NCBI GenBank assembly: GCA_003164895.1
Contig: PLUL01000015.1
Span: forward strand, 1-64,000
Origin: Bacteroidota bacterium
GTDB taxonomy: Bacteria > Bacteroidota > Bacteroidia > Palsa-948
Reading direction: 5' to 3'
DNA: 64,000 bases
Each line of letters opens with the position of its first letter. Position 1 is the first letter of the stretch. Under the pieces are notes generated by a model that had not been told where the DNA came from, did not search any database, and saw only the letters and a list, made by a program, of their open reading frames with translations. Shown here one piece after another: positions 1 to 64,000 of the stretch. The position numbers were made by a program, and so were the translations under genes.

Positions 1-145
1 TCGCGCAAGATGAAGATAGCCGTACCATCTGAGAAGTTCCTTTTTATGCGAATCTACTGATTAGAAAAAAACAGTTGTAGAAAAATAATCCAAATTATTT
101 GCAAGAAAACTACTATCCGTGAACCATTTATTTTTCTTTCAGCAA

Positions 146-2551
146 CTACTGTATTGCTAATTTCTTTGTTTCAACGCTTTTTTCTGTCTTAATCTTTACA
201 AAATAAATTCCTTTTGAAAAATTGCTGACATCTAAATTTATTGGATTTTGTTTCTGGAATTTATAATCAGCAATTTTCTTTCCCTGAACATCAAATATAC
301 TTACCTGCATTTCTTTATACATCTCATTATCTGATATTGTAACAATATCTTTTGCCGGATTCGGGCTTATGCTGATATGAGTATCGGAATACAGTTGTGC
401 AATTCCTGTTGAAGCAGGAATGTAATTCCATTTCACGGCATCAAAAGCGATTTGCTGTCCCTGATTGCCTCCGGCATCTCCCAAACGAACATAACCGGTA
501 TTCCCCTGTAAAAAAGGAAATGTACCGAGTGAAACCCACTGCCCTGCGTTTTGCGATTGGTTGATCACTACCGTTTGGTTTCCGTTATTATAATAAACTT
601 TATACCGCGCGGCAGTTGCAGTTGCATTCGATGCAGGAATATATGCCGAAACATTATAATTGCCTGTTGTTGTCAGAGTAGGTGTCCATTTCACATAACA
701 AGTATCTACGTTGGTAGATGAACTTGTATAAGTCCACCAATAATGAGAATACGTGCCATAACCTCCCGTTTCGCTGTCGTGAAAATATTTCATGTGCGAT
801 ACTGGTTGGTTATTAATAAAAAATCCATTGTTGTAATTTACATCGTCAACAATGGTATCGTTATACGCAAGTTGTGTTGACTCGGCAGTTACTGTCCATG
901 CAACTGTATTCAAATTTTGGTAACCGTTATTATATCCGGGCCAATCGTAATAAGCGCTTTGCCCTGTATTATTGGGCCACGTTCCCGTATTTTTATTTCC
1001 GTAAGAATCGTTAAATATCAGCGTGTGCTGCCCGTTTACATAACCTATCGCCAACGTAAGATGACCTGCTGATGAAAGCGTGTTGCAGATCGGAAACGGA
1101 TAACCATTATTAATTTCGGTTTGCACATCGGTAAAAACGGTTGAACCGGAATACACCGATGTCATATTATGATTTTGAAGATAAGGAGCCATCATAGTTG
1201 CAGGAGAACTGCTTCCATTCCACATATATCCATATCCTCCCCATGAAGTATTACTGGCATAGTCGGTAGCAGTAAGATTAAAATATGTTCCGTTATATCT
1301 GTACTCATCTGCAACATAAGAACCGTAATCGCTGGTATGAGGATCCCACGACATGCCATGATACACCGTAGTTGGCCACTTTGGCAACTTGTTGTAATAC
1401 GCAAGAGCCATAATGGATGAGGTTGCAGCGCAAGATGAATATCCGCTGTGCCAGGTTGGAGTATCATATACCTGATTCACATAAGGCACGGTGCCTGGAA
1501 TCGTAACTATCGAATTGATATTATTTACACTTGATACTTTATTTGAATTATTGTTGTGTGGCAACAGTTGAGAAGTGTATTTAACCAATGTAGTCTTATT
1601 TTTCATTTGCAAATTCTGCAAATCAAATTCGGACGAAATGATTTCTTTTTTCTCAAAAGTGCTGTAAATGATTGTATTGTTCGGACCGAAAGATGGAGCA
1701 ATTTCATTTACATCGGGCGTATTTGTCAGATTAACAATTTTACTTCCGTCGAACGATGAAATATAAATATCCGATCCTTTGAATTGAAAATTTTCGACAT
1801 CGTTACGATTGAAAATAATATTCCGAGAATCATCTGACCATGAAACGTTTTCGCCTGAGCCGATTGAATATGTTTTGCCTTCGGTTTTATCCCAAATCAT
1901 TATGTTTCCAGCCAGAGTGGAATACGCAACTTTATTTCCATCGGGAGACCATTGCGGAAAAGCGTAACCACATTTACCATTGGTAATTTGTTCTGCTTTA
2001 CCTGTAGCAAGATTCTTCATAAACAATTGGTCTCTGTCATCATTATAGATCACGTTGTTTCCGTCAGGAGAAATAGGAGCGATATTCGAATAAACTCCAA
2101 GATCAATTGTTTGAATGTTGATGCCATCCACAACATTTAATTCGTTTCCGATAGTGAAAGCCATTTTGCCATTGTTGCTGAAGCTTGGTTGTCCGCAAAG
2201 TTTTACCGCAGTTGATAACGGAGAAATGCCTCCGGTTACAAGATCATACACTGCGGGAATCTGCGTCCCATCAGCATTGATCCCTTTAAACCCAATTTTT
2301 GATTTATCAGGAGAAAGTGAAAAATATCTTCCGCAACTCGGTGAACTTATCAACTCTTTCAGCTTTTTATCTTGAATTAAATAAATGGCGGAAGCAAAGT
2401 TATCTGTGGCAATTACACCCGAAATTGTATTAACCGGATGAACAAAATAACGATCCGCTTCGGCTTTGTAAGCGTCAATTGTTTTCTGCGCAAAAATAAA
2501 TTGTACTGAAAAAATAAAACTGAAAAGAGCGAGTTGGAATTTTGTTTTCAT
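146..2551 (-). CDS. T9SS-exported protein: TolB-like propeller, C39-like peptidase domain, golvesin-type domain
   Basis: About 801 residues. I start at the ATG at 2551, which opens directly on a signal peptide ending ...FIFAQ; an 11-codon extension from a TTG adds nothing. Residues about 25-330 carry WD40/PD40 (TolB-like) blade motifs such as SPDGNNVIY and WSPDGNKVAYST. A papain-like C39-type domain follows: SSCAATSS with Cys near residue 374, AGHLTLAIGYV with His near 496, and FNDSYGNK near 513 give a plausible Cys-His-Asp set. Next comes a golvesin/xanthan-lyase-like beta domain (VDDVNYNNGF ... FDAVKW), then a T9SS type A tail (SPNPAKDIVTI ... GIYFVKI ... KKLAIQ). Inference: secreted or surface-attached peptidase or binding protein; substrate unknown. 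No partner gene is adjacent. Confidence 0.85.
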   Translation of the reverse strand: MKTKFQLALFSFIFSVQFIFAQKTIDAYKAEADRYFVHPVNTISGVIATDNFASAIYLIQDKKLKELISSPSCGRYFSLSPDKSKIGFKGINADGTQIPAVYDLVTGGISPLSTAVKLCGQPSFSNNGKMAFTIGNELNVVDGINIQTIDLGVYSNIAPISPDGNNVIYNDDRDQLFMKNLATGKAEQITNGKCGYAFPQWSPDGNKVAYSTLAGNIMIWDKTEGKTYSIGSGENVSWSDDSRNIIFNRNDVENFQFKGSDIYISSFDGSKIVNLTNTPDVNEIAPSFGPNNTIIYSTFEKKEIISSEFDLQNLQMKNKTTLVKYTSQLLPHNNNSNKVSSVNNINSIVTIPGTVPYVNQVYDTPTWHSGYSSCAATSSIMALAYYNKLPKWPTTVYHGMSWDPHTSDYGSYVADEYRYNGTYFNLTATDYASNTSWGGYGYMWNGSSSPATMMAPYLQNHNMTSVYSGSTVFTDVQTEINNGYPFPICNTLSSAGHLTLAIGYVNGQHTLIFNDSYGNKNTGTWPNNTGQSAYYDWPGYNNGYQNLNTVAWTVTAESTQLAYNDTIVDDVNYNNGFFINNQPVSHMKYFHDSETGGYGTYSHYWWTYTSSSTNVDTCYVKWTPTLTTTGNYNVSAYIPASNATATAARYKVYYNNGNQTVVINQSQNAGQWVSLGTFPFLQGNTGYVRLGDAGGNQGQQIAFDAVKWNYIPASTGIAQLYSDTHISISPNPAKDIVTISDNEMYKEMQVSIFDVQGKKIADYKFQKQNPINLDVSNFSKGIYFVKIKTEKSVETKKLAIQ

Positions 2552-2720
2552 GGTATCTCTTTTTTTAGTTTGTGGGTCAGTCAAAAACTTGATAGATAGA
2601 AATAATGATTAAAGATAGAAATATTCTATTGAATTCTGCCATCCTGTCCTTTTTTTCATACTGGAATAACTTTTGAAAGGTTATCTTCGCAAACAATTTT
2701 AAACTCAAAATATATTTATT

Positions 2721-4622
2721 ATGACAAAAGTATCTGAAAAAGGAAGTATTTCCATCCATACCGAGAACATCTTCCCCATCATCAAGAAATTTCTTTACAG
2801 CGACCACGAGATATTTTTACGCGAGCTGGTTTCAAATGCCGTGGATGCAACGCAGAAACTGAAAAAGCTAGGCTCGATGGGCGAGTTCAAAGGCGAATTG
2901 GGCGATATTAAAATTGAAGTCAGCTTCGACAAAAAGAAAAAGACCATCACCGTGAGCGATAAAGGTCTGGGCATGACGGGTGAAGAGATAAAAAAGTACA
3001 TCAATCAAATTGCTTTTTCGGGCGCTACCGAATTTGTAGAAAAGTTCAAAGATAAAACGGATGCAAAAGACATCATCGGAAAATTCGGATTAGGATTTTA
3101 TTCTGCTTTTATGATTTCGGATGAAGTGGAGGTGATCTCAAAATCGTACAAAGAAAATACTGAACCTGCAAGATGGGTTTGCGATGGTTCAACCGAATAT
3201 GAACTTACTTCGGCAAAAAAAGAAGAAAGAGGTACAGATGTAATACTTCATGTCAATGCGGACTCGGAAGAATTCTTGGATGAGTTTCGTTTGAAAGGAA
3301 TTCTTGAAAAGTATTGCAAGTTCCTTCCGGTAGAAATCAAGTTCGGCACCAAAGAAGAAAGTATTGAAGATGGCGAAGACAAGGATGGAAAAAAGAAATA
3401 CAAAAGCAAAACGGTCGACAACATTATTAATAATACCAATCCGCTTTGGGCAAAAGCACCTACCACTTTAAAGGACGAAGATTATCTTGCTTTCTACAAA
3501 GAGCTTTACCCGTTCAGCGAAGATCCTTTGTTCTGGATTCATCTGAATGTGGATTATCCTTTTAATCTCACAGGAATTCTTTACTTCCCGAAAGTGAAGA
3601 ACGATTTTGAACTTCAGAAGAACAAGATACATCTTTACTCGCGTCAGGTGTTTATCACCGATGAAGTGAAAAATGTGGTTCCTGATTTTCTTATGCTGTT
3701 ACATGGAGTGATTGATTCGCCCGATATTCCGCTAAACGTTTCGCGCAGCTATTTGCAAAGCGACAGCAACGTAAAAAAAATAAGTCAGCACATAAGCAAG
3801 AAGGTGGCGGATAAATTACAAGAGTTGTTCAAAAAGGATCGCGCTGATTTTGAAAAGAAATGGGACGACATTAATCTCTTCGTGAAATATGGAATCATCA
3901 GCGATGAAAAATTCTACGAGCGCGCAAAAGATTTCACACTGCTGAAAAATGTGGACAAGAAATACTTTACGTTAGATGAATACAAAGAAAAGGTAAGTCC
4001 GAATCAAACGGACAAGGAAAAAAATATCGTGTACATCTACACCACCGATGCAGATAAACAAGACAGTTTTATTCAGGCGGCTAAAGGCAAAGGATACGAT
4101 GTGATGCTGCTGGACGGACAATTGGATAATCATTTCATCAATACAATGGAACAGAAATTTGAGAAGACAAGAATCAAACGAGTTGACAGCGAAACCACCG
4201 ATAAGCTTATTGATCAGGATTTAAAATTAGAAAGCGTGTTAAGCAAAGAGGAACAGGAAAAAATAAAAACCATTTTTGAAAAAGCCATCAACAACAAGAA
4301 CATGACCGTTGCAGTTGAATCGCTTTCTCCTAACGATTTGCCTGTGGTAATTACTATCAGTGAATGGATGCGCAGGATGAAAGACATGGCGAAAATGGGA
4401 GGAGGAGGCGGAATGAGTTTTATGGGAACAATGCCCGATAATTATAATGTGGCTATCAATGGAAATCATCCCATCGCACAGCGAGTTCTGAAAGCAGAAG
4501 GCGAAGAATTGCAATTAAAACTTGCTAAGCAAGCATTTGATTTAGGTATGCTATCGCAAAACATGCTTACCGGTGCTGACCTGACAAACTTTATTAAGCG
4601 CAGTATTGAATTAGTGGGGTAG
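2721..4622 (+). CDS. htpG: Molecular chaperone HtpG (Hsp90)
   Basis: 633 residues, the usual size for bacterial Hsp90, a cytosolic ATP-driven dimeric chaperone for late folding of clients. The N-terminal GHKL ATPase domain shows the E-x3-N-x2-D box (ELVSNAVDA, residues 35-43), DKGLGM near residue 84 and GKFGLGFYS near 122. The middle domain has LNVSRSYLQ, with the arginine expected to contact ATP phosphate. The C-terminal dimerisation domain follows a Gly-rich stretch (MGGGGGMSFMG). The ATG at 2721 gives the canonical N-terminus. It is transcribed alone, divergently from the T9SS protein; a weak Bacteroidota-like -7 box (TATCTTCG, 2682-2689) lies upstream. Identification is firm. Confidence 0.97.
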   Translation: MTKVSEKGSISIHTENIFPIIKKFLYSDHEIFLRELVSNAVDATQKLKKLGSMGEFKGELGDIKIEVSFDKKKKTITVSDKGLGMTGEEIKKYINQIAFSGATEFVEKFKDKTDAKDIIGKFGLGFYSAFMISDEVEVISKSYKENTEPARWVCDGSTEYELTSAKKEERGTDVILHVNADSEEFLDEFRLKGILEKYCKFLPVEIKFGTKEESIEDGEDKDGKKKYKSKTVDNIINNTNPLWAKAPTTLKDEDYLAFYKELYPFSEDPLFWIHLNVDYPFNLTGILYFPKVKNDFELQKNKIHLYSRQVFITDEVKNVVPDFLMLLHGVIDSPDIPLNVSRSYLQSDSNVKKISQHISKKVADKLQELFKKDRADFEKKWDDINLFVKYGIISDEKFYERAKDFTLLKNVDKKYFTLDEYKEKVSPNQTDKEKNIVYIYTTDADKQDSFIQAAKGKGYDVMLLDGQLDNHFINTMEQKFEKTRIKRVDSETTDKLIDQDLKLESVLSKEEQEKIKTIFEKAINNKNMTVAVESLSPNDLPVVITISEWMRRMKDMAKMGGGGGMSFMGTMPDNYNVAINGNHPIAQRVLKAEGEELQLKLAKQAFDLGMLSQNMLTGADLTNFIKRSIELVG

Positions 4623-4697
4623 AAATATTACTATCATAAAGAAATACGAGAGATTTGGGAGTTATTTGTATGTTTGTGAACGCACTTGCGGTTCAAT

Positions 4698-5072
4698 ATG
4701 AAAACAGAAAACTCAAAAATTAAATGGCTCGATCAACCGGAAGAACACAATTATCCGGCAGCATTATCATATCTCTGTTTAATATACAATGAAGAAAAAG
4801 CATCTCTGTTAATCAAACATTTGAGAAAAGCTCCAATCACTCAATTCAAAGCAAAAGATATTTTCAGGGCTTCCCGTCTTTCGCTTTTGGGTGTCAGCAA
4901 CCAACATGTCAAGAAAAATTTAAAGAAAATTACAAATGGCAAACACCTGTCCCCAATTCTTTTGGTGAGAGATGAGAAGAACGGAAATGTAATCATAGCT
5001 GACGGTTACCACCGCATGTGCGCTGTTTATGAATACGACGAAGATATTATTCTGCCTTGCAAAATAGCTTGA
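4698..5072 (+). CDS. Small ParB/sulfiredoxin-like domain protein
   Basis: 124 residues from the ATG at 4698 (a TTG four codons upstream is less likely). The C-terminal half reads LSPILLVRD ... VIIADGYHRMCAVYEY, which resembles the ParB N-terminal/sulfiredoxin fold, where a DGxHR motif forms the nucleotide-binding loop. The N-terminal half has no recognised motif. No signal peptide or membrane segment is visible. It sits 75 bases after htpG on the same strand with no clear promoter, so it may be read from the htpG transcript. ParB partners (parA, parS sites) are absent, so this is not a partition protein. The biochemical role is unknown; a nucleotide- or DNA-processing role is only a guess. 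Confidence 0.7.
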   Translation: MKTENSKIKWLDQPEEHNYPAALSYLCLIYNEEKASLLIKHLRKAPITQFKAKDIFRASRLSLLGVSNQHVKKNLKKITNGKHLSPILLVRDEKNGNVIIADGYHRMCAVYEYDEDIILPCKIA

Positions 5073-5117
5073 GCAATTGATAAAATATTAACTCGGCAAT
5101 CTGTAAAATATTTTCTC

Positions 5118-5125
5118 TATTTTTG
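5118..5125 (+). promoter_or_regulatory. Candidate -7 box for the acyl-CoA dehydrogenase gene
   Basis: TATTTTTG fits the Bacteroidota -7 consensus TAnnTTTG exactly and lies 83 bases upstream of the gene start. No good -33 TTTG is seen at the usual distance, so this is tentative. Confidence 0.35.
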
Positions 5126-5207
5126 CTAACAAGAGTAAAGAATAGAGAACGAAAAGAAAATCCCCCGATTTATAGTTTTCTGTTTTTTCTTACTACTTAA
5201 AAAAATT

Positions 5208-6386
5208 ATGGCAGCCGATCTTTTTCAATCACCCGATTATTTTAATGTTGATGACCTCTTAACTGACGAGCATAAATTAGTGCGCGATACCACTCGTGCT
5301 TTCGTTAAAAAAGAAGTTTCTCCTATCATAGAGGATTTTGCACAGCGTGCTGAATTTCCGAAACAATTAATAAAAGGACTTGGAGAAATTGGTGCATTTG
5401 GTCCGTTTGTTCCGCAGGAATACGGTGGATCAGGATTGGATTATATTTCTTATGGGTTGATGATGCAGGAACTGGAACGCGGTGATTCCGGAATTCGTTC
5501 CACAGCTTCTGTACAAGGTTCATTGGTGATGTTTCCAATTTTCACTTTTGGAAGTGAAGCGCAGAAGAAAAAATATCTTCCAAAACTTGCCAGCGGTGAA
5601 TGGATGGGATGCTTTGGTCTGACAGAACCCGATCATGGTTCTAATCCAAACGGAATGATAACTAACTTCAAAGACAAGGGCGACCATGTTATTCTGAACG
5701 GAGCCAAGATGTGGATTTCCAATGCGCCATTTGCCGACATCGCCGTGGTTTGGGCGAAGAACGAACAAGGAGAAGTTCATGGTTTGATTGTTGAACGCGG
5801 AATGAAAGGATTCACCACTCCTGAAACGCATAATAAATGGTCATTGCGCGCTAGTGCTACCGGAGAATTAGTTTTTGATAATGTAAAAGTTCCGAAAGAA
5901 AATATTTTGCCTGGCGTGAAAGGATTGAAAGGTCCTCTTAACTGTCTTAACTCTGCACGCTTCGGAATTGCCTGGGGAGTAGTTGGTGCAGCAATGGATT
6001 GTTACGATTCGGCTCTTCGTTATTCTAAGCAAAGGATTCAATTTGGAAAACCGATTGCAGCTTTTCAATTGACACAGAAAAAATTAGCAGAGATGATTAC
6101 GGAAATTACCAAAGCGCAATTGCTTTGCTGGCGACTGGGTGTTTTAAGAAACGAACACCGTGCAACTCCTCAGCAAATTTCCATGGCAAAAAGAAATAAT
6201 GTGAACATGGCAATTCAAATTGCTCGTGAAGCAAGACAAATTCATGGAGCAATGGGAATTACCGGAGAATACCCCATTATGCGCCATAGCATGAATTTGG
6301 AATCAGTTATTACTTATGAAGGAACGCACGATATTCACCTGCTCATCACCGGATATGATGTTACAGGAATAAGTGCGTTTGAATAA
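5208..6386 (+). CDS. gcdH: Glutaryl-CoA dehydrogenase family acyl-CoA dehydrogenase
   Basis: 392 residues, FAD-dependent acyl-CoA dehydrogenase. It follows the glutaryl-CoA dehydrogenase pattern rather than the general family: TYEGTHDIHLLI carries the catalytic base Glu371, and DSGIRSTASVQ has Arg97 at the place of the arginine that binds the glutarate carboxylate in the human enzyme. FGLTEPDHGSNP and WISNAPFADI form the FAD/substrate region, and RQIHGAMGITGEY is the C-terminal helical motif. Known role of the family: oxidative decarboxylation of glutaryl-CoA to crotonyl-CoA in lysine and tryptophan breakdown, passing electrons to ETF. No other gene of that pathway is in view. Start ATG at 5208. 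Confidence 0.92.
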   Translation: MAADLFQSPDYFNVDDLLTDEHKLVRDTTRAFVKKEVSPIIEDFAQRAEFPKQLIKGLGEIGAFGPFVPQEYGGSGLDYISYGLMMQELERGDSGIRSTASVQGSLVMFPIFTFGSEAQKKKYLPKLASGEWMGCFGLTEPDHGSNPNGMITNFKDKGDHVILNGAKMWISNAPFADIAVVWAKNEQGEVHGLIVERGMKGFTTPETHNKWSLRASATGELVFDNVKVPKENILPGVKGLKGPLNCLNSARFGIAWGVVGAAMDCYDSALRYSKQRIQFGKPIAAFQLTQKKLAEMITEITKAQLLCWRLGVLRNEHRATPQQISMAKRNNVNMAIQIAREARQIHGAMGITGEYPIMRHSMNLESVITYEGTHDIHLLITGYDVTGISAFE

Positions 6387-6395
6387 TACTCATTA

Positions 6396-8573
6396 ATGAA
6401 GAATGCAGTTGTTTTATTTTTTGCGTTACTGATTTCTTTTTATTCCTTCTCTCAAAAAGGAAAAGAATACTTTCTTGTTGATTCTGTGAAGTATGATTCG
6501 CTCGCGCTGAATGACCGGCACACGTTGGATTCACTTCTCCCTTTGTATCACAAAGCAACGCATGATACTGGGCGTTTAAGAATATTAGAAACGTTGGATG
6601 AAGATTTAAATACAGAATCTCTCTGGCCAAAGTATAATCAACTCATGTATGAAGAATCCAAAAAACATTTACAGAATTCTTCTTCCATTAGTGCGAAGGA
6701 AATAAAAGCATACAAAAAATATTTTGCCACCTCACTGCAAAACTTTGGGTATGCGCAAAATTTGCTGGGGAATATTCCTAAAGCATTAGCGTATTATGAT
6801 ACCTGTATGAAAATCGAGGAGGAAGTTGGCGACAAACACGGCATGTCAAGTACATTAAATAATACCGGAATTATTTTTAGCTCACAAGGCAATATCGGCA
6901 AAGCGCTTGAAAATTATTTTCGAGCGTTAAAATTAGATGAAGAAACAAATGACAAAATCGGCATGGCATATCCGCTCGATAACATTTCAAGTGTTTATCT
7001 TCAGCAAGGCGACACGGCAAAAGGAATTGAATACATGGAAAAAAGTTTGAAGTTGAGAGAAGAGACAGGCGATAAAAGAGGATGGGCTTATTCGTTAAGC
7101 AGAGTGGGTTCTTTGTACAGCAAAATGGGAAACAAGGAAAAAGCACTTGCTGATTTTAAAAAATCTGTCTCCTTATGGAAAGAGGTTGGAGAAAAGCGCG
7201 GTTTGGCAATTGCTTATCAGAATATAGGTTCAACCTATTTATCCAAAGCAAGTTCTCAAAATTCCGGTCGTGATTCCATCTATACAATTGCGCTTGAATA
7301 TTTCCAAAAGAGTTTAAAACTGAATGAGGAAATAAAAGATGAGTTTGGCTTAGCGCAAATATTTAATAGTATTGGAAATTGTTATTTCGATCAGAATAAT
7401 ATTTCATTGGCACAGCAATATGGAAATCAGGCATTGAAAATAGGAAGGGAATTAAAATCTCCTAACTCGATAAGTAATGCAGCTCAATTATTGCTGAAGG
7501 TTTACCGTCAGCAGCAAAACTGGAAGCAAGCATTGGAAATGCACGAATTGTATATTCGAATGCGCGACAGTTTAGTCAATAAAGAAACGCAAAAATCTAC
7601 CTTTAAACAGCAAGCAAAATATGAATATGACAAGCAACAAGCAGTAAAAGATGCCGAACATCAAAAAGAACTTGCCATTGCCGAAGAAGAAAAAAAACGT
7701 CAGAAGATTATTACTTATTCTATTGGTTTGGGTTTGTTAATGGTTATTTTGTTTTCAATTTTTATTTTCAACCGTCTTCAGATAACACGAAAACAAAAAC
7801 TGATTATTGATCAGAAAAATAAAAGCATTACAGACAGCATCAATTATGCAAAACGCATTCAAGATTCCATTCTTCCTTCAAAAACAGAGTTGTCAAAACA
7901 TTTTTCCGACTATTTCATCTTCTTTCGGCCACGAGATATTGTTAGCGGAGATTTTTACTGGTTATCCGACCAAGATGGGAAAACAATTCTTGCAATTGCT
8001 GATTGTACCGGACATGGAGTTCCAGGTGCATTCATGAGCATGATAGGAAATACCTTGCTGAATGAAATAGTGAACGAACAAAAAATATTTCAGCCGGCAG
8101 AAATTCTGAACCATCTTAACGAAGGAATTGTGAATGCGCTTCATCAGGAATCGCGTACTCAGGATGACGGAATGGATATTTCAATCTGCTTGTTTGATAA
8201 AGCAAACCATAAAATCACTTTTGCCGGAGCAAATCATGCGATGTATATTACTCAGCAAGAAAAGATTCAGGAAATCAAAGGAGATATTTATTCCATCGGA
8301 AGTATGTTTGGAAAAAAGGATGTGGCTTTTACTCAGAAAGAAATTTTCATACAAAAAGATTCAACTCTCTTTTTCTTTACCGACGGATTTCCCGATCAGG
8401 TGGGTGGAACAAAGAATAGAAAATTTCTTACAAGACATTTAGAAACATTATTGCTCCGTATTTCCACGTTGGATTTCAAGGAGCAGGAACAGGAAATAAT
8501 CAAATCATTCGACCTGTGGAAAGAATCCTACGCACAACTTGACGATGTATTGCTCGCAGGTATAAGAATCTAA
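6396..8573 (+). CDS. TPR sensor with SpoIIE/PP2C-type serine phosphatase domain (SiaA-like)
   Basis: 725 residues. A signal peptide (ending SFYSFSQ, about residue 20) is followed by five or more TPR units (about residues 110-390; NNTGIIFSSQGNIGKALENY and similar), a charged coiled coil, one membrane segment (about 438-461, IGLGLLMVILFSIF), and a cytoplasmic SpoIIE-type PP2M phosphatase domain (about 500-725). Metal-binding acidic residues are present in SGDFYW, ADCTGHGVPGAF, DDGMDIS, FTDGFPDQ and QLDDVLL. The topology puts the TPRs in the periplasm and the phosphatase inside. It ends by a 4-base overlap with the convergent SiaC-like gene, whose family is the known substrate of such phosphatases. 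No SiaB-type kinase gene is in the window. It starts 9 bases after the dehydrogenase gene. Confidence 0.9.
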   Translation: MKNAVVLFFALLISFYSFSQKGKEYFLVDSVKYDSLALNDRHTLDSLLPLYHKATHDTGRLRILETLDEDLNTESLWPKYNQLMYEESKKHLQNSSSISAKEIKAYKKYFATSLQNFGYAQNLLGNIPKALAYYDTCMKIEEEVGDKHGMSSTLNNTGIIFSSQGNIGKALENYFRALKLDEETNDKIGMAYPLDNISSVYLQQGDTAKGIEYMEKSLKLREETGDKRGWAYSLSRVGSLYSKMGNKEKALADFKKSVSLWKEVGEKRGLAIAYQNIGSTYLSKASSQNSGRDSIYTIALEYFQKSLKLNEEIKDEFGLAQIFNSIGNCYFDQNNISLAQQYGNQALKIGRELKSPNSISNAAQLLLKVYRQQQNWKQALEMHELYIRMRDSLVNKETQKSTFKQQAKYEYDKQQAVKDAEHQKELAIAEEEKKRQKIITYSIGLGLLMVILFSIFIFNRLQITRKQKLIIDQKNKSITDSINYAKRIQDSILPSKTELSKHFSDYFIFFRPRDIVSGDFYWLSDQDGKTILAIADCTGHGVPGAFMSMIGNTLLNEIVNEQKIFQPAEILNHLNEGIVNALHQESRTQDDGMDISICLFDKANHKITFAGANHAMYITQQEKIQEIKGDIYSIGSMFGKKDVAFTQKEIFIQKDSTLFFFTDGFPDQVGGTKNRKFLTRHLETLLLRISTLDFKEQEQEIIKSFDLWKESYAQLDDVLLAGIRI

Positions 8574-8950
8574 ACGGAATGCGGAATAAATTCAAACGGC
8601 AGGGTACTCATTTTTAAATATCGTTCCCCGGATGCCAGCATGTCGGTATCCTCCTGATCATAGTGCCATTTAATCTTTGTGCTGCTCTTTTTAGCTATCT
8701 CTTCCAATAATGAAATTAGTCGGAATACTTGTTTTGAAGAAGAAGTATTAAAATATTGAAAACGAAAATGAAATACAGTTTCGGCATTTGGAGTTTCAGC
8801 ATATTTATTCATCCACTCAAAAATGGGAGCGTAAAAATGCATTGCATCTTCGGGATGTGACCATCCTGAAATTTCAAAAATTCCTTTTTCAATATCAAAT
8901 GTTACAGCCGGAGTTATATTCTCGTGGGCTTCAATAATAAGTGGATTCAT
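8570..8950 (-). CDS. SiaC-family (DUF1987) regulatory phosphoprotein
   Basis: 126 residues from the ATG at 8950, which overlaps the stop of the upstream TPR gene as TAATG; this suggests translational coupling and excludes the TTG start three codons earlier. The protein matches the DUF1987/SiaC family: TPAVTFDIEKGIFEISG at the N-terminus, FRFQYFNTSSSKQVF in the middle, KIKWHYDQED near the end. With this start the Thr of FNTSSSK is residue 69, next to the position of the regulatory Thr68 of Pseudomonas SiaC. In that organism SiaC is phosphorylated by SiaB, dephosphorylated by the PP2C protein SiaA, and activates the diguanylate cyclase SiaD. Here the adjacent phosphatase is the obvious partner (inference); kinase and output protein are not seen. 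Confidence 0.88.
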   Translation of the reverse strand: MNPLIIEAHENITPAVTFDIEKGIFEISGWSHPEDAMHFYAPIFEWMNKYAETPNAETVFHFRFQYFNTSSSKQVFRLISLLEEIAKKSSTKIKWHYDQEDTDMLASGERYLKMSTLPFEFIPHSV

Positions 8951-9615
8951 TATTTGCAATTTTTTTTAATTGTGTCGTATATTTTGGCGTAACCTAATTC
9001 ACCTGCTTTGCTCCAATCAATGCACGCTCCTTTTTTGTCTCCCGATTCAAATTTTGCAGATCCTCGCTGGGAATATGCCTGAAAATCTTTTTGATTCATC
9101 TTTATCACTTCAGAAAAATCAGCGATGGAAGATTTGTAATCTTTCAAAATAAGATAAGACAGCGCACGGTTAAAATATGCATCCGAAAATTTTTTATCAA
9201 GTTTAATTGCTTTAGAAAAATCTTCAATCGAGCCATAATAATCTTCCAGCTTGGCTTTGATTCTTCCTCTGCCTTTATATGCTTTTGCATTTGCAGAATC
9301 AAGTTCAATTGCTTTGTTGTAATTTTCCATTGCTTTTTTGTCTTCTTTCAGGATGAAGGAAACTTCTCCCAAATAATAACGCGCATCAGAGTTTTTGGGA
9401 TTAAGTTCCACCGCTTTATTGAGTTCCACTTCCGCTCCTTCATAATTACCTGCATTGAATTGTGTAATTCCACTTTTCAAAGAACCTACAGAATCCAATG
9501 CCTGAGAAAAAGTAACAGTAGGCAGTAGGCAGTAGGCAAAAGAAAATAAACAAAAAAACAATCGAGCAATCGAATGTCGAATCGAAACAAAAACAATCGG
9601 TGTAATCTTGTTCAT
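8950..9615 (-). CDS. Exported TPR-repeat protein
   Basis: 221 residues from the ATG at 9615; a longer start would run into the upstream DUF3127 gene. An unusual N-terminus (about 38 residues) ends in a signal-peptide-like AYCLLPTVTFSQ. Four to five TPR units follow (for example GNYEGAEVELNKAVELNPKN and DYYGSIEDFSKAIKLDKK). Codons 11-19 and 27-34 are made of two different short tandem repeats. The gene ends TAATG into the SiaC-like gene. TPRs are protein-binding scaffolds; the partner is unknown, but coupling to a SiaC-like protein next to a TPR phosphatase suggests a shared pathway. Confidence 0.8.
   Translation of the reverse strand: MNKITPIVFVSIRHSIARLFFCLFSFAYCLLPTVTFSQALDSVGSLKSGITQFNAGNYEGAEVELNKAVELNPKNSDARYYLGEVSFILKEDKKAMENYNKAIELDSANAKAYKGRGRIKAKLEDYYGSIEDFSKAIKLDKKFSDAYFNRALSYLILKDYKSSIADFSEVIKMNQKDFQAYSQRGSAKFESGDKKGACIDWSKAGELGYAKIYDTIKKNCK
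9516..9584. repeat. Two short degenerate tandem repeats inside a signal-peptide region
   Basis: CAGTAGG occurs three times in tandem at 9516-9536. A second repeat based on AATCG/GTCGAATCG lies at 9559-9584. A third phrase (TGTAATCTTG ... TGTGTAATCTGTG) follows at about 9600-9635 around the start codon. All are read in frame by the TPR gene and build most of its signal sequence. Confidence 0.75.
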
Positions 9616-9637
9616 TTCAATCTGTGTAATCTGTGAA

Positions 9638-10003
9638 TTAAAATGGCAAATCATCATCGGGTGTTGGAACTAAAGTTTCGTTGCTGAAGTTTGGATCCTG
9701 AACACTTGTTGAACCGCTACCTGCTTTTGGCAGATCAATTTTGAAAACATCCAGCGAATTGAAAAATTTAATTTCTCCTTGCGGATTTTTCCACTCTCTC
9801 CCTTTCAATAGAAAATGAACGGTAATTTCATCTCCAACTTTTGCGTTTTCAATCAGCGAAGTTCTATCCTGAGTGAGTTGAAAAAGAATAGTTTGCGGAT
9901 ACGATTGAGCATTATCCGTAAGAACAAATTCTCTTTTCTTGAATTTCTCCGAAACTTTTACTTCGGCATTTTTTACTTTTAAGATTCCTGTGTAAGTTAA
10001 CAT
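9638..10003 (-). CDS. DUF3127 protein with SSB-like acidic C-terminus
   Basis: 121 residues. Matches the DUF3127 family, small Bacteroidota proteins with an OB-fold-like core: MLTYTGILKVKNAEVKVSEKF, REFVLTD, VGDEITVHFLLKGREW, FFNSLDVFKID. A low-complexity linker follows, then a terminal PDDDLPF. That tail is nearly the DDDIPF tip by which bacterial single-stranded DNA-binding protein recruits its partners. Together with the OB-like core this suggests nucleic-acid binding, but no function is established here. It lies 18 bases downstream of the flavin reductase gene on the same strand and probably shares its transcript. Confidence 0.82.
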   Translation of the reverse strand: MLTYTGILKVKNAEVKVSEKFKKREFVLTDNAQSYPQTILFQLTQDRTSLIENAKVGDEITVHFLLKGREWKNPQGEIKFFNSLDVFKIDLPKAGSGSTSVQDPNFSNETLVPTPDDDLPF

Positions 10004-10021
10004 GTGTATATAAAATTAAAA

Positions 10022-10888
10022 TTAATGTTCAAGCGAAAGTAATGTTTTCCATCCATCTTCCACCTGTCCTTCGTCCAAAAGTTTTTTGGCAATAATATGA
10101 ATTTCTTTTTCTCCTAACTCATTTTTAAGGAACTGAGTTTTATAGGCAATCACATCTTCCTTATTCGGAAGTTTTGCCACATTGCCAAGTTGACCTAAAT
10201 TATTTCCGGTAAGTACAGAGCTATTCCTAATCTTTTCAGGAATAGCATCCACGCCAATGCCCAGAGGAGAAGACGGTTTTGTTACTTCAAAAAGAGCATT
10301 GCCCGAAGCACGCACATACCAATTCCCTCCAAGCCGTCCCACCAAATCCAATTTATTCGGATCAATATGTTTATGCTCGTTGAGAACAGATTCTCTAATA
10401 TGGATAAGTATTATTTCACAGATAACAAGGTTTCCGGCAGCGGCATTTTTACCAAGCTCTATCACTTCTTTCACCTTGCATTCCATTTGCACGGGCGATT
10501 CTTTTACACGGAAAGGTTTCACCAATTCCGATGGTAGCATGGTGAATCCGGCTTTTACAAATTCATTTGTGCCTTTAGGAAATTCACTGCTCGAAAGCGA
10601 GGTTTGATGAACCATGTCATAATTCACCATGTTTATTACCGCCTCGGGAATTTCCAACACATTGTCGTGCGTATTTTTTGTTGAATTGGTTCTGCCACTG
10701 CGAGCAGGAGAAAATATTGCAATAGGCGGATTGGTGCTGAAAATATTAAAGAAGCTAAATGGGCTTAGATTAGGATTTCCGTTTTTATCTATCGTACTGA
10801 CAAACGCCACTGGTCTTGGCGCAATGACGTTGGACAAATATCCCTGCAAAGCAGGAATAGAAAGTTCTTTTGGATTAAGCGTTAACAT
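10022..10888 (-). CDS. Flavin reductase (DIM6/NTAB) family protein
   Basis: 288 residues from the ATG at 10888. The FMN-binding split-barrel flavin-reductase fold is shown by IAPRPVAFVSTIDKNGNPNLSPFSFFN near the N-terminus, PPIAIFSP, DTMHN-like spacing in KNTHDNVLEIPEAVINMV, and LDLVGRLGGNWYVR. The C-terminal 80 residues are an extension common to Bacteroidota members. The family binds FMN and reduces flavins or related acceptors with NAD(P)H; the physiological substrate is unknown. A strong promoter match ends only 7 bases before the start codon, so the mRNA may be almost leaderless. The DUF3127, TPR and SiaC-like genes follow on the same strand. Confidence 0.88.
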   Translation of the reverse strand: MLTLNPKELSIPALQGYLSNVIAPRPVAFVSTIDKNGNPNLSPFSFFNIFSTNPPIAIFSPARSGRTNSTKNTHDNVLEIPEAVINMVNYDMVHQTSLSSSEFPKGTNEFVKAGFTMLPSELVKPFRVKESPVQMECKVKEVIELGKNAAAGNLVICEIILIHIRESVLNEHKHIDPNKLDLVGRLGGNWYVRASGNALFEVTKPSSPLGIGVDAIPEKIRNSSVLTGNNLGQLGNVAKLPNKEDVIAYKTQFLKNELGEKEIHIIAKKLLDEGQVEDGWKTLLSLEH

Positions 10889-10894
10889 GAGGTG

Positions 10895-10924
10895 CAAAGA
10901 TAAAAATAATAGAAAGAATCCAAA
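10895..10924 (-). promoter_or_regulatory. Bacteroidota-type promoter of the flavin reductase gene
   Basis: On the minus strand, TTTG (10924-10921), 18 bases, then TATCTTTG (10902-10895): an exact match to TTTG-N18-TAnnTTTG. The ATG begins 7 bases downstream of the -7 box, which would leave a leader of only a few bases. Confidence 0.65.
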
Positions 10925-11042
10925 AAGAGAGATGTTTATTCCACAAGATATTCGCCGTTTGTGTATCAGTCAATAGATCAAATCCGTTTATTATGAATTC
11001 TCAAGTTTATTTGTTTGCTGAAAAATCCATTTTAAAAGATAA

Positions 11043-12275
11043 TTATCTGGCGGATATTTTTCCCTTTTCTATCGGGAGTCGCACAGTAAAAGTTGTTCCT
11101 TCATTCAGTGTACTGGCAAACGTTACGTTTCCGTTCATCAGTTCAACATATTTTTTTACGATGTTCAAACCCAATCCTGTTCCCTGAATGTTGGTAGAAT
11201 TTTTCGCCCTGAAAAATCGTTCGAACAAATGCTTTTGATCTTCTTCAGGAATTCCTATTCCGCCGTCAACAATACTGATGAGTAACATTCTACCTGATAA
11301 ATGAGTTTTAAATTCAATATTTTTTCCTGCTGGAGAATATTTAATGGCATTGGAAAGCAGATTAAGTATAACATTTTTCAACAGTTGCCTGTCAAATGCC
11401 ACAGTTGAATTTTTACCGTGGTGAGAAAAAATAATTTGTTGATTTTCTTTGGTGATGTTTTTCATTTCATCCACGATGGATTGCGAGAATGAAACTATTT
11501 CAAACTCTTCCGGATTATTTCTCACCAATCCTTCCTCTAATTTTCCGAGCGAGAGAAAATCATTTAGTATTTCGGTGAGATTTGAAATGGAAGATTTTAT
11601 TCTGGTGATATGTTTCTGACGTTTCTCGGCATCTTCCGGCTTATCATATCTCGCAATCAGCGAAGTGGAAGATAAAATAGTTGCCAGCGGTGTTCGAAAT
11701 TCATGCGAAGCGGTAGTAACAAATCTCGATTTTAATTCGTTCAATTCTCGTTCTTTTGAAAGTGCTTTTTGTAAATCCTGCTGTGATTTTGCCAGTTCAT
11801 TGATAGTGCTGGCAAGCGCTTCTGTCTTTTGTTCAACTCTTTTTTCCAGCGTATTCGAATAGTGCGAAAGCTCCTGATTGGCTTTGCGGATGACATCTTC
11901 CTGTTTTTTTCTTTCAGTAATGTCGGTCAAAAAAGCAATGGCAAATTTTTTGCCATGCGCAACATAATAACTCAAACTCACTTCAACAGGAAATTCCTTG
12001 CCGTCCTTTCTCTGTCCAAAAAGCGACATGCCTTGCCCCATCGGTCGGGCAAGAGGTGCATGAAAATAACTATCGCGACGAGAAACATGGGTCTTTTCAA
12101 AACGGGAGGGAATCAGTATTTCAATTTTATTTCCAATTAATTCGGAATGTAGGTAGCCAAAAAGTTTTTCCACGCGTGGGTTGACCAACACAATTTCACC
12201 TTTCTGGTTAGCAACAACAATTCCTTCCGTTGCATATTGAAACAACGCATCCAGCATTTCGGTATCTTTCTCCAT
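11043..12275 (-). CDS. PAS-domain sensor histidine kinase (cytoplasmic)
   Basis: 410 residues, no membrane segment. An N-terminal PAS domain (about 5-125: ATEGIVVANQKGEIVLVNP ... VSLSYYVAHGKKFAIAFLTDIT) is followed by a coiled-coil linker (125-185), a HisKA domain with phospho-acceptor His191 (SHEFRTPL), and a HATPase_c domain with NLLSNAIKYSP (N box), DGGIGIPEED (G1), LFERFFRA (F box) and GTGLGLNIVKKY (G2). The PAS plus HisKA order is that of stand-alone kinases that sense a soluble ligand, oxygen or redox state; no haem or flavin ligand can be named from sequence. No response regulator is in the window, so it is an orphan here. A TAnnTTTG box lies just upstream. Confidence 0.93.
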   Translation of the reverse strand: MEKDTEMLDALFQYATEGIVVANQKGEIVLVNPRVEKLFGYLHSELIGNKIEILIPSRFEKTHVSRRDSYFHAPLARPMGQGMSLFGQRKDGKEFPVEVSLSYYVAHGKKFAIAFLTDITERKKQEDVIRKANQELSHYSNTLEKRVEQKTEALASTINELAKSQQDLQKALSKERELNELKSRFVTTASHEFRTPLATILSSTSLIARYDKPEDAEKRQKHITRIKSSISNLTEILNDFLSLGKLEEGLVRNNPEEFEIVSFSQSIVDEMKNITKENQQIIFSHHGKNSTVAFDRQLLKNVILNLLSNAIKYSPAGKNIEFKTHLSGRMLLISIVDGGIGIPEEDQKHLFERFFRAKNSTNIQGTGLGLNIVKKYVELMNGNVTFASTLNEGTTFTVRLPIEKGKISAR

Positions 12276-12301
12276 ACTTGTGTAATCGTTTTGACTTCAC
12301 A

Positions 12302-12309
12302 CAAATATA
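12302..12309 (-). promoter_or_regulatory. Candidate -7 box for the PAS kinase gene
   Basis: TATATTTG on the minus strand, an exact TAnnTTTG match 27 bases upstream of the kinase ATG and inside the 42-base gap after the OmpH-like gene. No clear -33 box. Confidence 0.4.
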
Positions 12310-12317
12310 ATTCAGAA

Positions 12318-12968
12318 CTATTTTCCTTTGCCTGAATTATATTCGTTGTTCAATCCTGCAAGCACTTGAGTGGTAACATCAAGATTATTGTCAACTCCCA
12401 ACACGCCGCCGCCGCTTTTTGTGTATGCAAGTACGCAGTAATAACCATGTCCCTTGTTAAATCGTTCGAGGTAATCATAAATTTTTTTCTGAACTTCCGA
12501 ATTTGTTTTTTCCACATCGCCAAGAACCTTATCCTGATTTTGCTGCATCTCTACAATTTCATCACGTCTTTTTTGCAGCGATGCTTCTATTCCAGTAGCT
12601 TGCTCTTTTGTATATCCGCCTGCACCGGCTTTTTCCATATAATCGTTGTAATCTTTTTGAAATGCAGCTGCTTTTTCCTGATAGGATTTTTGGTAATTTG
12701 CCACACGAACTTCACCTGCAGATTTTATTTTTTTCGCGTATTCGTATTTTGCAAAAATGGAATCAGCATTCACAAAAACAATGCGCACATCTTTTGGCGC
12801 GTTATTAATCACCGGAACGATGACAGGAGTTTGCAAAGATTTTCCGGTTGAATCCATTGCGCTGATTGTTGCAGACGAAGATTTACTTCCTCCTGAAAAT
12901 TGTTTGTAGTAAAGAAATCCTACTGCGAAAATTAAAACGATGTTTAATCCCAAAGAAATGTTTTTCAC
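12318..12968 (-). CDS. OmpH/Skp-family periplasmic chaperone-like protein
   Basis: 216 residues, starting at GTG (12968). One N-terminal hydrophobic segment (NISLGLNIVLIFAVGFLYY, no clear cleavage site) anchors or exports it. The body is the OmpH/Skp pattern: VRIVFVNADSIFAKYEYAKK, then a long charged coiled coil (about residues 75-150), then a short beta tail with GHGYYCVLAYTKSGGGVLGVD. Skp-type proteins are trimeric holdases for outer-membrane proteins in the periplasm. It follows gldB and gldC on the same strand after a 122-base gap containing repeats. The membrane anchor instead of a cleaved signal is common in Bacteroidota members. Confidence 0.87.
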   Translation of the reverse strand: MKNISLGLNIVLIFAVGFLYYKQFSGGSKSSSATISAMDSTGKSLQTPVIVPVINNAPKDVRIVFVNADSIFAKYEYAKKIKSAGEVRVANYQKSYQEKAAAFQKDYNDYMEKAGAGGYTKEQATGIEASLQKRRDEIVEMQQNQDKVLGDVEKTNSEVQKKIYDYLERFNKGHGYYCVLAYTKSGGGVLGVDNNLDVTTQVLAGLNNEYNSGKGK

Positions 12969-13060
12969 GATAATTTGTTTTTTAGTTTGGCAAAGGTAAA
13001 ATAAAGTTATTCCGAGATTACACAGATTTTAGAAAGATTACGCCAATTACTTGATTGCTC

Positions 13061-13095
13061 ATCGGTGAAATCATTGTATTATCGGTGTAATCATT
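13061..13095. repeat. 15-base direct repeat between gldC and the OmpH-like gene
   Basis: ATCGGTGAAATCATT (13061-13075) and ATCGGTGTAATCATT (13081-13095) differ at one base. The second copy contains the stop region of gldC. A second degenerate phrase (GATTACACAGATTTTAGAAAGATTACG) lies at about 13017-13042. They belong to the same class of short degenerate repeats seen elsewhere in the window. Confidence 0.7.
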
Positions 13096-13420
13096 TTTTT
13101 TTTAATAAATTCATTTTATCTGCAAAGTGTGCGCAAAAATCTTTCAGGTCTTCAGAAATTTTTTCTTCGCCGGTCGCTCGCTTGAATGTATCCGCCATGG
13201 ATAACAATGTTTGATGAAAAAAAACTTTCATTTCATCCGCAAGCATCTCTTTTGTCCAAAGGTCAATCTTCAGCGTATTACTTTCTTTGGCATCCCACAG
13301 GGAAATTAAAATGCTTTTGCAAACACTTTTTTCATTCATGCTGCTTGCTGCCCAGTCAATGGAAAGAGGAATATTATTTTCATCAAGCGTTACGGTAAAT
13401 TTTATTTCTGATTTTTTCAT
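13091..13420 (-). CDS. gldC: Gliding motility protein GldC
   Basis: 109 residues, the usual length for GldC. Diagnostic stretches are MKKSEIKFTVTLDENNIP, ILISLWDAKESNTLKIDLW, TKEMLADEMKVFFHQTLLS, and DFCAHFADKM. No signal peptide: GldC is cytoplasmic. It lies 18 bases after gldB, the order known from Flavobacterium johnsoniae, where gldB-gldC are neighbours of nadE, as here. GldC supports gliding/T9SS function; its molecular activity is not known. The presence of a T9SS substrate at the start of the window fits. Confidence 0.93.
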   Translation of the reverse strand: MKKSEIKFTVTLDENNIPLSIDWAASSMNEKSVCKSILISLWDAKESNTLKIDLWTKEMLADEMKVFFHQTLLSMADTFKRATGEEKISEDLKDFCAHFADKMNLLKKK

Positions 13421-13438
13421 GTTTAAAAATTACATTCA

Positions 13439-14458
13439 TTATGGTTTGTATTTTGACGAACTGAGAATTTTTTGCGGATCGTTTTCTTTCATCAATTGTT
13501 CGAGCGAAACTTCGGGATGATTGTTCATATATTTTCTAACAATTTGCCAACCGGTCCAGATAGCTGTTCTCGCGGGAGATTCTTTTGCAAATCCTGTTGT
13601 GAAGGGACCTTCTCCGGTAAATTTTGTAATTATATCAACTCCCGATGAATAAAGAAAATTATTTTTTATCCAATATCCCCAAATATCTTTTGCGTGTTCA
13701 TGACACCAATCTAATTGTTTTTTTGTAAAACCGATTTTCAACGAATCATCTGTATCCGGCATCAGCGCATCGGTGAGGTAAAGAATTTTTCCGCCATAGA
13801 TCATTTCGCTCAGAAGAGTTTTTCCTTTTACATTATCGGGAAATTCATTCGCCATCCACACTCTCACCAAGTCAGGAATCATATATTCGCGCTGCATGGT
13901 GATTCGCACATAATTTGGAACCTGGCTCATTTCATAAAAGCGACTTTGCCTCCCCAAATATTTTTCCAGTCCAATAGCAAAAACGGGGTCATCTGTCGCG
14001 ATGGAATAATTAAAGCCAGACATCATCGCCAAAACTTTCGGAAGTTTTTTTTCGGGAAAATAATATTGATGATGCCTGAATGCTTCCGTTAACTCGGATT
14101 CAATCGGAGAAATATCCTGAAAAGTTTTTTGACACTCATTAAATGCATCGCGCATGTCTTTGTCGGTTACAAATTTTGTGATTTCAGGAATGCAGGCGCT
14201 GTCCTGAATTCCGTTAGGACAAAGAATATTTCGCACAAACAGTTCGGTGAAGCCGTAATATTTTTTTTGCAACTGCAGAAGTTTTGAAACAATATTATCG
14301 GCATTAAGTGAAAAAAAATCCTGATCGAAGCGTTCAATTTTAATGGGGTCGATTTTTATTTTGGAAACATTTACATTCAGGTGGTTATGGTTGCAGGAAG
14401 TCAATAGCCAACAGCCAACAGCGAATAGCCAACAGCTAAATTTTCGAGAGGACTTCAT
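13439..14458 (-). CDS. gldB: Gliding motility lipoprotein GldB
   Basis: 339 residues. The N-terminus is a lipoprotein signal with lipobox LLTSC (lipidated Cys22). The body matches GldB: IDPIKIERFDQDFF, FTELFVRNIL, ESELTEAFRHHQYYFPEKKLP, FAIGLEKYLG, YMIPDLVRVWMANEFP, LLSEMIYGGKILYLTDALMPD, SPARTAIWTGWQIVRKYM. The family is needed for gliding and type IX secretion. Codons 8-19, which form nearly the whole hydrophobic core of the signal, consist of a short repeat based on ATAGCCAACAGC. It is the first gene of a minus-strand run with gldC and the OmpH-like gene. Confidence 0.94.
   Translation of the reverse strand: MKSSRKFSCWLFAVGCWLLTSCNHNHLNVNVSKIKIDPIKIERFDQDFFSLNADNIVSKLLQLQKKYYGFTELFVRNILCPNGIQDSACIPEITKFVTDKDMRDAFNECQKTFQDISPIESELTEAFRHHQYYFPEKKLPKVLAMMSGFNYSIATDDPVFAIGLEKYLGRQSRFYEMSQVPNYVRITMQREYMIPDLVRVWMANEFPDNVKGKTLLSEMIYGGKILYLTDALMPDTDDSLKIGFTKKQLDWCHEHAKDIWGYWIKNNFLYSSGVDIITKFTGEGPFTTGFAKESPARTAIWTGWQIVRKYMNNHPEVSLEQLMKENDPQKILSSSKYKP
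14401..14437. repeat. Degenerate short repeat encoding the GldB signal core
   Basis: Units of the form (GA)ATAGCCAACAGC/CAACAGC run through 14401-14437 and are read by gldB as SCWLFAVGCWLL. Confidence 0.75.
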
Positions 14459-14481
14459 AAATATTTCTTAATATTGCAATA

Positions 14482-14489
14482 CAAAATTA
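14482..14489 (-). promoter_or_regulatory. Candidate -7 box for gldB
   Basis: TAATTTTG on the minus strand fits TAnnTTTG, 24 bases upstream of the gldB ATG, in the 60-base divergent gap. The -33 element is poor (an ATTG at 14508-14505). Confidence 0.4.
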
Positions 14490-14518
14490 AAATCATTCAC
14501 CATACAATTTATTTTCTC

Positions 14519-15355
14519 ATGAAAAAGATATTAGCATTTTCTATTTTAGTAGTGGTTTGTTCTGGCGGTATTTTTGCTCAATCAACACAAAGCGCCAATG
14601 AATTGAAAAATTTTCGTTTTGGAGTTGCAGCGATGCCGGATATTTCATGGTACACACCTAATGATTTGAAAAAATTTGCGAGTAATGGCTCTGTATTTAA
14701 GTTTGGAGTTGTTATCAATGGAGAATATAATTTCAGCAAAAATGTTTCTATGGGTTTTGGTCTTGGAATTGCATCCGCAGGGGGAAAAGTTGCCTTCACA
14801 GACTCTGTCCGCTATTTTTACAGCAATGATGCAATCATTAAACAATCAGATACTACTGGTTTGAAAGGAAAATATACACAATATAAATTAAACAGCCGCA
14901 AATATTCTGCAAGTTACTTTGTAATTCCTATTTCACTTAAAATGCGAACGAACCAAATAGGTTATATGCGCTATTTTTTTCAACCGAGTTTAAATATTGG
15001 TATTCGTAAAAAAGTACTTGCAACTGATGATCTGACTACGTTGCCTCCAAACTGGCCAAAAACTGTTGCTACTTCGGCTAACAGCGGACAATCGGCAAAT
15101 CAAACCAATCTTGACATCACAAAGGATATGGCTTTGATACGTCTTTCTGCTTCGATTAGTGCAGGCGCAGAATATTATATATCAGGATCCACAGCACTTA
15201 TTTTTTCTGTTGGGTATGATTACGGATTGACAGGTGTTGCAAAAAGCACTTCCGATTATTTAGTTCACACAGCGAGCGGCAGTCCTTCCAACGGAGCTGT
15301 AACGCAAAAATTTATCCAGAGCGGAGTTGTTTTATCAGTAGGCGTTCTTTTTTAA
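14519..15355 (+). CDS. Outer-membrane beta-barrel protein (PorT/OMP_b-brl type)
   Basis: 278 residues from the ATG at 14519. The signal peptide ends VCSGGIFAQ. The rest alternates short amphipathic strands with loops: FRFGVAAMPDISWY, FKFGVVINGEYNFSKN, MGFGLGIASAGGKVAF, SYFVIPISLKMRTN, YFFQPSLNIGIRKKV, LSASISAGAEYYIS, LIFSVGYDYGLTGV, ending QSGVVLSVGVLF with the terminal Phe of outer-membrane barrels. This is the general outer-membrane beta-barrel family that includes PorT. It is divergent from gldB, but sequence alone does not prove that it is PorT/SprT itself. A strong terminator follows. Confidence 0.85.
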   Translation: MKKILAFSILVVVCSGGIFAQSTQSANELKNFRFGVAAMPDISWYTPNDLKKFASNGSVFKFGVVINGEYNFSKNVSMGFGLGIASAGGKVAFTDSVRYFYSNDAIIKQSDTTGLKGKYTQYKLNSRKYSASYFVIPISLKMRTNQIGYMRYFFQPSLNIGIRKKVLATDDLTTLPPNWPKTVATSANSGQSANQTNLDITKDMALIRLSASISAGAEYYISGSTALIFSVGYDYGLTGVAKSTSDYLVHTASGSPSNGAVTQKFIQSGVVLSVGVLF

Positions 15356-15374
15356 ATAATTATTTTTTGCTCTT

Positions 15375-15412
15375 AATCCCGAATTCAGCAAGTTGAGTTC
15401 GGGATTTTTTTA
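15375..15412 (+). terminator. Rho-independent terminator after the barrel gene
   Basis: Stem AATCCCGAA (15375-15383) with TTCGGGATT (15398-15406), extended by further pairs toward a short loop, then a run of T to 15411. It separates the barrel gene from nadE. Confidence 0.85.
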
Positions 15413-15426
15413 TCGAAACAATCATC

Positions 15427-16218
15427 GTGAAAAAAAAAGAAATCATAAAACATATTGTTAACTGGCTGAATTCCTACTGCGAAAACTCTTCCATGAAAGG
15501 TTTTGTGATCGGAATTTCCGGCGGAGTTGATTCTGCACTTACTTCAACCCTTTGCGCTCTTACCGGAAAACCTGTCATTTGTCTGAACATGCCAATTCTT
15601 CAGCATAAAGACCAATACAGTTTAGCGAATGAACATATTAAATGGTTGAAAAATAAATTCAAGAATATTTCTTCTTACGAAGTGAATCTTACCGATGCTT
15701 TTCTGAAGTTTAAAGAAACTCTGCCGAAAGAAATTCAAGATGCTCACTCCATGGCAAACTCACGTTCTCGTCTGAGAATGTCCACACTGTATGCTTTCTC
15801 CACGCATCACCGCATGTTGGTTGCCGGCACAGGAAATAAAGTGGAAGATTTTGGTGTTGGATTTTATACAAAGTATGGAGATGGCGGTGTGGATATCAGT
15901 CCGATTGCCGACCTGATGAAATCGGAAGTGCGCGCATTGGCTCAGCAGCTCAGAGTTTCTTCAGACATTATAAAAGCTGCGCCTGTGGATGGATTGTGGG
16001 AAGATAACCGCACGGATGAACAGCAAATTGGAGCGACTTACGATGAGTTGGAATGGGCGATGAAACAGTTACGTTCAAAGTTAAAAGTTAAATGTGCAAA
16101 GTTGAACAGCCGGCAAAAAAAGGTTTTGGAAATTTTTCAGCGACTGAATAAAATGAACGTGCATAAGATGAAACCGATCCCGGTTTGCATAATTCCGAAG
16201 AAACTAACAAGAGATTAA
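15427..16218 (+). CDS. nadE: NAD+ synthetase, ammonia-dependent
   Basis: 263 residues, starting at GTG (15427). The adenine-nucleotide alpha-hydrolase P-loop SGGVDS is at residues 31-36; RSRLRMSTLYAFS and GTGNKVEDFGVGFYTKYGD are further NadE signatures, and AAPVDGLWEDNRTDEQQIG holds the deamido-NAD region. No glutaminase domain is present, so it should use ammonia. It makes NAD+ from deamido-NAD+ and ATP. Residues about 213-227 (KQLRSKLKVKCAKLN) are encoded by a short repeat and seem to be an insertion or replacement before the conserved SRQKKVLEIFQRLN ... KMKPIPVC tail. Next to gldB-gldC, as in other Bacteroidota. Ends by a 4-base overlap with the convergent methyltransferase gene. Confidence 0.93.
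   Translation: MKKKEIIKHIVNWLNSYCENSSMKGFVIGISGGVDSALTSTLCALTGKPVICLNMPILQHKDQYSLANEHIKWLKNKFKNISSYEVNLTDAFLKFKETLPKEIQDAHSMANSRSRLRMSTLYAFSTHHRMLVAGTGNKVEDFGVGFYTKYGDGGVDISPIADLMKSEVRALAQQLRVSSDIIKAAPVDGLWEDNRTDEQQIGATYDELEWAMKQLRSKLKVKCAKLNSRQKKVLEIFQRLNKMNVHKMKPIPVCIIPKKLTRD
16066..16107. repeat. Degenerate short repeat inside nadE
   Basis: Units around TTCAAAGTTAAA / AAAGTTAAA / GCAAAGTTGAAC, read in frame by nadE near its C-terminus. Confidence 0.6.
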
Positions 16219-16937
16219 AGAATTTTTATCGCTACAAAAAAGTAATTGTTCATCGAGCCGATTACTTCGTAAGAAATCCGATAGGAATCCGTAAAATTTT
16301 TGAAGGCGAGAAATTCATGAGTTGGCACGGCAAACTCGTCAAAGAAAATAATATCCCCGGTTTTCAAATACGGGTGAAGAGAAGTCAGCACATAAAGTGT
16401 AGATGTATATAAATCCGCATCCATGTGAATTATTTTTCGCTTGTCGTTATTGAACTCTTTGAGAAAAGCCGGAATTGTATCTTGAAATAATCCTTTCAGA
16501 AAATTTGCACGATTGTCATTTATTTCCGGAAACTTTCCGCCTGTTGACATATCACCTGCTTTAAAAACATTCCAATCCTCCGGCAAGCCGGTAAAAGTAT
16601 CAAAACCAAAAAAGCTAGATGATTCATTTTTGTTGTGTTCCACCCACCACTTGAAAGAAAAACCTCCAGCCACGCCAAACTCAAGATAATTTACCGGAAC
16701 CGTAAGATTTTCTTTTTCAAATATTTTTTTGTAAAGAGTAAACCGTTTAGAGTAATCCCATTTGCCGGAATAAAAATCATTAATGGAATGACTGCTGTGC
16801 TGCTCACGCCATTCGGAAAGTTTCGTGAGATAAGCAAGATTGAGAAAGAAACCGGAAAACAGATTAAAGATTTTATGCAGTTTGAACCGCATGAAATTAT
16901 TTTTTGTTTTTCGTATGAAAAATAATTTTGTCTGCAT
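16215..16937 (-). CDS. TylF/MycF-like class I SAM-dependent methyltransferase
   Basis: 240 residues from the ATG at 16937 (a second ATG at 16892 is possible). The SAM-binding motif I is VNYLEFGVAGGFSFKWW; FFGFDTFTGLPEDW gives the acidic residue after strand 2; KKIIHMDADLYTSTLYVL holds the Asp-x-Asp metal/substrate motif; GDIIFFDEF is motif post-IV. This pattern is that of the TylF/MycF macrocin-O-methyltransferase family, Mg-dependent sugar or small-molecule O-methyltransferases. No biosynthetic cluster surrounds it, so the substrate is unknown; a polysaccharide or glycolipid sugar is one possibility. Confidence 0.82.
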   Translation of the reverse strand: MQTKLFFIRKTKNNFMRFKLHKIFNLFSGFFLNLAYLTKLSEWREQHSSHSINDFYSGKWDYSKRFTLYKKIFEKENLTVPVNYLEFGVAGGFSFKWWVEHNKNESSSFFGFDTFTGLPEDWNVFKAGDMSTGGKFPEINDNRANFLKGLFQDTIPAFLKEFNNDKRKIIHMDADLYTSTLYVLTSLHPYLKTGDIIFFDEFAVPTHEFLAFKNFTDSYRISYEVIGSMNNYFFVAIKIL

Positions 16938-17011
16938 AATTGGTTTGCAAATGTATTTATTTGTACGATAGGATTTCGGCAGGAAGTATGTTTCGCGAAC
17001 AAAAAATTATT

Positions 17012-18130
17012 CTACGTAGTTTTCCTGTAATTCAGAATTGCCCATGTATTCAGAATTACACCCATGAGGAAAACTATTAATATGTGCATAAGCACATCGT
17101 GAAAGTGGCTTCCCTTAATCACAATCATCCGCATCACATCAATGAAATAGGAAATGGGAATTATCTCTGTGATAAATTTTGCCCAACCAGGCATGCTGTC
17201 AATGGGTGTGTAAAGTCCGCCCATCATATTAAATATCTGTACGAAGAAAAAAGTGAGTGAATTTGCCTGCATCGGAGTTTCAGAATAAGTAGAAATCAAT
17301 AGTCCGAAACCGAGAATGGCAAGTAAATAAACCGAGAGAAATAAATACAATAATGCTACGCTGCCGAGCGGAATAATTCCATAGACAATTCTTGCTATCA
17401 CCAAACCCATTGTGAAAACAATTACTCCTAATGTCCAGAATGGAATTAGTTTTCCGAGAATGAAATGGTATTTTTTTACGGGAGTTACATTTATCTGTTC
17501 GATAGTTCCGATTTCTTTTTCTCTTACAATATTTTGAGCAGTCATATTTCCTCCGATGAGAGTTACCAATAAAACTAATATTCCCGGAACCATAAATAAA
17601 TAATAAGAAAGAGTAGGGTTGTACCAATTGGAAGAAACCACTTCGATGGTTGGAATTTGATTAATCGTTGATGGTTGCATCCATTCCAGCCGGATGTCAT
17701 TGTTATAGTCCTGAATAATTTTATTCAGATAACCACTGCCCACCGCGGCTTTCACGCCGTTGATTGCATTCACCGAAAGCGAAAGTTTCTGGCTGCTCTC
17801 GCGTGTAAGGTTGTGTTCAAATCCCTGAGGTATTTCAAGAACAATATCGGCTTTATCTTTTTCAATAAGTTCATACGCATCTTTATAAGAAGGAGTGAAT
17901 GCTGCCATTTTAAAATATCCGGATGACAAAATTTTATTAATAAGTTTTTGCGAGTAAACAGAACGGTCGAGGTCAACTACGGCGAGATTTATATTTTTGA
18001 TAGTGAAATTAGCAGCTTGCGGTAAAATGATCAATTGAATAATAGGCGTCATGAACATCATCCGCAACAGAGCCTTGTTGCGGAATATCTGCCTGAACTC
18101 TTTCTGCAATAAAAATTTCAGGGTTCTCAT
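17012..18130 (-). CDS. ABC-2 type exporter permease (YbhR-like)
   Basis: 372 residues. N-terminal membrane helix (ALLRMMFMTPIIQLIILP), a large periplasmic domain (about residues 45-170), then five membrane helices (from YYLFMVPGILVLLVTLIGG), the layout of DrrB/YbhR/YhhJ permeases. The cytoplasmic coupling helix NIVREKEIGTIEQINVTPVKK is conserved. It overlaps the preceding permease gene by 4 bases (ATGA type), so the two halves of the channel are made together. It is the last gene of the efflux run. Likely substrate class: drugs or other amphipathic compounds, by family. Confidence 0.9.
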   Translation of the reverse strand: MRTLKFLLQKEFRQIFRNKALLRMMFMTPIIQLIILPQAANFTIKNINLAVVDLDRSVYSQKLINKILSSGYFKMAAFTPSYKDAYELIEKDKADIVLEIPQGFEHNLTRESSQKLSLSVNAINGVKAAVGSGYLNKIIQDYNNDIRLEWMQPSTINQIPTIEVVSSNWYNPTLSYYLFMVPGILVLLVTLIGGNMTAQNIVREKEIGTIEQINVTPVKKYHFILGKLIPFWTLGVIVFTMGLVIARIVYGIIPLGSVALLYLFLSVYLLAILGFGLLISTYSETPMQANSLTFFFVQIFNMMGGLYTPIDSMPGWAKFITEIIPISYFIDVMRMIVIKGSHFHDVLMHILIVFLMGVILNTWAILNYRKTT

Positions 18131-19233
18131 TCCAAACGGATTTTAAAATTTCTTAAGCTAAGCGACAAGAAAAAAATTGTCATGCCGAAAAGTATCAGCA
18201 CTTCTTTCCAGATATAGGAAATACCAAGTCCTTTCAGCATCACTGCTTTAATAATTATGTAGAACCATTTCGCAGGAACAACATTTGAAATCATCCGAAG
18301 AATCCATGGCATATTTTCAATAGGGAAAACATATCCGCTCAGCATTAATGTGGGAAGCATCATTCCTACAAGCGAAAGTGTCATGGCGCCTTGTTGTGTA
18401 CTGGCACCGGTAGAAACCAGCAAACCCAGCGAGAGACAAGTGATAATATACAAAGTGCTGACACCATAAAGAAGTATTAAACTTCCTCTAATCGGTAAAA
18501 CCAAAGCGTAAACACTCAAGAGAAGGATGACAGTTAAATTAATAAGAGAAAGTACAAGATACGGAACCGCTTTCGCAAGAATTACATAGATTGGTTTGAA
18601 CGGAGATACCAGTAAAACTTCCATGGTTCCTAATTCTTTTTCACGAACAATGGCGATGGAAGTCATCATCACACAAACGAGCAGAAGTACCATTGCCATT
18701 ACTCCGGGAACAAAATTTGGAGCGCCTTTCAAATCGGGGTTGTACAACATGCGCACTTCCATATTAATTTGATATGGAAAATTTATTGTTTGATTCATCT
18801 GGGCATTGTAATCTGCAACAACCGTGTTGACGTAATTAGTGAGCGTGGTGCCGGTATTTGGGTCAGAGGCATCGGCAATAACCTGTATCTGCGCGTGATT
18901 GGTATGCAATAAATCGGTATAGAAATTCTGCGGAAAGACAATAGCTAATTTAATATCTCCCGATTTAAACGCTGCATCAATTTCGGATGAATTCATGAGC
19001 GTCTTCTGTATTTTGAAGTAATTGGTTGAAGATATTTTATTGATGATTTGGCGGGAAGCAAAATCTTTTGCATTGTCCACAATAACGATATTCGAATTCT
19101 TTATTTCATTGGTGAGCGCAAAGCCGAACAATACTATTTGCACTACAGGCACGCCGAACAGCATGAGCAAAGTTTTTCTGTCACGAAAAACGTGAGAGAA
19201 TTCTTTTTTTACGAATGAAAAAAATTGTTTCAT
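18127..19233 (-). CDS. ABC-2 type exporter permease (YbhS-like)
   Basis: 368 residues, same architecture as its downstream partner: one N-terminal helix (LLMLFGVPVVQIVLFGFAL), a periplasmic domain, then FVPGVMAMVLLLVCVMMTSIAIVREKELGTME with the coupling helix, and further helices including GMMLPTLMLSGYVFPIENMPW. Its gene starts 7 bases after the second ATPase gene. With the 4-base overlap to the next permease this makes a heterodimeric membrane part. Paralogous to its neighbour but clearly diverged. Confidence 0.9.
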   Translation of the reverse strand: MKQFFSFVKKEFSHVFRDRKTLLMLFGVPVVQIVLFGFALTNEIKNSNIVIVDNAKDFASRQIINKISSTNYFKIQKTLMNSSEIDAAFKSGDIKLAIVFPQNFYTDLLHTNHAQIQVIADASDPNTGTTLTNYVNTVVADYNAQMNQTINFPYQINMEVRMLYNPDLKGAPNFVPGVMAMVLLLVCVMMTSIAIVREKELGTMEVLLVSPFKPIYVILAKAVPYLVLSLINLTVILLLSVYALVLPIRGSLILLYGVSTLYIITCLSLGLLVSTGASTQQGAMTLSLVGMMLPTLMLSGYVFPIENMPWILRMISNVVPAKWFYIIIKAVMLKGLGISYIWKEVLILFGMTIFFLSLSLRNFKIRLE

Positions 19234-19240
19234 AATTTTT

Positions 19241-19981
19241 TTAATCTCCTGACCTTTTCGCCTTTCTTGCTAACTGATAAAATACTTCGGTAATATTATC
19301 CACGCCAAAATTCTTTTTTAGCAAAGCAGGAGTATCTAATGCTTCAATCCGTCCGTCCACCATGATGCAGATGCGGTCGCAATATTCCGCTTCGTCCAGA
19401 TAGTGCGTGGTAACAAAAATGGTGATGCCTTTTTCAGACGCATCGTAAATCATATCCCAAAATTGCTTGCGCATGGATGGGTCAACACCTCCGGTTGGCT
19501 CATCCAGAAAAACAACTTTGGGTTGGTGAACAATGGCAACCGAAAAAGAAAGTTTTTGTCTCCAGCCAAGCGGCAAGCTTTGCACTAATTTATTTGCCTG
19601 CTCTTGCAACCCAAGTTTTTCAACCAACTCATTACTTTTTTCTTTTATATCATTATCTGATAATCCATAAATTCCGGCATAAAATTTAATATTTTCCAAT
19701 ACAGTCAAATCTTCGTACAAAGAAAATTTCTGACTCATGTAACCAATATTTTTTTTTATGTCTTCAGGATTGTGATAAACATCAATGCCTGCAACGGTAG
19801 CTTCTCCCGAAGTAGGTCGTGAAAGCCCGCAGAGCATACGCATGGCGGTGGTTTTCCCCGCTCCGTTAGCTCCGAGAAAACCAAAAATCTCTCCTTTTTT
19901 AACTTCAAAAGAAATTTTGTCAACGGCAACAAAATCGCCAAAGCGCTTGGTGAGGTCTTTTGTTTTAATTACTGTTTCCAT
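19241..19981 (-). CDS. ABC exporter ATPase (second half of a YbhF-like pair)
   Basis: 246 residues. Walker A GANGAGKTT, Q-loop MSQKFSLYEDLTV, Walker B VVFLDEPTGGVDP and H-loop VTTHYLDEAEYC are intact. The signature is LPLGWRQKLS instead of LSGGQ, the same change found in the C-terminal half of E. coli YbhF. It overlaps the upstream ATPase gene by 17 bases. In YbhF the two ATPase domains are fused; here they are separate genes, so the pair should form an asymmetric ATPase heterodimer. Cytosolic face of the exporter. Confidence 0.92.
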   Translation of the reverse strand: METVIKTKDLTKRFGDFVAVDKISFEVKKGEIFGFLGANGAGKTTAMRMLCGLSRPTSGEATVAGIDVYHNPEDIKKNIGYMSQKFSLYEDLTVLENIKFYAGIYGLSDNDIKEKSNELVEKLGLQEQANKLVQSLPLGWRQKLSFSVAIVHQPKVVFLDEPTGGVDPSMRKQFWDMIYDASEKGITIFVTTHYLDEAEYCDRICIMVDGRIEALDTPALLKKNFGVDNITEVFYQLARKAKRSGD

Positions 19982-20900
19982 CTGGATTTCCTAATAATCT
20001 TATAAAGCAGTCTTCCACGGAAGCGACTGTTTCTTTAAAAACTAAATCTGTTTGTCCTTTTTCCTGTAAATATTTAGTCAGCAGACTTTCATTTTCTCCT
20101 GAAGAATTTTTGAAAGACAAGTGAATGTATTCGCCAGCAGCATAACAATTCAGCAGTGTATCATTTATTCGCAAATCTTTTAAGAGTTGGTGCATGTTGG
20201 AAGATTTAATGGCAAAAAGTTTTTCAGGATAAGACTCCACAATTTTTGCCGGAGTATCCAGAGCAAGTATTTTACCTCCCAATATCAGCCCGATGCGATT
20301 GCAAAGCGTAGCTTCATCCATGTAAGAAGTGGAAACCATAATGGTAATCCCCTGCTCTTTCAGTCGCTTCAGCATTTCCCAAAATTCTTTTCTTGAAACC
20401 ACATCAACTCCTGTGGTGGGTTCGTCAAGAAATAGGACTTCTGGCTTATGAATAAGCGCGCAGCACAGCGCAAGTTTTTGTTTCATGCCGCCCGAAAGTT
20501 TTCCTGCTCTCCTGTCTTTAAATGGCTCAATCTGTTCGTAAATATCTTTTATCTGGTCATAATTTTCTTTTATAGAAGTTCCAAAAACGGTTGCGAAAAA
20601 ATTCAGGTTTTCTTCTACGCTAAGGTCTTGATACAAAGAAAATCTGCCCGGCATATAACCAACGATGCCGCGTATTTTCTGAAAATCTTTTACCACATCA
20701 TAACCCACCACCGTTGCAGTTCCTTTGTCGGGAAGCAAAAGCGTTGTAAGCATTCTGAAAATACTCGTCTTTCCCGCGCCATCAGGACCAATCAAACCAA
20801 ATAATTCTCCCTTATCAACTGAAAAAGAAATATCATCCACAGCAAGGGTTGCGCCTTTGTTGTAAGTTTTGGTGATGTTATTTAAAGTTATGGTGCTCAT
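19965..20900 (-). CDS. ABC exporter ATPase (first half of a YbhF-like pair)
   Basis: 311 residues. Walker A GPDGAGKTS, Q-loop MPGRFSLYQDLSV, canonical signature LSGGMKQKLALC, Walker B VLFLDEPTTGVD, and STSYMDEATLC, where the usual H-loop His is replaced by Ser/Tyr context. About 80 extra residues follow the ATPase core. The GPDGAGKT form of Walker A is typical of the N-terminal half of YbhF. The gene starts 7 bases after the fusion-protein gene. The altered switch region suggests one of the two ATP sites may be non-catalytic (inference). Confidence 0.9.
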   Translation of the reverse strand: MSTITLNNITKTYNKGATLAVDDISFSVDKGELFGLIGPDGAGKTSIFRMLTTLLLPDKGTATVVGYDVVKDFQKIRGIVGYMPGRFSLYQDLSVEENLNFFATVFGTSIKENYDQIKDIYEQIEPFKDRRAGKLSGGMKQKLALCCALIHKPEVLFLDEPTTGVDVVSRKEFWEMLKRLKEQGITIMVSTSYMDEATLCNRIGLILGGKILALDTPAKIVESYPEKLFAIKSSNMHQLLKDLRINDTLLNCYAAGEYIHLSFKNSSGENESLLTKYLQEKGQTDLVFKETVASVEDCFIRLLGNPDGNSN

Positions 20901-20907
20901 TGCTCAT

Positions 20908-21804
20908 TTAAAATTTCACTTCACCATACATCCCTATTTTAAGAAAGCCATCGTTTGCAACTCTTACCTTAATTGCGTAAACAAGGTCAGCACGTTCATC
21001 TTTTGTGGGAATGGTTTTAGGCGTGAATTCCGATTTATCCGAAATCCAATAAACAATTCCTGAATATTCTCTGTATTTATTTGTTCCTTCATCAGAACGA
21101 ACTTTTACTTTTTGTCCCAATTTAATTTGCGTGAGCTGCGAGCCGGTAACATAAGCTCTCAGGATAAGCGTGTCGGTTTCAGCAATTTTATATAGCGCTT
21201 TCCCCGGATTAACCACTTCATGATTTTGGCTGTACTTGGTTAGTACTGTTCCGTGAATTGGATTTATGATTTTGCATTTTTTAAGCTGGTCATTTGTTTG
21301 GTCTATCTGGCGCTGCAGAGGTGCAACATTTTTTGTGAGCGTAACAGAAGTAATTCCAAGAGCAGATTTTTGAGCTTCGATTTGTTTTTTTATAACATCC
21401 ACCTGAGTATTGGCATCGTCCAATTGCTGTTGTGTGGCAGCATTTGCTTTCACCAAGTTTATCATCCTTTGCTGATTCTTTACAGCTTCATCAAGTTGCG
21501 ATTGCAAGGACGCAATTTGCACAGGAATATCAGGCTGCTGACTGACAGTAGACGCAATCTGCGCTTCTAATTGTTGTTTTCTGAAAAAAAGTTGCGCGCT
21601 GTCAACGTAGCCAATCCACTGCCCTTTGTTCAACGTTTGTCCCTCCTCTACATCAAACTGCATAAGTGTTCCTGATGATTCAGTAGAAATAATTGTTTCT
21701 ACCGATTCAAATGCTCCCGAAGCATCATATTCTTTATCTCCATTATTGCATGAGGAATAAAAAATTCCGGCGAAGGTTACTGTTAAAATTGATTTTACTT
21801 TCAT
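20908..21804 (-). CDS. HlyD-family membrane fusion protein (YbhG-like)
   Basis: 298 residues. The N-terminus (ILTVTFAGIFYSSCNNG) is a signal with a possible, non-classical lipobox Cys. A lipoyl half (TLMQFDVEEGQTLNKGQWIGYVDS) precedes a long coiled-coil hairpin (about residues 75-165, LEAQIASTVSQQ ... LQRQIDQTNDQL), then the second lipoyl half (INPIHGTVLTKYSQNHEVVNPG) and a beta-barrel domain (LRAYVTGSQLTQIKLGQKVKV). This is the periplasmic adaptor that joins the ABC permeases to a TolC channel. It lies between the TolC gene and the ATPase genes, the right order for one machine. Confidence 0.92.
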   Translation of the reverse strand: MKVKSILTVTFAGIFYSSCNNGDKEYDASGAFESVETIISTESSGTLMQFDVEEGQTLNKGQWIGYVDSAQLFFRKQQLEAQIASTVSQQPDIPVQIASLQSQLDEAVKNQQRMINLVKANAATQQQLDDANTQVDVIKKQIEAQKSALGITSVTLTKNVAPLQRQIDQTNDQLKKCKIINPIHGTVLTKYSQNHEVVNPGKALYKIAETDTLILRAYVTGSQLTQIKLGQKVKVRSDEGTNKYREYSGIVYWISDKSEFTPKTIPTKDERADLVYAIKVRVANDGFLKIGMYGEVKF

Positions 21805-21822
21805 ATTTTAAATTTTAGAATT

Positions 21823-23100
21823 TTAATTTCCTGTTGTATTCAGATAGCTGTATTCAGCCAATAATAATTGTACCTGGTGAAGTAAAAGATTTTGTCTTGC
21901 CTGGTCTTCCGCATCCAACTGGCTGATATATTCATGAACGGTTACCACTCCATTTTCCATTTGAACCTTTGAAGCATTTTTCACTTCCGTTCTTTTGGAA
22001 ATAATTTCATTATCCTTTTCAATCAGGGCACGCAGTTTTTGTATATCAGAATTTTGCTGCTTGAGCGCGATGTTGGTATTGAACAGAAAAGTTTCTTTTT
22101 GAATATCGGTTGTCTTGCGATTGATTTCCAAAATTTGCCTTTGATTTTTCAACGTATAATATCCGCCCAGCATCCAACTGAAACGGAACCCGCTGATATA
22201 ATATGGTTGAAAGGTATTGTCAAACATATTTAGCCCCGGTCTGCCATAACCTCCCTGAAAGAAAAATGAAAACCTCGGACTGTTGGACGCTGAAAGAATA
22301 TAGTCCTGAATATTATAACTGCGTTTCTGCGCATCGTAAAGCATCAACTCAGGTCTTTTAATGCTATCCGAAACCGCAACGGAGTGCGGAGTTTGAAGAA
22401 TTGTATTTTCATCCAGCTGTTGATTGGTGAAAACTCCCAGCATATCCAAATACGCTTTGCGTGATGCCTGCAGTTGGATTTTATTTTGCTGCTGCTGCAT
22501 GAGTGTTGCTTGCAATTCGTAAACATTGTTGATTGTAGCGGTTCCATTATTAACTCCTTCCTGAATTTTATCTATACTGCTTTGAATATCTTTTTGCGTT
22601 AACACATTTTGTTTTAATTGTTCATCCATCAGCAACACGCCAAAAAACACCTGATTGACTCTGTCTTTCAACGCATACAATTCCACTTCAAGATTTTGCT
22701 GCTGAATTTTTGCATTTGCATCATCTGCTTGTTTGGTGTATTTTATTGCTCCGCCATCGTAAATCATCTGGTCAACTTCACCGGTTACTTTGTACTGGTC
22801 TTTTGATGGCACAGGAAAACTTATATCATTAAATGGTTTTGGAAGCGCACCCATCGGAATTGTTGTAACTGCTGACTGGTAAGTTGCCTGACCGTTTACG
22901 GAGAATTGCGGATAATATCCTTTTGAAGCATTTTGAATGCTATAATCTTTTGCTTTCTCAATCAGGTCGTGCTGCTTGATGAGCGGATATTGCTGACGTG
23001 CAAGTTTATAGCAGTCATCCAGGTTTATTGTTTTGGGTGATTGCCCGTAATTTTCAACTGCCATTAACAGCAGACTGAAAAAAATAAATACTTTTTTCAT
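21823..23100 (-). CDS. TolC-family outer-membrane efflux channel (ABC unit)
   Basis: 425 residues. Signal peptide ends LMAVENYGQ. Two OEP repeats are visible: INLDDCYKLARQQYPLIKQHDLIEKAKDY at the N-terminus of the mature protein with YYPQFSVNGQATYQS, and the second half with SGFRFSWMLGGYYTLKNQRQILEINR. Long alpha-helical segments dominate. TolC trimers form the outer-membrane exit duct for tripartite pumps. It heads the sub-run TolC-HlyD-ATPase-ATPase-permease-permease and is preceded by a 117-base gap with a possible internal promoter. Confidence 0.92.
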   Translation of the reverse strand: MKKVFIFFSLLLMAVENYGQSPKTINLDDCYKLARQQYPLIKQHDLIEKAKDYSIQNASKGYYPQFSVNGQATYQSAVTTIPMGALPKPFNDISFPVPSKDQYKVTGEVDQMIYDGGAIKYTKQADDANAKIQQQNLEVELYALKDRVNQVFFGVLLMDEQLKQNVLTQKDIQSSIDKIQEGVNNGTATINNVYELQATLMQQQQNKIQLQASRKAYLDMLGVFTNQQLDENTILQTPHSVAVSDSIKRPELMLYDAQKRSYNIQDYILSASNSPRFSFFFQGGYGRPGLNMFDNTFQPYYISGFRFSWMLGGYYTLKNQRQILEINRKTTDIQKETFLFNTNIALKQQNSDIQKLRALIEKDNEIISKRTEVKNASKVQMENGVVTVHEYISQLDAEDQARQNLLLHQVQLLLAEYSYLNTTGN

Positions 23101-23217
23101 AGGAGAATATTATTTTGCAAGCGAAAATATTTCTATTTGCATTGCAATGAAATGATTTTAGTCAATTAGAATAGAATAGATTCAGGTATTATAATTATTA
23201 TATAAGCTATTATATTT
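23101..23217 (-). promoter_or_regulatory. Gap with possible internal promoter and palindrome before the ABC efflux sub-run
   Basis: This is the longest gap inside the efflux run. On the minus strand it holds TATTTTCG (one mismatch to TAnnTTTG) near 23129-23122, and a perfect 11-base palindrome TTGCATTGCAA at 23137-23147 just upstream of it. The placement would suit an operator, but both elements are short. Confidence 0.3.
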
Positions 23218-26200
23218 TTAATTGGATGTTCCTGCAATCTTTTGCCTTGAGTTTGAAATAATTCGTCTGGTTTTTTCTTTGGTTCTTTCGGAAATCAGGT
23301 ACATGACAGGAACCAAAATCAAGGTGATGAAAGTCGCGAAACCTAATCCAAAAATAATTGTCCATGATAAAGGTCCCCAGAAAGCAACGCTGTCACCTCC
23401 AAAATAAATATGCGGATTTAATTCTGTGAACATGGTTACAAAATCAATATTGAAACCGATGGCAAGAGGAATCATTCCGAGAATAGTGGCGGTGGCAGTT
23501 AGTAATACCGGAGTCATTCTGATTCGTCCAGCTTCCACAACAGCATCTCTTACAGACGTTCCACGAGCAATCAGGTTATCCGTGAATTCGACTAATAAAA
23601 TTCCATTCCGCACGACGATTCCTGCCAAAGCCACAATGCCAATTCCTGTCATTACGATTGACAAATCCATATTAAAAACGGCAAGTCCAAGCAATACACC
23701 AATAATGCTTAAAATAATTTCTGAAAGAATGATTAACGTTTTTCCAAACGAATTGAATTGCATCACTAATATCATCAGAATAATAAAAATCGAAATCATC
23801 AGCGAACGACCCAGAAATGACGCAGCATCTTTTTGCTCTTCTTTTTCCCCGGTTAATTGAGCGGTAACTCCATCGGGAGTTTTGAAACCTTTCATGGCTG
23901 TCTGCACACTCGCCATTACTTTATTTGGGTTAAATCCTGAAAACACATTGGAAGAAAGTGTAACAACTCTTTTCTGATTTTTTCTTTTTATTCCTCCATA
24001 AGTGCTGGTATAATCCACATCGGCAAAAGCAGATAATGGAACCTGGCGGATGGCTCCTCCCATATTCATATCGCGGTAAGTAATTTTTAAATTTTTCAAT
24101 TCGTCAATATTGTTTCGTTGCGATTCCTCATAGCGAAGCATGATAGGATAATCGTCATTGGCATCTTTATATCGGGAAACTTCTTTCCCATAAACTGCAT
24201 TGCGGATTTCCAAACCAATTTGTCCCGTTGATATTCCTTCCCGGTTGGCTCTTTCTCGGTTAAGATTGATTTTAATTTCCGGTTTGTTTAATTGCAAATC
24301 GGATTTTAATTCCTCCACTCCCGGAACATGAATAGAATCAAGTAATCTTTTCAAAGATTGAGAAGTGGCAATGAGGTCTTCAAATTTATCTCCGCTCACT
24401 TCAATATTAATTGGCTTTTCAGTTGCGGGACCGCTTTGTTCCTGGTCAACTGCTATTTCCACACCCGGAATGCCTTTTACTTCTTCCCTGATTTTTTCTA
24501 AATAATCTCTTGTTGAAATTCCTTTTCTCAACCCATACTCAACAAAAGCTACTCCTATCTTAGCTTTATTGGAATAGGTCCCTCGGTCATCGCGCGATTC
24601 TGAAGCTCCTACCGCAACATTCGTAATAACAGATTCTACATTAGGGTTATTTTCTCCTATGACTTTGTAAATTCTATTTTCTAAAATTTTTGCAACAGAA
24701 TCCGTAGTTGCAGGTTTTGTTCCTACGGGAAGTGTGGCATATACATAAACGAAATTGGGGTCGCCCTTCGGGAAGAAAACTATTTTGGGATTTCGCATGG
24801 CAGTTATCATTATTGAAACTATCAGCAAAGCGATTGTTCCAATCAAAATCTGATACGGGCGATTAAGTGCCCAGTTCAGAAACCGTGCATAAAAACTTTG
24901 AAATGCGGGCCATGTTTTGGTCTGAAAACTTTTTACCCAGTTTTCTATAAAGAAACGGTAAAGCAAATTCAAAAGGAGCAGAAGCAAAGCAAAATTTCCC
25001 ATTCCAATATTTTTGGTAAGATAAAAAAGAATAGCTATCGAACCTAAAATTACCGTGGTAATCTTTGCGCCTTTTGTCCATTTAGATTTCATTCCCTGAA
25101 CTTCTCCCTCCGGAATGTGAGGATGCGGTTTCATAAATGTTACTGCGAAAACCGGATTGATAATATAGGCAACTACTAACGAAGCGCTGAGCGTGATAAT
25201 CATGGTTACCGGCATAAAGTGCATAAACTTTCCGATGGTTCCTCCCCAAAATGCAAGTGGAAAAAAGGGCGCAAGCGTAGTTACTGTTCCTGAAAGCACA
25301 GGAAGAAAAACTTCACCAGCTGCTTGTTTGGCGGCAGTTACAATATCTTTTTTGCCGTTATCAAAAACACGGTGCGTGTTTTCTATGATCACAATGGCAT
25401 CGTCCACCACAATTCCCAAACCAAGCAGGAAAGCGAAAAGAACAATCATATTCATCGTAAAACCAATTCCTGGAAGAATAAGAAAGGCGATGAACATGGA
25501 AAGAGGAACCGACAAGCCAACAAAAAGTGCATTGGTAGCTCCCATAAAAAACATAAGGACAACCGTTACTAAAATAAAACCGATGATGATGGTATTGATC
25601 AAATCGTGCAGCGTGGTGCGTGTTTGTGTGGATTGATCTCCGGTGATGGTAACAACTAAATCTTTCGGAAGCGATGTTGTTTTCATCTCATCAATGATGG
25701 CACGAATTTTATCTGATGCTTCAATAAGATTTTCTCCGCCACGTTTTATTACGTTCAGCGTAATTACTTTTTTTCTATTTAATTGTCCAAAACTTTCCTG
25801 ATCTTTAAAACTATCTTTAATGTCCGCCACATCTCTTAAATATACCGGCGCTCCTGACATTGAGTTGACGAGCACATTCTTAATATTCTCTACATCTGTA
25901 AATTCGCCCGACACACTCAAGGTTCTTTGCATTTCATCCATGGTTACTGCGCCCCCCGAAACAATCAGATTCTCTGACGAAACAGCTCGTTCAATATCGC
26001 CCATGGTAAGTTGAGCGACTTGCATTTTGTACATATCCACATTAATTTGAATTTCACGCTCAGGCGCACCTACCATATCTGCGCGCGTAATTTCTTTGAG
26101 CGATTCAATTTTATCCTGAACATCATCGGCATATTTTTTCAACTGGCTTAATTCATAGTCGCCAGCAATGTTCACAAACAGGATAGGCATTTCAGAAAAT

Positions 26201-26616
26201 TCCACTTCCATCACGCTTGGGTCGGCAGGTAAATCTTTAGGTAAATCTTTTTTCGCTTTGTCCACCGCATCTTTTACTTTTTGTTTTGCAACCGACACAT
26301 CTACGTTCGTATTAAATTCCACAATGACATTCGAAAAATCCTGAATAGAATTGCTGGTGAGTTTTTTTACTCCTGATATGGATTTAATTTGTTTTTCCAG
26401 TTGCTTAGTAACCAGATTTTCAATATCCTTTGGCGAGCTGCCCGGATAAACGGTGCTTACATAAATGGTAGGAATAATTATGTCAGGAAATTTTTCTTTG
26501 GGAATATTGACATAAGAAAATATTCCAGAAAGGGTGATGAAAATAGTAAGTACGAATATGGCTGTCTTATTATCAACACACCAGCTCGTCAGTTTGAACT
26601 CTTTAAATTTTTCCAT
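23218..26616 (-). CDS. RND (AcrB/HAE1-type) efflux pump
   Basis: 1132 residues, somewhat longer than the usual 1030-1050. N-terminal helix (NKTAIFVLTIFITLSGIFSY), first porter domain (YPGSSPKDIENLVTKQLE), membrane block with the proton-relay motif LGLGIVVDDAIVIIENTHR (two adjacent Asp of TM4), second porter domain, second block with GIVALAGIVVRNGILLVEF. Extra length lies in the central membrane loop (about residues 490-560) and near the C-terminus (MFTELNPHIYFGGDSV). It is a proton-driven inner-membrane pump that works with the fusion protein at 27078-28181 and a TolC. A GxxExxY gene separates it from that fusion protein gene. Confidence 0.95.
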   Translation of the reverse strand: MEKFKEFKLTSWCVDNKTAIFVLTIFITLSGIFSYVNIPKEKFPDIIIPTIYVSTVYPGSSPKDIENLVTKQLEKQIKSISGVKKLTSNSIQDFSNVIVEFNTNVDVSVAKQKVKDAVDKAKKDLPKDLPADPSVMEVEFSEMPILFVNIAGDYELSQLKKYADDVQDKIESLKEITRADMVGAPEREIQINVDMYKMQVAQLTMGDIERAVSSENLIVSGGAVTMDEMQRTLSVSGEFTDVENIKNVLVNSMSGAPVYLRDVADIKDSFKDQESFGQLNRKKVITLNVIKRGGENLIEASDKIRAIIDEMKTTSLPKDLVVTITGDQSTQTRTTLHDLINTIIIGFILVTVVLMFFMGATNALFVGLSVPLSMFIAFLILPGIGFTMNMIVLFAFLLGLGIVVDDAIVIIENTHRVFDNGKKDIVTAAKQAAGEVFLPVLSGTVTTLAPFFPLAFWGGTIGKFMHFMPVTMIITLSASLVVAYIINPVFAVTFMKPHPHIPEGEVQGMKSKWTKGAKITTVILGSIAILFYLTKNIGMGNFALLLLLLNLLYRFFIENWVKSFQTKTWPAFQSFYARFLNWALNRPYQILIGTIALLIVSIMITAMRNPKIVFFPKGDPNFVYVYATLPVGTKPATTDSVAKILENRIYKVIGENNPNVESVITNVAVGASESRDDRGTYSNKAKIGVAFVEYGLRKGISTRDYLEKIREEVKGIPGVEIAVDQEQSGPATEKPINIEVSGDKFEDLIATSQSLKRLLDSIHVPGVEELKSDLQLNKPEIKINLNRERANREGISTGQIGLEIRNAVYGKEVSRYKDANDDYPIMLRYEESQRNNIDELKNLKITYRDMNMGGAIRQVPLSAFADVDYTSTYGGIKRKNQKRVVTLSSNVFSGFNPNKVMASVQTAMKGFKTPDGVTAQLTGEKEEQKDAASFLGRSLMISIFIILMILVMQFNSFGKTLIILSEIILSIIGVLLGLAVFNMDLSIVMTGIGIVALAGIVVRNGILLVEFTDNLIARGTSVRDAVVEAGRIRMTPVLLTATATILGMIPLAIGFNIDFVTMFTELNPHIYFGGDSVAFWGPLSWTIIFGLGFATFITLILVPVMYLISERTKEKTRRIISNSRQKIAGTSN

Positions 26617-26627
26617 CGTCTTGACTA

Positions 26628-26665
26628 TGATTAAATTGATTTATTGATTTCGCTGATTAAGTTGG
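26628..26665. repeat. Degenerate short repeat at the 3' edge of the GxxExxY gene
   Basis: TGATT recurs at 26628, 26637, 26645 and 26654 (period 8-9). It is read as the last residues of the GxxExxY protein (NQLNQRNQ) and continues past its stop toward the RND start codon. Confidence 0.7.
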
Positions 26666-27054
26666 TTGAAATTGGTATTCGCAACTCTTTTATATTGTAA
26701 ACTTTTTGCTCCAAAGTTGATGAGCAGCCCGACTTCCAAGTTGTACGCTTCAAGATAATTGATTGCCTGAGCCAAATGAGCATCTTCAAGCTGAATAACT
26801 GCTTTCAGTTCAACCGCAACAACTTCTTCTACTAAAAAGTCTGCGCGTCTTTTTCCAATATTTTCACCTTTATAAAAAATTTCCATTTCGTGTTCGCGGC
26901 TAAAAGCTAAACCCTGCAAGTGCATTTCAATTGCCAAAGCCCTTTGATAAATCACCTCCTGAAAACCATTACCTAATTGCTTATGCACTTCCATTGCACA
27001 GCCAATAATTTTACCGGTGAGTTCTGAGTATTTATATTGTTCTTTTACAATCAT
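26641..27054 (-). CDS. GxxExxY protein
   Basis: 137 residues. The family motif is seen as GFQEVIY (Gly30, Glu33, Tyr36), and the PD-(D/E)xK-like core as RRADFLVEE ... VAVELKAV. These small proteins are common, often in several copies, in Bacteroidota and other environmental bacteria; a nuclease-related fold is predicted for the family but no function is proven. The gene splits a fusion-protein/RND pair that is normally contiguous, and short direct repeats bound it on both sides. The upstream repeat supplies the stop codon of the fusion-protein gene. This looks like a later insertion. Confidence 0.88.
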   Translation of the reverse strand: MIVKEQYKYSELTGKIIGCAMEVHKQLGNGFQEVIYQRALAIEMHLQGLAFSREHEMEIFYKGENIGKRRADFLVEEVVAVELKAVIQLEDAHLAQAINYLEAYNLEVGLLINFGAKSLQYKRVANTNFNQLNQRNQ

Positions 27055-27056
27055 AG

Positions 27057-27083
27057 CAAATCACATAATCACACAAATCATAG
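27057..27083. repeat. Degenerate short repeat at the 5' edge of the GxxExxY gene
   Basis: CAAATCACA-TAATCACA-CAAATCATAG: three imperfect units of 7-9 bases just upstream of the GxxExxY start. The TGA of the fusion-protein gene (27080-27078) lies inside it. Confidence 0.7.
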
Positions 27084-28181
27084 TCCGGATACTTTTATGT
27101 TCATTCCATCTGCTAAATCAAGATATGCTGCGGTTATCAGTTTATCGCCTTCTTTTAATCCTTCAATAACTTCTGTTTTTCCGCTATAAATTTTTCCTGT
27201 TTTCACTTTTACTTTTTTTGCTTTATTATTTTCAGCGATGAAAACAAATTCTCCGCTTCCGGTTTTTTGAATGATGCTGACCGGAACCACAAATGTTTTT
27301 GGATTTGAGTATTCAACAATTTTTAAAATTGCAATCATGTTTGGGTCATATTCTTTTATGCAATCAAGGTTTACTGATACGGTAAATGTTCTGGTCATTG
27401 GAGAAATTACTTTTGCCGCATACGAAATTTTTGTTCTCAGCGTATCTTGCAAGTCGGGAAGAATAATTTCCACTTCATTTCCCTTTTTAACTTTCGCAAG
27501 GTAGGATTCAGAAACCTCCGCTTTCACTTTCAAGCTGCACAGATTCACTACGCGAATAGCTGAAAGTCCCGGCATGGTTGCTTGTCCGAGTTTGATATCA
27601 ACCGCATCAATAATTCCGTTAATTGGTGATTTCATTTTCGACATTTCCATCTGTTGCTGAAGTGTAGCCAATCTTTTCTCTAAACTTTCTTTTTGATTTT
27701 TCACTTGCAGAAACTGCACTTCGGTTCCGATTTTTTGTTCCCAAAGATTTTTTTGCTTTTCAAACATTGTTTTAGAAAGTTCAAACGAATTCTGAATTTC
27801 AGCAACCTGCTCGGAAATTATTTTTGAATCCAGTTCGGCAAGCACTTGGTCTTTCTTCACTTCATCTCCCACTTTTACATTTATTTTAGAAACGGTTCCG
27901 CCCATTTCGGCATTCACAGCTACGTTTTCATCTGCATCCACTTTTCCCTGAACATCAATATAACTGTTAAATATTTTCGGGACAAGTGCAATGCACTCAA
28001 CCACTTTTGCGTTTTTGTCTTTGGTTGAATCTGTTTTTGATAAATCTTCTTCCAGTTTGAAAATTTTTTCATTCAAACCATCACGGTCCTTTTTTAATTT
28101 TTCTAACTGTGCTTTTTTGTCGGAAGAAGTACACGCTGCCATGAGAGTGAACGCCAACATGATCGAAAAAATCTTTTTCAT
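27078..28181 (-). CDS. RND efflux membrane fusion lipoprotein (AcrA/MFP)
   Basis: 367 residues. Lipobox LMAAC (about residue 17) marks a lipoprotein. A short heptad region (LEKLKKDRDGLNEKIFKLEEDL) precedes the lipoyl domain (GTVSKINVKVGDEVKKDQVLAELD), coiled-coil hairpin (about 115-185), second lipoyl half (MKSPINGIIDAVDIKLGQ), beta-barrel and membrane-proximal domain ending EVIEGLKEGDKLITAAYLDLADG. It is the periplasmic adaptor of the RND pump downstream. The gene sits 44 bases after the MFS pump gene. Confidence 0.93.
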   Translation of the reverse strand: MKKIFSIMLAFTLMAACTSSDKKAQLEKLKKDRDGLNEKIFKLEEDLSKTDSTKDKNAKVVECIALVPKIFNSYIDVQGKVDADENVAVNAEMGGTVSKINVKVGDEVKKDQVLAELDSKIISEQVAEIQNSFELSKTMFEKQKNLWEQKIGTEVQFLQVKNQKESLEKRLATLQQQMEMSKMKSPINGIIDAVDIKLGQATMPGLSAIRVVNLCSLKVKAEVSESYLAKVKKGNEVEIILPDLQDTLRTKISYAAKVISPMTRTFTVSVNLDCIKEYDPNMIAILKIVEYSNPKTFVVPVSIIQKTGSGEFVFIAENNKAKKVKVKTGKIYSGKTEVIEGLKEGDKLITAAYLDLADGMNIKVSGL

Positions 28182-28225
28182 AGATTATATTTATTAAGTT
28201 TTAATATTTCAAGATTCTATTTCTA

Positions 28226-29797
28226 CTAATCCGCTAAATGCATTTCCACTTTGTGTTCCACTCTTTCCATGTTCTTGCCTTTCAAACGAAAAAGCAAAAG
28301 CAAAGGAATACATAACACAAAAAATATTCCGACAATCAAAAAAACATCATTATAAGTTAATACCATCGCTTGTTTATATACTGCTCCTTGCATTGCAGCA
28401 ACTGATTTTGCCTGTGCGCTCAAAATGTTATCTCCTTTCGACATAAATAATCCGGTATAAGCGTTCATCCTTTCAAAAGTAGATTGACTAAAGGCAGAAA
28501 TATTATCACTCAAACGATTGTAATGAAACACAGCACGAGTGCTCAACAAAGTAGTCATCATTGCAATTCCGATAGAACCTGCAATCTGTCTGACCATATT
28601 TGAAAGTGCGGTTCCTTGCGGAATGTCGCGGTTATCAAGTGCATAAACGGTAATTGTTGTAAGCGGAATAAAAAGTAACCCCATTCCGATTCCACGAATA
28701 ATCAAAGGCCAGAAAAAAGCGTTTACGTTTGTGTTCAGATTCATTCCGGACAACATCCATACGAATAAAACAAAAAGTGAGAATCCGATTCCTGCAAGAA
28801 CTACCGGAGAAACTTTATTTCCTTTCATTATCATTCCGACAAAAGGCATCATCGCTCCTGCCGCCAAACTTCCGGGCATCATAAGCCAACCTGTTTGCTG
28901 TGCAGTGTATCCAAGCATGCTCTGGCAAAAAACCGGAATGATAAACACCGATGCATACAATCCGATTCCCTGAATGAACCCAAAAAATGTTCCCAGCGCA
29001 AAAGAATAATTTTTCAATAATCGTAAATTAATAATCGGATGTTCAACCGTTAGTTGGCGCCAAACGAAAATAATTCCTGCAAGGATGGAAGAAATCGCCA
29101 GAAGTGTAATGTAACGCGATTCAAACCAATCTTCCTCCACGCCTTTTTCCAAAACAATTTGCAAAGCACCAATCGTAATAATCAGCAAGGCGAGTGCCAG
29201 CCAATCCATGTTGCCGGTTTTCATTTTATGTTTTGATTCTTTAATATAAAGAACAGAAAGAATTGTTGCAAAAATTCCTACCGGAATGTTGACGAAAAAA
29301 ACCCAGTGCCAAGAAAGATGGTCGGTTAGATAACCTCCCAATGATGGACCGATGGAGGGACCAACAATTACCCCCATTCCGAAAATTGCATTCGCCATGC
29401 CGATATCTTCACGTGGAAATGTGTCAATTAAAATTGCCTGCGCTGTGGAAAGTAATCCGCCTCCGCCAATTCCCTGAATGATTCGAAAAACAATTAATTG
29501 CTCAACACTTGTGGATGTTCCGCAAAAAATTGATGCAACAGTGAAAAGAATAATAGAAGCGGTGAAATAAGTTTTTCGTCCAAGTTTCGCGCTCATCCAT
29601 CCCGATAAAGTTATCATCACCACGTTTGCTGCTGTATATCCCGTTACCACCCAGCTAATGTCACTCAATGATGCGCCCAAATTGCCCATCATTTGCGTAA
29701 GAGTAACATTCACAATGGAGGTATCAATCAGCTGCAAAAGCGATGCCGATACCACCGTAATGATAATAATCCATTTATCAAGAGTGATTTTTGCCAT
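28226..29797 (-). CDS. EmrB/QacA-type MFS drug exporter (DHA2, 14 TM)
   Basis: 523 residues with about 14 hydrophobic segments. Family signatures: LLQLIDTSIVNVTLTQMMG (motif D1), GWMSAKLGRKTYF (motif A), FRIIQGIGGGGLLSTAQAILID (motif B), and GVIVGPSIGPSLGGYLTDHLSWHWVFFVNIP (antiporter motif C region). Proton-driven exporter of hydrophobic toxic compounds in the inner membrane. It lies 6 bases after the EmrA-like gene, so EmrAB plus the TolC upstream make a complete tripartite pump. Confidence 0.95.
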   Translation of the reverse strand: MAKITLDKWIIIITVVSASLLQLIDTSIVNVTLTQMMGNLGASLSDISWVVTGYTAANVVMITLSGWMSAKLGRKTYFTASIILFTVASIFCGTSTSVEQLIVFRIIQGIGGGGLLSTAQAILIDTFPREDIGMANAIFGMGVIVGPSIGPSLGGYLTDHLSWHWVFFVNIPVGIFATILSVLYIKESKHKMKTGNMDWLALALLIITIGALQIVLEKGVEEDWFESRYITLLAISSILAGIIFVWRQLTVEHPIINLRLLKNYSFALGTFFGFIQGIGLYASVFIIPVFCQSMLGYTAQQTGWLMMPGSLAAGAMMPFVGMIMKGNKVSPVVLAGIGFSLFVLFVWMLSGMNLNTNVNAFFWPLIIRGIGMGLLFIPLTTITVYALDNRDIPQGTALSNMVRQIAGSIGIAMMTTLLSTRAVFHYNRLSDNISAFSQSTFERMNAYTGLFMSKGDNILSAQAKSVAAMQGAVYKQAMVLTYNDVFLIVGIFFVLCIPLLLLFRLKGKNMERVEHKVEMHLAD

Positions 29798-29803
29798 ACA
29801 ACT

Positions 29804-30850
29804 TTACTCGCTGAGAATTACTTTAACATACACGCTCATTCCCGGTTTTAAATCTTTTAATGCATCATTCTTTGAATCCAATTCTATTTTCACCGGAACT
29901 CGTTGAACCACTTTTACATAATTTCCAGTTGCATTATCCGGTGGAATGAGAGAAAATTTTGAACCGGTAGCAGAAGCGAATGAAGAAATTTTTCCGGTTA
30001 CAATTTTTCCGGGAAATGCATCCACTTCCACTTCCACTTTCATTCCTGGCTTCATTTTTTCAAATTGTGTTTCTTTGAAGTTTGCAATTGCCCAAATTTT
30101 TTCTGTGGATAAAATAGAACTCATTGGCTGTCCTGCTTGTATCAACTGACCAACCACCGCATTTTTCTTGGAAACAACTCCATCAAACGGAGCTGTTACA
30201 ATAGAATATGTCAACTGAAGTTTTGAAAAATCCAAATCACTTTGCCGCTGTTTCACCACGCTTTCCGCCACTTTGATTTGGTCATTGGCAGCTCCTGTCA
30301 TTGAATTACATTCTTGTTGCTGTTGCTGCGCTGCTTGAACTTGTTGCTCCAAAGTTTCTTTTTCGGTTTGTGCTCTTTCAAGTTGCAACTGAGTAGTGGC
30401 GCCTTCGAGCGATAATTTTTTAAAGCGCTCAAAATCTTTTGTAGCTTTTGCAAGTCGTATTTTCAGTTCATCAATTTTAAAAACTGTAGTGCAACCACTT
30501 TCCTGAGTTGTATGTGCATTTGCTTTAACAACATCAAGCGATGCTTTCGCGTTTTCAAGAGCAGCTTCCGATTGTTCTACTTTAATTTTCAAATCGCGAT
30601 CGTCAAGAATCACAAGCGTATCTCCTTTTTTCACATGCTGATTGTCTTCAAAAAAAACTTTTGAAATATATCCCGATACACGCGCAGTTACCGAGCTGAT
30701 GTCGGTTTCTAACTGTGCATCATCGGTTGTTTCATAACGTAACGCCTCACGGTATTTAATAAATCCGATTACCAATCCGACCAAAATAATCACGACGAGA
30801 ATTATTCTGCTGAATAATTTTTTATTGCTCTTTTTTTCTGTTTGTTCCAT
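29804..30850 (-). CDS. EmrA-type membrane fusion protein
   Basis: 348 residues. One N-terminal membrane helix (IILVVIILVGLVIGFIKY) anchors it, as in EmrA. Then lipoyl half TARVSGYISKVFFEDNQHVKKGDTLVILD, coiled-coil hairpin (about 75-190, with the Gln-rich QQVQAAQQQQQE), second half IVTAPFDGVVSKKNAVVGQLIQAGQ, and a beta-barrel domain ending LKPGMSVYVKVIL. Periplasmic adaptor between EmrB and TolC. Its gene follows the first TolC gene by 28 bases containing a TAAACT repeat. Confidence 0.93.
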   Translation of the reverse strand: MEQTEKKSNKKLFSRIILVVIILVGLVIGFIKYREALRYETTDDAQLETDISSVTARVSGYISKVFFEDNQHVKKGDTLVILDDRDLKIKVEQSEAALENAKASLDVVKANAHTTQESGCTTVFKIDELKIRLAKATKDFERFKKLSLEGATTQLQLERAQTEKETLEQQVQAAQQQQQECNSMTGAANDQIKVAESVVKQRQSDLDFSKLQLTYSIVTAPFDGVVSKKNAVVGQLIQAGQPMSSILSTEKIWAIANFKETQFEKMKPGMKVEVEVDAFPGKIVTGKISSFASATGSKFSLIPPDNATGNYVKVVQRVPVKIELDSKNDALKDLKPGMSVYVKVILSE

Positions 30851-30860
30851 ACAATTACAT

Positions 30861-30880
30861 TAAACTTTAAACTCTAAACT
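30861..30880. repeat. TAAACT(T/C) tandem repeat at the TolC stop codon
   Basis: Three near-identical 7-base units (TAAACTT, TAAACTC, TAAACT). The TAG stop of the TolC gene (30881-30879) overlaps the last unit. Confidence 0.65.
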
Positions 30881-32291
30881 ATTTTATGTTTCCATTCGCC
30901 ACATCGTAATCTACTTTTGATATGAGCGCATCATACAGCGCATTATAATAATTGGTCTGAGCTTCAAGCAAAGAAGTTTCCGAAGTTGTTACATCTAAAC
31001 TTGAACCAACTCCCTGCTGGAATTTTGCTTTGGTTACACGCGTAACTTCGCCTGCCAGGTCAATATTTTTTTTCTGCAATTCCAAAGCTGACAAACTATT
31101 CTTCAAATTCAATTCGGCTGTTTTTATTTGCAGGTCCACCGTAAGCTGCATATTTGAAAGATTGTTTTCAGTTACTTTTAAATTCAATTTTGATTCTTGA
31201 ATTTTGTGCTGCTGTTTTAATCCGTCAAAAATCGGAACGTTCAATGTAAGTCCAAACATAGCGTAGCCGTACCAAAGATTGTTTGAAGTGAGGTAATCAA
31301 ATTTGGTGCTTTGAGAAAATTCTCCAATGTTTCCGAATGCCGCCAACGTGGGCAAATAGGTGAATCTGTTATTTTTCAAATCAAGCAGTTGAAGTTTTTT
31401 TTGTGTTTCAAGAAGCGATACTTCAATCCGGTTAGAGTAATTTGGTTTTTGGTTTGAAGCAATACTTTTTGTTTCTACATTCAGGTTGCTTATTTTTTCT
31501 GTCAGTGTCATTTCACTATCCAAAGGCATTGACATCTGATAATTCAACAAGGCACGACTCAACAATAAAATGTTGCTGAATTTTTCCGTCTCGGTAACGA
31601 CATTATTGTAGCTCACTTCTATTCTCTTTACATCAATATTTTCTACCATTCCGTTTTCAAACATCACTTTGGTTTGTTTGAGCAAACTATCAATCTGAGC
31701 AATGTTTTTTTTAAACAGAATAATTCTTTCCTCATTAATCAGTACCGAATAATATGCTTTGGTAACCGCTTCTATCACCTGAATTTTTGTTTGCTCCGTT
31801 TGTTTTGAAGCAAGGTCCTGATATGTTTTTGCCGCTTGTAAGCCGATAAAATACGAGCTGCTGAAAATTAATTGGCTGATGGATAATCCTGCATCACCTG
31901 TGTTGCCTAATTGAAAAAAGTTTTGCATGGCAATAACTTTTTCATCCGGCAATTTATATCCGGGCGGAAAAAAAAGAGCGATTGATGGATTGGTCGGGTC
32001 AAAAAACATTCTTCTCAAAGGGTCATTTGTGCTAAGTTGAACATTGCCGTTTATTTGCGGCAATCCTGCTGCAACTACTTCACCCACTTTCGCTTTTGCA
32101 AGAGCTTCGCCGAGGGTTGCATTCTTCATGGAGTATTGATTTTGCAAAGCATAATCAATGCATTGCTTGAGGGAAAAGGGTTTTTTTCCTGTGGCACTTG
32201 ATGTTTGAGCAAAATTTTTATTGAACAGCAGTGAAAATATCAGGGCTGTCAAAACTTTTAATCTGTAACTTGTAACTTGTAACTTTTTCAT
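30879..32291 (-). CDS. TolC-family outer-membrane efflux channel (MFS/RND unit)
   Basis: 470 residues. Signal region MKKLQVTSYRLKVLTALIFS ends at about NKNFAQ; its first codons are a TGTAACT repeat. OEP repeats: SLKQCIDYALQNQYSMKNATLG with AGLPQINGNVQLS, and later WYGYAMFGLTLNVPIFDGLKQQHKIQESK followed by a helical pair ending FQQGVGSSLDVTTSETSLLEAQTNYYNAL, which is a strong TolC signature. Second TolC of the run, diverged from the one at 21823-23100. It starts 2 bases after the TetR stop codon. Confidence 0.94.
   Translation of the reverse strand: MKKLQVTSYRLKVLTALIFSLLFNKNFAQTSSATGKKPFSLKQCIDYALQNQYSMKNATLGEALAKAKVGEVVAAGLPQINGNVQLSTNDPLRRMFFDPTNPSIALFFPPGYKLPDEKVIAMQNFFQLGNTGDAGLSISQLIFSSSYFIGLQAAKTYQDLASKQTEQTKIQVIEAVTKAYYSVLINEERIILFKKNIAQIDSLLKQTKVMFENGMVENIDVKRIEVSYNNVVTETEKFSNILLLSRALLNYQMSMPLDSEMTLTEKISNLNVETKSIASNQKPNYSNRIEVSLLETQKKLQLLDLKNNRFTYLPTLAAFGNIGEFSQSTKFDYLTSNNLWYGYAMFGLTLNVPIFDGLKQQHKIQESKLNLKVTENNLSNMQLTVDLQIKTAELNLKNSLSALELQKKNIDLAGEVTRVTKAKFQQGVGSSLDVTTSETSLLEAQTNYYNALYDALISKVDYDVANGNIK
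32264..32284. repeat. TGTAACT tandem repeat in a TolC signal region
   Basis: Three exact tandem copies of TGTAACT, read in the TolC gene as residues 3-10 (KLQVTSYR). Confidence 0.8.
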
Positions 32292-32293
32292 AT

Positions 32294-32908
32294 TTATTCT
32301 TCGTCAATAATTTGTTTGTGTTTATTAATGAGCTTGTGTCCTTTCAATGTGCAAATTCCATATAGAAAATGTTCGAATAAAGTAATTTGAACCTGCGCAA
32401 TATTAAATTTATCAATAGGGAAAACGGAATGATTCATCGCCATATCAATTTCTTCCAGACGAAGTTTTGCAAGAACAATAATATTTATGTCGGAACGGTA
32501 AAGTCCCTGCGTGATTCCTTTCTCCAGATTTTTCTGAATCATTTCCGTCACATGTTTTTCTCTGAAATCTCGTAGTTGCTGCCATGCCTGCGGATAATAT
32601 TTTTGCAATTCGAAAAACAACTTTGGATTCATTTGCTGAATCATATTTCTCAGATGTTTCATCACACAAAAAATTTCGTCAATGGCATTATGAGATAATT
32701 TACATTCATGCTCAAAAACATTTGCATTGCGGTTGACAAATGATTTGGCAAAATCACTCAACAGTTCATCCTTATCTTTAAAAAAATGGTAAATAGTTTT
32801 TTTCGACATGCCGAGATGTGTGGCAATATCATCCATCGTTACGCTTTTCACTCCATAGCGGAAAAAAAGTTCTTCGGCAGATTTAAGTATGTGTCCTTTC
32901 GTAGGCAT
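32294..32908 (-). CDS. TetR/AcrR-family transcriptional regulator
   Basis: 204 residues from the ATG at 32908 (a TTG four codons upstream would run into the -7 box). N-terminal helix-turn-helix: ILKSAEELFFRYGVKSVTMDDIATHLGMSKKTIYHFFKDKDELL, the TetR pattern. The C-terminal ligand domain is of the type seen next to Bacteroidota efflux genes (FELQKYYPQAWQQLRDFREKHV). It heads the efflux run with 2 bases to the TolC gene, so it most likely represses its own operon and is released by a pump substrate. Candidate operator half-sites lie just upstream. Confidence 0.94.
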   Translation of the reverse strand: MPTKGHILKSAEELFFRYGVKSVTMDDIATHLGMSKKTIYHFFKDKDELLSDFAKSFVNRNANVFEHECKLSHNAIDEIFCVMKHLRNMIQQMNPKLFFELQKYYPQAWQQLRDFREKHVTEMIQKNLEKGITQGLYRSDINIIVLAKLRLEEIDMAMNHSVFPIDKFNIAQVQITLFEHFLYGICTLKGHKLINKHKQIIDEE

Positions 32909-32917
32909 AAAAGTTGG

Positions 32918-32962
32918 CAAAACTAAGGAAACTTTTTACATTCCCGAAGTTTCCATAAACTT
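32918..32962 (-). promoter_or_regulatory. Candidate promoter and TetR operator of the efflux operon
   Basis: The minus-strand -7 box TAGTTTTG (32925-32918) fits TAnnTTTG. Upstream, at the -33 position, lies a perfect 16-base palindrome AAGTTTCCATAAACTT (32947-32962), and a third half-site AAACTT is at 32929-32934. Position and symmetry suit binding of the TetR dimer so as to block the promoter. No good TTTG -33 box is seen. Confidence 0.45.
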
Positions 32963-32992
32963 TTTTCTTCCTTTTAATCAATGAGATAACGA

Positions 32993-33022
32993 TTTGGCAT
33001 ATCTTTCAAAAGATTATTTTTG
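32993..33022 (+). promoter_or_regulatory. Bacteroidota-type promoter of asnS
   Basis: TTTG (32993-32996), 18 bases, TATTTTTG (33015-33022): full match to the consensus. The asnS ATG at 33045 is 22 bases downstream. Confidence 0.65.
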
Positions 33023-33044
33023 TCAAGGTTATACCTTATTATAT

Positions 33045-34430
33045 ATGAAGCATACAAAAATTGCAGAACTGCTCAAATCAACGGATTTTGACAAGGAAGT
33101 TACTGTTAATGGATGGGTTCGTTCAAGGCGCGGTGGAAAAAGTGTGGCGTTTATCGCGGTGAATGACGGAAGCACCATTCATACTATTCAAGTTGTGACA
33201 GAGATTGCAAAATTCAGTGAAGAAACTTTGAAAGGAGTTACAACCGGTGCCTGCATTTCAGCAACAGGAAAATTAGTAAAATCGCAGGGACAAGGGCAAT
33301 CGGTAGAAATTCAGGCGGAAAAAATTTCTGTGCTTGGTGCGGCAGATGTAGAAACGTATCCCTTGCAAAAAAAAGGACACACGTTAGAATTCCTGCGCGA
33401 CATAGCACATCTTCGTCCGCGCACGAATACTTTCGGAGCCATTCTCAGATTGCGCCACCATATTTCTTTCGCCATTCATACATTTTTCAACGACCGAGGA
33501 TTTTTTTATCTGCATACTCCCATCATCACCGGTTCTGATGCAGAAGGAGCAGGAGAAATGTTTCATGTAACAAATCTGGATTTGGAAAAATTGCCAAAGA
33601 CATCGGATGGAAAAATAGATTTTGAAAAAGATTTTTTTGGCAAACAAACAAATTTGACTGTGTCTGGACAACTGGAAGGAGAATTGGGCGCAATGGGCGT
33701 TGGTTTGGTTTATACGTTCGGACCAACTTTCAGAGCAGAAAATTCAAACACTCCGCGCCACCTCGCAGAGTTCTGGATGATAGAACCTGAAATGGCTTTT
33801 CATGAGATCAACGATAACATGGATGTGGCGGAAAGTATGTTGAAGTCTGTTATCAGTTATGTGCTTGAAATTTGTAAAGACGATTTGGCTTTCCTCTGCG
33901 AACATTACGATAAAGAATTGCTGAACCGCTTGAACATGGTAGCGAATGCAACTTTCAAGCGCATCACTTACACAGAAGCGATTGACATCCTTGAAAAATC
34001 CGGAAAGAAATTTGAATTTCTGGTGAAATGGGGAATTGATATGCAGCGCGAACACGAAAACTTTTTGGTGGAACACTTTAATGTGCCTGTCATCGTTACC
34101 AATTATCCGAAGGACATCAAAGCGTTTTACATGAAACAGAATGATGACGGAAAAACAGTTCGCGGAATGGATGTGTTGTTTCCTTATGTAGGAGAAATAA
34201 TTGGCGGCTCTCAGCGTGAAGATAATTATGACAAGTTATTGACGAGAATGAAAGAGATGAACATTCCTGAAAAAGAAATGTGGTGGTATTTGGAAACACG
34301 GAAATTCGGAACCTGTCCGCACAGCGGATTTGGTTTGGGATTGGAACGCCTGGTGCTTTTCATTACCGGAATGACCAACGTGCGCGATGTGATTCCGTTT
34401 CCGAGAACACCGAAGAATGCGGAGTTTTAA
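33045..34430 (+). CDS. asnS: Asparaginyl-tRNA synthetase
   Basis: 461 residues from the ATG at 33045; the longer frame upstream would overlap the promoter. N-terminal OB-fold anticodon domain ([25 protein letters not shown]). Class II core: [17 protein letters not shown], motif 2 [21 protein letters not shown], and motif 3 [15 protein letters not shown]. Charges tRNA-Asn with asparagine in the cytosol, so the Asn-tRNA is made directly and not only through Gln/Asn amidation. Divergent from the TetR-efflux operon. rpoN follows on the same strand after 74 bases. Confidence 0.96.
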
Positions 34431-34469
34431 AAAGATTTAGGAATAATTAACAAAAAGAATAAAGTGCAG

Positions 34470-34502
34470 ATTCGTAAATTCGTAATGATTCGTTATTCGT
34501 AA
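34470..34502. repeat. ATTCGTAA-type repeat in the rpoN leader
   Basis: ATTCGTAA-ATTCGTAATG-ATTCGTT-ATTCGTAA fills the bases directly before the rpoN ATG (34505). The ribosome-binding region of rpoN therefore lies inside the repeat, with no Shine-Dalgarno sequence. Confidence 0.7.
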
Positions 34503-34504
34503 CC

Positions 34505-35998
34505 ATGTTAAAACAAACCTTTCAGCAAAAGCTTCTGCAGAAATTATCACCTGCACAAATTCAGTTGATGAAACTGCTGCAGCTGCCTATTACCGCACTC
34601 GAGCAGCGTATTAAGGAAGAAATGGAAACCAACCCTGCTTTGGAAGACGGCACAGAAGAAGAAATAAATGAAGAACGGGACGAAGAGAATGAAGATTCGG
34701 CTGATGATAATACCGATGAGAACGAAGAAAGAATTTCTGAAACGGACGATGAAAAAGCTGCCAAGGATGAAATGGCTCCAGAAGATTATTTGGACGATGA
34801 CGATGACATCGCCTACTATAAATTACAGGTAAACAACAAAGGCAAGGACGATGAAGACCGCGACATGCCGATGGCTTCTTCTTCCAGTTTTCAGGAATCG
34901 CTTACAACTCAGCTTCAAAATCTTGAACTGACAGAGCGGGAAAAAATGATCGCTGAATATCTTCTCGGCTGCATTGATGAGGACGGATATTTGCGCAGAG
35001 AACTTTCTTCGGTGGTGGATGACATGGCGTTTTCGCAGAACATCACCGTTACCGTTGCGGAACTGGAATCTGTTTTAAAAATGATTCAGGATGAATTTGA
35101 TCCTGCCGGCATTGGCGCGAAAGATTTGCAGGAATGTCTTCGATTGCAGATAGAAAGAAAAAAATGGACAAAGAATCTTGAACTTGCGCTGAAGATTGTG
35201 AACGAGCAGATGGATGAGTTCTCCAAAAAACATTACAGCAAGATTGCAAAACATTTTAATCTCAGTGAAGAAGAAATTAAACCCGCGCTGGATGAAATTC
35301 TGAAACTGAATCCTCGTCCGGGTGGTTCGGCAAAAGATTCTTCGCGCTCCATGCTGGATATTATTCCTGATTTTATTTTGACAAACAATAACGGAGTTCT
35401 TGAAATCTCTCTTAACTCCCGCAACGCGCCCGACCTTCGCGTGAGCAATTTGTACCAACAAATGCTTGGTGAATATTCAGGGCGAAAAGATAAAACGGGA
35501 CAAGAAGCGGTTCAATTTGTGAAACAAAAAATTGAAGGTGCAAAATCGTTCATCAATAATATCAAGGAGCGGCAGAATACGCTTTACAGCATCATGCATT
35601 GCCTCGCTGAATTTCAGAAAGAATATTTTCTTACGGGCGATGAACTTCTGCTCAAGCCCATGATTCTGAAAGATATTTCCGATAGAATCAAGTTGGATAT
35701 TTCTACCGTGTCGCGCGTAACAAGCACCAAATATGTGCAAACTCCTTTCGGAACTATTTTACTGAAAACACTTTTTAATGAAGCGCTCACCAACGATGAA
35801 GGAGAAGATGTTTCTTCGAAGAAAGTTAAAAAAATAATTTTCGACAGCATTGAAGCCGAAGAAAAAAAGAAACCGCTCACCGATGAAGCACTCACAAAGA
35901 TCCTGAACAAACAAGGATACAACATCGCCCGCAGAACCGTTGCCAAGTACCGCGAGATGCTGGATATTCCGGTGGCGAGGATGAGAAAAAAACTATAG
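34505..35998 (+). CDS. rpoN: RNA polymerase sigma-54 factor
   Basis: 497 residues. Region I is Gln/Leu-rich (MLKQTFQQKLLQKLSPAQIQLMKLLQLP), region II is strongly acidic (about residues 50-110), the core-binding region contains QNLELTEREKMIAEYLLGCIDEDGYL, and the C-terminus has the helix-turn-helix (DISDRIKLDISTVSRVTSTKY) and the RpoN box ARRTVAKYRE. It directs core polymerase to -24/-12 promoters, dependent on enhancer-binding ATPases; none is in the window. The next gene begins at the base after the rpoN stop codon. Confidence 0.96.
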   Translation: MLKQTFQQKLLQKLSPAQIQLMKLLQLPITALEQRIKEEMETNPALEDGTEEEINEERDEENEDSADDNTDENEERISETDDEKAAKDEMAPEDYLDDDDDIAYYKLQVNNKGKDDEDRDMPMASSSSFQESLTTQLQNLELTEREKMIAEYLLGCIDEDGYLRRELSSVVDDMAFSQNITVTVAELESVLKMIQDEFDPAGIGAKDLQECLRLQIERKKWTKNLELALKIVNEQMDEFSKKHYSKIAKHFNLSEEEIKPALDEILKLNPRPGGSAKDSSRSMLDIIPDFILTNNNGVLEISLNSRNAPDLRVSNLYQQMLGEYSGRKDKTGQEAVQFVKQKIEGAKSFINNIKERQNTLYSIMHCLAEFQKEYFLTGDELLLKPMILKDISDRIKLDISTVSRVTSTKYVQTPFGTILLKTLFNEALTNDEGEDVSSKKVKKIIFDSIEAEEKKKPLTDEALTKILNKQGYNIARRTVAKYREMLDIPVARMRKKL

Positions 35999-36613
35999 AT
36001 GCAGAACCTTTTTTCTCTTTTTTCAAAAAGTATTTCAATCGTCTTTCATCCGTTGCTGTTACCAACTTTTGGTTTGGTTTTGATTTTAAATTTAGATGGA
36101 ATCGGATTATGGATCGCCACTTCCGAAATGCGTTTGTTTTTGTATGCCGTTACTTTCAGCATTACTTTTCTTCTGCCATTGCTCAGCGCGCTTATTCTCT
36201 TGAAGATGAAATACATTTCTTCATTAGAAATGAAAACAAAAGAAGAACGAAAAATTCCTTACTTGATTTCTGCGTTTTTATATTTTTCAGAATATTATTT
36301 TTTAATGAAATGGGATGTGCCTCTGCTCATAAAAGCATTGATGCTTGGCGCAACTTTGCTTGTGGTGAGCGTTCTTCTTATTAATCTTTTCTGGAAAATC
36401 AGTGCACACATGGTTGGAATCGGCGGACTTTGTGGAATGATGATCGCAATTGCATACCGCCTGCAAATCAATCTGCATTTTATTCTTATTGCACTTTTTC
36501 TCATAGCAGGATTAGTTGCTTTTTCTCGACTCAAACTCAGCGCGCACAATCCAGCCCAAGTGTATGTTGGGTTTTTACTGGGGATTTCTGTTCAGTTGAT
36601 TTTATTTTTGTGA
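35999..36613 (+). CDS. PAP2-like polytopic membrane protein with degenerate motifs
   Basis: 204 residues with about six membrane helices. Traces of the three PAP2 phosphatase motifs can be read: KTKEERKIPY (for K-x6-RP), ISAHMVG (for PSGH) and SRLKLSAHNPAQ, which fits SR-x5-H-x3-(D) except that the last Asp is Gln. The SR and His of motif 3 are kept, but motif 1 Arg-Pro and motif 2 are altered. So it may be a lipid-phosphate binder or a changed phosphatase. It begins right after the rpoN stop codon and must be co-transcribed. Unrelated membrane protein remains possible. Confidence 0.6.
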   Translation: MQNLFSLFSKSISIVFHPLLLPTFGLVLILNLDGIGLWIATSEMRLFLYAVTFSITFLLPLLSALILLKMKYISSLEMKTKEERKIPYLISAFLYFSEYYFLMKWDVPLLIKALMLGATLLVVSVLLINLFWKISAHMVGIGGLCGMMIAIAYRLQINLHFILIALFLIAGLVAFSRLKLSAHNPAQVYVGFLLGISVQLILFL

Positions 36614-36768
36614 GACTGAATCCATATTTCGCCTAAATTTATTTTAACACTTTTTAATGTTTTTCTCCCACTTCATTTCACAGGTTTGATAAATTTGTCA
36701 ATTATAATTTAAACGCCAAACGAGGTGAGCTATATTCTGTTTCTTGAGCATTAAAAACCCTTTATCCA

Positions 36769-39700
36769 ATGAGAAAAATATTTTTTTTAACCGCGGTTTT
36801 CACAACATTATTTCTTCAATCTGCTTTTGCGAATAAAGAAAATCTCCAAAAAGGTTGGGACAGTTTTTTTGAAAATAAAAGAGATGATGCCAAAAAATAT
36901 TTTCTTGAAGCTGTGAAAACTTCCGACACAAAAGCAGAAGCTTCACTCGGACTTTCTCTTCTCGCCAAGGAAGTTGACAATGAAGAAGAAGCGTTCAAAT
37001 ATTTTCAGGATTTTTTCAATGCATCTGAAAATCCGATTCCTTATACTTACGCACTTTGGACAACCGCCTGTGTAAATTCTGATTACTCGGAAAAACGACC
37101 TGAGCAGGAAAAGTTTCTTCAGCAATTACTTGTGAACCCGAAAGCAAATCTCATGATGAAGGCGATGACAGCGTATGCTCTCGGAAAACATTATGAGCAC
37201 ACAGGAGATTTTGCAAAAGCGAATAGTTATTACAAACAAATGGGAAGCGTGAATGACTGGAAAGTTGTCGGCACGTTTGAAAATATTTCTGCCAGCGGAT
37301 TTGATAAAGATTACGCTCCGATTCATGCAAAGAACGACAAGGAAAATTACACGAACAAAGTGGGCGCACCTATTCAATGGTTTGATATTCCAAGTCCGAG
37401 AAAAGACCAGTGGACAGATTTTGCATACTTTTTTTATTATCAGAATTCAATTATGTTTTCTCAAACTTTCATCAACAGTCCTTCGCAGCGCGATGCTGTT
37501 TTAAGGATTGGAACTTCCGGTTCGTTAAAAGTCTGGCTCAACGATAAATTGGTCGCGTCTTATTCCGAAGAAACAAATAATGACCTTGACACATATCTGA
37601 TGAAAGTTAAATTGAACCAAGGATACAACCGTTTGCTTTTACAGATTGGAGAAAGTGAAGACCTTGGTGCCTGCAATTATTTGGTACGCGTAACAGATGT
37701 GAATGAAAAATTCTTTCCCGATATTACTTTCTCAAAAGATTTTCAGCAGTATAACACAAGCGATACCGCTTACAAAGTGGAAACCTACAACAATCCTTAT
37801 GAAGAATTTTTTCAGAAAAAAATAAAAGAAGAACCTAAAAATGTTTTGAATTATCTTTTACTTGCCGAAGCATACGCCCGCAACGAAAAAAAACAAGAGA
37901 CTCGCAAGGTTTTAAAAGAAGCAAAAAAGATTGCGCCAAACAGTAGCTACGTTGCTTACCAGTTTCTGTCTCTTTATATCAAAACAAAAAACAGAACATT
38001 GCTCAGTGAAGAAATTGAATGGATGAAAGAACACGACCCCAAAGGATATTTTTCTTTGACTTATCAGGTGGAAGAAGCGTTTGAAAAAGAGAATTATGAC
38101 GAAGCAAAAGATTTGCTCAACAAGATTGAAGAAATTTATGGGAATGAAAATAAATCCAATGCACAATATCTTCTTGACAACCGGATAAAAATTGCCGCGC
38201 AAAAAGAACAAATTGAAGAAATGGTGAAATTGGTCAATCAGGCATACGAAAAATTTCCCACCAATTATTCTTTTGTGAATATGAAAGCGCTGCTGGACAA
38301 AGCAGTTTCGAAAGACACAAAAAAATCCATAGCTATTTGGGAAAAATACTTGGATAAAACTTATTCTGAAACCGCTTATGAAAATCTTGCCGGAAATTAT
38401 TTTGATGTTGCGAAAGTTGACAAAGCATTAAAGATTTACGACAAACTTATCAGCAACGAACCGCTGGCGGTAGGATACATTTACACGCTCGGAGAAAAAT
38501 ATTTTAATCTTCAGCAATATGCTAAAGCGGCTGAGTGCTACCAGAAATGTATCAAACAATCGCCTTACATCAGCGATTATTGGTCTTCGCTTGGGCAGTG
38601 TTACGAGGAAATGGGGAAAAAAGATGAAGCAAAAGATGCTTACAAAAAATGTCTCATTTATCGTCCGACAACTTACAAGATTCGGGAGAAACTTAGAAAT
38701 CTTGATAACAAAAAAGACATATATACAAATTTTGACAGCGTAGATGTTTACAAATTGGTGAAGAATGCTCCCGGCGCAAAAGAGTATCCTGATGATAACA
38801 GCGTCATTCTTGCGCATAATATTCAGAAAGTAATTTACGAAGACGGAGCGTCCGAAGCAAAAGAAGTAATCGTAATAAAAACGCTGAACAAACAGGGAGT
38901 TGACGACTGGAAACAATATTCCATTTATTACAACGGTTATGCCCAGAAATTAATCGTTGAAAAAGCGGAAGTCATCAAACCGAACGGAAGCAAAACTGCT
39001 GCTGAAAAAAATGACAATCAAATTGTTTTCACTTCGCTGGAACCTGGCGATGCCATTCACATCACCTACCGGGTTCAGGATTTTTATTCGGGTAGTTTAG
39101 CAAAACAATTTTGGGATAAGCAATATATGAACGGTGCGTTCCCTTCCAAATCCACCAGCTATAGTTTGCTCGTGAATAAAAACATGAAGTTTAATTACAA
39201 AATGCTGAATTGCGATATTAAACCGACACAAAAAGACATTGAAGATTTCACACTTTACACTTGGGAAACAAAAGACGAACCGAGCATCAAACCCGAAAGA
39301 TACATGCCTCCGCTTACGGATGTAGGAAAAATTTTATTTATTTCTTCCATTCCCGATTGGAAATTCATTGCCAATTGGTACATTGACCTTTCAAAAACAA
39401 AAGCCAAAGCAGAGTATGAAGTGAAAGAAGCACTCGATGAAATGTTTGCCGGAAAAAATAATCTCACGCAATTGCAAAAAGCAAAAATGATATATAAATA
39501 TGTGGTGGAAAATGTGCGCTACAGTTCCGTTTCATTCCGACAGAGCGGATACATTCCGCAAAAAGCAACCACTACGCTGAACACAAAACTGGGAGATTGC
39601 AAAGATGTTTCAACGCTGTATGCTGCGATGTGCCGCGAAGTTGGAATTCCGGCTTCGCTGATTTTGGTGAACACGCGCGACAACGGAAAGGATGACATGG

Positions 39701-40530
39701 TTCTTCCCTCGGTGGATTTTAATCATTGCACCGTGAAAATAAATGCCGATGGAAAAGATTATTTTGTTGAACTCACTTCGGATAAAGTTCCGTTCAGCGT
39801 GCTGCCTGCCGAAGATAAAAAAGCAGTGGCGCTCATCATTGACAAATCCACCGAAGCACCCATCACCATCAATCCTGTGAATCGCCCTAAGAATCAACTC
39901 ATACGCAAAGTGGATGTTACTTTTGAAGGAACAAATATGTTCGTGAAAAAGAAAACTGCACGAACCGGAGATTTTGTTTCGGGATTGAAAGCAAACTACC
40001 TGCAATTGAGCAGAGAAGAACGCGAAAAGCAAATGCTCGAATCCATTGCCAGCGATTATCCGCAAAAGATGAAACTCACTTCACTTGAATTTATGAATTT
40101 GGATTCTCTGGCAGATACGATGAATTACAATTACAGTTTTGCGGTGAACGATCCGTTCACAAAAATAGGAGGGATGTCTATTTGCAAATTGCCTTGGTCG
40201 GACAGAATTGAATCCATTGATTTTCTTTCGCCCGAAAAAAGAAAATATCCTATAGAATATTGGGAATTCACATCGGCAGATAGAGAAGTTGAAACGCTTA
40301 CGCTGATTATTCCGCAAGGGAAAATAATTACCGAAATGCCGAAGTCGCAAAAATACTCTTGCTTTCTTGCGGATTATTCCATTCAATATAAAATGCAGGG
40401 AAATAAAATTGTAGCAACCCGTGAATTTATTTTTAAGGATGATTTTGTGCCTGCTGAAAAATATAATGAATTGAAAGATTTTTACGCAAAAGTTGTTACT
40501 GCCGATGCGGAGCAGATTGCGTTTAAGTAA
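36769..40530 (+). CDS. Exported TPR + DUF3857 + transglutaminase-like protein
   Basis: 1253 residues. Signal peptide ends LFLQSAFA (about residue 21). Many TPR-like units cover residues 25-650 (for example YAKAAECYQKCIKQSPYISD and KKDEAKDAYKKCLIYRP). A DUF3857 domain follows (about 690-850: EDGASEAKEVIVIKTLNKQG, KAEVIKPNG, FTSLEPGDAIHITYRVQD). The transglutaminase-like core has LGDCKDVSTLYAAMCREVGIP with Cys near residue 944, DFNHCTV with His near 986, and YFVELTSD, where Glu stands in the place of the usual Asp. Exported to the periplasm or outer membrane. DUF3857/transglutaminase proteins are widespread in Bacteroidota; the substrate is unknown. Confidence 0.88.
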   Translation: MRKIFFLTAVFTTLFLQSAFANKENLQKGWDSFFENKRDDAKKYFLEAVKTSDTKAEASLGLSLLAKEVDNEEEAFKYFQDFFNASENPIPYTYALWTTACVNSDYSEKRPEQEKFLQQLLVNPKANLMMKAMTAYALGKHYEHTGDFAKANSYYKQMGSVNDWKVVGTFENISASGFDKDYAPIHAKNDKENYTNKVGAPIQWFDIPSPRKDQWTDFAYFFYYQNSIMFSQTFINSPSQRDAVLRIGTSGSLKVWLNDKLVASYSEETNNDLDTYLMKVKLNQGYNRLLLQIGESEDLGACNYLVRVTDVNEKFFPDITFSKDFQQYNTSDTAYKVETYNNPYEEFFQKKIKEEPKNVLNYLLLAEAYARNEKKQETRKVLKEAKKIAPNSSYVAYQFLSLYIKTKNRTLLSEEIEWMKEHDPKGYFSLTYQVEEAFEKENYDEAKDLLNKIEEIYGNENKSNAQYLLDNRIKIAAQKEQIEEMVKLVNQAYEKFPTNYSFVNMKALLDKAVSKDTKKSIAIWEKYLDKTYSETAYENLAGNYFDVAKVDKALKIYDKLISNEPLAVGYIYTLGEKYFNLQQYAKAAECYQKCIKQSPYISDYWSSLGQCYEEMGKKDEAKDAYKKCLIYRPTTYKIREKLRNLDNKKDIYTNFDSVDVYKLVKNAPGAKEYPDDNSVILAHNIQKVIYEDGASEAKEVIVIKTLNKQGVDDWKQYSIYYNGYAQKLIVEKAEVIKPNGSKTAAEKNDNQIVFTSLEPGDAIHITYRVQDFYSGSLAKQFWDKQYMNGAFPSKSTSYSLLVNKNMKFNYKMLNCDIKPTQKDIEDFTLYTWETKDEPSIKPERYMPPLTDVGKILFISSIPDWKFIANWYIDLSKTKAKAEYEVKEALDEMFAGKNNLTQLQKAKMIYKYVVENVRYSSVSFRQSGYIPQKATTTLNTKLGDCKDVSTLYAAMCREVGIPASLILVNTRDNGKDDMVLPSVDFNHCTVKINADGKDYFVELTSDKVPFSVLPAEDKKAVALIIDKSTEAPITINPVNRPKNQLIRKVDVTFEGTNMFVKKKTARTGDFVSGLKANYLQLSREEREKQMLESIASDYPQKMKLTSLEFMNLDSLADTMNYNYSFAVNDPFTKIGGMSICKLPWSDRIESIDFLSPEKRKYPIEYWEFTSADREVETLTLIIPQGKIITEMPKSQKYSCFLADYSIQYKMQGNKIVATREFIFKDDFVPAEKYNELKDFYAKVVTADAEQIAFK

Positions 40531-40690
40531 AAAATAAAACAACGAATTTTTTTTATGTCTATCCGCTCATCGATGTTTAATCGGTAAAAGCAAGTGGCGG
40601 CTGGCTTTGGAATATGAACGGAAATAAATATCTGATTTGTAATATTGTGTCAACATAAATTAGTTTTACTTTGCGGTCATAAAAGCTAAT

Positions 40691-41119
40691 ATGATAATGT
40701 CACAAAAAGCTCGCTCTAAACCCAAGCAGATCATCGGTAAAAAAGAAACGGTTGATTTTCCTGAACTGGGAATTAATGACATCGTTGCGAAAATTGACAC
40801 AGGCGCGTATTCAAACACACTGCATTGTCACGACATTCATATAAAAGAAAAGATGCTTTGTTTTAAAGTGCTGGATCCCACTCATCCTATTTTCAGCAGG
40901 AAAGAAAATTGCTTCAGTGAATTTTCTCGAAAGAAGATAAAGAATTCTTTCGGTGAAGTGGAAGAAAGATACATGATAAAAACTAAAATAAAAATTGCTG
41001 GCAGAGTAATAAAATCAATAATTTCGCTCACCGACAGGGCAAACATGCGCTATCCGGTTTTAATCGGAAGAAGATTGCTCAGAAATAAATTTGTCGTTGA
41101 TGTATCACTAAAAAATTAA
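40691..41119 (+). CDS. RimK/LysX-type ATP-dependent zinc protease-like protein
   Basis: 142 residues from the ATG at 40691 (an ATG two codons later is equally good). Matches the small aspartic-protease-fold family annotated as ATP-dependent zinc protease: [33 protein letters not shown] with the Asp-Thr-Gly-Ala active-site-like loop, [38 protein letters not shown]. Members often stand beside RimK-type ligases, but no such ligase is here. The biochemical activity of the family is poorly shown. accC starts 3 bases after it, so the two are probably one transcript. Confidence 0.83.
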
Positions 41120-41122
41120 TTT

Positions 41123-42460
41123 GTGTTTAAAAAAATTCTAATAGCTAATCGCGGTGAAATCGCTCTTCGAATCATCCGCTCATGCAAAGAAATGGGAATA
41201 AAAACGGTAGCTGTTTATTCCACTGCGGATAAAGATTCCCTCCACGTTCGTTTTGCCGATGAAGCGGTGTGCATCGGTCCTGCTGCGAGCAAAGATTCAT
41301 ACCTAAACATTCCCAGCATTATTGCTGCAGCTGAAATTACCAATGCTGATGCCATTCATCCAGGTTACGGATTTCTTTCTGAGCGTTCCAAATTCGCTCA
41401 AATATGCGGTGAACACGAAATAAAATTCATCGGACCTACTCCTGAAATGATCGATGCGATGGGTGATAAAATTTCTGCAAAAGCAACTGCAAAAAAAGCA
41501 GGCGTTCCTTGCGTGCCCGGTTCTGAAGGATTATTGGTTGATGTGGATGATGCAAAAAAGACTGCAAAAAAAATTGGTTATCCTGTTCTGATGAAAGCAA
41601 CTGCCGGTGGTGGTGGAAAGGGAATGCGAATTGTTTGGGAAGAAAAAGAAATTGAACACGCTTGGGAATCGGCACGAAAAGAAGCGCTGGCATCTTTTGC
41701 CAACGATGGTATGTACATGGAAAAATTCATTGAAGAACCGAGGCATATTGAAATACAAATTGCTGGTGATCAATACGGAAAAGCCTGCCATCTTTCGGAG
41801 CGCGATTGTTCCATTCAACGAAGACATCAGAAATTGGTGGAGGAAACTCCTTCCCCATTCATGACGCCTGAATTGCGAAACGCCATGGGAGATGCAGCTG
41901 TAAAACTTGCCAATGCCATTAAATATGAAGGGGTAGGAACGATTGAATATTTAGTTGACAAACACCGCAATTTTTATTTCATGGAGATGAATACGCGTAT
42001 TCAAGTGGAACACCCAATTACGGAAGAAGTGATTGATTACGATTTGATTCGCGAACAAATACAAATTGCTGCCGGCGTTCCTATTTCAGGGAAAAATTAT
42101 TTCCCGCAGATGCACGCCATCGAATGCCGCATCAATGCCGAAGATCCGTACAATGATTTTCGCCCGTCACCTGGAAAAATCACCACCATGCATGCGCCCG
42201 GCGGGCACGGCATTCGTGTTGACACGCATATTTATTCCGGTTATGTAATTCCTCCGTATTACGATTCCATGATCGCAAAACTTATCACCGTGGCACAGAC
42301 ACGCGAAGAAGCTATTGCAAAAATGCAGCGCGCACTGGGTGAGTTTGTCATTGAAGGAATAAAAACTACTATTCCATTCCATGTAAAGCTGATGGAGAAC
42401 GAAGATTTTAGAAAAGGAAATTATACCACCAAGTTTTTGGAAACACACAAACTTCTTTAG
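41123..42460 (+). CDS. accC: Biotin carboxylase subunit of acetyl-CoA carboxylase
   Basis: 445 residues, starting at GTG (41123), which gives the canonical [21 protein letters not shown]-grasp enzyme: Gly-rich loop [28 protein letters not shown], and [14 protein letters not shown] with the catalytic Glu/Arg/His set; [12 protein letters not shown] in the C-terminal domain. It carboxylates biotin on the carrier protein AccB with bicarbonate and ATP, the first step of fatty-acid synthesis. accB, usually its neighbour, is not here. Length fits AccC and not the longer propionyl- or pyruvate-carboxylase subunits. Confidence 0.95.
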
Positions 42461-42483
42461 AAGAAAAAGAAGCCAACGGTAAA

Positions 42484-42906
42484 ATGTCAATTAATTTTTT
42501 CTGTCAGAATGTTTTTTTCTCCCTGAAAAAAAAGTCGGTAGTTAAAACTTGGATTTTATCTGCAATTCAAAAAGAAAAAAAGAAAGCAGGAGAGGTTTTT
42601 TTTATTTTCTGCAATGATAAATTTCTGCTGTCGCTTAATAAAAAATTTCTAAAACATAATACGTTTACAGATATTATCACTTTTCAATATCCTTCTGAAA
42701 AACTTTCGGCAGAAATTTTTATAAGCATTCCGCGCGTGAGGGAGAATGCAAAAAAGTTTAAGGTCTCCTTTGAAGATGAACTTCATCGTGTTATGATTCA
42801 CGGTATTCTGCATTTATGCGGATATAAAGATAAAACACCAACACACAAAAAAAAAATGAGGAAAAGAGAAGATTTCTATCTAAAACTGATTTTTATTTCT
42901 CGCTGA
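42484..42906 (+). CDS. ybeY: Endoribonuclease YbeY (rRNA maturation)
   Basis: 140 residues. Core motif HGILHLCGYKDKTPTH: the first two zinc His are in H-G-x-L-H, and the third is four residues later than in the usual GYDH, a variant found in Bacteroidota. FCNDKFLLSLNKKFLKHNTFTDIITFQYP is the conserved N-terminal part. The metalloenzyme matures 16S rRNA 3' ends and takes part in ribosome quality control. Follows accC by 23 bases and ends with a 14-base overlap with the convergent M20 gene. Confidence 0.92.
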   Translation: MSINFFCQNVFFSLKKKSVVKTWILSAIQKEKKKAGEVFFIFCNDKFLLSLNKKFLKHNTFTDIITFQYPSEKLSAEIFISIPRVRENAKKFKVSFEDELHRVMIHGILHLCGYKDKTPTHKKKMRKREDFYLKLIFISR

Positions 42907-44080
42907 TTGAACTAATTGCAATCCACGCCATCAGTCCCATTCCGGTTTTGAGAGCAGATTCATCAATGTTAAATGTGGGAGTATGCACACCTGAGGTAAT
43001 TCCTTTCGATTTATTTCCGGTACCAAGGCGATAAAAGCAAGCAGGAATTTTTTCTGCGAAGAAAGAAAAATCTTCTCCTGTCATCCTCAGTTCCAGTTCA
43101 GTTACATTTTCTTTTCCGAGAAAATCTTTCGCGAATTTTTTTGCACGTTCGGTTGTCGGTTCATCATTAACAAGGGCGGGGTAACCCGATAAAATATTTA
43201 CTTCGCAATTTCCATTCATAGATTTTGCTTTTGATTCTGAAATTTGTCGAATGATATCGTGCGCTTTTTTTCTCCATGCCTCATCCATCGTGCGAAAAGT
43301 TCCTTCTAATTTTACTTCATCGGGAATCACATTCGTAGCGCCATTGCCGATGATTTTTCCAAAAGCGAGCACGGTAGGAATTTCAGTTCTAGAAAATTCT
43401 TTTTCAAGTGCAATAATAATTTCGGAAGCAATAAGCAAAGGGTTTACATACGTTCCTTTCATTGCGGCGTGTCCGCCTTTTCCTTTTATGGTTAAATAAA
43501 TCTCATCGGTGCTTGCCATGTATTTCCCGCTTCGGAACCCTACTTTTCCTGCTTCAAGAGTTGGAAAAACATGTAGGGCAAAAATGGAACTTGGTTTTGG
43601 ATTTTCCAATACTCCTTCTTTTATCATCAGAGATGCGCCACCGGGAGCTTTTTCTTCGCCGGGCTGAAAAATAAGTTTTATCGTACCGTTGAATTCATTT
43701 TTTAATTCCGAAAGAATTTTTGCAGCACCAAGAAGTGAAGCAGTATGTACATCGTGTCCGCAGGCGTGCATCACTCCAATATTTTTTGATTTGTATTCCA
43801 CTTCATTTTTTTCTGTGATGGGAAGCGCATCCATATCTGCACGTAATGCGATACAGTTTCCATTGGAGGTTTTTGTTCCTTGTATTAAGGCAACAATTCC
43901 TGTTTTTACAATTTCATCTTTAAAAGGAATTTCCCATTCTTTTAATTTTTCGGAAATAAATTTGGAGGTATTGTATTCTTCAAAGGATAATTCAGGATGG
44001 GAATGCAAATGTCTTCTCACCTGAATAATTTCAGATAAATATTTTTCGGAAAGCGATTTAATATTTTCTTTTAAAGACAT
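42893..44080 (-). CDS. M20-family amidohydrolase (hippurate/IAA-amino-acid hydrolase type)
   Basis: 395 residues. Dinuclear-metal ligands of the M20D group: MHACGHDVHTAS (Cys and His), QPGEEKAPGGA (catalytic Glu and ligand Glu), FALHVFP (His), and VHTPTFNIDE near the end (His). The dimerisation lid domain is in the middle (TDEIYLTIKGKGGHAAMKGTYVNP). Cytosolic; no signal peptide. The group cleaves N-acyl amino acids such as N-acetyl-diaminopimelate, hippurate or IAA conjugates; which one cannot be told. The TauE-like gene lies 5 bases upstream on the same strand. Confidence 0.93.
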   Translation of the reverse strand: MSLKENIKSLSEKYLSEIIQVRRHLHSHPELSFEEYNTSKFISEKLKEWEIPFKDEIVKTGIVALIQGTKTSNGNCIALRADMDALPITEKNEVEYKSKNIGVMHACGHDVHTASLLGAAKILSELKNEFNGTIKLIFQPGEEKAPGGASLMIKEGVLENPKPSSIFALHVFPTLEAGKVGFRSGKYMASTDEIYLTIKGKGGHAAMKGTYVNPLLIASEIIIALEKEFSRTEIPTVLAFGKIIGNGATNVIPDEVKLEGTFRTMDEAWRKKAHDIIRQISESKAKSMNGNCEVNILSGYPALVNDEPTTERAKKFAKDFLGKENVTELELRMTGEDFSFFAEKIPACFYRLGTGNKSKGITSGVHTPTFNIDESALKTGMGLMAWIAISSISEK

Positions 44081-44085
44081 CCGAT

Positions 44086-44469
44086 TTATTTTCCAAAGAG
44101 CATTTTCAGAGAAATCAGAAAAATAATTCCGCCAAATATTCTTTTCATTAAAGTTTGGTCAATATTGATTGCGATTTTAGAACCCAGAAAACTTCCTGCA
44201 AAAAATGTAATTCCCATAATGGCTGCTGTTTTCCAATCAATATATCCTGCCTGATAATAATTATAAACCCCAAGAATTCCTATCGGAAACAAGAACATGA
44301 AAAGCACCGTGCCTTGTGCGCTGTGCTGAGAAAATCCGAGAAAATAAACCAACGCCGGAACGATGATGATGCCACCACCAATTCCAACCATGCCGCTGAG
44401 CATGCCGGCAATCAGCCCAAGTATGAGCAAAATTAAAATTTCATTCATTGAAAAAGATTTTTTTATCAT
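44086..44469 (-). CDS. Half-size TauE/SafE (TSUP) permease
   Basis: 127 residues from the ATG at 44469; the ATG at 44448 (MNEILILLIL) is at least as likely because the membrane helix starts there. Four membrane segments. LGLIAGMLSGMVGIGGGIIIVPALVYFLG is the TauE/SafE signature. Typical members have two such halves (about 250 residues, eight helices); this one has a single half and may act as a homodimer. The family moves sulfite, sulfoacetate or related anions. It lies between the barrel protein gene (14 bases) and the M20 gene (5 bases), in one run. Confidence 0.88.
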   Translation of the reverse strand: MIKKSFSMNEILILLILGLIAGMLSGMVGIGGGIIIVPALVYFLGFSQHSAQGTVLFMFLFPIGILGVYNYYQAGYIDWKTAAIMGITFFAGSFLGSKIAINIDQTLMKRIFGGIIFLISLKMLFGK

Positions 44470-44483
44470 TAGTGAGATTAATT

Positions 44484-47400
44484 TTAGAAATCGAGAGCGA
44501 TAGACAAATAAAAAACTGTTTTTCCAATTGTTCCATCATCCCAGCCATGCGCCCAGTCGAGGCGAATAAAATATCCAAGGATGCGGCTGCGTAACCCCCA
44601 TCCATATCCCACAACAATCGGTTCTTGTTTTGTTTGCACAACAACCGTAACTGGATTTCCGGGTGCGGAAAAAGTTTGCGTATTGAGAGAATTATTATCG
44701 CTGTAAGGAGATTTTCCTGTCCATGCCGTTCCCACATCTGTGAAACCAATAATCTGAAAGTTGTTTAGGAAATCAGATTTGAGAGGGCGATTCATCAGGT
44801 AACGGAAAATCGGCAAGCGCAATTCATTGTTTGCAACGGCAAAGCTATTTCCGTTTCGGATGTTCTGAATAAAGCCGCGCATCGGCGTGGCAAGCGTTTG
44901 AAATGCATAATTCTCGGTGGTGGAAACAGGCGTGTTATTATTAAAAGATGGACTCAACCAATTATCAACGCCGCCCATATAATAAATAAGTTTTTCGTGA
45001 CCGAGTGAAGTGCTTGCAGCGATGCGGCTTGCCCAAATAAAATCGCGGTGAATTTTTGTGTAGTGTCGAATATCAAAACCGAGAACTTCCATATCGGTTT
45101 GTTGTTGGTTTATTTGCTGATAATATTCTGCGAAAAGTTTTAAGCGAGTGCCGTAATATAAATTGAGTCCGCGTTTGCGTGTGTTGTCATAAATATATTC
45201 CAGTTTGCTTCCGCCCCAGTATTCGTAAACATTCGGATGCGCAAGGTCGTAATCATCCGTAGCAAGATAAACCGTTCTGTCAGCTCTCATGCTGAGAGTT
45301 CCGCGAATACACGATGTTTCGTTGAAAGGATATTTGAGAATATACTGCGCATCGTGCGTATGAATTTTTACCAGCGAAGAACCATCAGCAATATCAAGCA
45401 ATGATTGCCGGTGAAGGATAAGCTGCCTGTCGAGGCGATGCAAGCGATTTTCAAAACTCATAAAATATTCGTTGCTGTTCAAATCAGCAGAAATTCTCAC
45501 CCCACCAGTAATTTTGTAATCGTCAAATAAATCGCTCAAACCGATTTTGAAAAATCCAGAAAAACCAGGATTCAAATCCACAGCACCGGGTCCGGTAAAT
45601 TTTTGATACACCGGATTCAAATAAGATTCGTCAAGCTGAGTAACCACATAATCGGTTGAGAAAAAAACAAAATAATTTCTTTGTTTAGGAAGTTGGAATG
45701 CAGGAACAGTAGCAGCGGCAGAAGTATCAGGATGATTTTTTATTTCTACCGGAGGTGAAGTTTTTATTTGCCTTTTAGGTTCATTGTCAAACGTGTAATT
45801 ATTGATGTCAATTCCTCCTGAAGCCGTGTCTTTCGCAGGTTGTTTTTCTTCTTTTGTAATTACCTGAACGCTCTGAACAGATTTTGTTTCATTTTCTTTT
45901 TTCTGCTCTTTCACTTTTGCTTGTTGCTTCGCTAAATAATTTTTGTAGGCAGTATTTTGCAACGGCGCGCTCAATTGAGCGCTGGCATCGGGCATATCGC
46001 TTTCAAACATTCGGTATTTTTTCTTGTTGAAAACAACTTCGGCAATTTTTTTTGATTTCAGATTTATATCCTGCTCCTGAATGTTAGTTGAATAATTTGT
46101 GATGGGATAAGTGCGTGTAAAAAACCGGTAATGTTCTATGGTGTCAACATAAGAGATTGAACTGTCGAGCACTCCCAGATAACGATTGCGGATTCCATTT
46201 TCATCGCTAAGAAAACAGATGTGGTCTTTGTCAAATTCGCAGGGATAACTTTCGTTTACGTTTGGCGTGTTGGTTACTCTTCTTAATACAGGATTTTTTT
46301 GTTTGTAATTATAAATGAATAAATCTTTTTGTCCCATCGGTTGGAGTTTCTCTTTCAGATTAAAAGGATATTCATTCATGAAACGAATAGTATCGTTCGG
46401 ACGATTGGAAGAAAAAATAATTTTTGATGAGCCGCTGATGAATTTCGGATTCAAATCATCGTAAATATCTTTTGTAATCTGCTCAAAGGATGCGGAGCCA
46501 GGATTATAAACAAAAATATCGCTTTGTCCGTTTTGCACAGCCGACATCACAAATTGTTTTCCATCATCCGAATAAGAAAAATCAAGAACTTTTTCAAAGT
46601 TGAAAATTTTCACCGTCTCTAATTTCTTTTTAGCCAGATTATAATAGGAGAGATGCAATTCCCCTTTTGTTTCAGTAATAATAGTGAACAATTCTCCTTT
46701 CGGGTGCCAAGCGAGAAGCGGATAAGAATAATCAGCAGGGCGGTCGAGTTTTTGCTCGTGCTTCATAATGCGCTTTGCCTTTTTCTTTTTGAAATCATAC
46801 AGCCAAACTTTATACTGACCAAATTCGTTAGTAGTATAAATTGCATAATTCCCATCAGGACTAATTTTGAAATGCTGATAGACACGAGTTTTTTTAATTC
46901 TTTTCAGAAGAGATTGAGGCGGAAGAGTTTTTGTGGTGTCCTTTTCATTGTATCGGTCAATGTAATATTGCATCCATTCGCTTGTCATATTTTTCATGGA
47001 AACTCCCAGCACAAAAAGAAATGCACTCTCCATATTGCGCGTTACTTTGGTCATATACAAAATATTTGAGATGACCGATGCGCCATACGTTTCAGCTATG
47101 TAATTCCAGATGGAATGTCCGGCATATATTGCGTCAGCGCCTTCCAAACCGTTAAATCTTTTGTATTTATTGGCAAGGATTCCATCCTTAACACGCGAAT
47201 CAATATCTGTGTTCCAATCATTTGCGATGTAAGAAACCAATCCCTGCACATACCAGCTCGGCAGATTCAGGAGTGCAGAATTTTTCAGCATATCCTTTAC
47301 ATTTCCTCCATACATCATCTGGTTGATGAGCACTTCGGCAATACCGGCTTTTATCTGCCTGTCATAATCATCATGATCACCGTTAAAAAATAGAGAAACT

Positions 47401-47771
47401 TTTGAGCCGACAATTTTTGTTACGCCGCCAATATTGTTAGGTTCTTCGTATTCCAATCCCACATTGCTGTGTTTAAAATCACTTTGCTTATTGTAAATCA
47501 TGAACAGAATTTTATCGTCCAGATTATAATCAAGAAGTTTTTCAATCTCATCAATATATTTTTTCGCTCGTTTAGAAGTGTATAAGGCAAGTTCTTTTCC
47601 GCCCATATAAAAATAAATATTGCATTTGTCAAACTTATACCACTGCCAAGCATGAGGTTCGTTAAACTGAACGCGATTTTTGCCAAATGTCATTTGAGAG
47701 CCGTTATAAAATTGCCCATGAAGAATGGAAGAGAAAAGAAAAAATAAGAAAATAAAAGGCAGTTTTTTCAT
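44484..47771 (-). CDS. Outer-membrane protein: peptidase-like domain, TolB-like propeller, C-terminal barrel
   Basis: 1095 residues from the ATG at 47771. Signal peptide ends FSSILHGQ. Residues about 25-280 resemble the gluzincin-type module that precedes such propellers, but the zinc motif HExxH is not present (IKAGIAEVLINQMMYGG at that place), so it is probably inactive. Residues about 290-560 carry TolB-like blades (ISPDGNYAIYTTNE, YSDDGKQFVMSA). A Lys/Gln-rich linker (about 600-700) leads to a barrel of roughly 350 residues (FFKIGLSDLFDDYKITGGVRIS ... VGYGWGLRSRILGYFIRLDWAHGWDDG) that ends in SIALDF, the C-terminal Phe of barrel proteins. Likely an outer-membrane protein of the BamA/Omp85-like barrel type; role unknown. 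Confidence 0.82.
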   Translation of the reverse strand: MKKLPFIFLFFLFSSILHGQFYNGSQMTFGKNRVQFNEPHAWQWYKFDKCNIYFYMGGKELALYTSKRAKKYIDEIEKLLDYNLDDKILFMIYNKQSDFKHSNVGLEYEEPNNIGGVTKIVGSKVSLFFNGDHDDYDRQIKAGIAEVLINQMMYGGNVKDMLKNSALLNLPSWYVQGLVSYIANDWNTDIDSRVKDGILANKYKRFNGLEGADAIYAGHSIWNYIAETYGASVISNILYMTKVTRNMESAFLFVLGVSMKNMTSEWMQYYIDRYNEKDTTKTLPPQSLLKRIKKTRVYQHFKISPDGNYAIYTTNEFGQYKVWLYDFKKKKAKRIMKHEQKLDRPADYSYPLLAWHPKGELFTIITETKGELHLSYYNLAKKKLETVKIFNFEKVLDFSYSDDGKQFVMSAVQNGQSDIFVYNPGSASFEQITKDIYDDLNPKFISGSSKIIFSSNRPNDTIRFMNEYPFNLKEKLQPMGQKDLFIYNYKQKNPVLRRVTNTPNVNESYPCEFDKDHICFLSDENGIRNRYLGVLDSSISYVDTIEHYRFFTRTYPITNYSTNIQEQDINLKSKKIAEVVFNKKKYRMFESDMPDASAQLSAPLQNTAYKNYLAKQQAKVKEQKKENETKSVQSVQVITKEEKQPAKDTASGGIDINNYTFDNEPKRQIKTSPPVEIKNHPDTSAAATVPAFQLPKQRNYFVFFSTDYVVTQLDESYLNPVYQKFTGPGAVDLNPGFSGFFKIGLSDLFDDYKITGGVRISADLNSNEYFMSFENRLHRLDRQLILHRQSLLDIADGSSLVKIHTHDAQYILKYPFNETSCIRGTLSMRADRTVYLATDDYDLAHPNVYEYWGGSKLEYIYDNTRKRGLNLYYGTRLKLFAEYYQQINQQQTDMEVLGFDIRHYTKIHRDFIWASRIAASTSLGHEKLIYYMGGVDNWLSPSFNNNTPVSTTENYAFQTLATPMRGFIQNIRNGNSFAVANNELRLPIFRYLMNRPLKSDFLNNFQIIGFTDVGTAWTGKSPYSDNNSLNTQTFSAPGNPVTVVVQTKQEPIVVGYGWGLRSRILGYFIRLDWAHGWDDGTIGKTVFYLSIALDF

Positions 47772-47789
47772 ATTGGCTTTAAAGAGATT

Positions 47790-47797
47790 CAAATTTA
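47790..47797 (-). promoter_or_regulatory. Candidate -7 box for the propeller-barrel gene
   Basis: TAAATTTG on the minus strand, exact TAnnTTTG match 19 bases before the ATG at 47771. No clear -33 box. Confidence 0.4.
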
Positions 47798-47873
47798 CAA
47801 AAAAAGGTGAACGAATTATTTTTGAATAAAGTGTGCGAATATGGGATTTAATAGTCTGTTTAATATTCAGTTA

Positions 47874-47893
47874 AGATAAAGGATATTTTATCT
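47874..47893. repeat. Short inverted repeat in the tig upstream gap
   Basis: AGATAAA (47874-47880), loop GGATAT, TTTATCT (47887-47893). It sits between two divergent promoters and could be a binding site; no T-run makes it unlike a terminator. Confidence 0.4.
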
Positions 47894-47941
47894 GTATTTA
47901 TGGTTGTGCCTCTGAGACACTACCGGATTTATTACGTAAAT

Positions 47942-47968
47942 TTTGTCAGCATAAATCTATTATCTTTG
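47942..47968 (+). promoter_or_regulatory. Bacteroidota-type promoter of tig
   Basis: TTTG (47942-47945), 15 bases, TATCTTTG (47961-47968). The -7 box is exact; the spacer is shorter than the usual 17-20. The tig ATG is 25 bases downstream. Confidence 0.5.
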
Positions 47969-47993
47969 CATCCCATTTACTTTATTAATCGCC

Positions 47994-49337
47994 ATGGATA
48001 TTGTTAAGGAAAACATTGACGACTTAAACGCAGTTTTGAAAGTGAAAATTGCTCCGGCTGATTATTCAGACAGATATAATACAGCGTTGAAAAAGTATCA
48101 GAAGAAAGTTGATTTGCCTGGTTTTCGTCCGGGTAAAGTTCCTGTGGATATGTTGAAGAAACGTTTTGGCAAACAGATTTTGGTGGAAGAGATCAATGAT
48201 ATGCTTTCAGAATCGCTTCAAAAATATATTTCAGAAAATAAGATAGATATTCTTGGCAATCCTCTTCCGAAAATCGATAATCATATTGATTTTGATCATC
48301 AAACAGAATTTGAATTTAAATACGATCTGGGTCTTGCGCCAAAAATGAATGTTGAACTTTCAGCAAAAGAAAAATATCCGTATTATACAATAAAAGCGGA
48401 TGATGCTCTGCTTGATAAGCACGTGGATTATTTCCGCAGAAATTATGGACAGGTAATTCATCCCGAAGCATCAGAAGACAAAGATGTTTTAGTAGGAGAT
48501 TTTACTGAAGTGGATGCTTCAGGCAATGTGGTGCCAGGCGGATTTTTCAAAACAACGCTTGTTGATATTGCCAAAATCTCTAATTCGGAAAATAAAAAGA
48601 AGCTTATCGGACTTAAAATTGAGGATAAAGTGGCACTCGATAATCTTTCGGAGGACGCTTCTTACATTTTTGAAATACTTGAACTTCCGGCAGAAAAATT
48701 GAAAAACATCACTCTGCAATTTCGTTTAAGAAATCTAAGCCGTATTGTTCAGGCGGAAGTGAATCAGGAATTATTTGATAAGATATACGGTGCAGATAAA
48801 GTACACAGCGAAGAAGAGTTCAGAAATAAAATTCGCGAAGAACTTTCGGTAATGTTCATTGGCGACAGCGACCGTAAATTTTTTAACGAAGTGATCGAAT
48901 CGTTGCTGAAAAAAGCAAATTTATCTTTGCCTGAAGATTTTTTGAAAAGATATTTGGTTGCAACCAATAAAGAAAAAATATCGCATGAGCAGGTGGACAA
49001 AGAATATCATTCTTATTCCGATGCGCTAAAATGGCAGTTGATAGAAAATCATCTTTTGAAAACATACAAGGTGGTTGTGCCTGCTGAAGAAGTAGAGCAA
49101 TTCATTGTCAACGCAGTCAAGATGAATCTTGCAAAGCGAGGAATGCAAAATGCAGCCGAAGAACAAGTAAAAGAACATGTTAAAAAAGTTCTGGAAGATG
49201 AAAAGCAGGTGAGAGGTGCTTACGACAGATTGTATGACCAGAAACTGATTGACCTTTTTAAAAACACTTTCACCATTGAGAAGAAAGAACTTTCTTACGA
49301 TGAATTTTTCAAAAAAGAAGATACGCATACTCACTAA
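47994..49337 (+). CDS. tig: Trigger factor (peptidyl-prolyl isomerase chaperone)
   Basis: 447 residues. The N-terminal ribosome-binding domain ends with the signature FRPGKVPVDMLKKRFG (for GFRxGKxP). The central FKBP-like region is degenerate, as in other Bacteroidota trigger factors (VGDFTEVDASGNVVPGGFF), and the helical C-terminal chaperone arms follow (VNQELFDKIYG ... EEFRNKIREEL). It binds nascent chains at the ribosome exit. First gene of tig-clpP-clpX, the order common in bacteria; clpP is 18 bases downstream. Confidence 0.93.
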   Translation: MDIVKENIDDLNAVLKVKIAPADYSDRYNTALKKYQKKVDLPGFRPGKVPVDMLKKRFGKQILVEEINDMLSESLQKYISENKIDILGNPLPKIDNHIDFDHQTEFEFKYDLGLAPKMNVELSAKEKYPYYTIKADDALLDKHVDYFRRNYGQVIHPEASEDKDVLVGDFTEVDASGNVVPGGFFKTTLVDIAKISNSENKKKLIGLKIEDKVALDNLSEDASYIFEILELPAEKLKNITLQFRLRNLSRIVQAEVNQELFDKIYGADKVHSEEEFRNKIREELSVMFIGDSDRKFFNEVIESLLKKANLSLPEDFLKRYLVATNKEKISHEQVDKEYHSYSDALKWQLIENHLLKTYKVVVPAEEVEQFIVNAVKMNLAKRGMQNAAEEQVKEHVKKVLEDEKQVRGAYDRLYDQKLIDLFKNTFTIEKKELSYDEFFKKEDTHTH

Positions 49338-49355
49338 TATTAAATAATCAAAATT

Positions 49356-50054
49356 ATGTTCGAACAAAATGAATTCCGCAAATACGCAACCAAGCATAAA
49401 GGCATCAGCAGCTTGAACTACGACAGATATACTTCGCTGAGCAATACTGCCATCCGAAACGAATCATACATCTCTCCGACAATTATTGAAGAGCGCCAAT
49501 TGAACATTGCAACGATGGACGTGTTCTCTCGCCTTATGATGGACCGGATCATTTTTCTTGGTGTAGGAATCAATGATTATGTGGCGAATATTATTCAGGC
49601 GCAATTACTTTTTCTTGAATCGGTAGATGCAAAAAAAGACATTCAAATTTATCTGAATACTCCCGGAGGTTCGGTGTATGCAGGTCTTGGAATTTATGAT
49701 ACGATGCAATATATTGCTCCGAATGTTGCTACCATCTGCACAGGCATGGCGGCATCAATGGGCGCAGTACTTATGTGTGCCGGAGCTGCTACAAGACGCA
49801 GCGCACTTCCACACGCAAGAATCATGATTCACCAGCCAATGGGCGGTGCAGAAGGACAAGCATCTGATATCGAGATTACTGCGCGCGAGATTCAGAAGTT
49901 GAAAAAAGAACTTTATGAAATTATCGCTAAGCACAGCGGACAGACCTACGAAAAAGTATGGGGAGACAGTGACAGAGATTACTGGATGACTGCACAGGAA
50001 GCAAAAGATTACGGAATGGTAGATGAAATTTTAGTTAGAAGCAAGACAAAATAA
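49356..50054 (+). CDS. clpP: ATP-dependent Clp protease proteolytic subunit
   Basis: 232 residues, about 25-30 longer at the N-terminus than the E. coli mature enzyme, as is common in this phylum. Catalytic triad Ser134 ([10 protein letters not shown]), His159 ([13 protein letters not shown]), Asp208 (DSDRDYWM). [17 protein letters not shown] is the substrate-binding strand. Tetradecameric serine protease that degrades proteins fed by ClpX. Only 2 bases separate it from clpX. Confidence 0.97.
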
Positions 50055-50056
50055 TT

Positions 50057-51307
50057 ATGGCGGCTAAGCAAAATGTAAAATGTTCTTTCTGCGGACGCGA
50101 TCAGCAGGATATTAACGTAATGGTTTCCGGGCTTGATGGCCACATCTGCGATCATTGTGTGGAGCAAGCACATTTGGTTGTGAAGCAGGAATTGAAAGCA
50201 AAGGGCGGAAAGTCTGCACATTTTGTTTTGAATCTTCTTAAGCCGACTGAAATTAAAAAGCATCTGGATGAATTTGTAATTGGGCAGGACGATGCAAAAA
50301 AGGTTTTGTCAGTTGCAGTTTATAATCATTACAAACGAATTTCTCAGAAGCCGAAAAGAACGACTACAAAATCGGATGAGATTGAAATTGAAAAATCAAA
50401 TGTAATTCTGGTTGGAGAAACAGGTACAGGAAAAACGTTGCTGGCTAAATCTATTGCGAAAATACTCAACGTTCCTTTCTGCATGGCAGATGCAACAGTT
50501 CTTACTGAAGCCGGTTATGTAGGCGAAGATGTGGAAAGTATTCTTGCTCGACTTTTACAAGTTGCGGATTACGATGTTGCTGCTGCGGAAAGAGGAATTG
50601 TTTTCATTGATGAGATCGATAAGATTTCCCGCAAGAGCGACAATCCATCGATTACACGAGATGTTTCCGGTGAAGGTGTTCAGCAGGGATTGTTAAAACT
50701 TTTGGAAGGATCGATTGTGAATGTTCCTCCGCAAGGTGGACGTAAACATCCGGAACAGAAAATGATTCAGGTAGATACTTCAAATATTCTTTTTGTTTGC
50801 GGTGGAGCGTTTGACGGAATTGAAAAAGTGATAGCACGAAGAATTAAGCCGCAATCACTGGGTTACGCTGCATCCCAAGAAGGAGAAACAGTCGACAAAG
50901 AAAATATTCTTCAATACATTGCTCCGCTTGATCTGAAAAAATTCGGTTTGATTCCCGAATTGATCGGACGTTTGCCGGTGATTTCATATTTATCGCCTTT
51001 GGATGAAATTGCATTGAAACAAATTCTTACCGATCCAAAGAATGCACTCATCAAACAGTACATGAAATTATTTGAAATGGATGGGGTGAAGTTGACATTC
51101 GATGATGATGCACTGGATCTTATTGTAGAAAAGGCGATGGAATATAAATTAGGTGCACGCGGATTACGTTCTTTGTGCGAAGGTGTAATGAACGATGCCA
51201 TGTTTGAAATTCCATCTGAAGGAAAGGTAAAAGAGCTTCACATTTCTCTTGCTTACGCAAAAGATAAACTCAGCCGCACGAAGTTGAAGAGATTGAAGGC
51301 TGCTTAA
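50057..51307 (+). CDS. clpX: ATP-dependent Clp protease ATPase subunit ClpX
   Basis: 416 residues. N-terminal C4 zinc finger: Cys9, Cys12 (CSFC), Cys31, Cys34 (CDHC). AAA+ core: Walker A GETGTGKT near residue 119, Walker [11 protein letters not shown], pore loop YVGEDVES, sensor 2 [11 protein letters not shown]. Unfolds tagged proteins and threads them into ClpP. The ClpP-binding loop tripeptide (IGF type) is not obvious in my reading but lies in a variable loop. Its 3' end overlaps the convergent thiE by 38 bases. Confidence 0.97.
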
Positions 51308-51929
51308 TTTTTAGTGACGAAATAAATTTTTTCGTCATTTCACTTTTATCTTCCGCCATATTTATTCCGGAAGAAACCGCGACTCCGTAAATTCCTGTTT
51401 GTATCACCGATTCAACATCTGATAGTTTTATTCCACCAATTGCGATCATAGGAATTTTACTGCCGAATTCTTTTGCAATTTTTTGTATTCCTTCCAGTCC
51501 AAGAATCGGATTTAATTTTTCTCTCGTGGTTGTGAAACGAAAGGGACCGATACCAAGATAATCAACCCCGTTAGCCATTAACCATTTTACATCATCCATT
51601 GTATTACTGCTTCCTCCGATGATAAAATTATTTCCAAGAATTTTTCTCGCTTCTTTCGGATTCATATCTTCTTTCCCGAGATGAACTCCATTAGCTGAAA
51701 TTTCTTTAGCAATTTGAATATTGTCATTAATTATTAGTGCTGCTCCATATTTTCTGCAAACTGATTTTGTTCCCAAAGCGATCTTCAGCCATTCATCGTG
51801 AGATTTATTTTTTAACCGGAGTTGCACCCAATCTGCTCCGCCAATACAAGCTAACTCGGCAAGTTGAGGATGTGTAAATCCTTCAACATCCTGTGTGATG
51901 TAATGTAAACTTGAAATCTTATGATTCAT
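51270..51929 (-). CDS. thiE: Thiamine-phosphate synthase
   Basis: 219 residues, TIM-barrel. Motifs: [10 protein letters not shown] (substrate Gln-x-Arg), [27 protein letters not shown] (the NDxxxxA and GxHLGxxD loops), [12 protein letters not shown], and [27 protein letters not shown] for pyrophosphate binding, IPMIAIGGI near the end. Couples HMP-pyrophosphate and thiazole phosphate. Last gene of the riboswitch-led run. A hairpin (TGACGAAA/TTTCGTCA, 51315-51337) lies within its final codons and might serve clpX as a terminator. The C-terminal Ser-rich tail ([10 protein letters not shown]) is not conserved. Confidence 0.93.
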
Positions 51930-51942
51930 AAAAGATCAGCAA

Positions 51943-52578
51943 CTATAAGTCGTATTTATAGATCTTGTGCATGTCTTCATTACTGCGCACTGATATTTCC
52001 AAATCTTTTATTAATCCGTTTGAAATATCATCCACCCATCCGTGAACATGCGGATGTTTTTGAAGTTTCCATGCATTCTGAATGATAGAGGTTTTGCAAA
52101 CGTTTCGGACTTGTTCAATAACATTCAACTCGACCAAACGCCTTTCGCGTACTGTGTGATCGCTGATGCCATCTAATTCTTTTTGATGAAGTAAATAAAC
52201 GTCTTTAATATTTCTAAGCCAGTTATCAAGCAAGCCAAACGACATATTGCTCATGGCTGCTTTGATACCACCGCATCCGTAATGTCCGCATACGATCACA
52301 TGCGTAACTCCAAGAATGTTCACTGAATAATCAAGCACGCTGAGTAAGTTCACATCCGTATGAATGACCATGTTGGCAATGTTGCGCTGAACGAATAATT
52401 CGCCCGGATGGGTTTTCGTCACTTCATTCGGAGGAACACGACTGTCGGAACAGCCGATCCATAGAGCGAGAGGATGCTGACTTTGCGATAGCATTTTAAA
52501 ATAATTCGAGTCTTCCGAATTTTTTTGCGCAACCCACTCTTTGTTCCCACGCAAAAGTTTTTGGTCGAATTTTTCCAT
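51943..52578 (-). CDS. can: Beta-class carbonic anhydrase (copy 2)
   Basis: 211 residues. Zinc ligands Cys43 (in CSDSR, with the Asp45-Arg47 dyad), His99 and Cys102 (GHYGCGG); NIANMV and LDYSVNILGVTHVIV are family blocks. Hydrates CO2 to bicarbonate in the cytosol. It is a tandem duplicate of the next gene (same length, same motif positions, many identical stretches such as NWLRNIKDVY and HPHVHGWV versus RPHVHGWV). It lies 13 bases before thiE in a thiamin operon. Divergence is too great for a recent copy. Confidence 0.95.
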   Translation of the reverse strand: MEKFDQKLLRGNKEWVAQKNSEDSNYFKMLSQSQHPLALWIGCSDSRVPPNEVTKTHPGELFVQRNIANMVIHTDVNLLSVLDYSVNILGVTHVIVCGHYGCGGIKAAMSNMSFGLLDNWLRNIKDVYLLHQKELDGISDHTVRERRLVELNVIEQVRNVCKTSIIQNAWKLQKHPHVHGWVDDISNGLIKDLEISVRSNEDMHKIYKYDL

Positions 52579-52598
52579 GAAAATTATTTTTGGTTCAG

Positions 52599-53237
52599 TT
52601 AGAAATCTATCTTGTAGATATTGTGCATTTCCGATTGATCACGCACCGTTACATTCAGGTCTTTTATCAGTCCGTGTGCAACATCGTACACCCATCCATG
52701 CACATGCGGACGTTTGTGAGCTTCCCAGGCGCTTTGAATGATAGATGTTTTGCAGAGATTATAAACTTGTTCGAAAATATTTAGCTCGGTTAATCTTCTG
52801 TCACGCAATACAGGATCTTTTATTTCATCCAGTTCTTTGTTGTGCAGACGATACACGTCTTTAATATTTCTCAGCCAATTATCTATTACACCGCCAAAAT
52901 GCTTGTGGCTCATCGCTGCCTGAATCCCTCCGCAGCCGTAATGTCCGCACACAATTACATGTTTCACTTCAAGAATGTTCACAGCAAAATCGAGCACGCT
53001 CAGCATGTTGGTATCGGTATGCACTACCATGTTTGCAATGTTGCGGTGCACAAATACTTCACCTGATTTGGTATTTGTAATTTCGTTTGCCGGAACACGG
53101 CTGTCAGAACAACCGATCCATAACACAGGAGGGTTTTGTCCCTTTGCTAATTCTTTGAAGAAGTTAGGATTTTCCTTGAGTTTTTTTGCAACCCAATCCT
53201 TGTTACCCTGAAGAAGACTTTCGTATAATTTTTCCAT
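52599..53237 (-). CDS. can: Beta-class carbonic anhydrase (copy 1)
   Basis: 212 residues with the same zinc set, Cys43, Asp45, Arg47, His99, Cys102, and the same layout as its neighbour; 20 bases separate the two genes. It follows thiD by 2 bases, so it must be read from the thiamin transcript unless an internal promoter exists. Copy number and placement suggest either that bicarbonate supply is tied to thiamin status or that the pair was captured by chance. Enzyme class is certain, the reason for the location is not. Confidence 0.95.
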   Translation of the reverse strand: MEKLYESLLQGNKDWVAKKLKENPNFFKELAKGQNPPVLWIGCSDSRVPANEITNTKSGEVFVHRNIANMVVHTDTNMLSVLDFAVNILEVKHVIVCGHYGCGGIQAAMSHKHFGGVIDNWLRNIKDVYRLHNKELDEIKDPVLRDRRLTELNIFEQVYNLCKTSIIQSAWEAHKRPHVHGWVYDVAHGLIKDLNVTVRDQSEMHNIYKIDF

Positions 53238-53239
53238 GA

Positions 53240-53995
53240 TTAAATTTTATGATAACCAAGTAAGGTTTTATTGCTCATTAAAAATTTTGTCACGTAATCT
53301 TTTGCTTTCAGGCATGAACGCTGCAGGTTGTTGCCCAAAGCAAGATTTGCCGCGATTGCCGAAGATAATACGCATCCGCTTCCATGCTTACCTGTTTCTG
53401 AAATTTTTTTCGGACGAAAAGGAAATATTTCCCCATCTGTGGTAAATAAATAATCTTTTCCTGTTTTTTCTTTACTATGACCACCTTTGAGAAACACATT
53501 GCAGTATTTTGATAATTCTTTAGCGCCTTTCGTTACGTCATTTTCTCCTGTGAGAATTTTTATTTCGTCTGTGTTTGGAGTAATGAGATAAATGTTTTTG
53601 CAAATAGTTGCTATTCTCTTCTTGTCTATTGCTTTGTGAATTTCAAATCCTGCACTTGCTTTTAAGATTGGGTCCCAGATCAGTCGGCAGTCGGCAGTTT
53701 GCAGTTTGCAGAAAGAAATTATTTTATCAAGAGTATCTAGATCTTTAATCATTCCAATTTTCATAAACTGAAATTTAAATTTTCTTGTCAGTATCTCGAT
53801 CTGTTTTATGATCTCGTCTGTTTCAATCCATTTAACTCCGTCAAATTCTGAATCATTCTGAAAAGTTAATCCAGTAATTACACCCATTCCTAAAACTTTG
53901 TGCTGTTCAAAGGTTTTGATGTCGGCAAAAACGCCTGCGCCTCCGCTGGGATCAAAGCCGGCAATGCTTAAAATACAAGGTCTTTCTTTTGGCAT
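53240..53995 (-). CDS. thiD: Hydroxymethylpyrimidine (phosphate) kinase
   Basis: 251 residues, ribokinase fold. SIAGFDPSGGAGVFADIKTF at the start, TPNTDEIKILTG in the middle, GHGSGC near residues 203-208 with the catalytic Cys208. Phosphorylates HMP and HMP-P to HMP-PP, the substrate of ThiE. Residues 96-106 (CKLQTADCRLI) come from a short CAGTCGG/CAGTTTG repeat read in frame and stand just before the conserved WDPILKASAG strand. The gene overlaps the upstream TenI/ThiE-like gene by 28 bases. Confidence 0.94.
   Translation of the reverse strand: MPKERPCILSIAGFDPSGGAGVFADIKTFEQHKVLGMGVITGLTFQNDSEFDGVKWIETDEIIKQIEILTRKFKFQFMKIGMIKDLDTLDKIISFCKLQTADCRLIWDPILKASAGFEIHKAIDKKRIATICKNIYLITPNTDEIKILTGENDVTKGAKELSKYCNVFLKGGHSKEKTGKDYLFTTDGEIFPFRPKKISETGKHGSGCVLSSAIAANLALGNNLQRSCLKAKDYVTKFLMSNKTLLGYHKI
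53681..53711. repeat. CAGTCGG/CAGTTTG tandem repeat inside thiD
   Basis: CAGTCGG twice then CAGTTTG twice then CAG, in frame with thiD (residues about 96-105). Confidence 0.8.
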
Positions 53996-54464
53996 AATGT
54001 TTTTAATCTTTTGAACTTTTCAACTGACGAATTATTATTCCATATCGCACCAAGCACAGCAACGCCTGCAAAACCAATTGAGCGACAAGTTTCAATTTTA
54101 TCTTCGTCAATTCCGCCGAGAGCAATAATATTTTTATTTGCTATTTTTTCTTTCAATTCTATTAAATCAAACTTTGATTTGTATCCAACTTTTGAAATGC
54201 TATTAAATATTGGCGATAGAAAAGCGTATTCATATTTTTCTTTGTGTTCTTCCAGTTCTTTTAATGAATGAAATTTCGGAAAATCAGAATGCAAAGCGAT
54301 TCTGTTGTGGTACTTGAAAGGAATTTGCTGAACGAATTGTTTTATTTCTTCTTTTGAAAAATTGGGTTTGTGGATTTGAAACTGCTCCATTCCTTCCTCA
54401 AACAAAGAATTTATTTTCTCGTGTTCGTTTGGAATAGAAGTGGGGGAGGAGATGACGATGAGTT

Positions 54465-54468
<4 letters not shown>
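53968..54468 (-). CDS. TenI/ThiE-like thiamine-phosphate synthase-family protein
   Basis: 166 residues from the ATG at 54468, which overlaps the stop codon of the WG-repeat gene as ATGA. Short ThiE/TenI barrel: FEEGMEQFQIHKPNFS, RIALHSDF, YAFLSPIFNSISKVGY, NIIALGGIDEDKIE, GFAGVAVLGAIW. It lacks the ThiE residues for pyrophosphate transfer (no Gln-x-Arg, no complete GxHLG-x2-D), so it is more like TenI, the thiazole tautomerase, than a second synthase. A real thiE lies at the end of the operon. Overlaps thiD by 28 bases. Confidence 0.85.
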
Positions 54469-57432
<2,964 letters not shown>

Positions 57433-57466
57433 TTATTAATCTGTAATTTGCAATCTTATAATTATT

Positions 57467-57667
57467 TTATCCGCCTTGTGTGGCTTTTATGATGATTATT
57501 TTATCGCTTTCTTTTAGTTGAAATTTTTCCCAATTATTTTTCGGAACAACTGAATTATTTACGGCAACTGCAATTCCTTTTGTATCGGAAATTGTTTTTG
57601 AAATTAAATTCTCCAGAGAATTTTCTCCGTTCAGATATTGTTCTTTATCGTTTACAAAAAATTTCAT
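57467..57667 (-). CDS. thiS: Sulfur carrier protein ThiS
   Basis: 66 residues, ubiquitin-like fold. Ends in QGG; the terminal Gly-Gly is adenylated and thiocarboxylated to carry sulfur for the thiazole ring. Pattern [41 protein letters not shown]. The partners ThiF, ThiG and ThiH are not in the window. A possible Shine-Dalgarno AGGAG stands 8-12 bases upstream, rare here, downstream of the riboswitch. Confidence 0.95.
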
Positions 57668-57741
57668 AATTAAACAGCTCCTAATAGGCAGAAAATTTTC
57701 GTAAAACTTAAAGGGAAAATGAGAGGAATATTTTTTCTCTT

Positions 57742-57826
57742 ATTTCCTTCGGCAGCATTACCTGCATCAGGTTCTAAGGGTATTCTCTCAGCCCTGGTTG
57801 TTTCGCCAGAGCACCCCCATAAGTTT
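57742..57826 (-). ncRNA. TPP riboswitch (THI element)
   Basis: On the minus strand the conserved core is clear: GGGGGTGCTCTGG, then GGGCTGAGAGAATACCC, TTAGAACCTGATGCAGGTAA and TGCTGCCGAAGGAA. This is the thiamin pyrophosphate aptamer with its CUGAGA and ACCUGA-x-GGU signatures. It precedes thiS by about 75 bases. No strong terminator hairpin is seen between aptamer and thiS, so control of translation (AGGAG region at about 57680) is more likely than attenuation. Confidence 0.95.
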
Positions 57827-57889
57827 CGCTGTAAAGATGGAAAATAAATGGAGAAAGTGAAAGAAATAATGAGGAAAGTTTTATCAACA

Positions 57890-58501
57890 TCAGCCGGTAA
57901 CGCAATGGCAGCTGGGAGAAAAATGAATGATTGTTTTCGGAAGCATTTCGCGAATATGCAACTGCATCTCATCATTAATCGTGATGTTACGTAAATCCAT
58001 CCATCTGAGCTTTGTAAGTTTCTGCATTTCATCCGGAAAAACAGAAAGATCGGTATCCCATACATCCAGTATTTCAAGATTTATTAGATCGCCAATGCGA
58101 TGCGGAAGTGAAATCAAATTATTTTTTGAGACGACAAGTTTTTTCAGATTTTTTAATTCTCCGATAGAATCAGGCAGATATTCCAATTTGTTTCCGGAAA
58201 CATCCAGCACTTGCAGATTAGTTAGTGTTCCGATTTTTTCCGGAAGCGAATCGAGTTTATTCTTGCTTAGATCCAACTCTTGCAGATTTTTTAATTTAAG
58301 AATTTCCATAGGGAAAGTTTTCAATTTCTTTCCTTTCAAACTTAATTTGTAAACCACATTGGAATGCTGAAGCGCTTCGTTAAGATTATCGTAAACCGGC
58401 TGAGCCATAAGTGTAATGGTGTCCAAAAGCTGAGAAAAGCAAATGTTGCAAGTCACAAGTAAAAAGGCAAAAGGCAGGAGTGTTTTTACAAATAATTTCA
58501 T
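57890..58501 (-). CDS. Exported leucine-rich-repeat protein
   Basis: 203 residues. Signal peptide MKLFVKTLLPFAFLLVTC ... FSQ; codons 8-18 come from a repeat of GGCAAAA and CAAGT units. About five LRR units of 23 residues follow (LKNLQELDLSKNKLDSLPEKIG, LTNLQVLDVSGNKLEYLPDSIG, LKNLKKLVVSKNNLISLPHRIG), of the bacterial 23-residue type, used for protein binding. A Cys pair in PSCHCVTG ends it. It overlaps the end of ribF by 4 bases, so it is expressed with the flavin gene; no functional link is evident. Confidence 0.87.
   Translation of the reverse strand: MKLFVKTLLPFAFLLVTCNICFSQLLDTITLMAQPVYDNLNEALQHSNVVYKLSLKGKKLKTFPMEILKLKNLQELDLSKNKLDSLPEKIGTLTNLQVLDVSGNKLEYLPDSIGELKNLKKLVVSKNNLISLPHRIGDLINLEILDVWDTDLSVFPDEMQKLTKLRWMDLRNITINDEMQLHIREMLPKTIIHFSPSCHCVTG
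58448..58480. repeat. Degenerate short repeat in the LRR signal peptide
   Basis: GCAAGT-CACAAGT and AAAAAGGC-AAAAGGC-AGGAG units, read as LLPFAFLLVTC in the LRR gene. Confidence 0.6.
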
Positions 58502-59427
58502 GCGGAAAGAATCTTTATTGTTTTTTCTTTATCTCCGGCAATCGCTTTTGTCAGCGTTTCAAGCGAATCGAACTTTTTTTCATCGCGGATTTTTTGTTTG
58601 AAAAATATTTTCAGAGTTTCTCCGTAAATTTCCTTTTCAAAGTCAAAGATATTCACTTCAATGGTACGCTTTTCTCCGTTAACTGTCGGATTAAATCCGA
58701 TGTTCATCATTCCGTTGTATATTGCCTTTTCATATTCAATAGTTACAGCGTAAATCCCATCGGCAGGAATTAATTTGTGTTTGTCGTCAATATGAACATT
58801 CGCAGTCGGAAAACCCAAGCCTTTTCCTAAACCTTTTCCCTTAACGACCTTTCCTTTGATCGAGTATTCGTACCCTAAAAACTTATTTGCCGTCTTGATG
58901 TCGCCCGATTCAAGTGCCTTACGGATTTTGCTTGAAGAAATTTCCACTTTATTTAAAACTTTTGCAGAAATTTTTTCCAGTTCAAAATTGTAAACGCTTG
59001 CCAGTTCAAAAAGTTTTTCAAAACTTCCTTCGCGATTTCTGCCGAACTGATGATTGTAACCGATGATGAGTTTTTTTACTTTCAATTTATTGACGAGAAT
59101 ATCGCGAACATATTCTGTATAGGAAATGCGCGAAAATTTTTTTGTGAACGGATGAACGATGAGATGATCCACTCCTAATTTTTCCAGCAATTCTTTTTTT
59201 TCATCTTCGGTGGAAAGAAGTTTTAAACTGTCATCATCCGGAAAAAGAACCATACGCGGATGAGGATAAAAAGTAAAGATGACGGATTCTCCTTTAACAG
59301 AAGCTGCACCTTCTTTTAACTGTTCAATGATCTTCTGATGCCCCAAATGAACGCCATCAAACGTGCCGATGGTTACAGCAGGGTTTTTTACTCCGTGAAA
59401 TTTTTCTATGCCTTCGTAAACTTTCAT
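58498..59427 (-). CDS. ribF: Bifunctional riboflavin kinase / FAD synthetase
   Basis: 309 residues. N-terminal FMN adenylyltransferase with VTIGTFDGVHLGHQKII (the GxFDGxHxGH nucleotidyl-transfer motif) and EISSSKIRKALESGDI; C-terminal riboflavin kinase with YSIKGKVVKGKGLGKGLGFPTANV and ADGIYAVTIEY. Makes FMN and then FAD in the cytosol, feeding flavoenzymes such as the dehydrogenase and flavin reductase of this window. Divergent from atpD. The LRR gene follows by an ATGA overlap. Confidence 0.96.
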   Translation of the reverse strand: MKVYEGIEKFHGVKNPAVTIGTFDGVHLGHQKIIEQLKEGAASVKGESVIFTFYPHPRMVLFPDDDSLKLLSTEDEKKELLEKLGVDHLIVHPFTKKFSRISYTEYVRDILVNKLKVKKLIIGYNHQFGRNREGSFEKLFELASVYNFELEKISAKVLNKVEISSSKIRKALESGDIKTANKFLGYEYSIKGKVVKGKGLGKGLGFPTANVHIDDKHKLIPADGIYAVTIEYEKAIYNGMMNIGFNPTVNGEKRTIEVNIFDFEKEIYGETLKIFFKQKIRDEKKFDSLETLTKAIAGDKEKTIKILSA

Positions 59428-59487
59428 TTCCTGTTATCAAATGTATGAAAATTACCTGATAATTTTTTCATTATGTTTTCCAAATAA

Positions 59488-61044
<1,557 letters not shown>

Positions 61045-61064
61045 ATTAACAGTCAAAATATACT

Positions 61065-61096
61065 AAAGGACTGACAGAATCGTCAGTCCTTTTTTG
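61065..61096 (+). terminator. Rho-independent terminator after atpD
   Basis: Stem AAAGGACTGAC (61065-61075) with GTCAGTCCTTT (61082-61092), loop AGAATC, followed by a T-run. Eleven perfect pairs. Confidence 0.92.
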
Positions 61097-61130
61097 TTTT
61101 TACATTCGAAAAATTAATTTTAAGAAAGAT

Positions 61131-62249
61131 TTGAACTTAAAACATCTTCATATTGTTGCCTTTGATGTTCCCTTTCCTCCCGATTACGGTGGCGTTATTG
61201 ATGTTTATTATAAACTGAAAGCACTTCATGAAGAAGGAATAAAAATTACGCTGCATTGTTTTGAATACGGGCGCGGAGAAAAGAAGGAACTTGAAAAATA
61301 TTGCGACAAAGTATTTTATTATATGAGAAAGGCTAATAAGCATTTGCTTTTTAATTCGCTTCCTTATATAGTAGCCAGTCGTTCGTCAGAAGAATTGGTA
61401 AAAAACCTGTTAAAGGATGATTCTCCAATTCTTTTTGAAGGACTGCATTGTTGTTTTCATTTAGATGATGTGAGGTTGAAGAATAGAAAAAAGATTGTGC
61501 GCATGCACAACATCGAGCATAATTACTATTCGAATCTCGCTTTGGTGGAAAAAAAATTCTTCCGAAGAAAATATTTTGAGAGTGAAGCGAAGAAGCTCGA
61601 GAAGTTTGAAGCAGTTCTTCATCAGTCCAATGCCATCGCTGCTATTTCTCCTGCAGATGCCAAATATCTTTCCGGTAAATACAAAAATGTTTCGAATATC
61701 ATGGCATTTCATCCGCATGATAAGATCGAAATCAAAGAAGGTAAAAGCGATTTTGCATTGTATCATGGAAGTCTGGCAGTTGGAGAAAACAACAAAGCTG
61801 CTCTTTATCTTGTAAATGAAATTTTCAATGATATAAATATTTCTTTGGTGATTGCTGGAAACGGAGCTTCTTCTGAATTGAAAGATGCAGTGAAAAACAA
61901 AAAATATATCCAGCTTCAGGAAAATATTTCAACCAAAGAAATTTATTCTCTCATTCAAAATGCACAAATCAATATTCTTCCCACTTTTCAGGCAACAGGA
62001 ATAAAATTGAAATTGCTTTCCGCTCTTTATATAGGAAGGTATTGCATAGTAAATTCTCCAATGGTAGCAAACACAGGACTTGAAGTGCTGTGCCACACGG
62101 CAGATTCTTCATCGGAAATGAAAAAAGAAGTTCTGCGATTGATTAATATTTCTTTTAGCGAAGAAGAAAAACAAAATCGTGAAAAGATTCTTGAGGAAAA
62201 TTTTTCTAACCGAAAGAATGTTATACAGTTGTTGTCTCTGTTGTTTTAG
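61131..62249 (+). CDS. Glycosyltransferase (GT4-like)
   Basis: 372 residues, starting at TTG (61131); no ATG is available nearby. Two-domain GT-B look: HIVAFDVPFPPDYGGVIDVYYKLKALHEEG at the N-terminus, RKKIVRMHNIEHNYYSNLA, AIAAISPADAKYLSGKYKN, then the second domain FALYHGSLAVGENNKAALYLVNEI, INISLVIAGNGAS, QINILPTFQATGIKLKLLSALYIGRYCIVNS with the acceptor/nucleotide region. Probably transfers a sugar onto an outer-membrane or surface glycan; donor and acceptor unknown. Lies after the atpD terminator, so it needs its own promoter. Ends by a 29-base overlap with the convergent ftsE. Confidence 0.83.
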   Translation: MNLKHLHIVAFDVPFPPDYGGVIDVYYKLKALHEEGIKITLHCFEYGRGEKKELEKYCDKVFYYMRKANKHLLFNSLPYIVASRSSEELVKNLLKDDSPILFEGLHCCFHLDDVRLKNRKKIVRMHNIEHNYYSNLALVEKKFFRRKYFESEAKKLEKFEAVLHQSNAIAAISPADAKYLSGKYKNVSNIMAFHPHDKIEIKEGKSDFALYHGSLAVGENNKAALYLVNEIFNDINISLVIAGNGASSELKDAVKNKKYIQLQENISTKEIYSLIQNAQINILPTFQATGIKLKLLSALYIGRYCIVNSPMVANTGLEVLCHTADSSSEMKKEVLRLINISFSEEEKQNREKILEENFSNRKNVIQLLSLLF

Positions 62250-62916
62250 AATCTGTAATCCTGCCGCCTTCAAAACGAATCGTTCTTCCTTTAAAATATT
62301 CAAAGAGGTGAAAATCGTGTGTGGCAATAATAACTGCGCGACCTGTTTTGCTGATCTCGTGCAGCAATCCGACAATTTCCTGAGCGGTCTCGGTATCTAA
62401 ATTTCCTGTGGGTTCATCGGCAAGGATTACTTCGGGTTCGTTGACAAGTGCGCGTGCAATAACAACACGCTGCTGTTCTCCACCCGAAAGTTCATGTGGC
62501 ATTTTAAATCCTTTCGTTCCTAAGTGAACTTTTTCCAAAACCGCCTGGGTGCGCTGCTGCATTTGTTCTTTGTCTTTCCATCCGGTGGCTTTCATTACGA
62601 AAAATAAATTTTCATTTATGGAGCGGTCTGGGAGTAATTGAAAATCTTGAAAAACAACGCCAAGTTTTCTGCGGAGGAATGGAATTTCTTTTCGTTTTAT
62701 TTTTTTGAGATTATATCCTGCAATATTTCCTTCGCCCTGGAGAAGTGGAATGTCTGCATAAAGTGTGCGAAGTAAACTGCTCTTGCCGCTTCCTGTTTTT
62801 CCAATGAGATACACAAACTCGCCTTTGTCAATGGTGAGCGAAACATCCGTGAGCACAAGGTTGTGCTTTTGAAAGATGGATGCTTTGCTTAACTCTATGA
62901 TTGTTTCAAGAGACAT
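62221..62916 (-). CDS. ftsE: FtsE-like ABC ATPase (cell division)
   Basis: 231 residues. Walker [11 protein letters not shown]-loop [13 protein letters not shown], signature [15 protein letters not shown], Walker [14 protein letters not shown]-loop [10 protein letters not shown]. The [15 protein letters not shown] stretch and overall size match FtsE, which with FtsX controls septal peptidoglycan hydrolases. ftsX is not in the window, as is usual in Bacteroidota. A lipocalin-like gene lies 16 bases upstream on the same strand. A LolD-type export ATPase is the alternative. Confidence 0.88.
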
Positions 62917-62932
62917 GAATGAGGTTTAGGAT

Positions 62933-63346
62933 TCATTTTATTGAAATAAATGTTCTTCTTGCACTTCCAAAATATTTGTGATGAGAAAGAACCATTTTGA
63001 TTTGAGTTAGTTCAACAATATTGTATTCTTCTTGTTTTTCTTCTCCGTTTTTGGTTTTGTATTTAATAGTTAGATGCCTTTCTTCTAATTTCCAAGAACC
63101 AGATAACGATGTATCTGTACCTACAATAATACCGTTACACGTATGATTGGAATAAAAATTAAGTTTTAATGTTTGTGTTGGAATATAATCAGGACTCCTA
63201 TCGTGAATCATATCACGTTCCAATTTCCAACTTTTTATTAAATCATTTTCACTAATAACTTTTTGTTGAGTTTGTGATAAAGCAAATTCACTCAACATCA
63301 AGCAGAAAACGCTAATAATTAAAAATGGAAATATTTCTTTTCTCAT
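62933..63346 (-). CDS. Small exported lipocalin-like protein
   Basis: 137 residues from the ATG at 63346; an in-frame ATG four codons upstream (63358) is also possible. Signal peptide ends SEFALSQ. The mature part is a chain of beta strands with DLIKSWKLERDM, LKLNFYSNHTCNGIIV, GSWKLEERHLTIKY, the spacing of the lipocalin-like family common in Bacteroidota (W in the first strand, GSWKL in the middle). Role unknown; such proteins bind small hydrophobic ligands or simply sit in the periplasm. It may be read together with ftsE, 16 bases downstream. Confidence 0.75.
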   Translation of the reverse strand: MRKEIFPFLIISVFCLMLSEFALSQTQQKVISENDLIKSWKLERDMIHDRSPDYIPTQTLKLNFYSNHTCNGIIVGTDTSLSGSWKLEERHLTIKYKTKNGEEKQEEYNIVELTQIKMVLSHHKYFGSARRTFISIK

Positions 63347-63375
63347 AGTCCAATTCATTCCATAATCCTAAAAAT

Positions 63376-63410
63376 TGTTTTCTTTCAAAATGATTAAATG
63401 AAAGAAAACA
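63376..63410. repeat. Perfect 12-base inverted repeat upstream of the lipocalin-like gene
   Basis: TGTTTTCTTTCA (63376-63387), 11-base spacer, TGAAAGAAAACA (63399-63410). It lies 30 bases upstream of the gene start on the minus strand. An odd palindrome CAACCTTAGGTTG is at 63470-63482 in the same gap. Could be a regulator site or an RNA hairpin in the leader. Confidence 0.5.
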
Positions 63411-63557
63411 TTTCGTTTCTTAAAGTTAAAGGTAGGAATTTACAAAACGAAAAAGAGTTCCGCTTTCAACAACCTTAGGTTGATAAGTAGATTTTTGATT
63501 TTTTTTTCATTCTTATTCTCGACATAATTTTATGCTCAATAATATTCTTGCCAAAAA

Positions 63558-64000
63558 ATGGACAAACGTTCAGCTTTATATATTTTTCTCTTTGGAATTT
63601 TTTTTCTGATTTGCATTGCTCTGTTTTCTCAGAAGACTGCCATCTATACCAATCCTGATGCTGATTTAAAATCCGCATTGGAACTTTTTCAAAGACAAAA
63701 ATTTGGTTCAGCACAAAAACAATTCTCAAAAATTTCGGAGCGATATGCAAGCGAGCCGAATAATCTCGTAAGAATTGATGCGGAATATTATGCTGCACTT
63801 TGTGCCCTTGAGCTTTTTAATAAAGACGCTGAGCTGTTGCTGAAAAAATTTATTGCTCAACACCCTGAAAGTCCGAGAACTCAAACGGCCTATTTTCATC
63901 TGGGGAAATATAATTACCGAAAAAAACAATACAACAAAGCGCTCGAATGGTTTTCAAAAGTAGATGTGTATGATTTGAACAACGAAGAGCTTTCTGAACT
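63558..64000 (+). CDS. TPR-containing exported protein, 5' part (cut by window edge)
   Basis: Open from the ATG at 63558 to the last base (147 codons, no stop). Signal-like N-terminus MDKRSALYIFLFGIFFLICI followed by ALFSQ. TPR-type helices are visible: ADLKSALELFQRQKFGSAQKQFSKI, LVRIDAEYYAALCALELF, TAYFHLGKYNYRKKQYNKAL. This is how large Bacteroidota TPR scaffold proteins of the outer membrane or periplasm begin; the rest is outside the window. Confidence 0.8.
   Translation, partial: MDKRSALYIFLFGIFFLICIALFSQKTAIYTNPDADLKSALELFQRQKFGSAQKQFSKISERYASEPNNLVRIDAEYYAALCALELFNKDAELLLKKFIAQHPESPRTQTAYFHLGKYNYRKKQYNKALEWFSKVDVYDLNNEELSE

Follow-up and report, generated by a model that had tools for sequence, protein, structure and literature searches.

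In Pseudomonas the Sia partner switch controls the biofilm messenger c-di-GMP (PMC8457831): SiaA and SiaB act on Thr68 of SiaC (PMC7647112), and SiaC binds SiaD by a mechanism described in PMC8457831. The window, by which we mean the whole stretch of 64,000 nucleotides analyzed here (positions 1 to 64,000 of contig PLUL01000015.1 of a Bacteroidota bacterium), carries a SpoIIE-type phosphatase gene converging on a gene for a SiaC-like protein, with neither a SiaB kinase nor a SiaD diguanylate cyclase at the locus. This raises the question whether such a pair belongs to a Sia-type partner switch and, if so, which kinase would serve it and what it would control. The reading that we favor, and hold to be fairly probable, is that the locus forms the input side of a Sia-type partner switch, with its kinase in trans and an output other than a GGDEF protein.

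The phosphatase and the SiaC-like protein

The phosphatase gene (6396-8573, plus strand, from the ORF list) encodes a 725-aa protein of the TPR-TM-PP2C (SpoIIE/SiaA) type with Pfam matches to TPR and SpoIIE (3e-18 for the latter). Residues 1-20 (6396-6455, plus strand; MKNAVVLFFALLISFYSFSQ) were recognized by eye as a putative signal peptide, and hydropathy revealed a sole transmembrane helix at residues 437-464 (7704-7787, plus strand). The TPR sensor region, located by its Pfam matches at about residues 111-390 (6726-7565, plus strand), is therefore predicted to be periplasmic. A linker helix and a cytosolic PP2C domain follow at 7821-8570 (plus strand), as delimited by alignment to SiaA (6k4e) and by the metal-binding Asp motifs SGDFYW, ADCTGHG, FTDG, and DDVLL. 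Searches against the PDB showed that the PP2C half is closest to the SiaA-PP2C of Pseudomonas aeruginosa (6k4e, 5.7e-34), with the next PDB match at 4e-5; this and the Asp motifs place it among the SiaA-type phosphatases, and bear out the original prediction of a SiaA-like TPR-membrane-SpoIIE phosphatase. The NCBIfam SiaA equivalog model NF038263 matched at 9.8e-52 and 176 bits, below its cut-off of 700, the alignment covering the PP2C half only (residues 471-724). SiaA residues F612 and R652, predicted by docking simulation to contact SiaC-P (PMC7647112), are replaced by Arg and Leu, as read from the 6k4e alignment, a difference that counts against the reading that we favor.

The converging gene (8570-8950, minus strand), whose start we placed at the ATG at 8950, the listed ORF beginning further upstream at a TTG, encodes a regulatory protein of 126 aa belonging to the SiaC family (PF09345, formerly DUF1987; 8e-37, 126 bits against a curated cut-off of 24.5). 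It matches the SiaC chains 6kko, 6kkp, and 7e6g in the PDB (3.5e-12), has no transmembrane helix detectable by hydropathy, and scores 70.7 bits with the SiaC equivalog model NF038265, below the cut-off of 150. Thr69 (codon at 8744-8746, minus strand) aligns with the phosphorylated residue of the solved SiaC structures 6kko/6k4f, Thr68, within an identical Y-x-NTSS motif, and is thus predicted to be the phosphorylatable residue that opens helix alpha2. Both the family of this protein and the regulatory position of Thr69 had been correctly proposed beforehand. A Thr or Ser occupies the phospho-site in nearly all SiaC domains examined. The genome encodes eight SiaC domains in seven genes; at L041 (G000:C46:22432-23196) two domains stand in tandem, the first with Asn at the phospho-site instead of Thr or Ser, and judged by this residue it may be a fixed, non-switchable half.

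Upstream of SiaC and on the same strand lies the gene for a TPR protein (8950-9615, minus strand, ATG at 9615) with Pfam TPR matches and an N-terminal hydrophobic stretch by hydropathy. Its end and the SiaC start are joined by TAATG (8952-8946 on the minus strand reads TAATGAA), indicating translational coupling to SiaC; the exported TPR protein and its coupling were thus rightly called in the original prediction. The same gene run continues upstream with a DUF3127 protein (9638-10003, minus strand, PF11325) and a third ORF (10022-10897, minus strand), the product of which we take to be a flavin-reductase-like protein; the synteny of both is kept in the genus. The stop codons of the converging genes overlap by 4 bp (8570-8573), as had been noted. 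Convergent genes with overlapping stops are commonplace, and the overlap in seven loci measured 4, 4, -2, 0, 0, 11, and 4 bp, its length thus varying among relatives between -2 and +11 bp. A search of the convergent junction revealed no terminator-like site. The antisense control that had been suggested from the overlap is therefore unsupported.

Elsewhere in the window, two adjacent carbonic-anhydrase-like genes, named by eye from their translations, lie in tandem at 51943-53237, and an ORF of ~128 aa without a Pfam match is located at 4686-5072 between HSP90-like and acyl-CoA dehydrogenase-like genes.

Conservation of the pair

The window SiaC protein was searched against 80 related genomes. 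Its orthologues in the genus are 52-76% identical, and at the SiaC loci of G001, G002, G003, G004 (two loci), and G006 the convergent neighbor is a SpoIIE phosphatase gene. The upstream order of TPR, DUF3127, and flavin-reductase-like genes is kept at five of these six loci; in the genus mate G005, a window-type SiaC was not found among the matches (best 44% identity). The original prediction stood or fell with the linkage of the two genes in relatives, and they are linked in the genus mates carrying the window-type SiaC, where the convergent arrangement exceeds chance. Outside the genus, the same convergence recurs at L082 of G071, a genome from another family, where the sensor and the gene upstream of SiaC differ and a SiaB lies close by. 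SpoIIE-SiaC pairs with no local SiaB are also found at L169 and L175.

These comparisons bear on the possibility that the two genes are mere neighbors, the phosphatase serving a STAS protein or a different SiaC while the window SiaC is served by another SiaA-type phosphatase. The genome encodes 23 SpoIIE phosphatases, 21 of which are SiaA-type, far outnumbering the seven SiaC genes; convergent genes are not co-transcribed; and at the corresponding place in G001 (L077, G001:C164) a single SiaC gene is met by four convergent TPR-SpoIIE phosphatase genes in tandem. Against these points stand the adjacency kept across the genus, its recurrence in another family, and the pairs at L169 and L175, and we consider the neighbors-only explanation rather unlikely. 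The two genes are a genuine and conserved pair of phosphatase and switch protein of the Sia type. Since 21 of the 23 phosphatases are SiaA-type, several phosphatase inputs per SiaC are likely in this genome.

Two further arrangements were observed around SiaC genes in the survey. At L086 and L119 (G011 and G057), an RNase-R-like gene, named by eye, directly follows SiaC with no SiaB nearby. At L079, L082, and L137, in three genomes, a family of ~500 aa with an [F/L]IxSLxxxEKxYFK-like start lies beside SiaC or its phosphatase; no confident Pfam match was found for it.

SiaB kinases in trans

The original prediction described the kinase as missing, which is right for the window and for the whole of its contig (C78), where no SiaB match was found, but not for the genome, which has three SiaB genes with four domains (PF19788) on contigs C7, C50 (two domains), and C52. 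A SiaB-family kinase is thus available in trans. All three genes are intact, with the catalytic Glu and the ATP-binding motifs kept, and the C7 SiaB passes the cut-off of the NCBIfam SiaB-family model (NF038262). Across the 80 relatives, SiaC was identified in 53 genomes and SiaB in 54, namely those 53 and one genome with a weak SiaB only. The co-occurrence (53/53; Fisher p about 4e-20, with kinship ignored and most genomes from different families) does not assign which kinase serves which SiaC. In the fetched loci, 38 of 102 SiaC domains have no SiaB within two genes, and a SiaC lacking a local kinase is therefore common. In G004, which is 95% complete, the searches gave one SiaB against seven SiaC matches, two being of the window type.

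In the SiaC tree, the genus forms a clade with a support of 0.995, nested inside a clade (0.962) that also contains L081, L082, and L111. As these three sister SiaCs from outside the genus all have SiaB adjacent or nearby, the kinase has apparently left the window locus. Read most simply, the genus has lost or relocated the local kinase, and the window SiaC probably relies on a SiaB encoded elsewhere in the genome.

Alternatively, the SiaC of the window lineage might have ceased to be phosphorylated and work constitutively, or might depend on a kinase other than SiaB. In addition to the lack of a local SiaB, helix alpha3 would fit this, with ASGERY in window-type SiaCs versus EAGEDY in the common SiaB-linked type. 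However, the window clade retains the Thr within Y-x-NT, the sisters L081 and L082, with a similar alpha3 signature, have SiaB nearby, and SiaB is present in every SiaC-bearing genome. We therefore regard such an orphan protein as improbable and retain the switch served in trans.

Absence of a diguanylate cyclase and the proposed switch

GGDEF (PF00990) searches gave no match in this genome, the completeness of which is estimated at about 100%, and none in the 80 relatives (0/80), while 8 of 14 control genomes were positive. No counterpart of the SiaABCD diguanylate cyclase SiaD is thus present; the original prediction, in which SiaD was missing from the window, was correct in this but understated the absence, which extends to the genome and all 80 relatives. 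It follows that c-di-GMP made by a recognizable GGDEF enzyme is not the output of the window locus, and that the locus is not a SiaABCD system with its parts elsewhere. As far as sequence can tell, the switch controls something other than GGDEF-made c-di-GMP. A Pseudomonas-like c-di-GMP switch, with a diguanylate cyclase so divergent that the GGDEF model misses it, could be proposed because the homologous system has that output (PMC8457831); set against the empty searches in 80 genomes with positive controls and the completeness of the assembly, it is very improbable. A class with SiaC and SiaB widespread, expanded, and always together, while GGDEF was found in none of 80 genomes, would mean that a c-di-GMP output does not define the family.

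Compared with SiaABCD of Pseudomonas aeruginosa (PA0172-PA0169), the shared features are the SiaA-type PP2C domain, the Thr (68 or 69) in Y-x-NTSS, and SiaB-type kinases in the genome. The window phosphatase differs in having a periplasmic TPR sensor instead of SiaA's own sensor part, the locus has no kinase, the genome has neither SiaD nor any GGDEF protein, an exported TPR protein is coupled to SiaC, and the genes are convergent, whereas SiaABCD is one operon. The SpoIIAA/SpoIIAB/SpoIIE and RsbV/RsbW/RsbU systems, of the STAS type, likewise combine a PP2C phosphatase, a HATPase-type kinase, and a phosphorylated switch protein, but the window switch protein is SiaC/DUF1987 with no Pfam STAS match, and its locus contains no sigma factor. 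The HsbR/HsbA/HsbD and BgrU/BgrV/BgrW/BgrR switches (discussed in PMC7647112 and PMC8457831) resemble the proposed switch in their output by protein-protein contact outside sigma-factor control, and differ from the window in their STAS switch proteins and diguanylate cyclases. By its parts, the locus is a candidate member of the SiaABC partner switches, with the chemistry at the shared Thr and the binding of a target taken from the Pseudomonas papers.

The mechanism that we propose builds on features read directly from the DNA, namely the parts, their linkage, the phospho-site, the intact kinase genes in trans, and the absence of GGDEF. The TPR phosphatase would sense a periplasmic signal, possibly with help from the exported TPR protein conserved alongside it, and would remove the phosphate from Thr69 of the SiaC-like protein. 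Phosphate would be restored to Thr69 by a SiaB-family kinase from another locus, shared in our proposal, for which the strongly conserved SiaB of the C7 type is the most likely candidate. By analogy with SiaC-SiaD of Pseudomonas, unphosphorylated SiaC would bind a helical or membrane target and phosphorylation would release it; we infer a target of a kind other than GGDEF.

Candidate outputs across the class

DUF1987 proteins have been suggested to modulate adjacent proteins in the eLife SiaC-SiaD study (PMC8457831), the only paper to mention DUF1987 in the open-access collection searched. On this suggestion, the neighbors of SiaC are direct candidates for targets. In order to survey them, 80 further neighborhoods were fetched and the neighbors of 101 SiaC genes clustered. 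The most common neighbors outside the Sia families were an ABC-2 exporter of ~1030 aa with a TerB-like N-terminus and a possible lipoprotein of ~300 aa. The exporter is located within four genes of SiaC for 20 of the 101 genes, in 17 genomes and several arrangements, and is present in 46 of 53 genomes with SiaC versus one of 27 without (p about 1e-13, kinship ignored). Its N-terminus matches TerB weakly (0.0017); an FHA-like, phospho-Thr-binding domain, considered for the same protein, had no Pfam support.

In five other genomes, small coiled-coil proteins, each with a transmembrane helix at the C-terminus, accompany SiaC or its relatives. These share a conserved T-x-VSDRLQ stretch with a SiaD-like SDRxQ motif; in SiaD, Ser82, Asp83, and Gln86 contact SiaC Thr68 and neighboring residues (PMC8457831), and the S-D-x-x-Q spacing of these three residues is that of the coiled-coil stretch. 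In searches of the PDB, SiaD was not matched by a coiled-coil single sequence, the profile, or a profile of the motif stretch, and the likeness is thus a lead by residue matching only. This genome yielded no member of the family, and the best E of the motif profile there, 0.4, was taken as noise.

Judged by these sequence patterns, the ABC-2 exporter with the TerB-like domain and the membrane-anchored coiled-coil proteins are the best class-wide candidate targets, and the exporter link across the class is the most interesting lead. SiaC has so far been studied as a switch of a diguanylate cyclase, and the class-wide pattern offers concrete new targets. Tentatively, and as a possibility to which we give less than even weight, Sia systems across the class may form a many-input network (here 21 phosphatases, seven SiaC, and three SiaB) with no c-di-GMP role, gating the ABC-2/TerB-like exporter or membrane coiled-coils with the SiaD-like motif, the window pair being one arm that competes for shared SiaB. 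In this genome the exporter adjoins the C50 SiaC; neither candidate output adjoins the window SiaC, in keeping with the original prediction, which had left the output open. At L037 (G000:C50), genes for a PAS/GAF phosphatase, a double-domain SiaB, SiaC, the ABC-2 exporter with its TerB-like domain, and the possible lipoprotein lie together as a complete operon at 5225-13313, preceded directly by genes for CheR and a CheB-like protein, the latter identified by eye.
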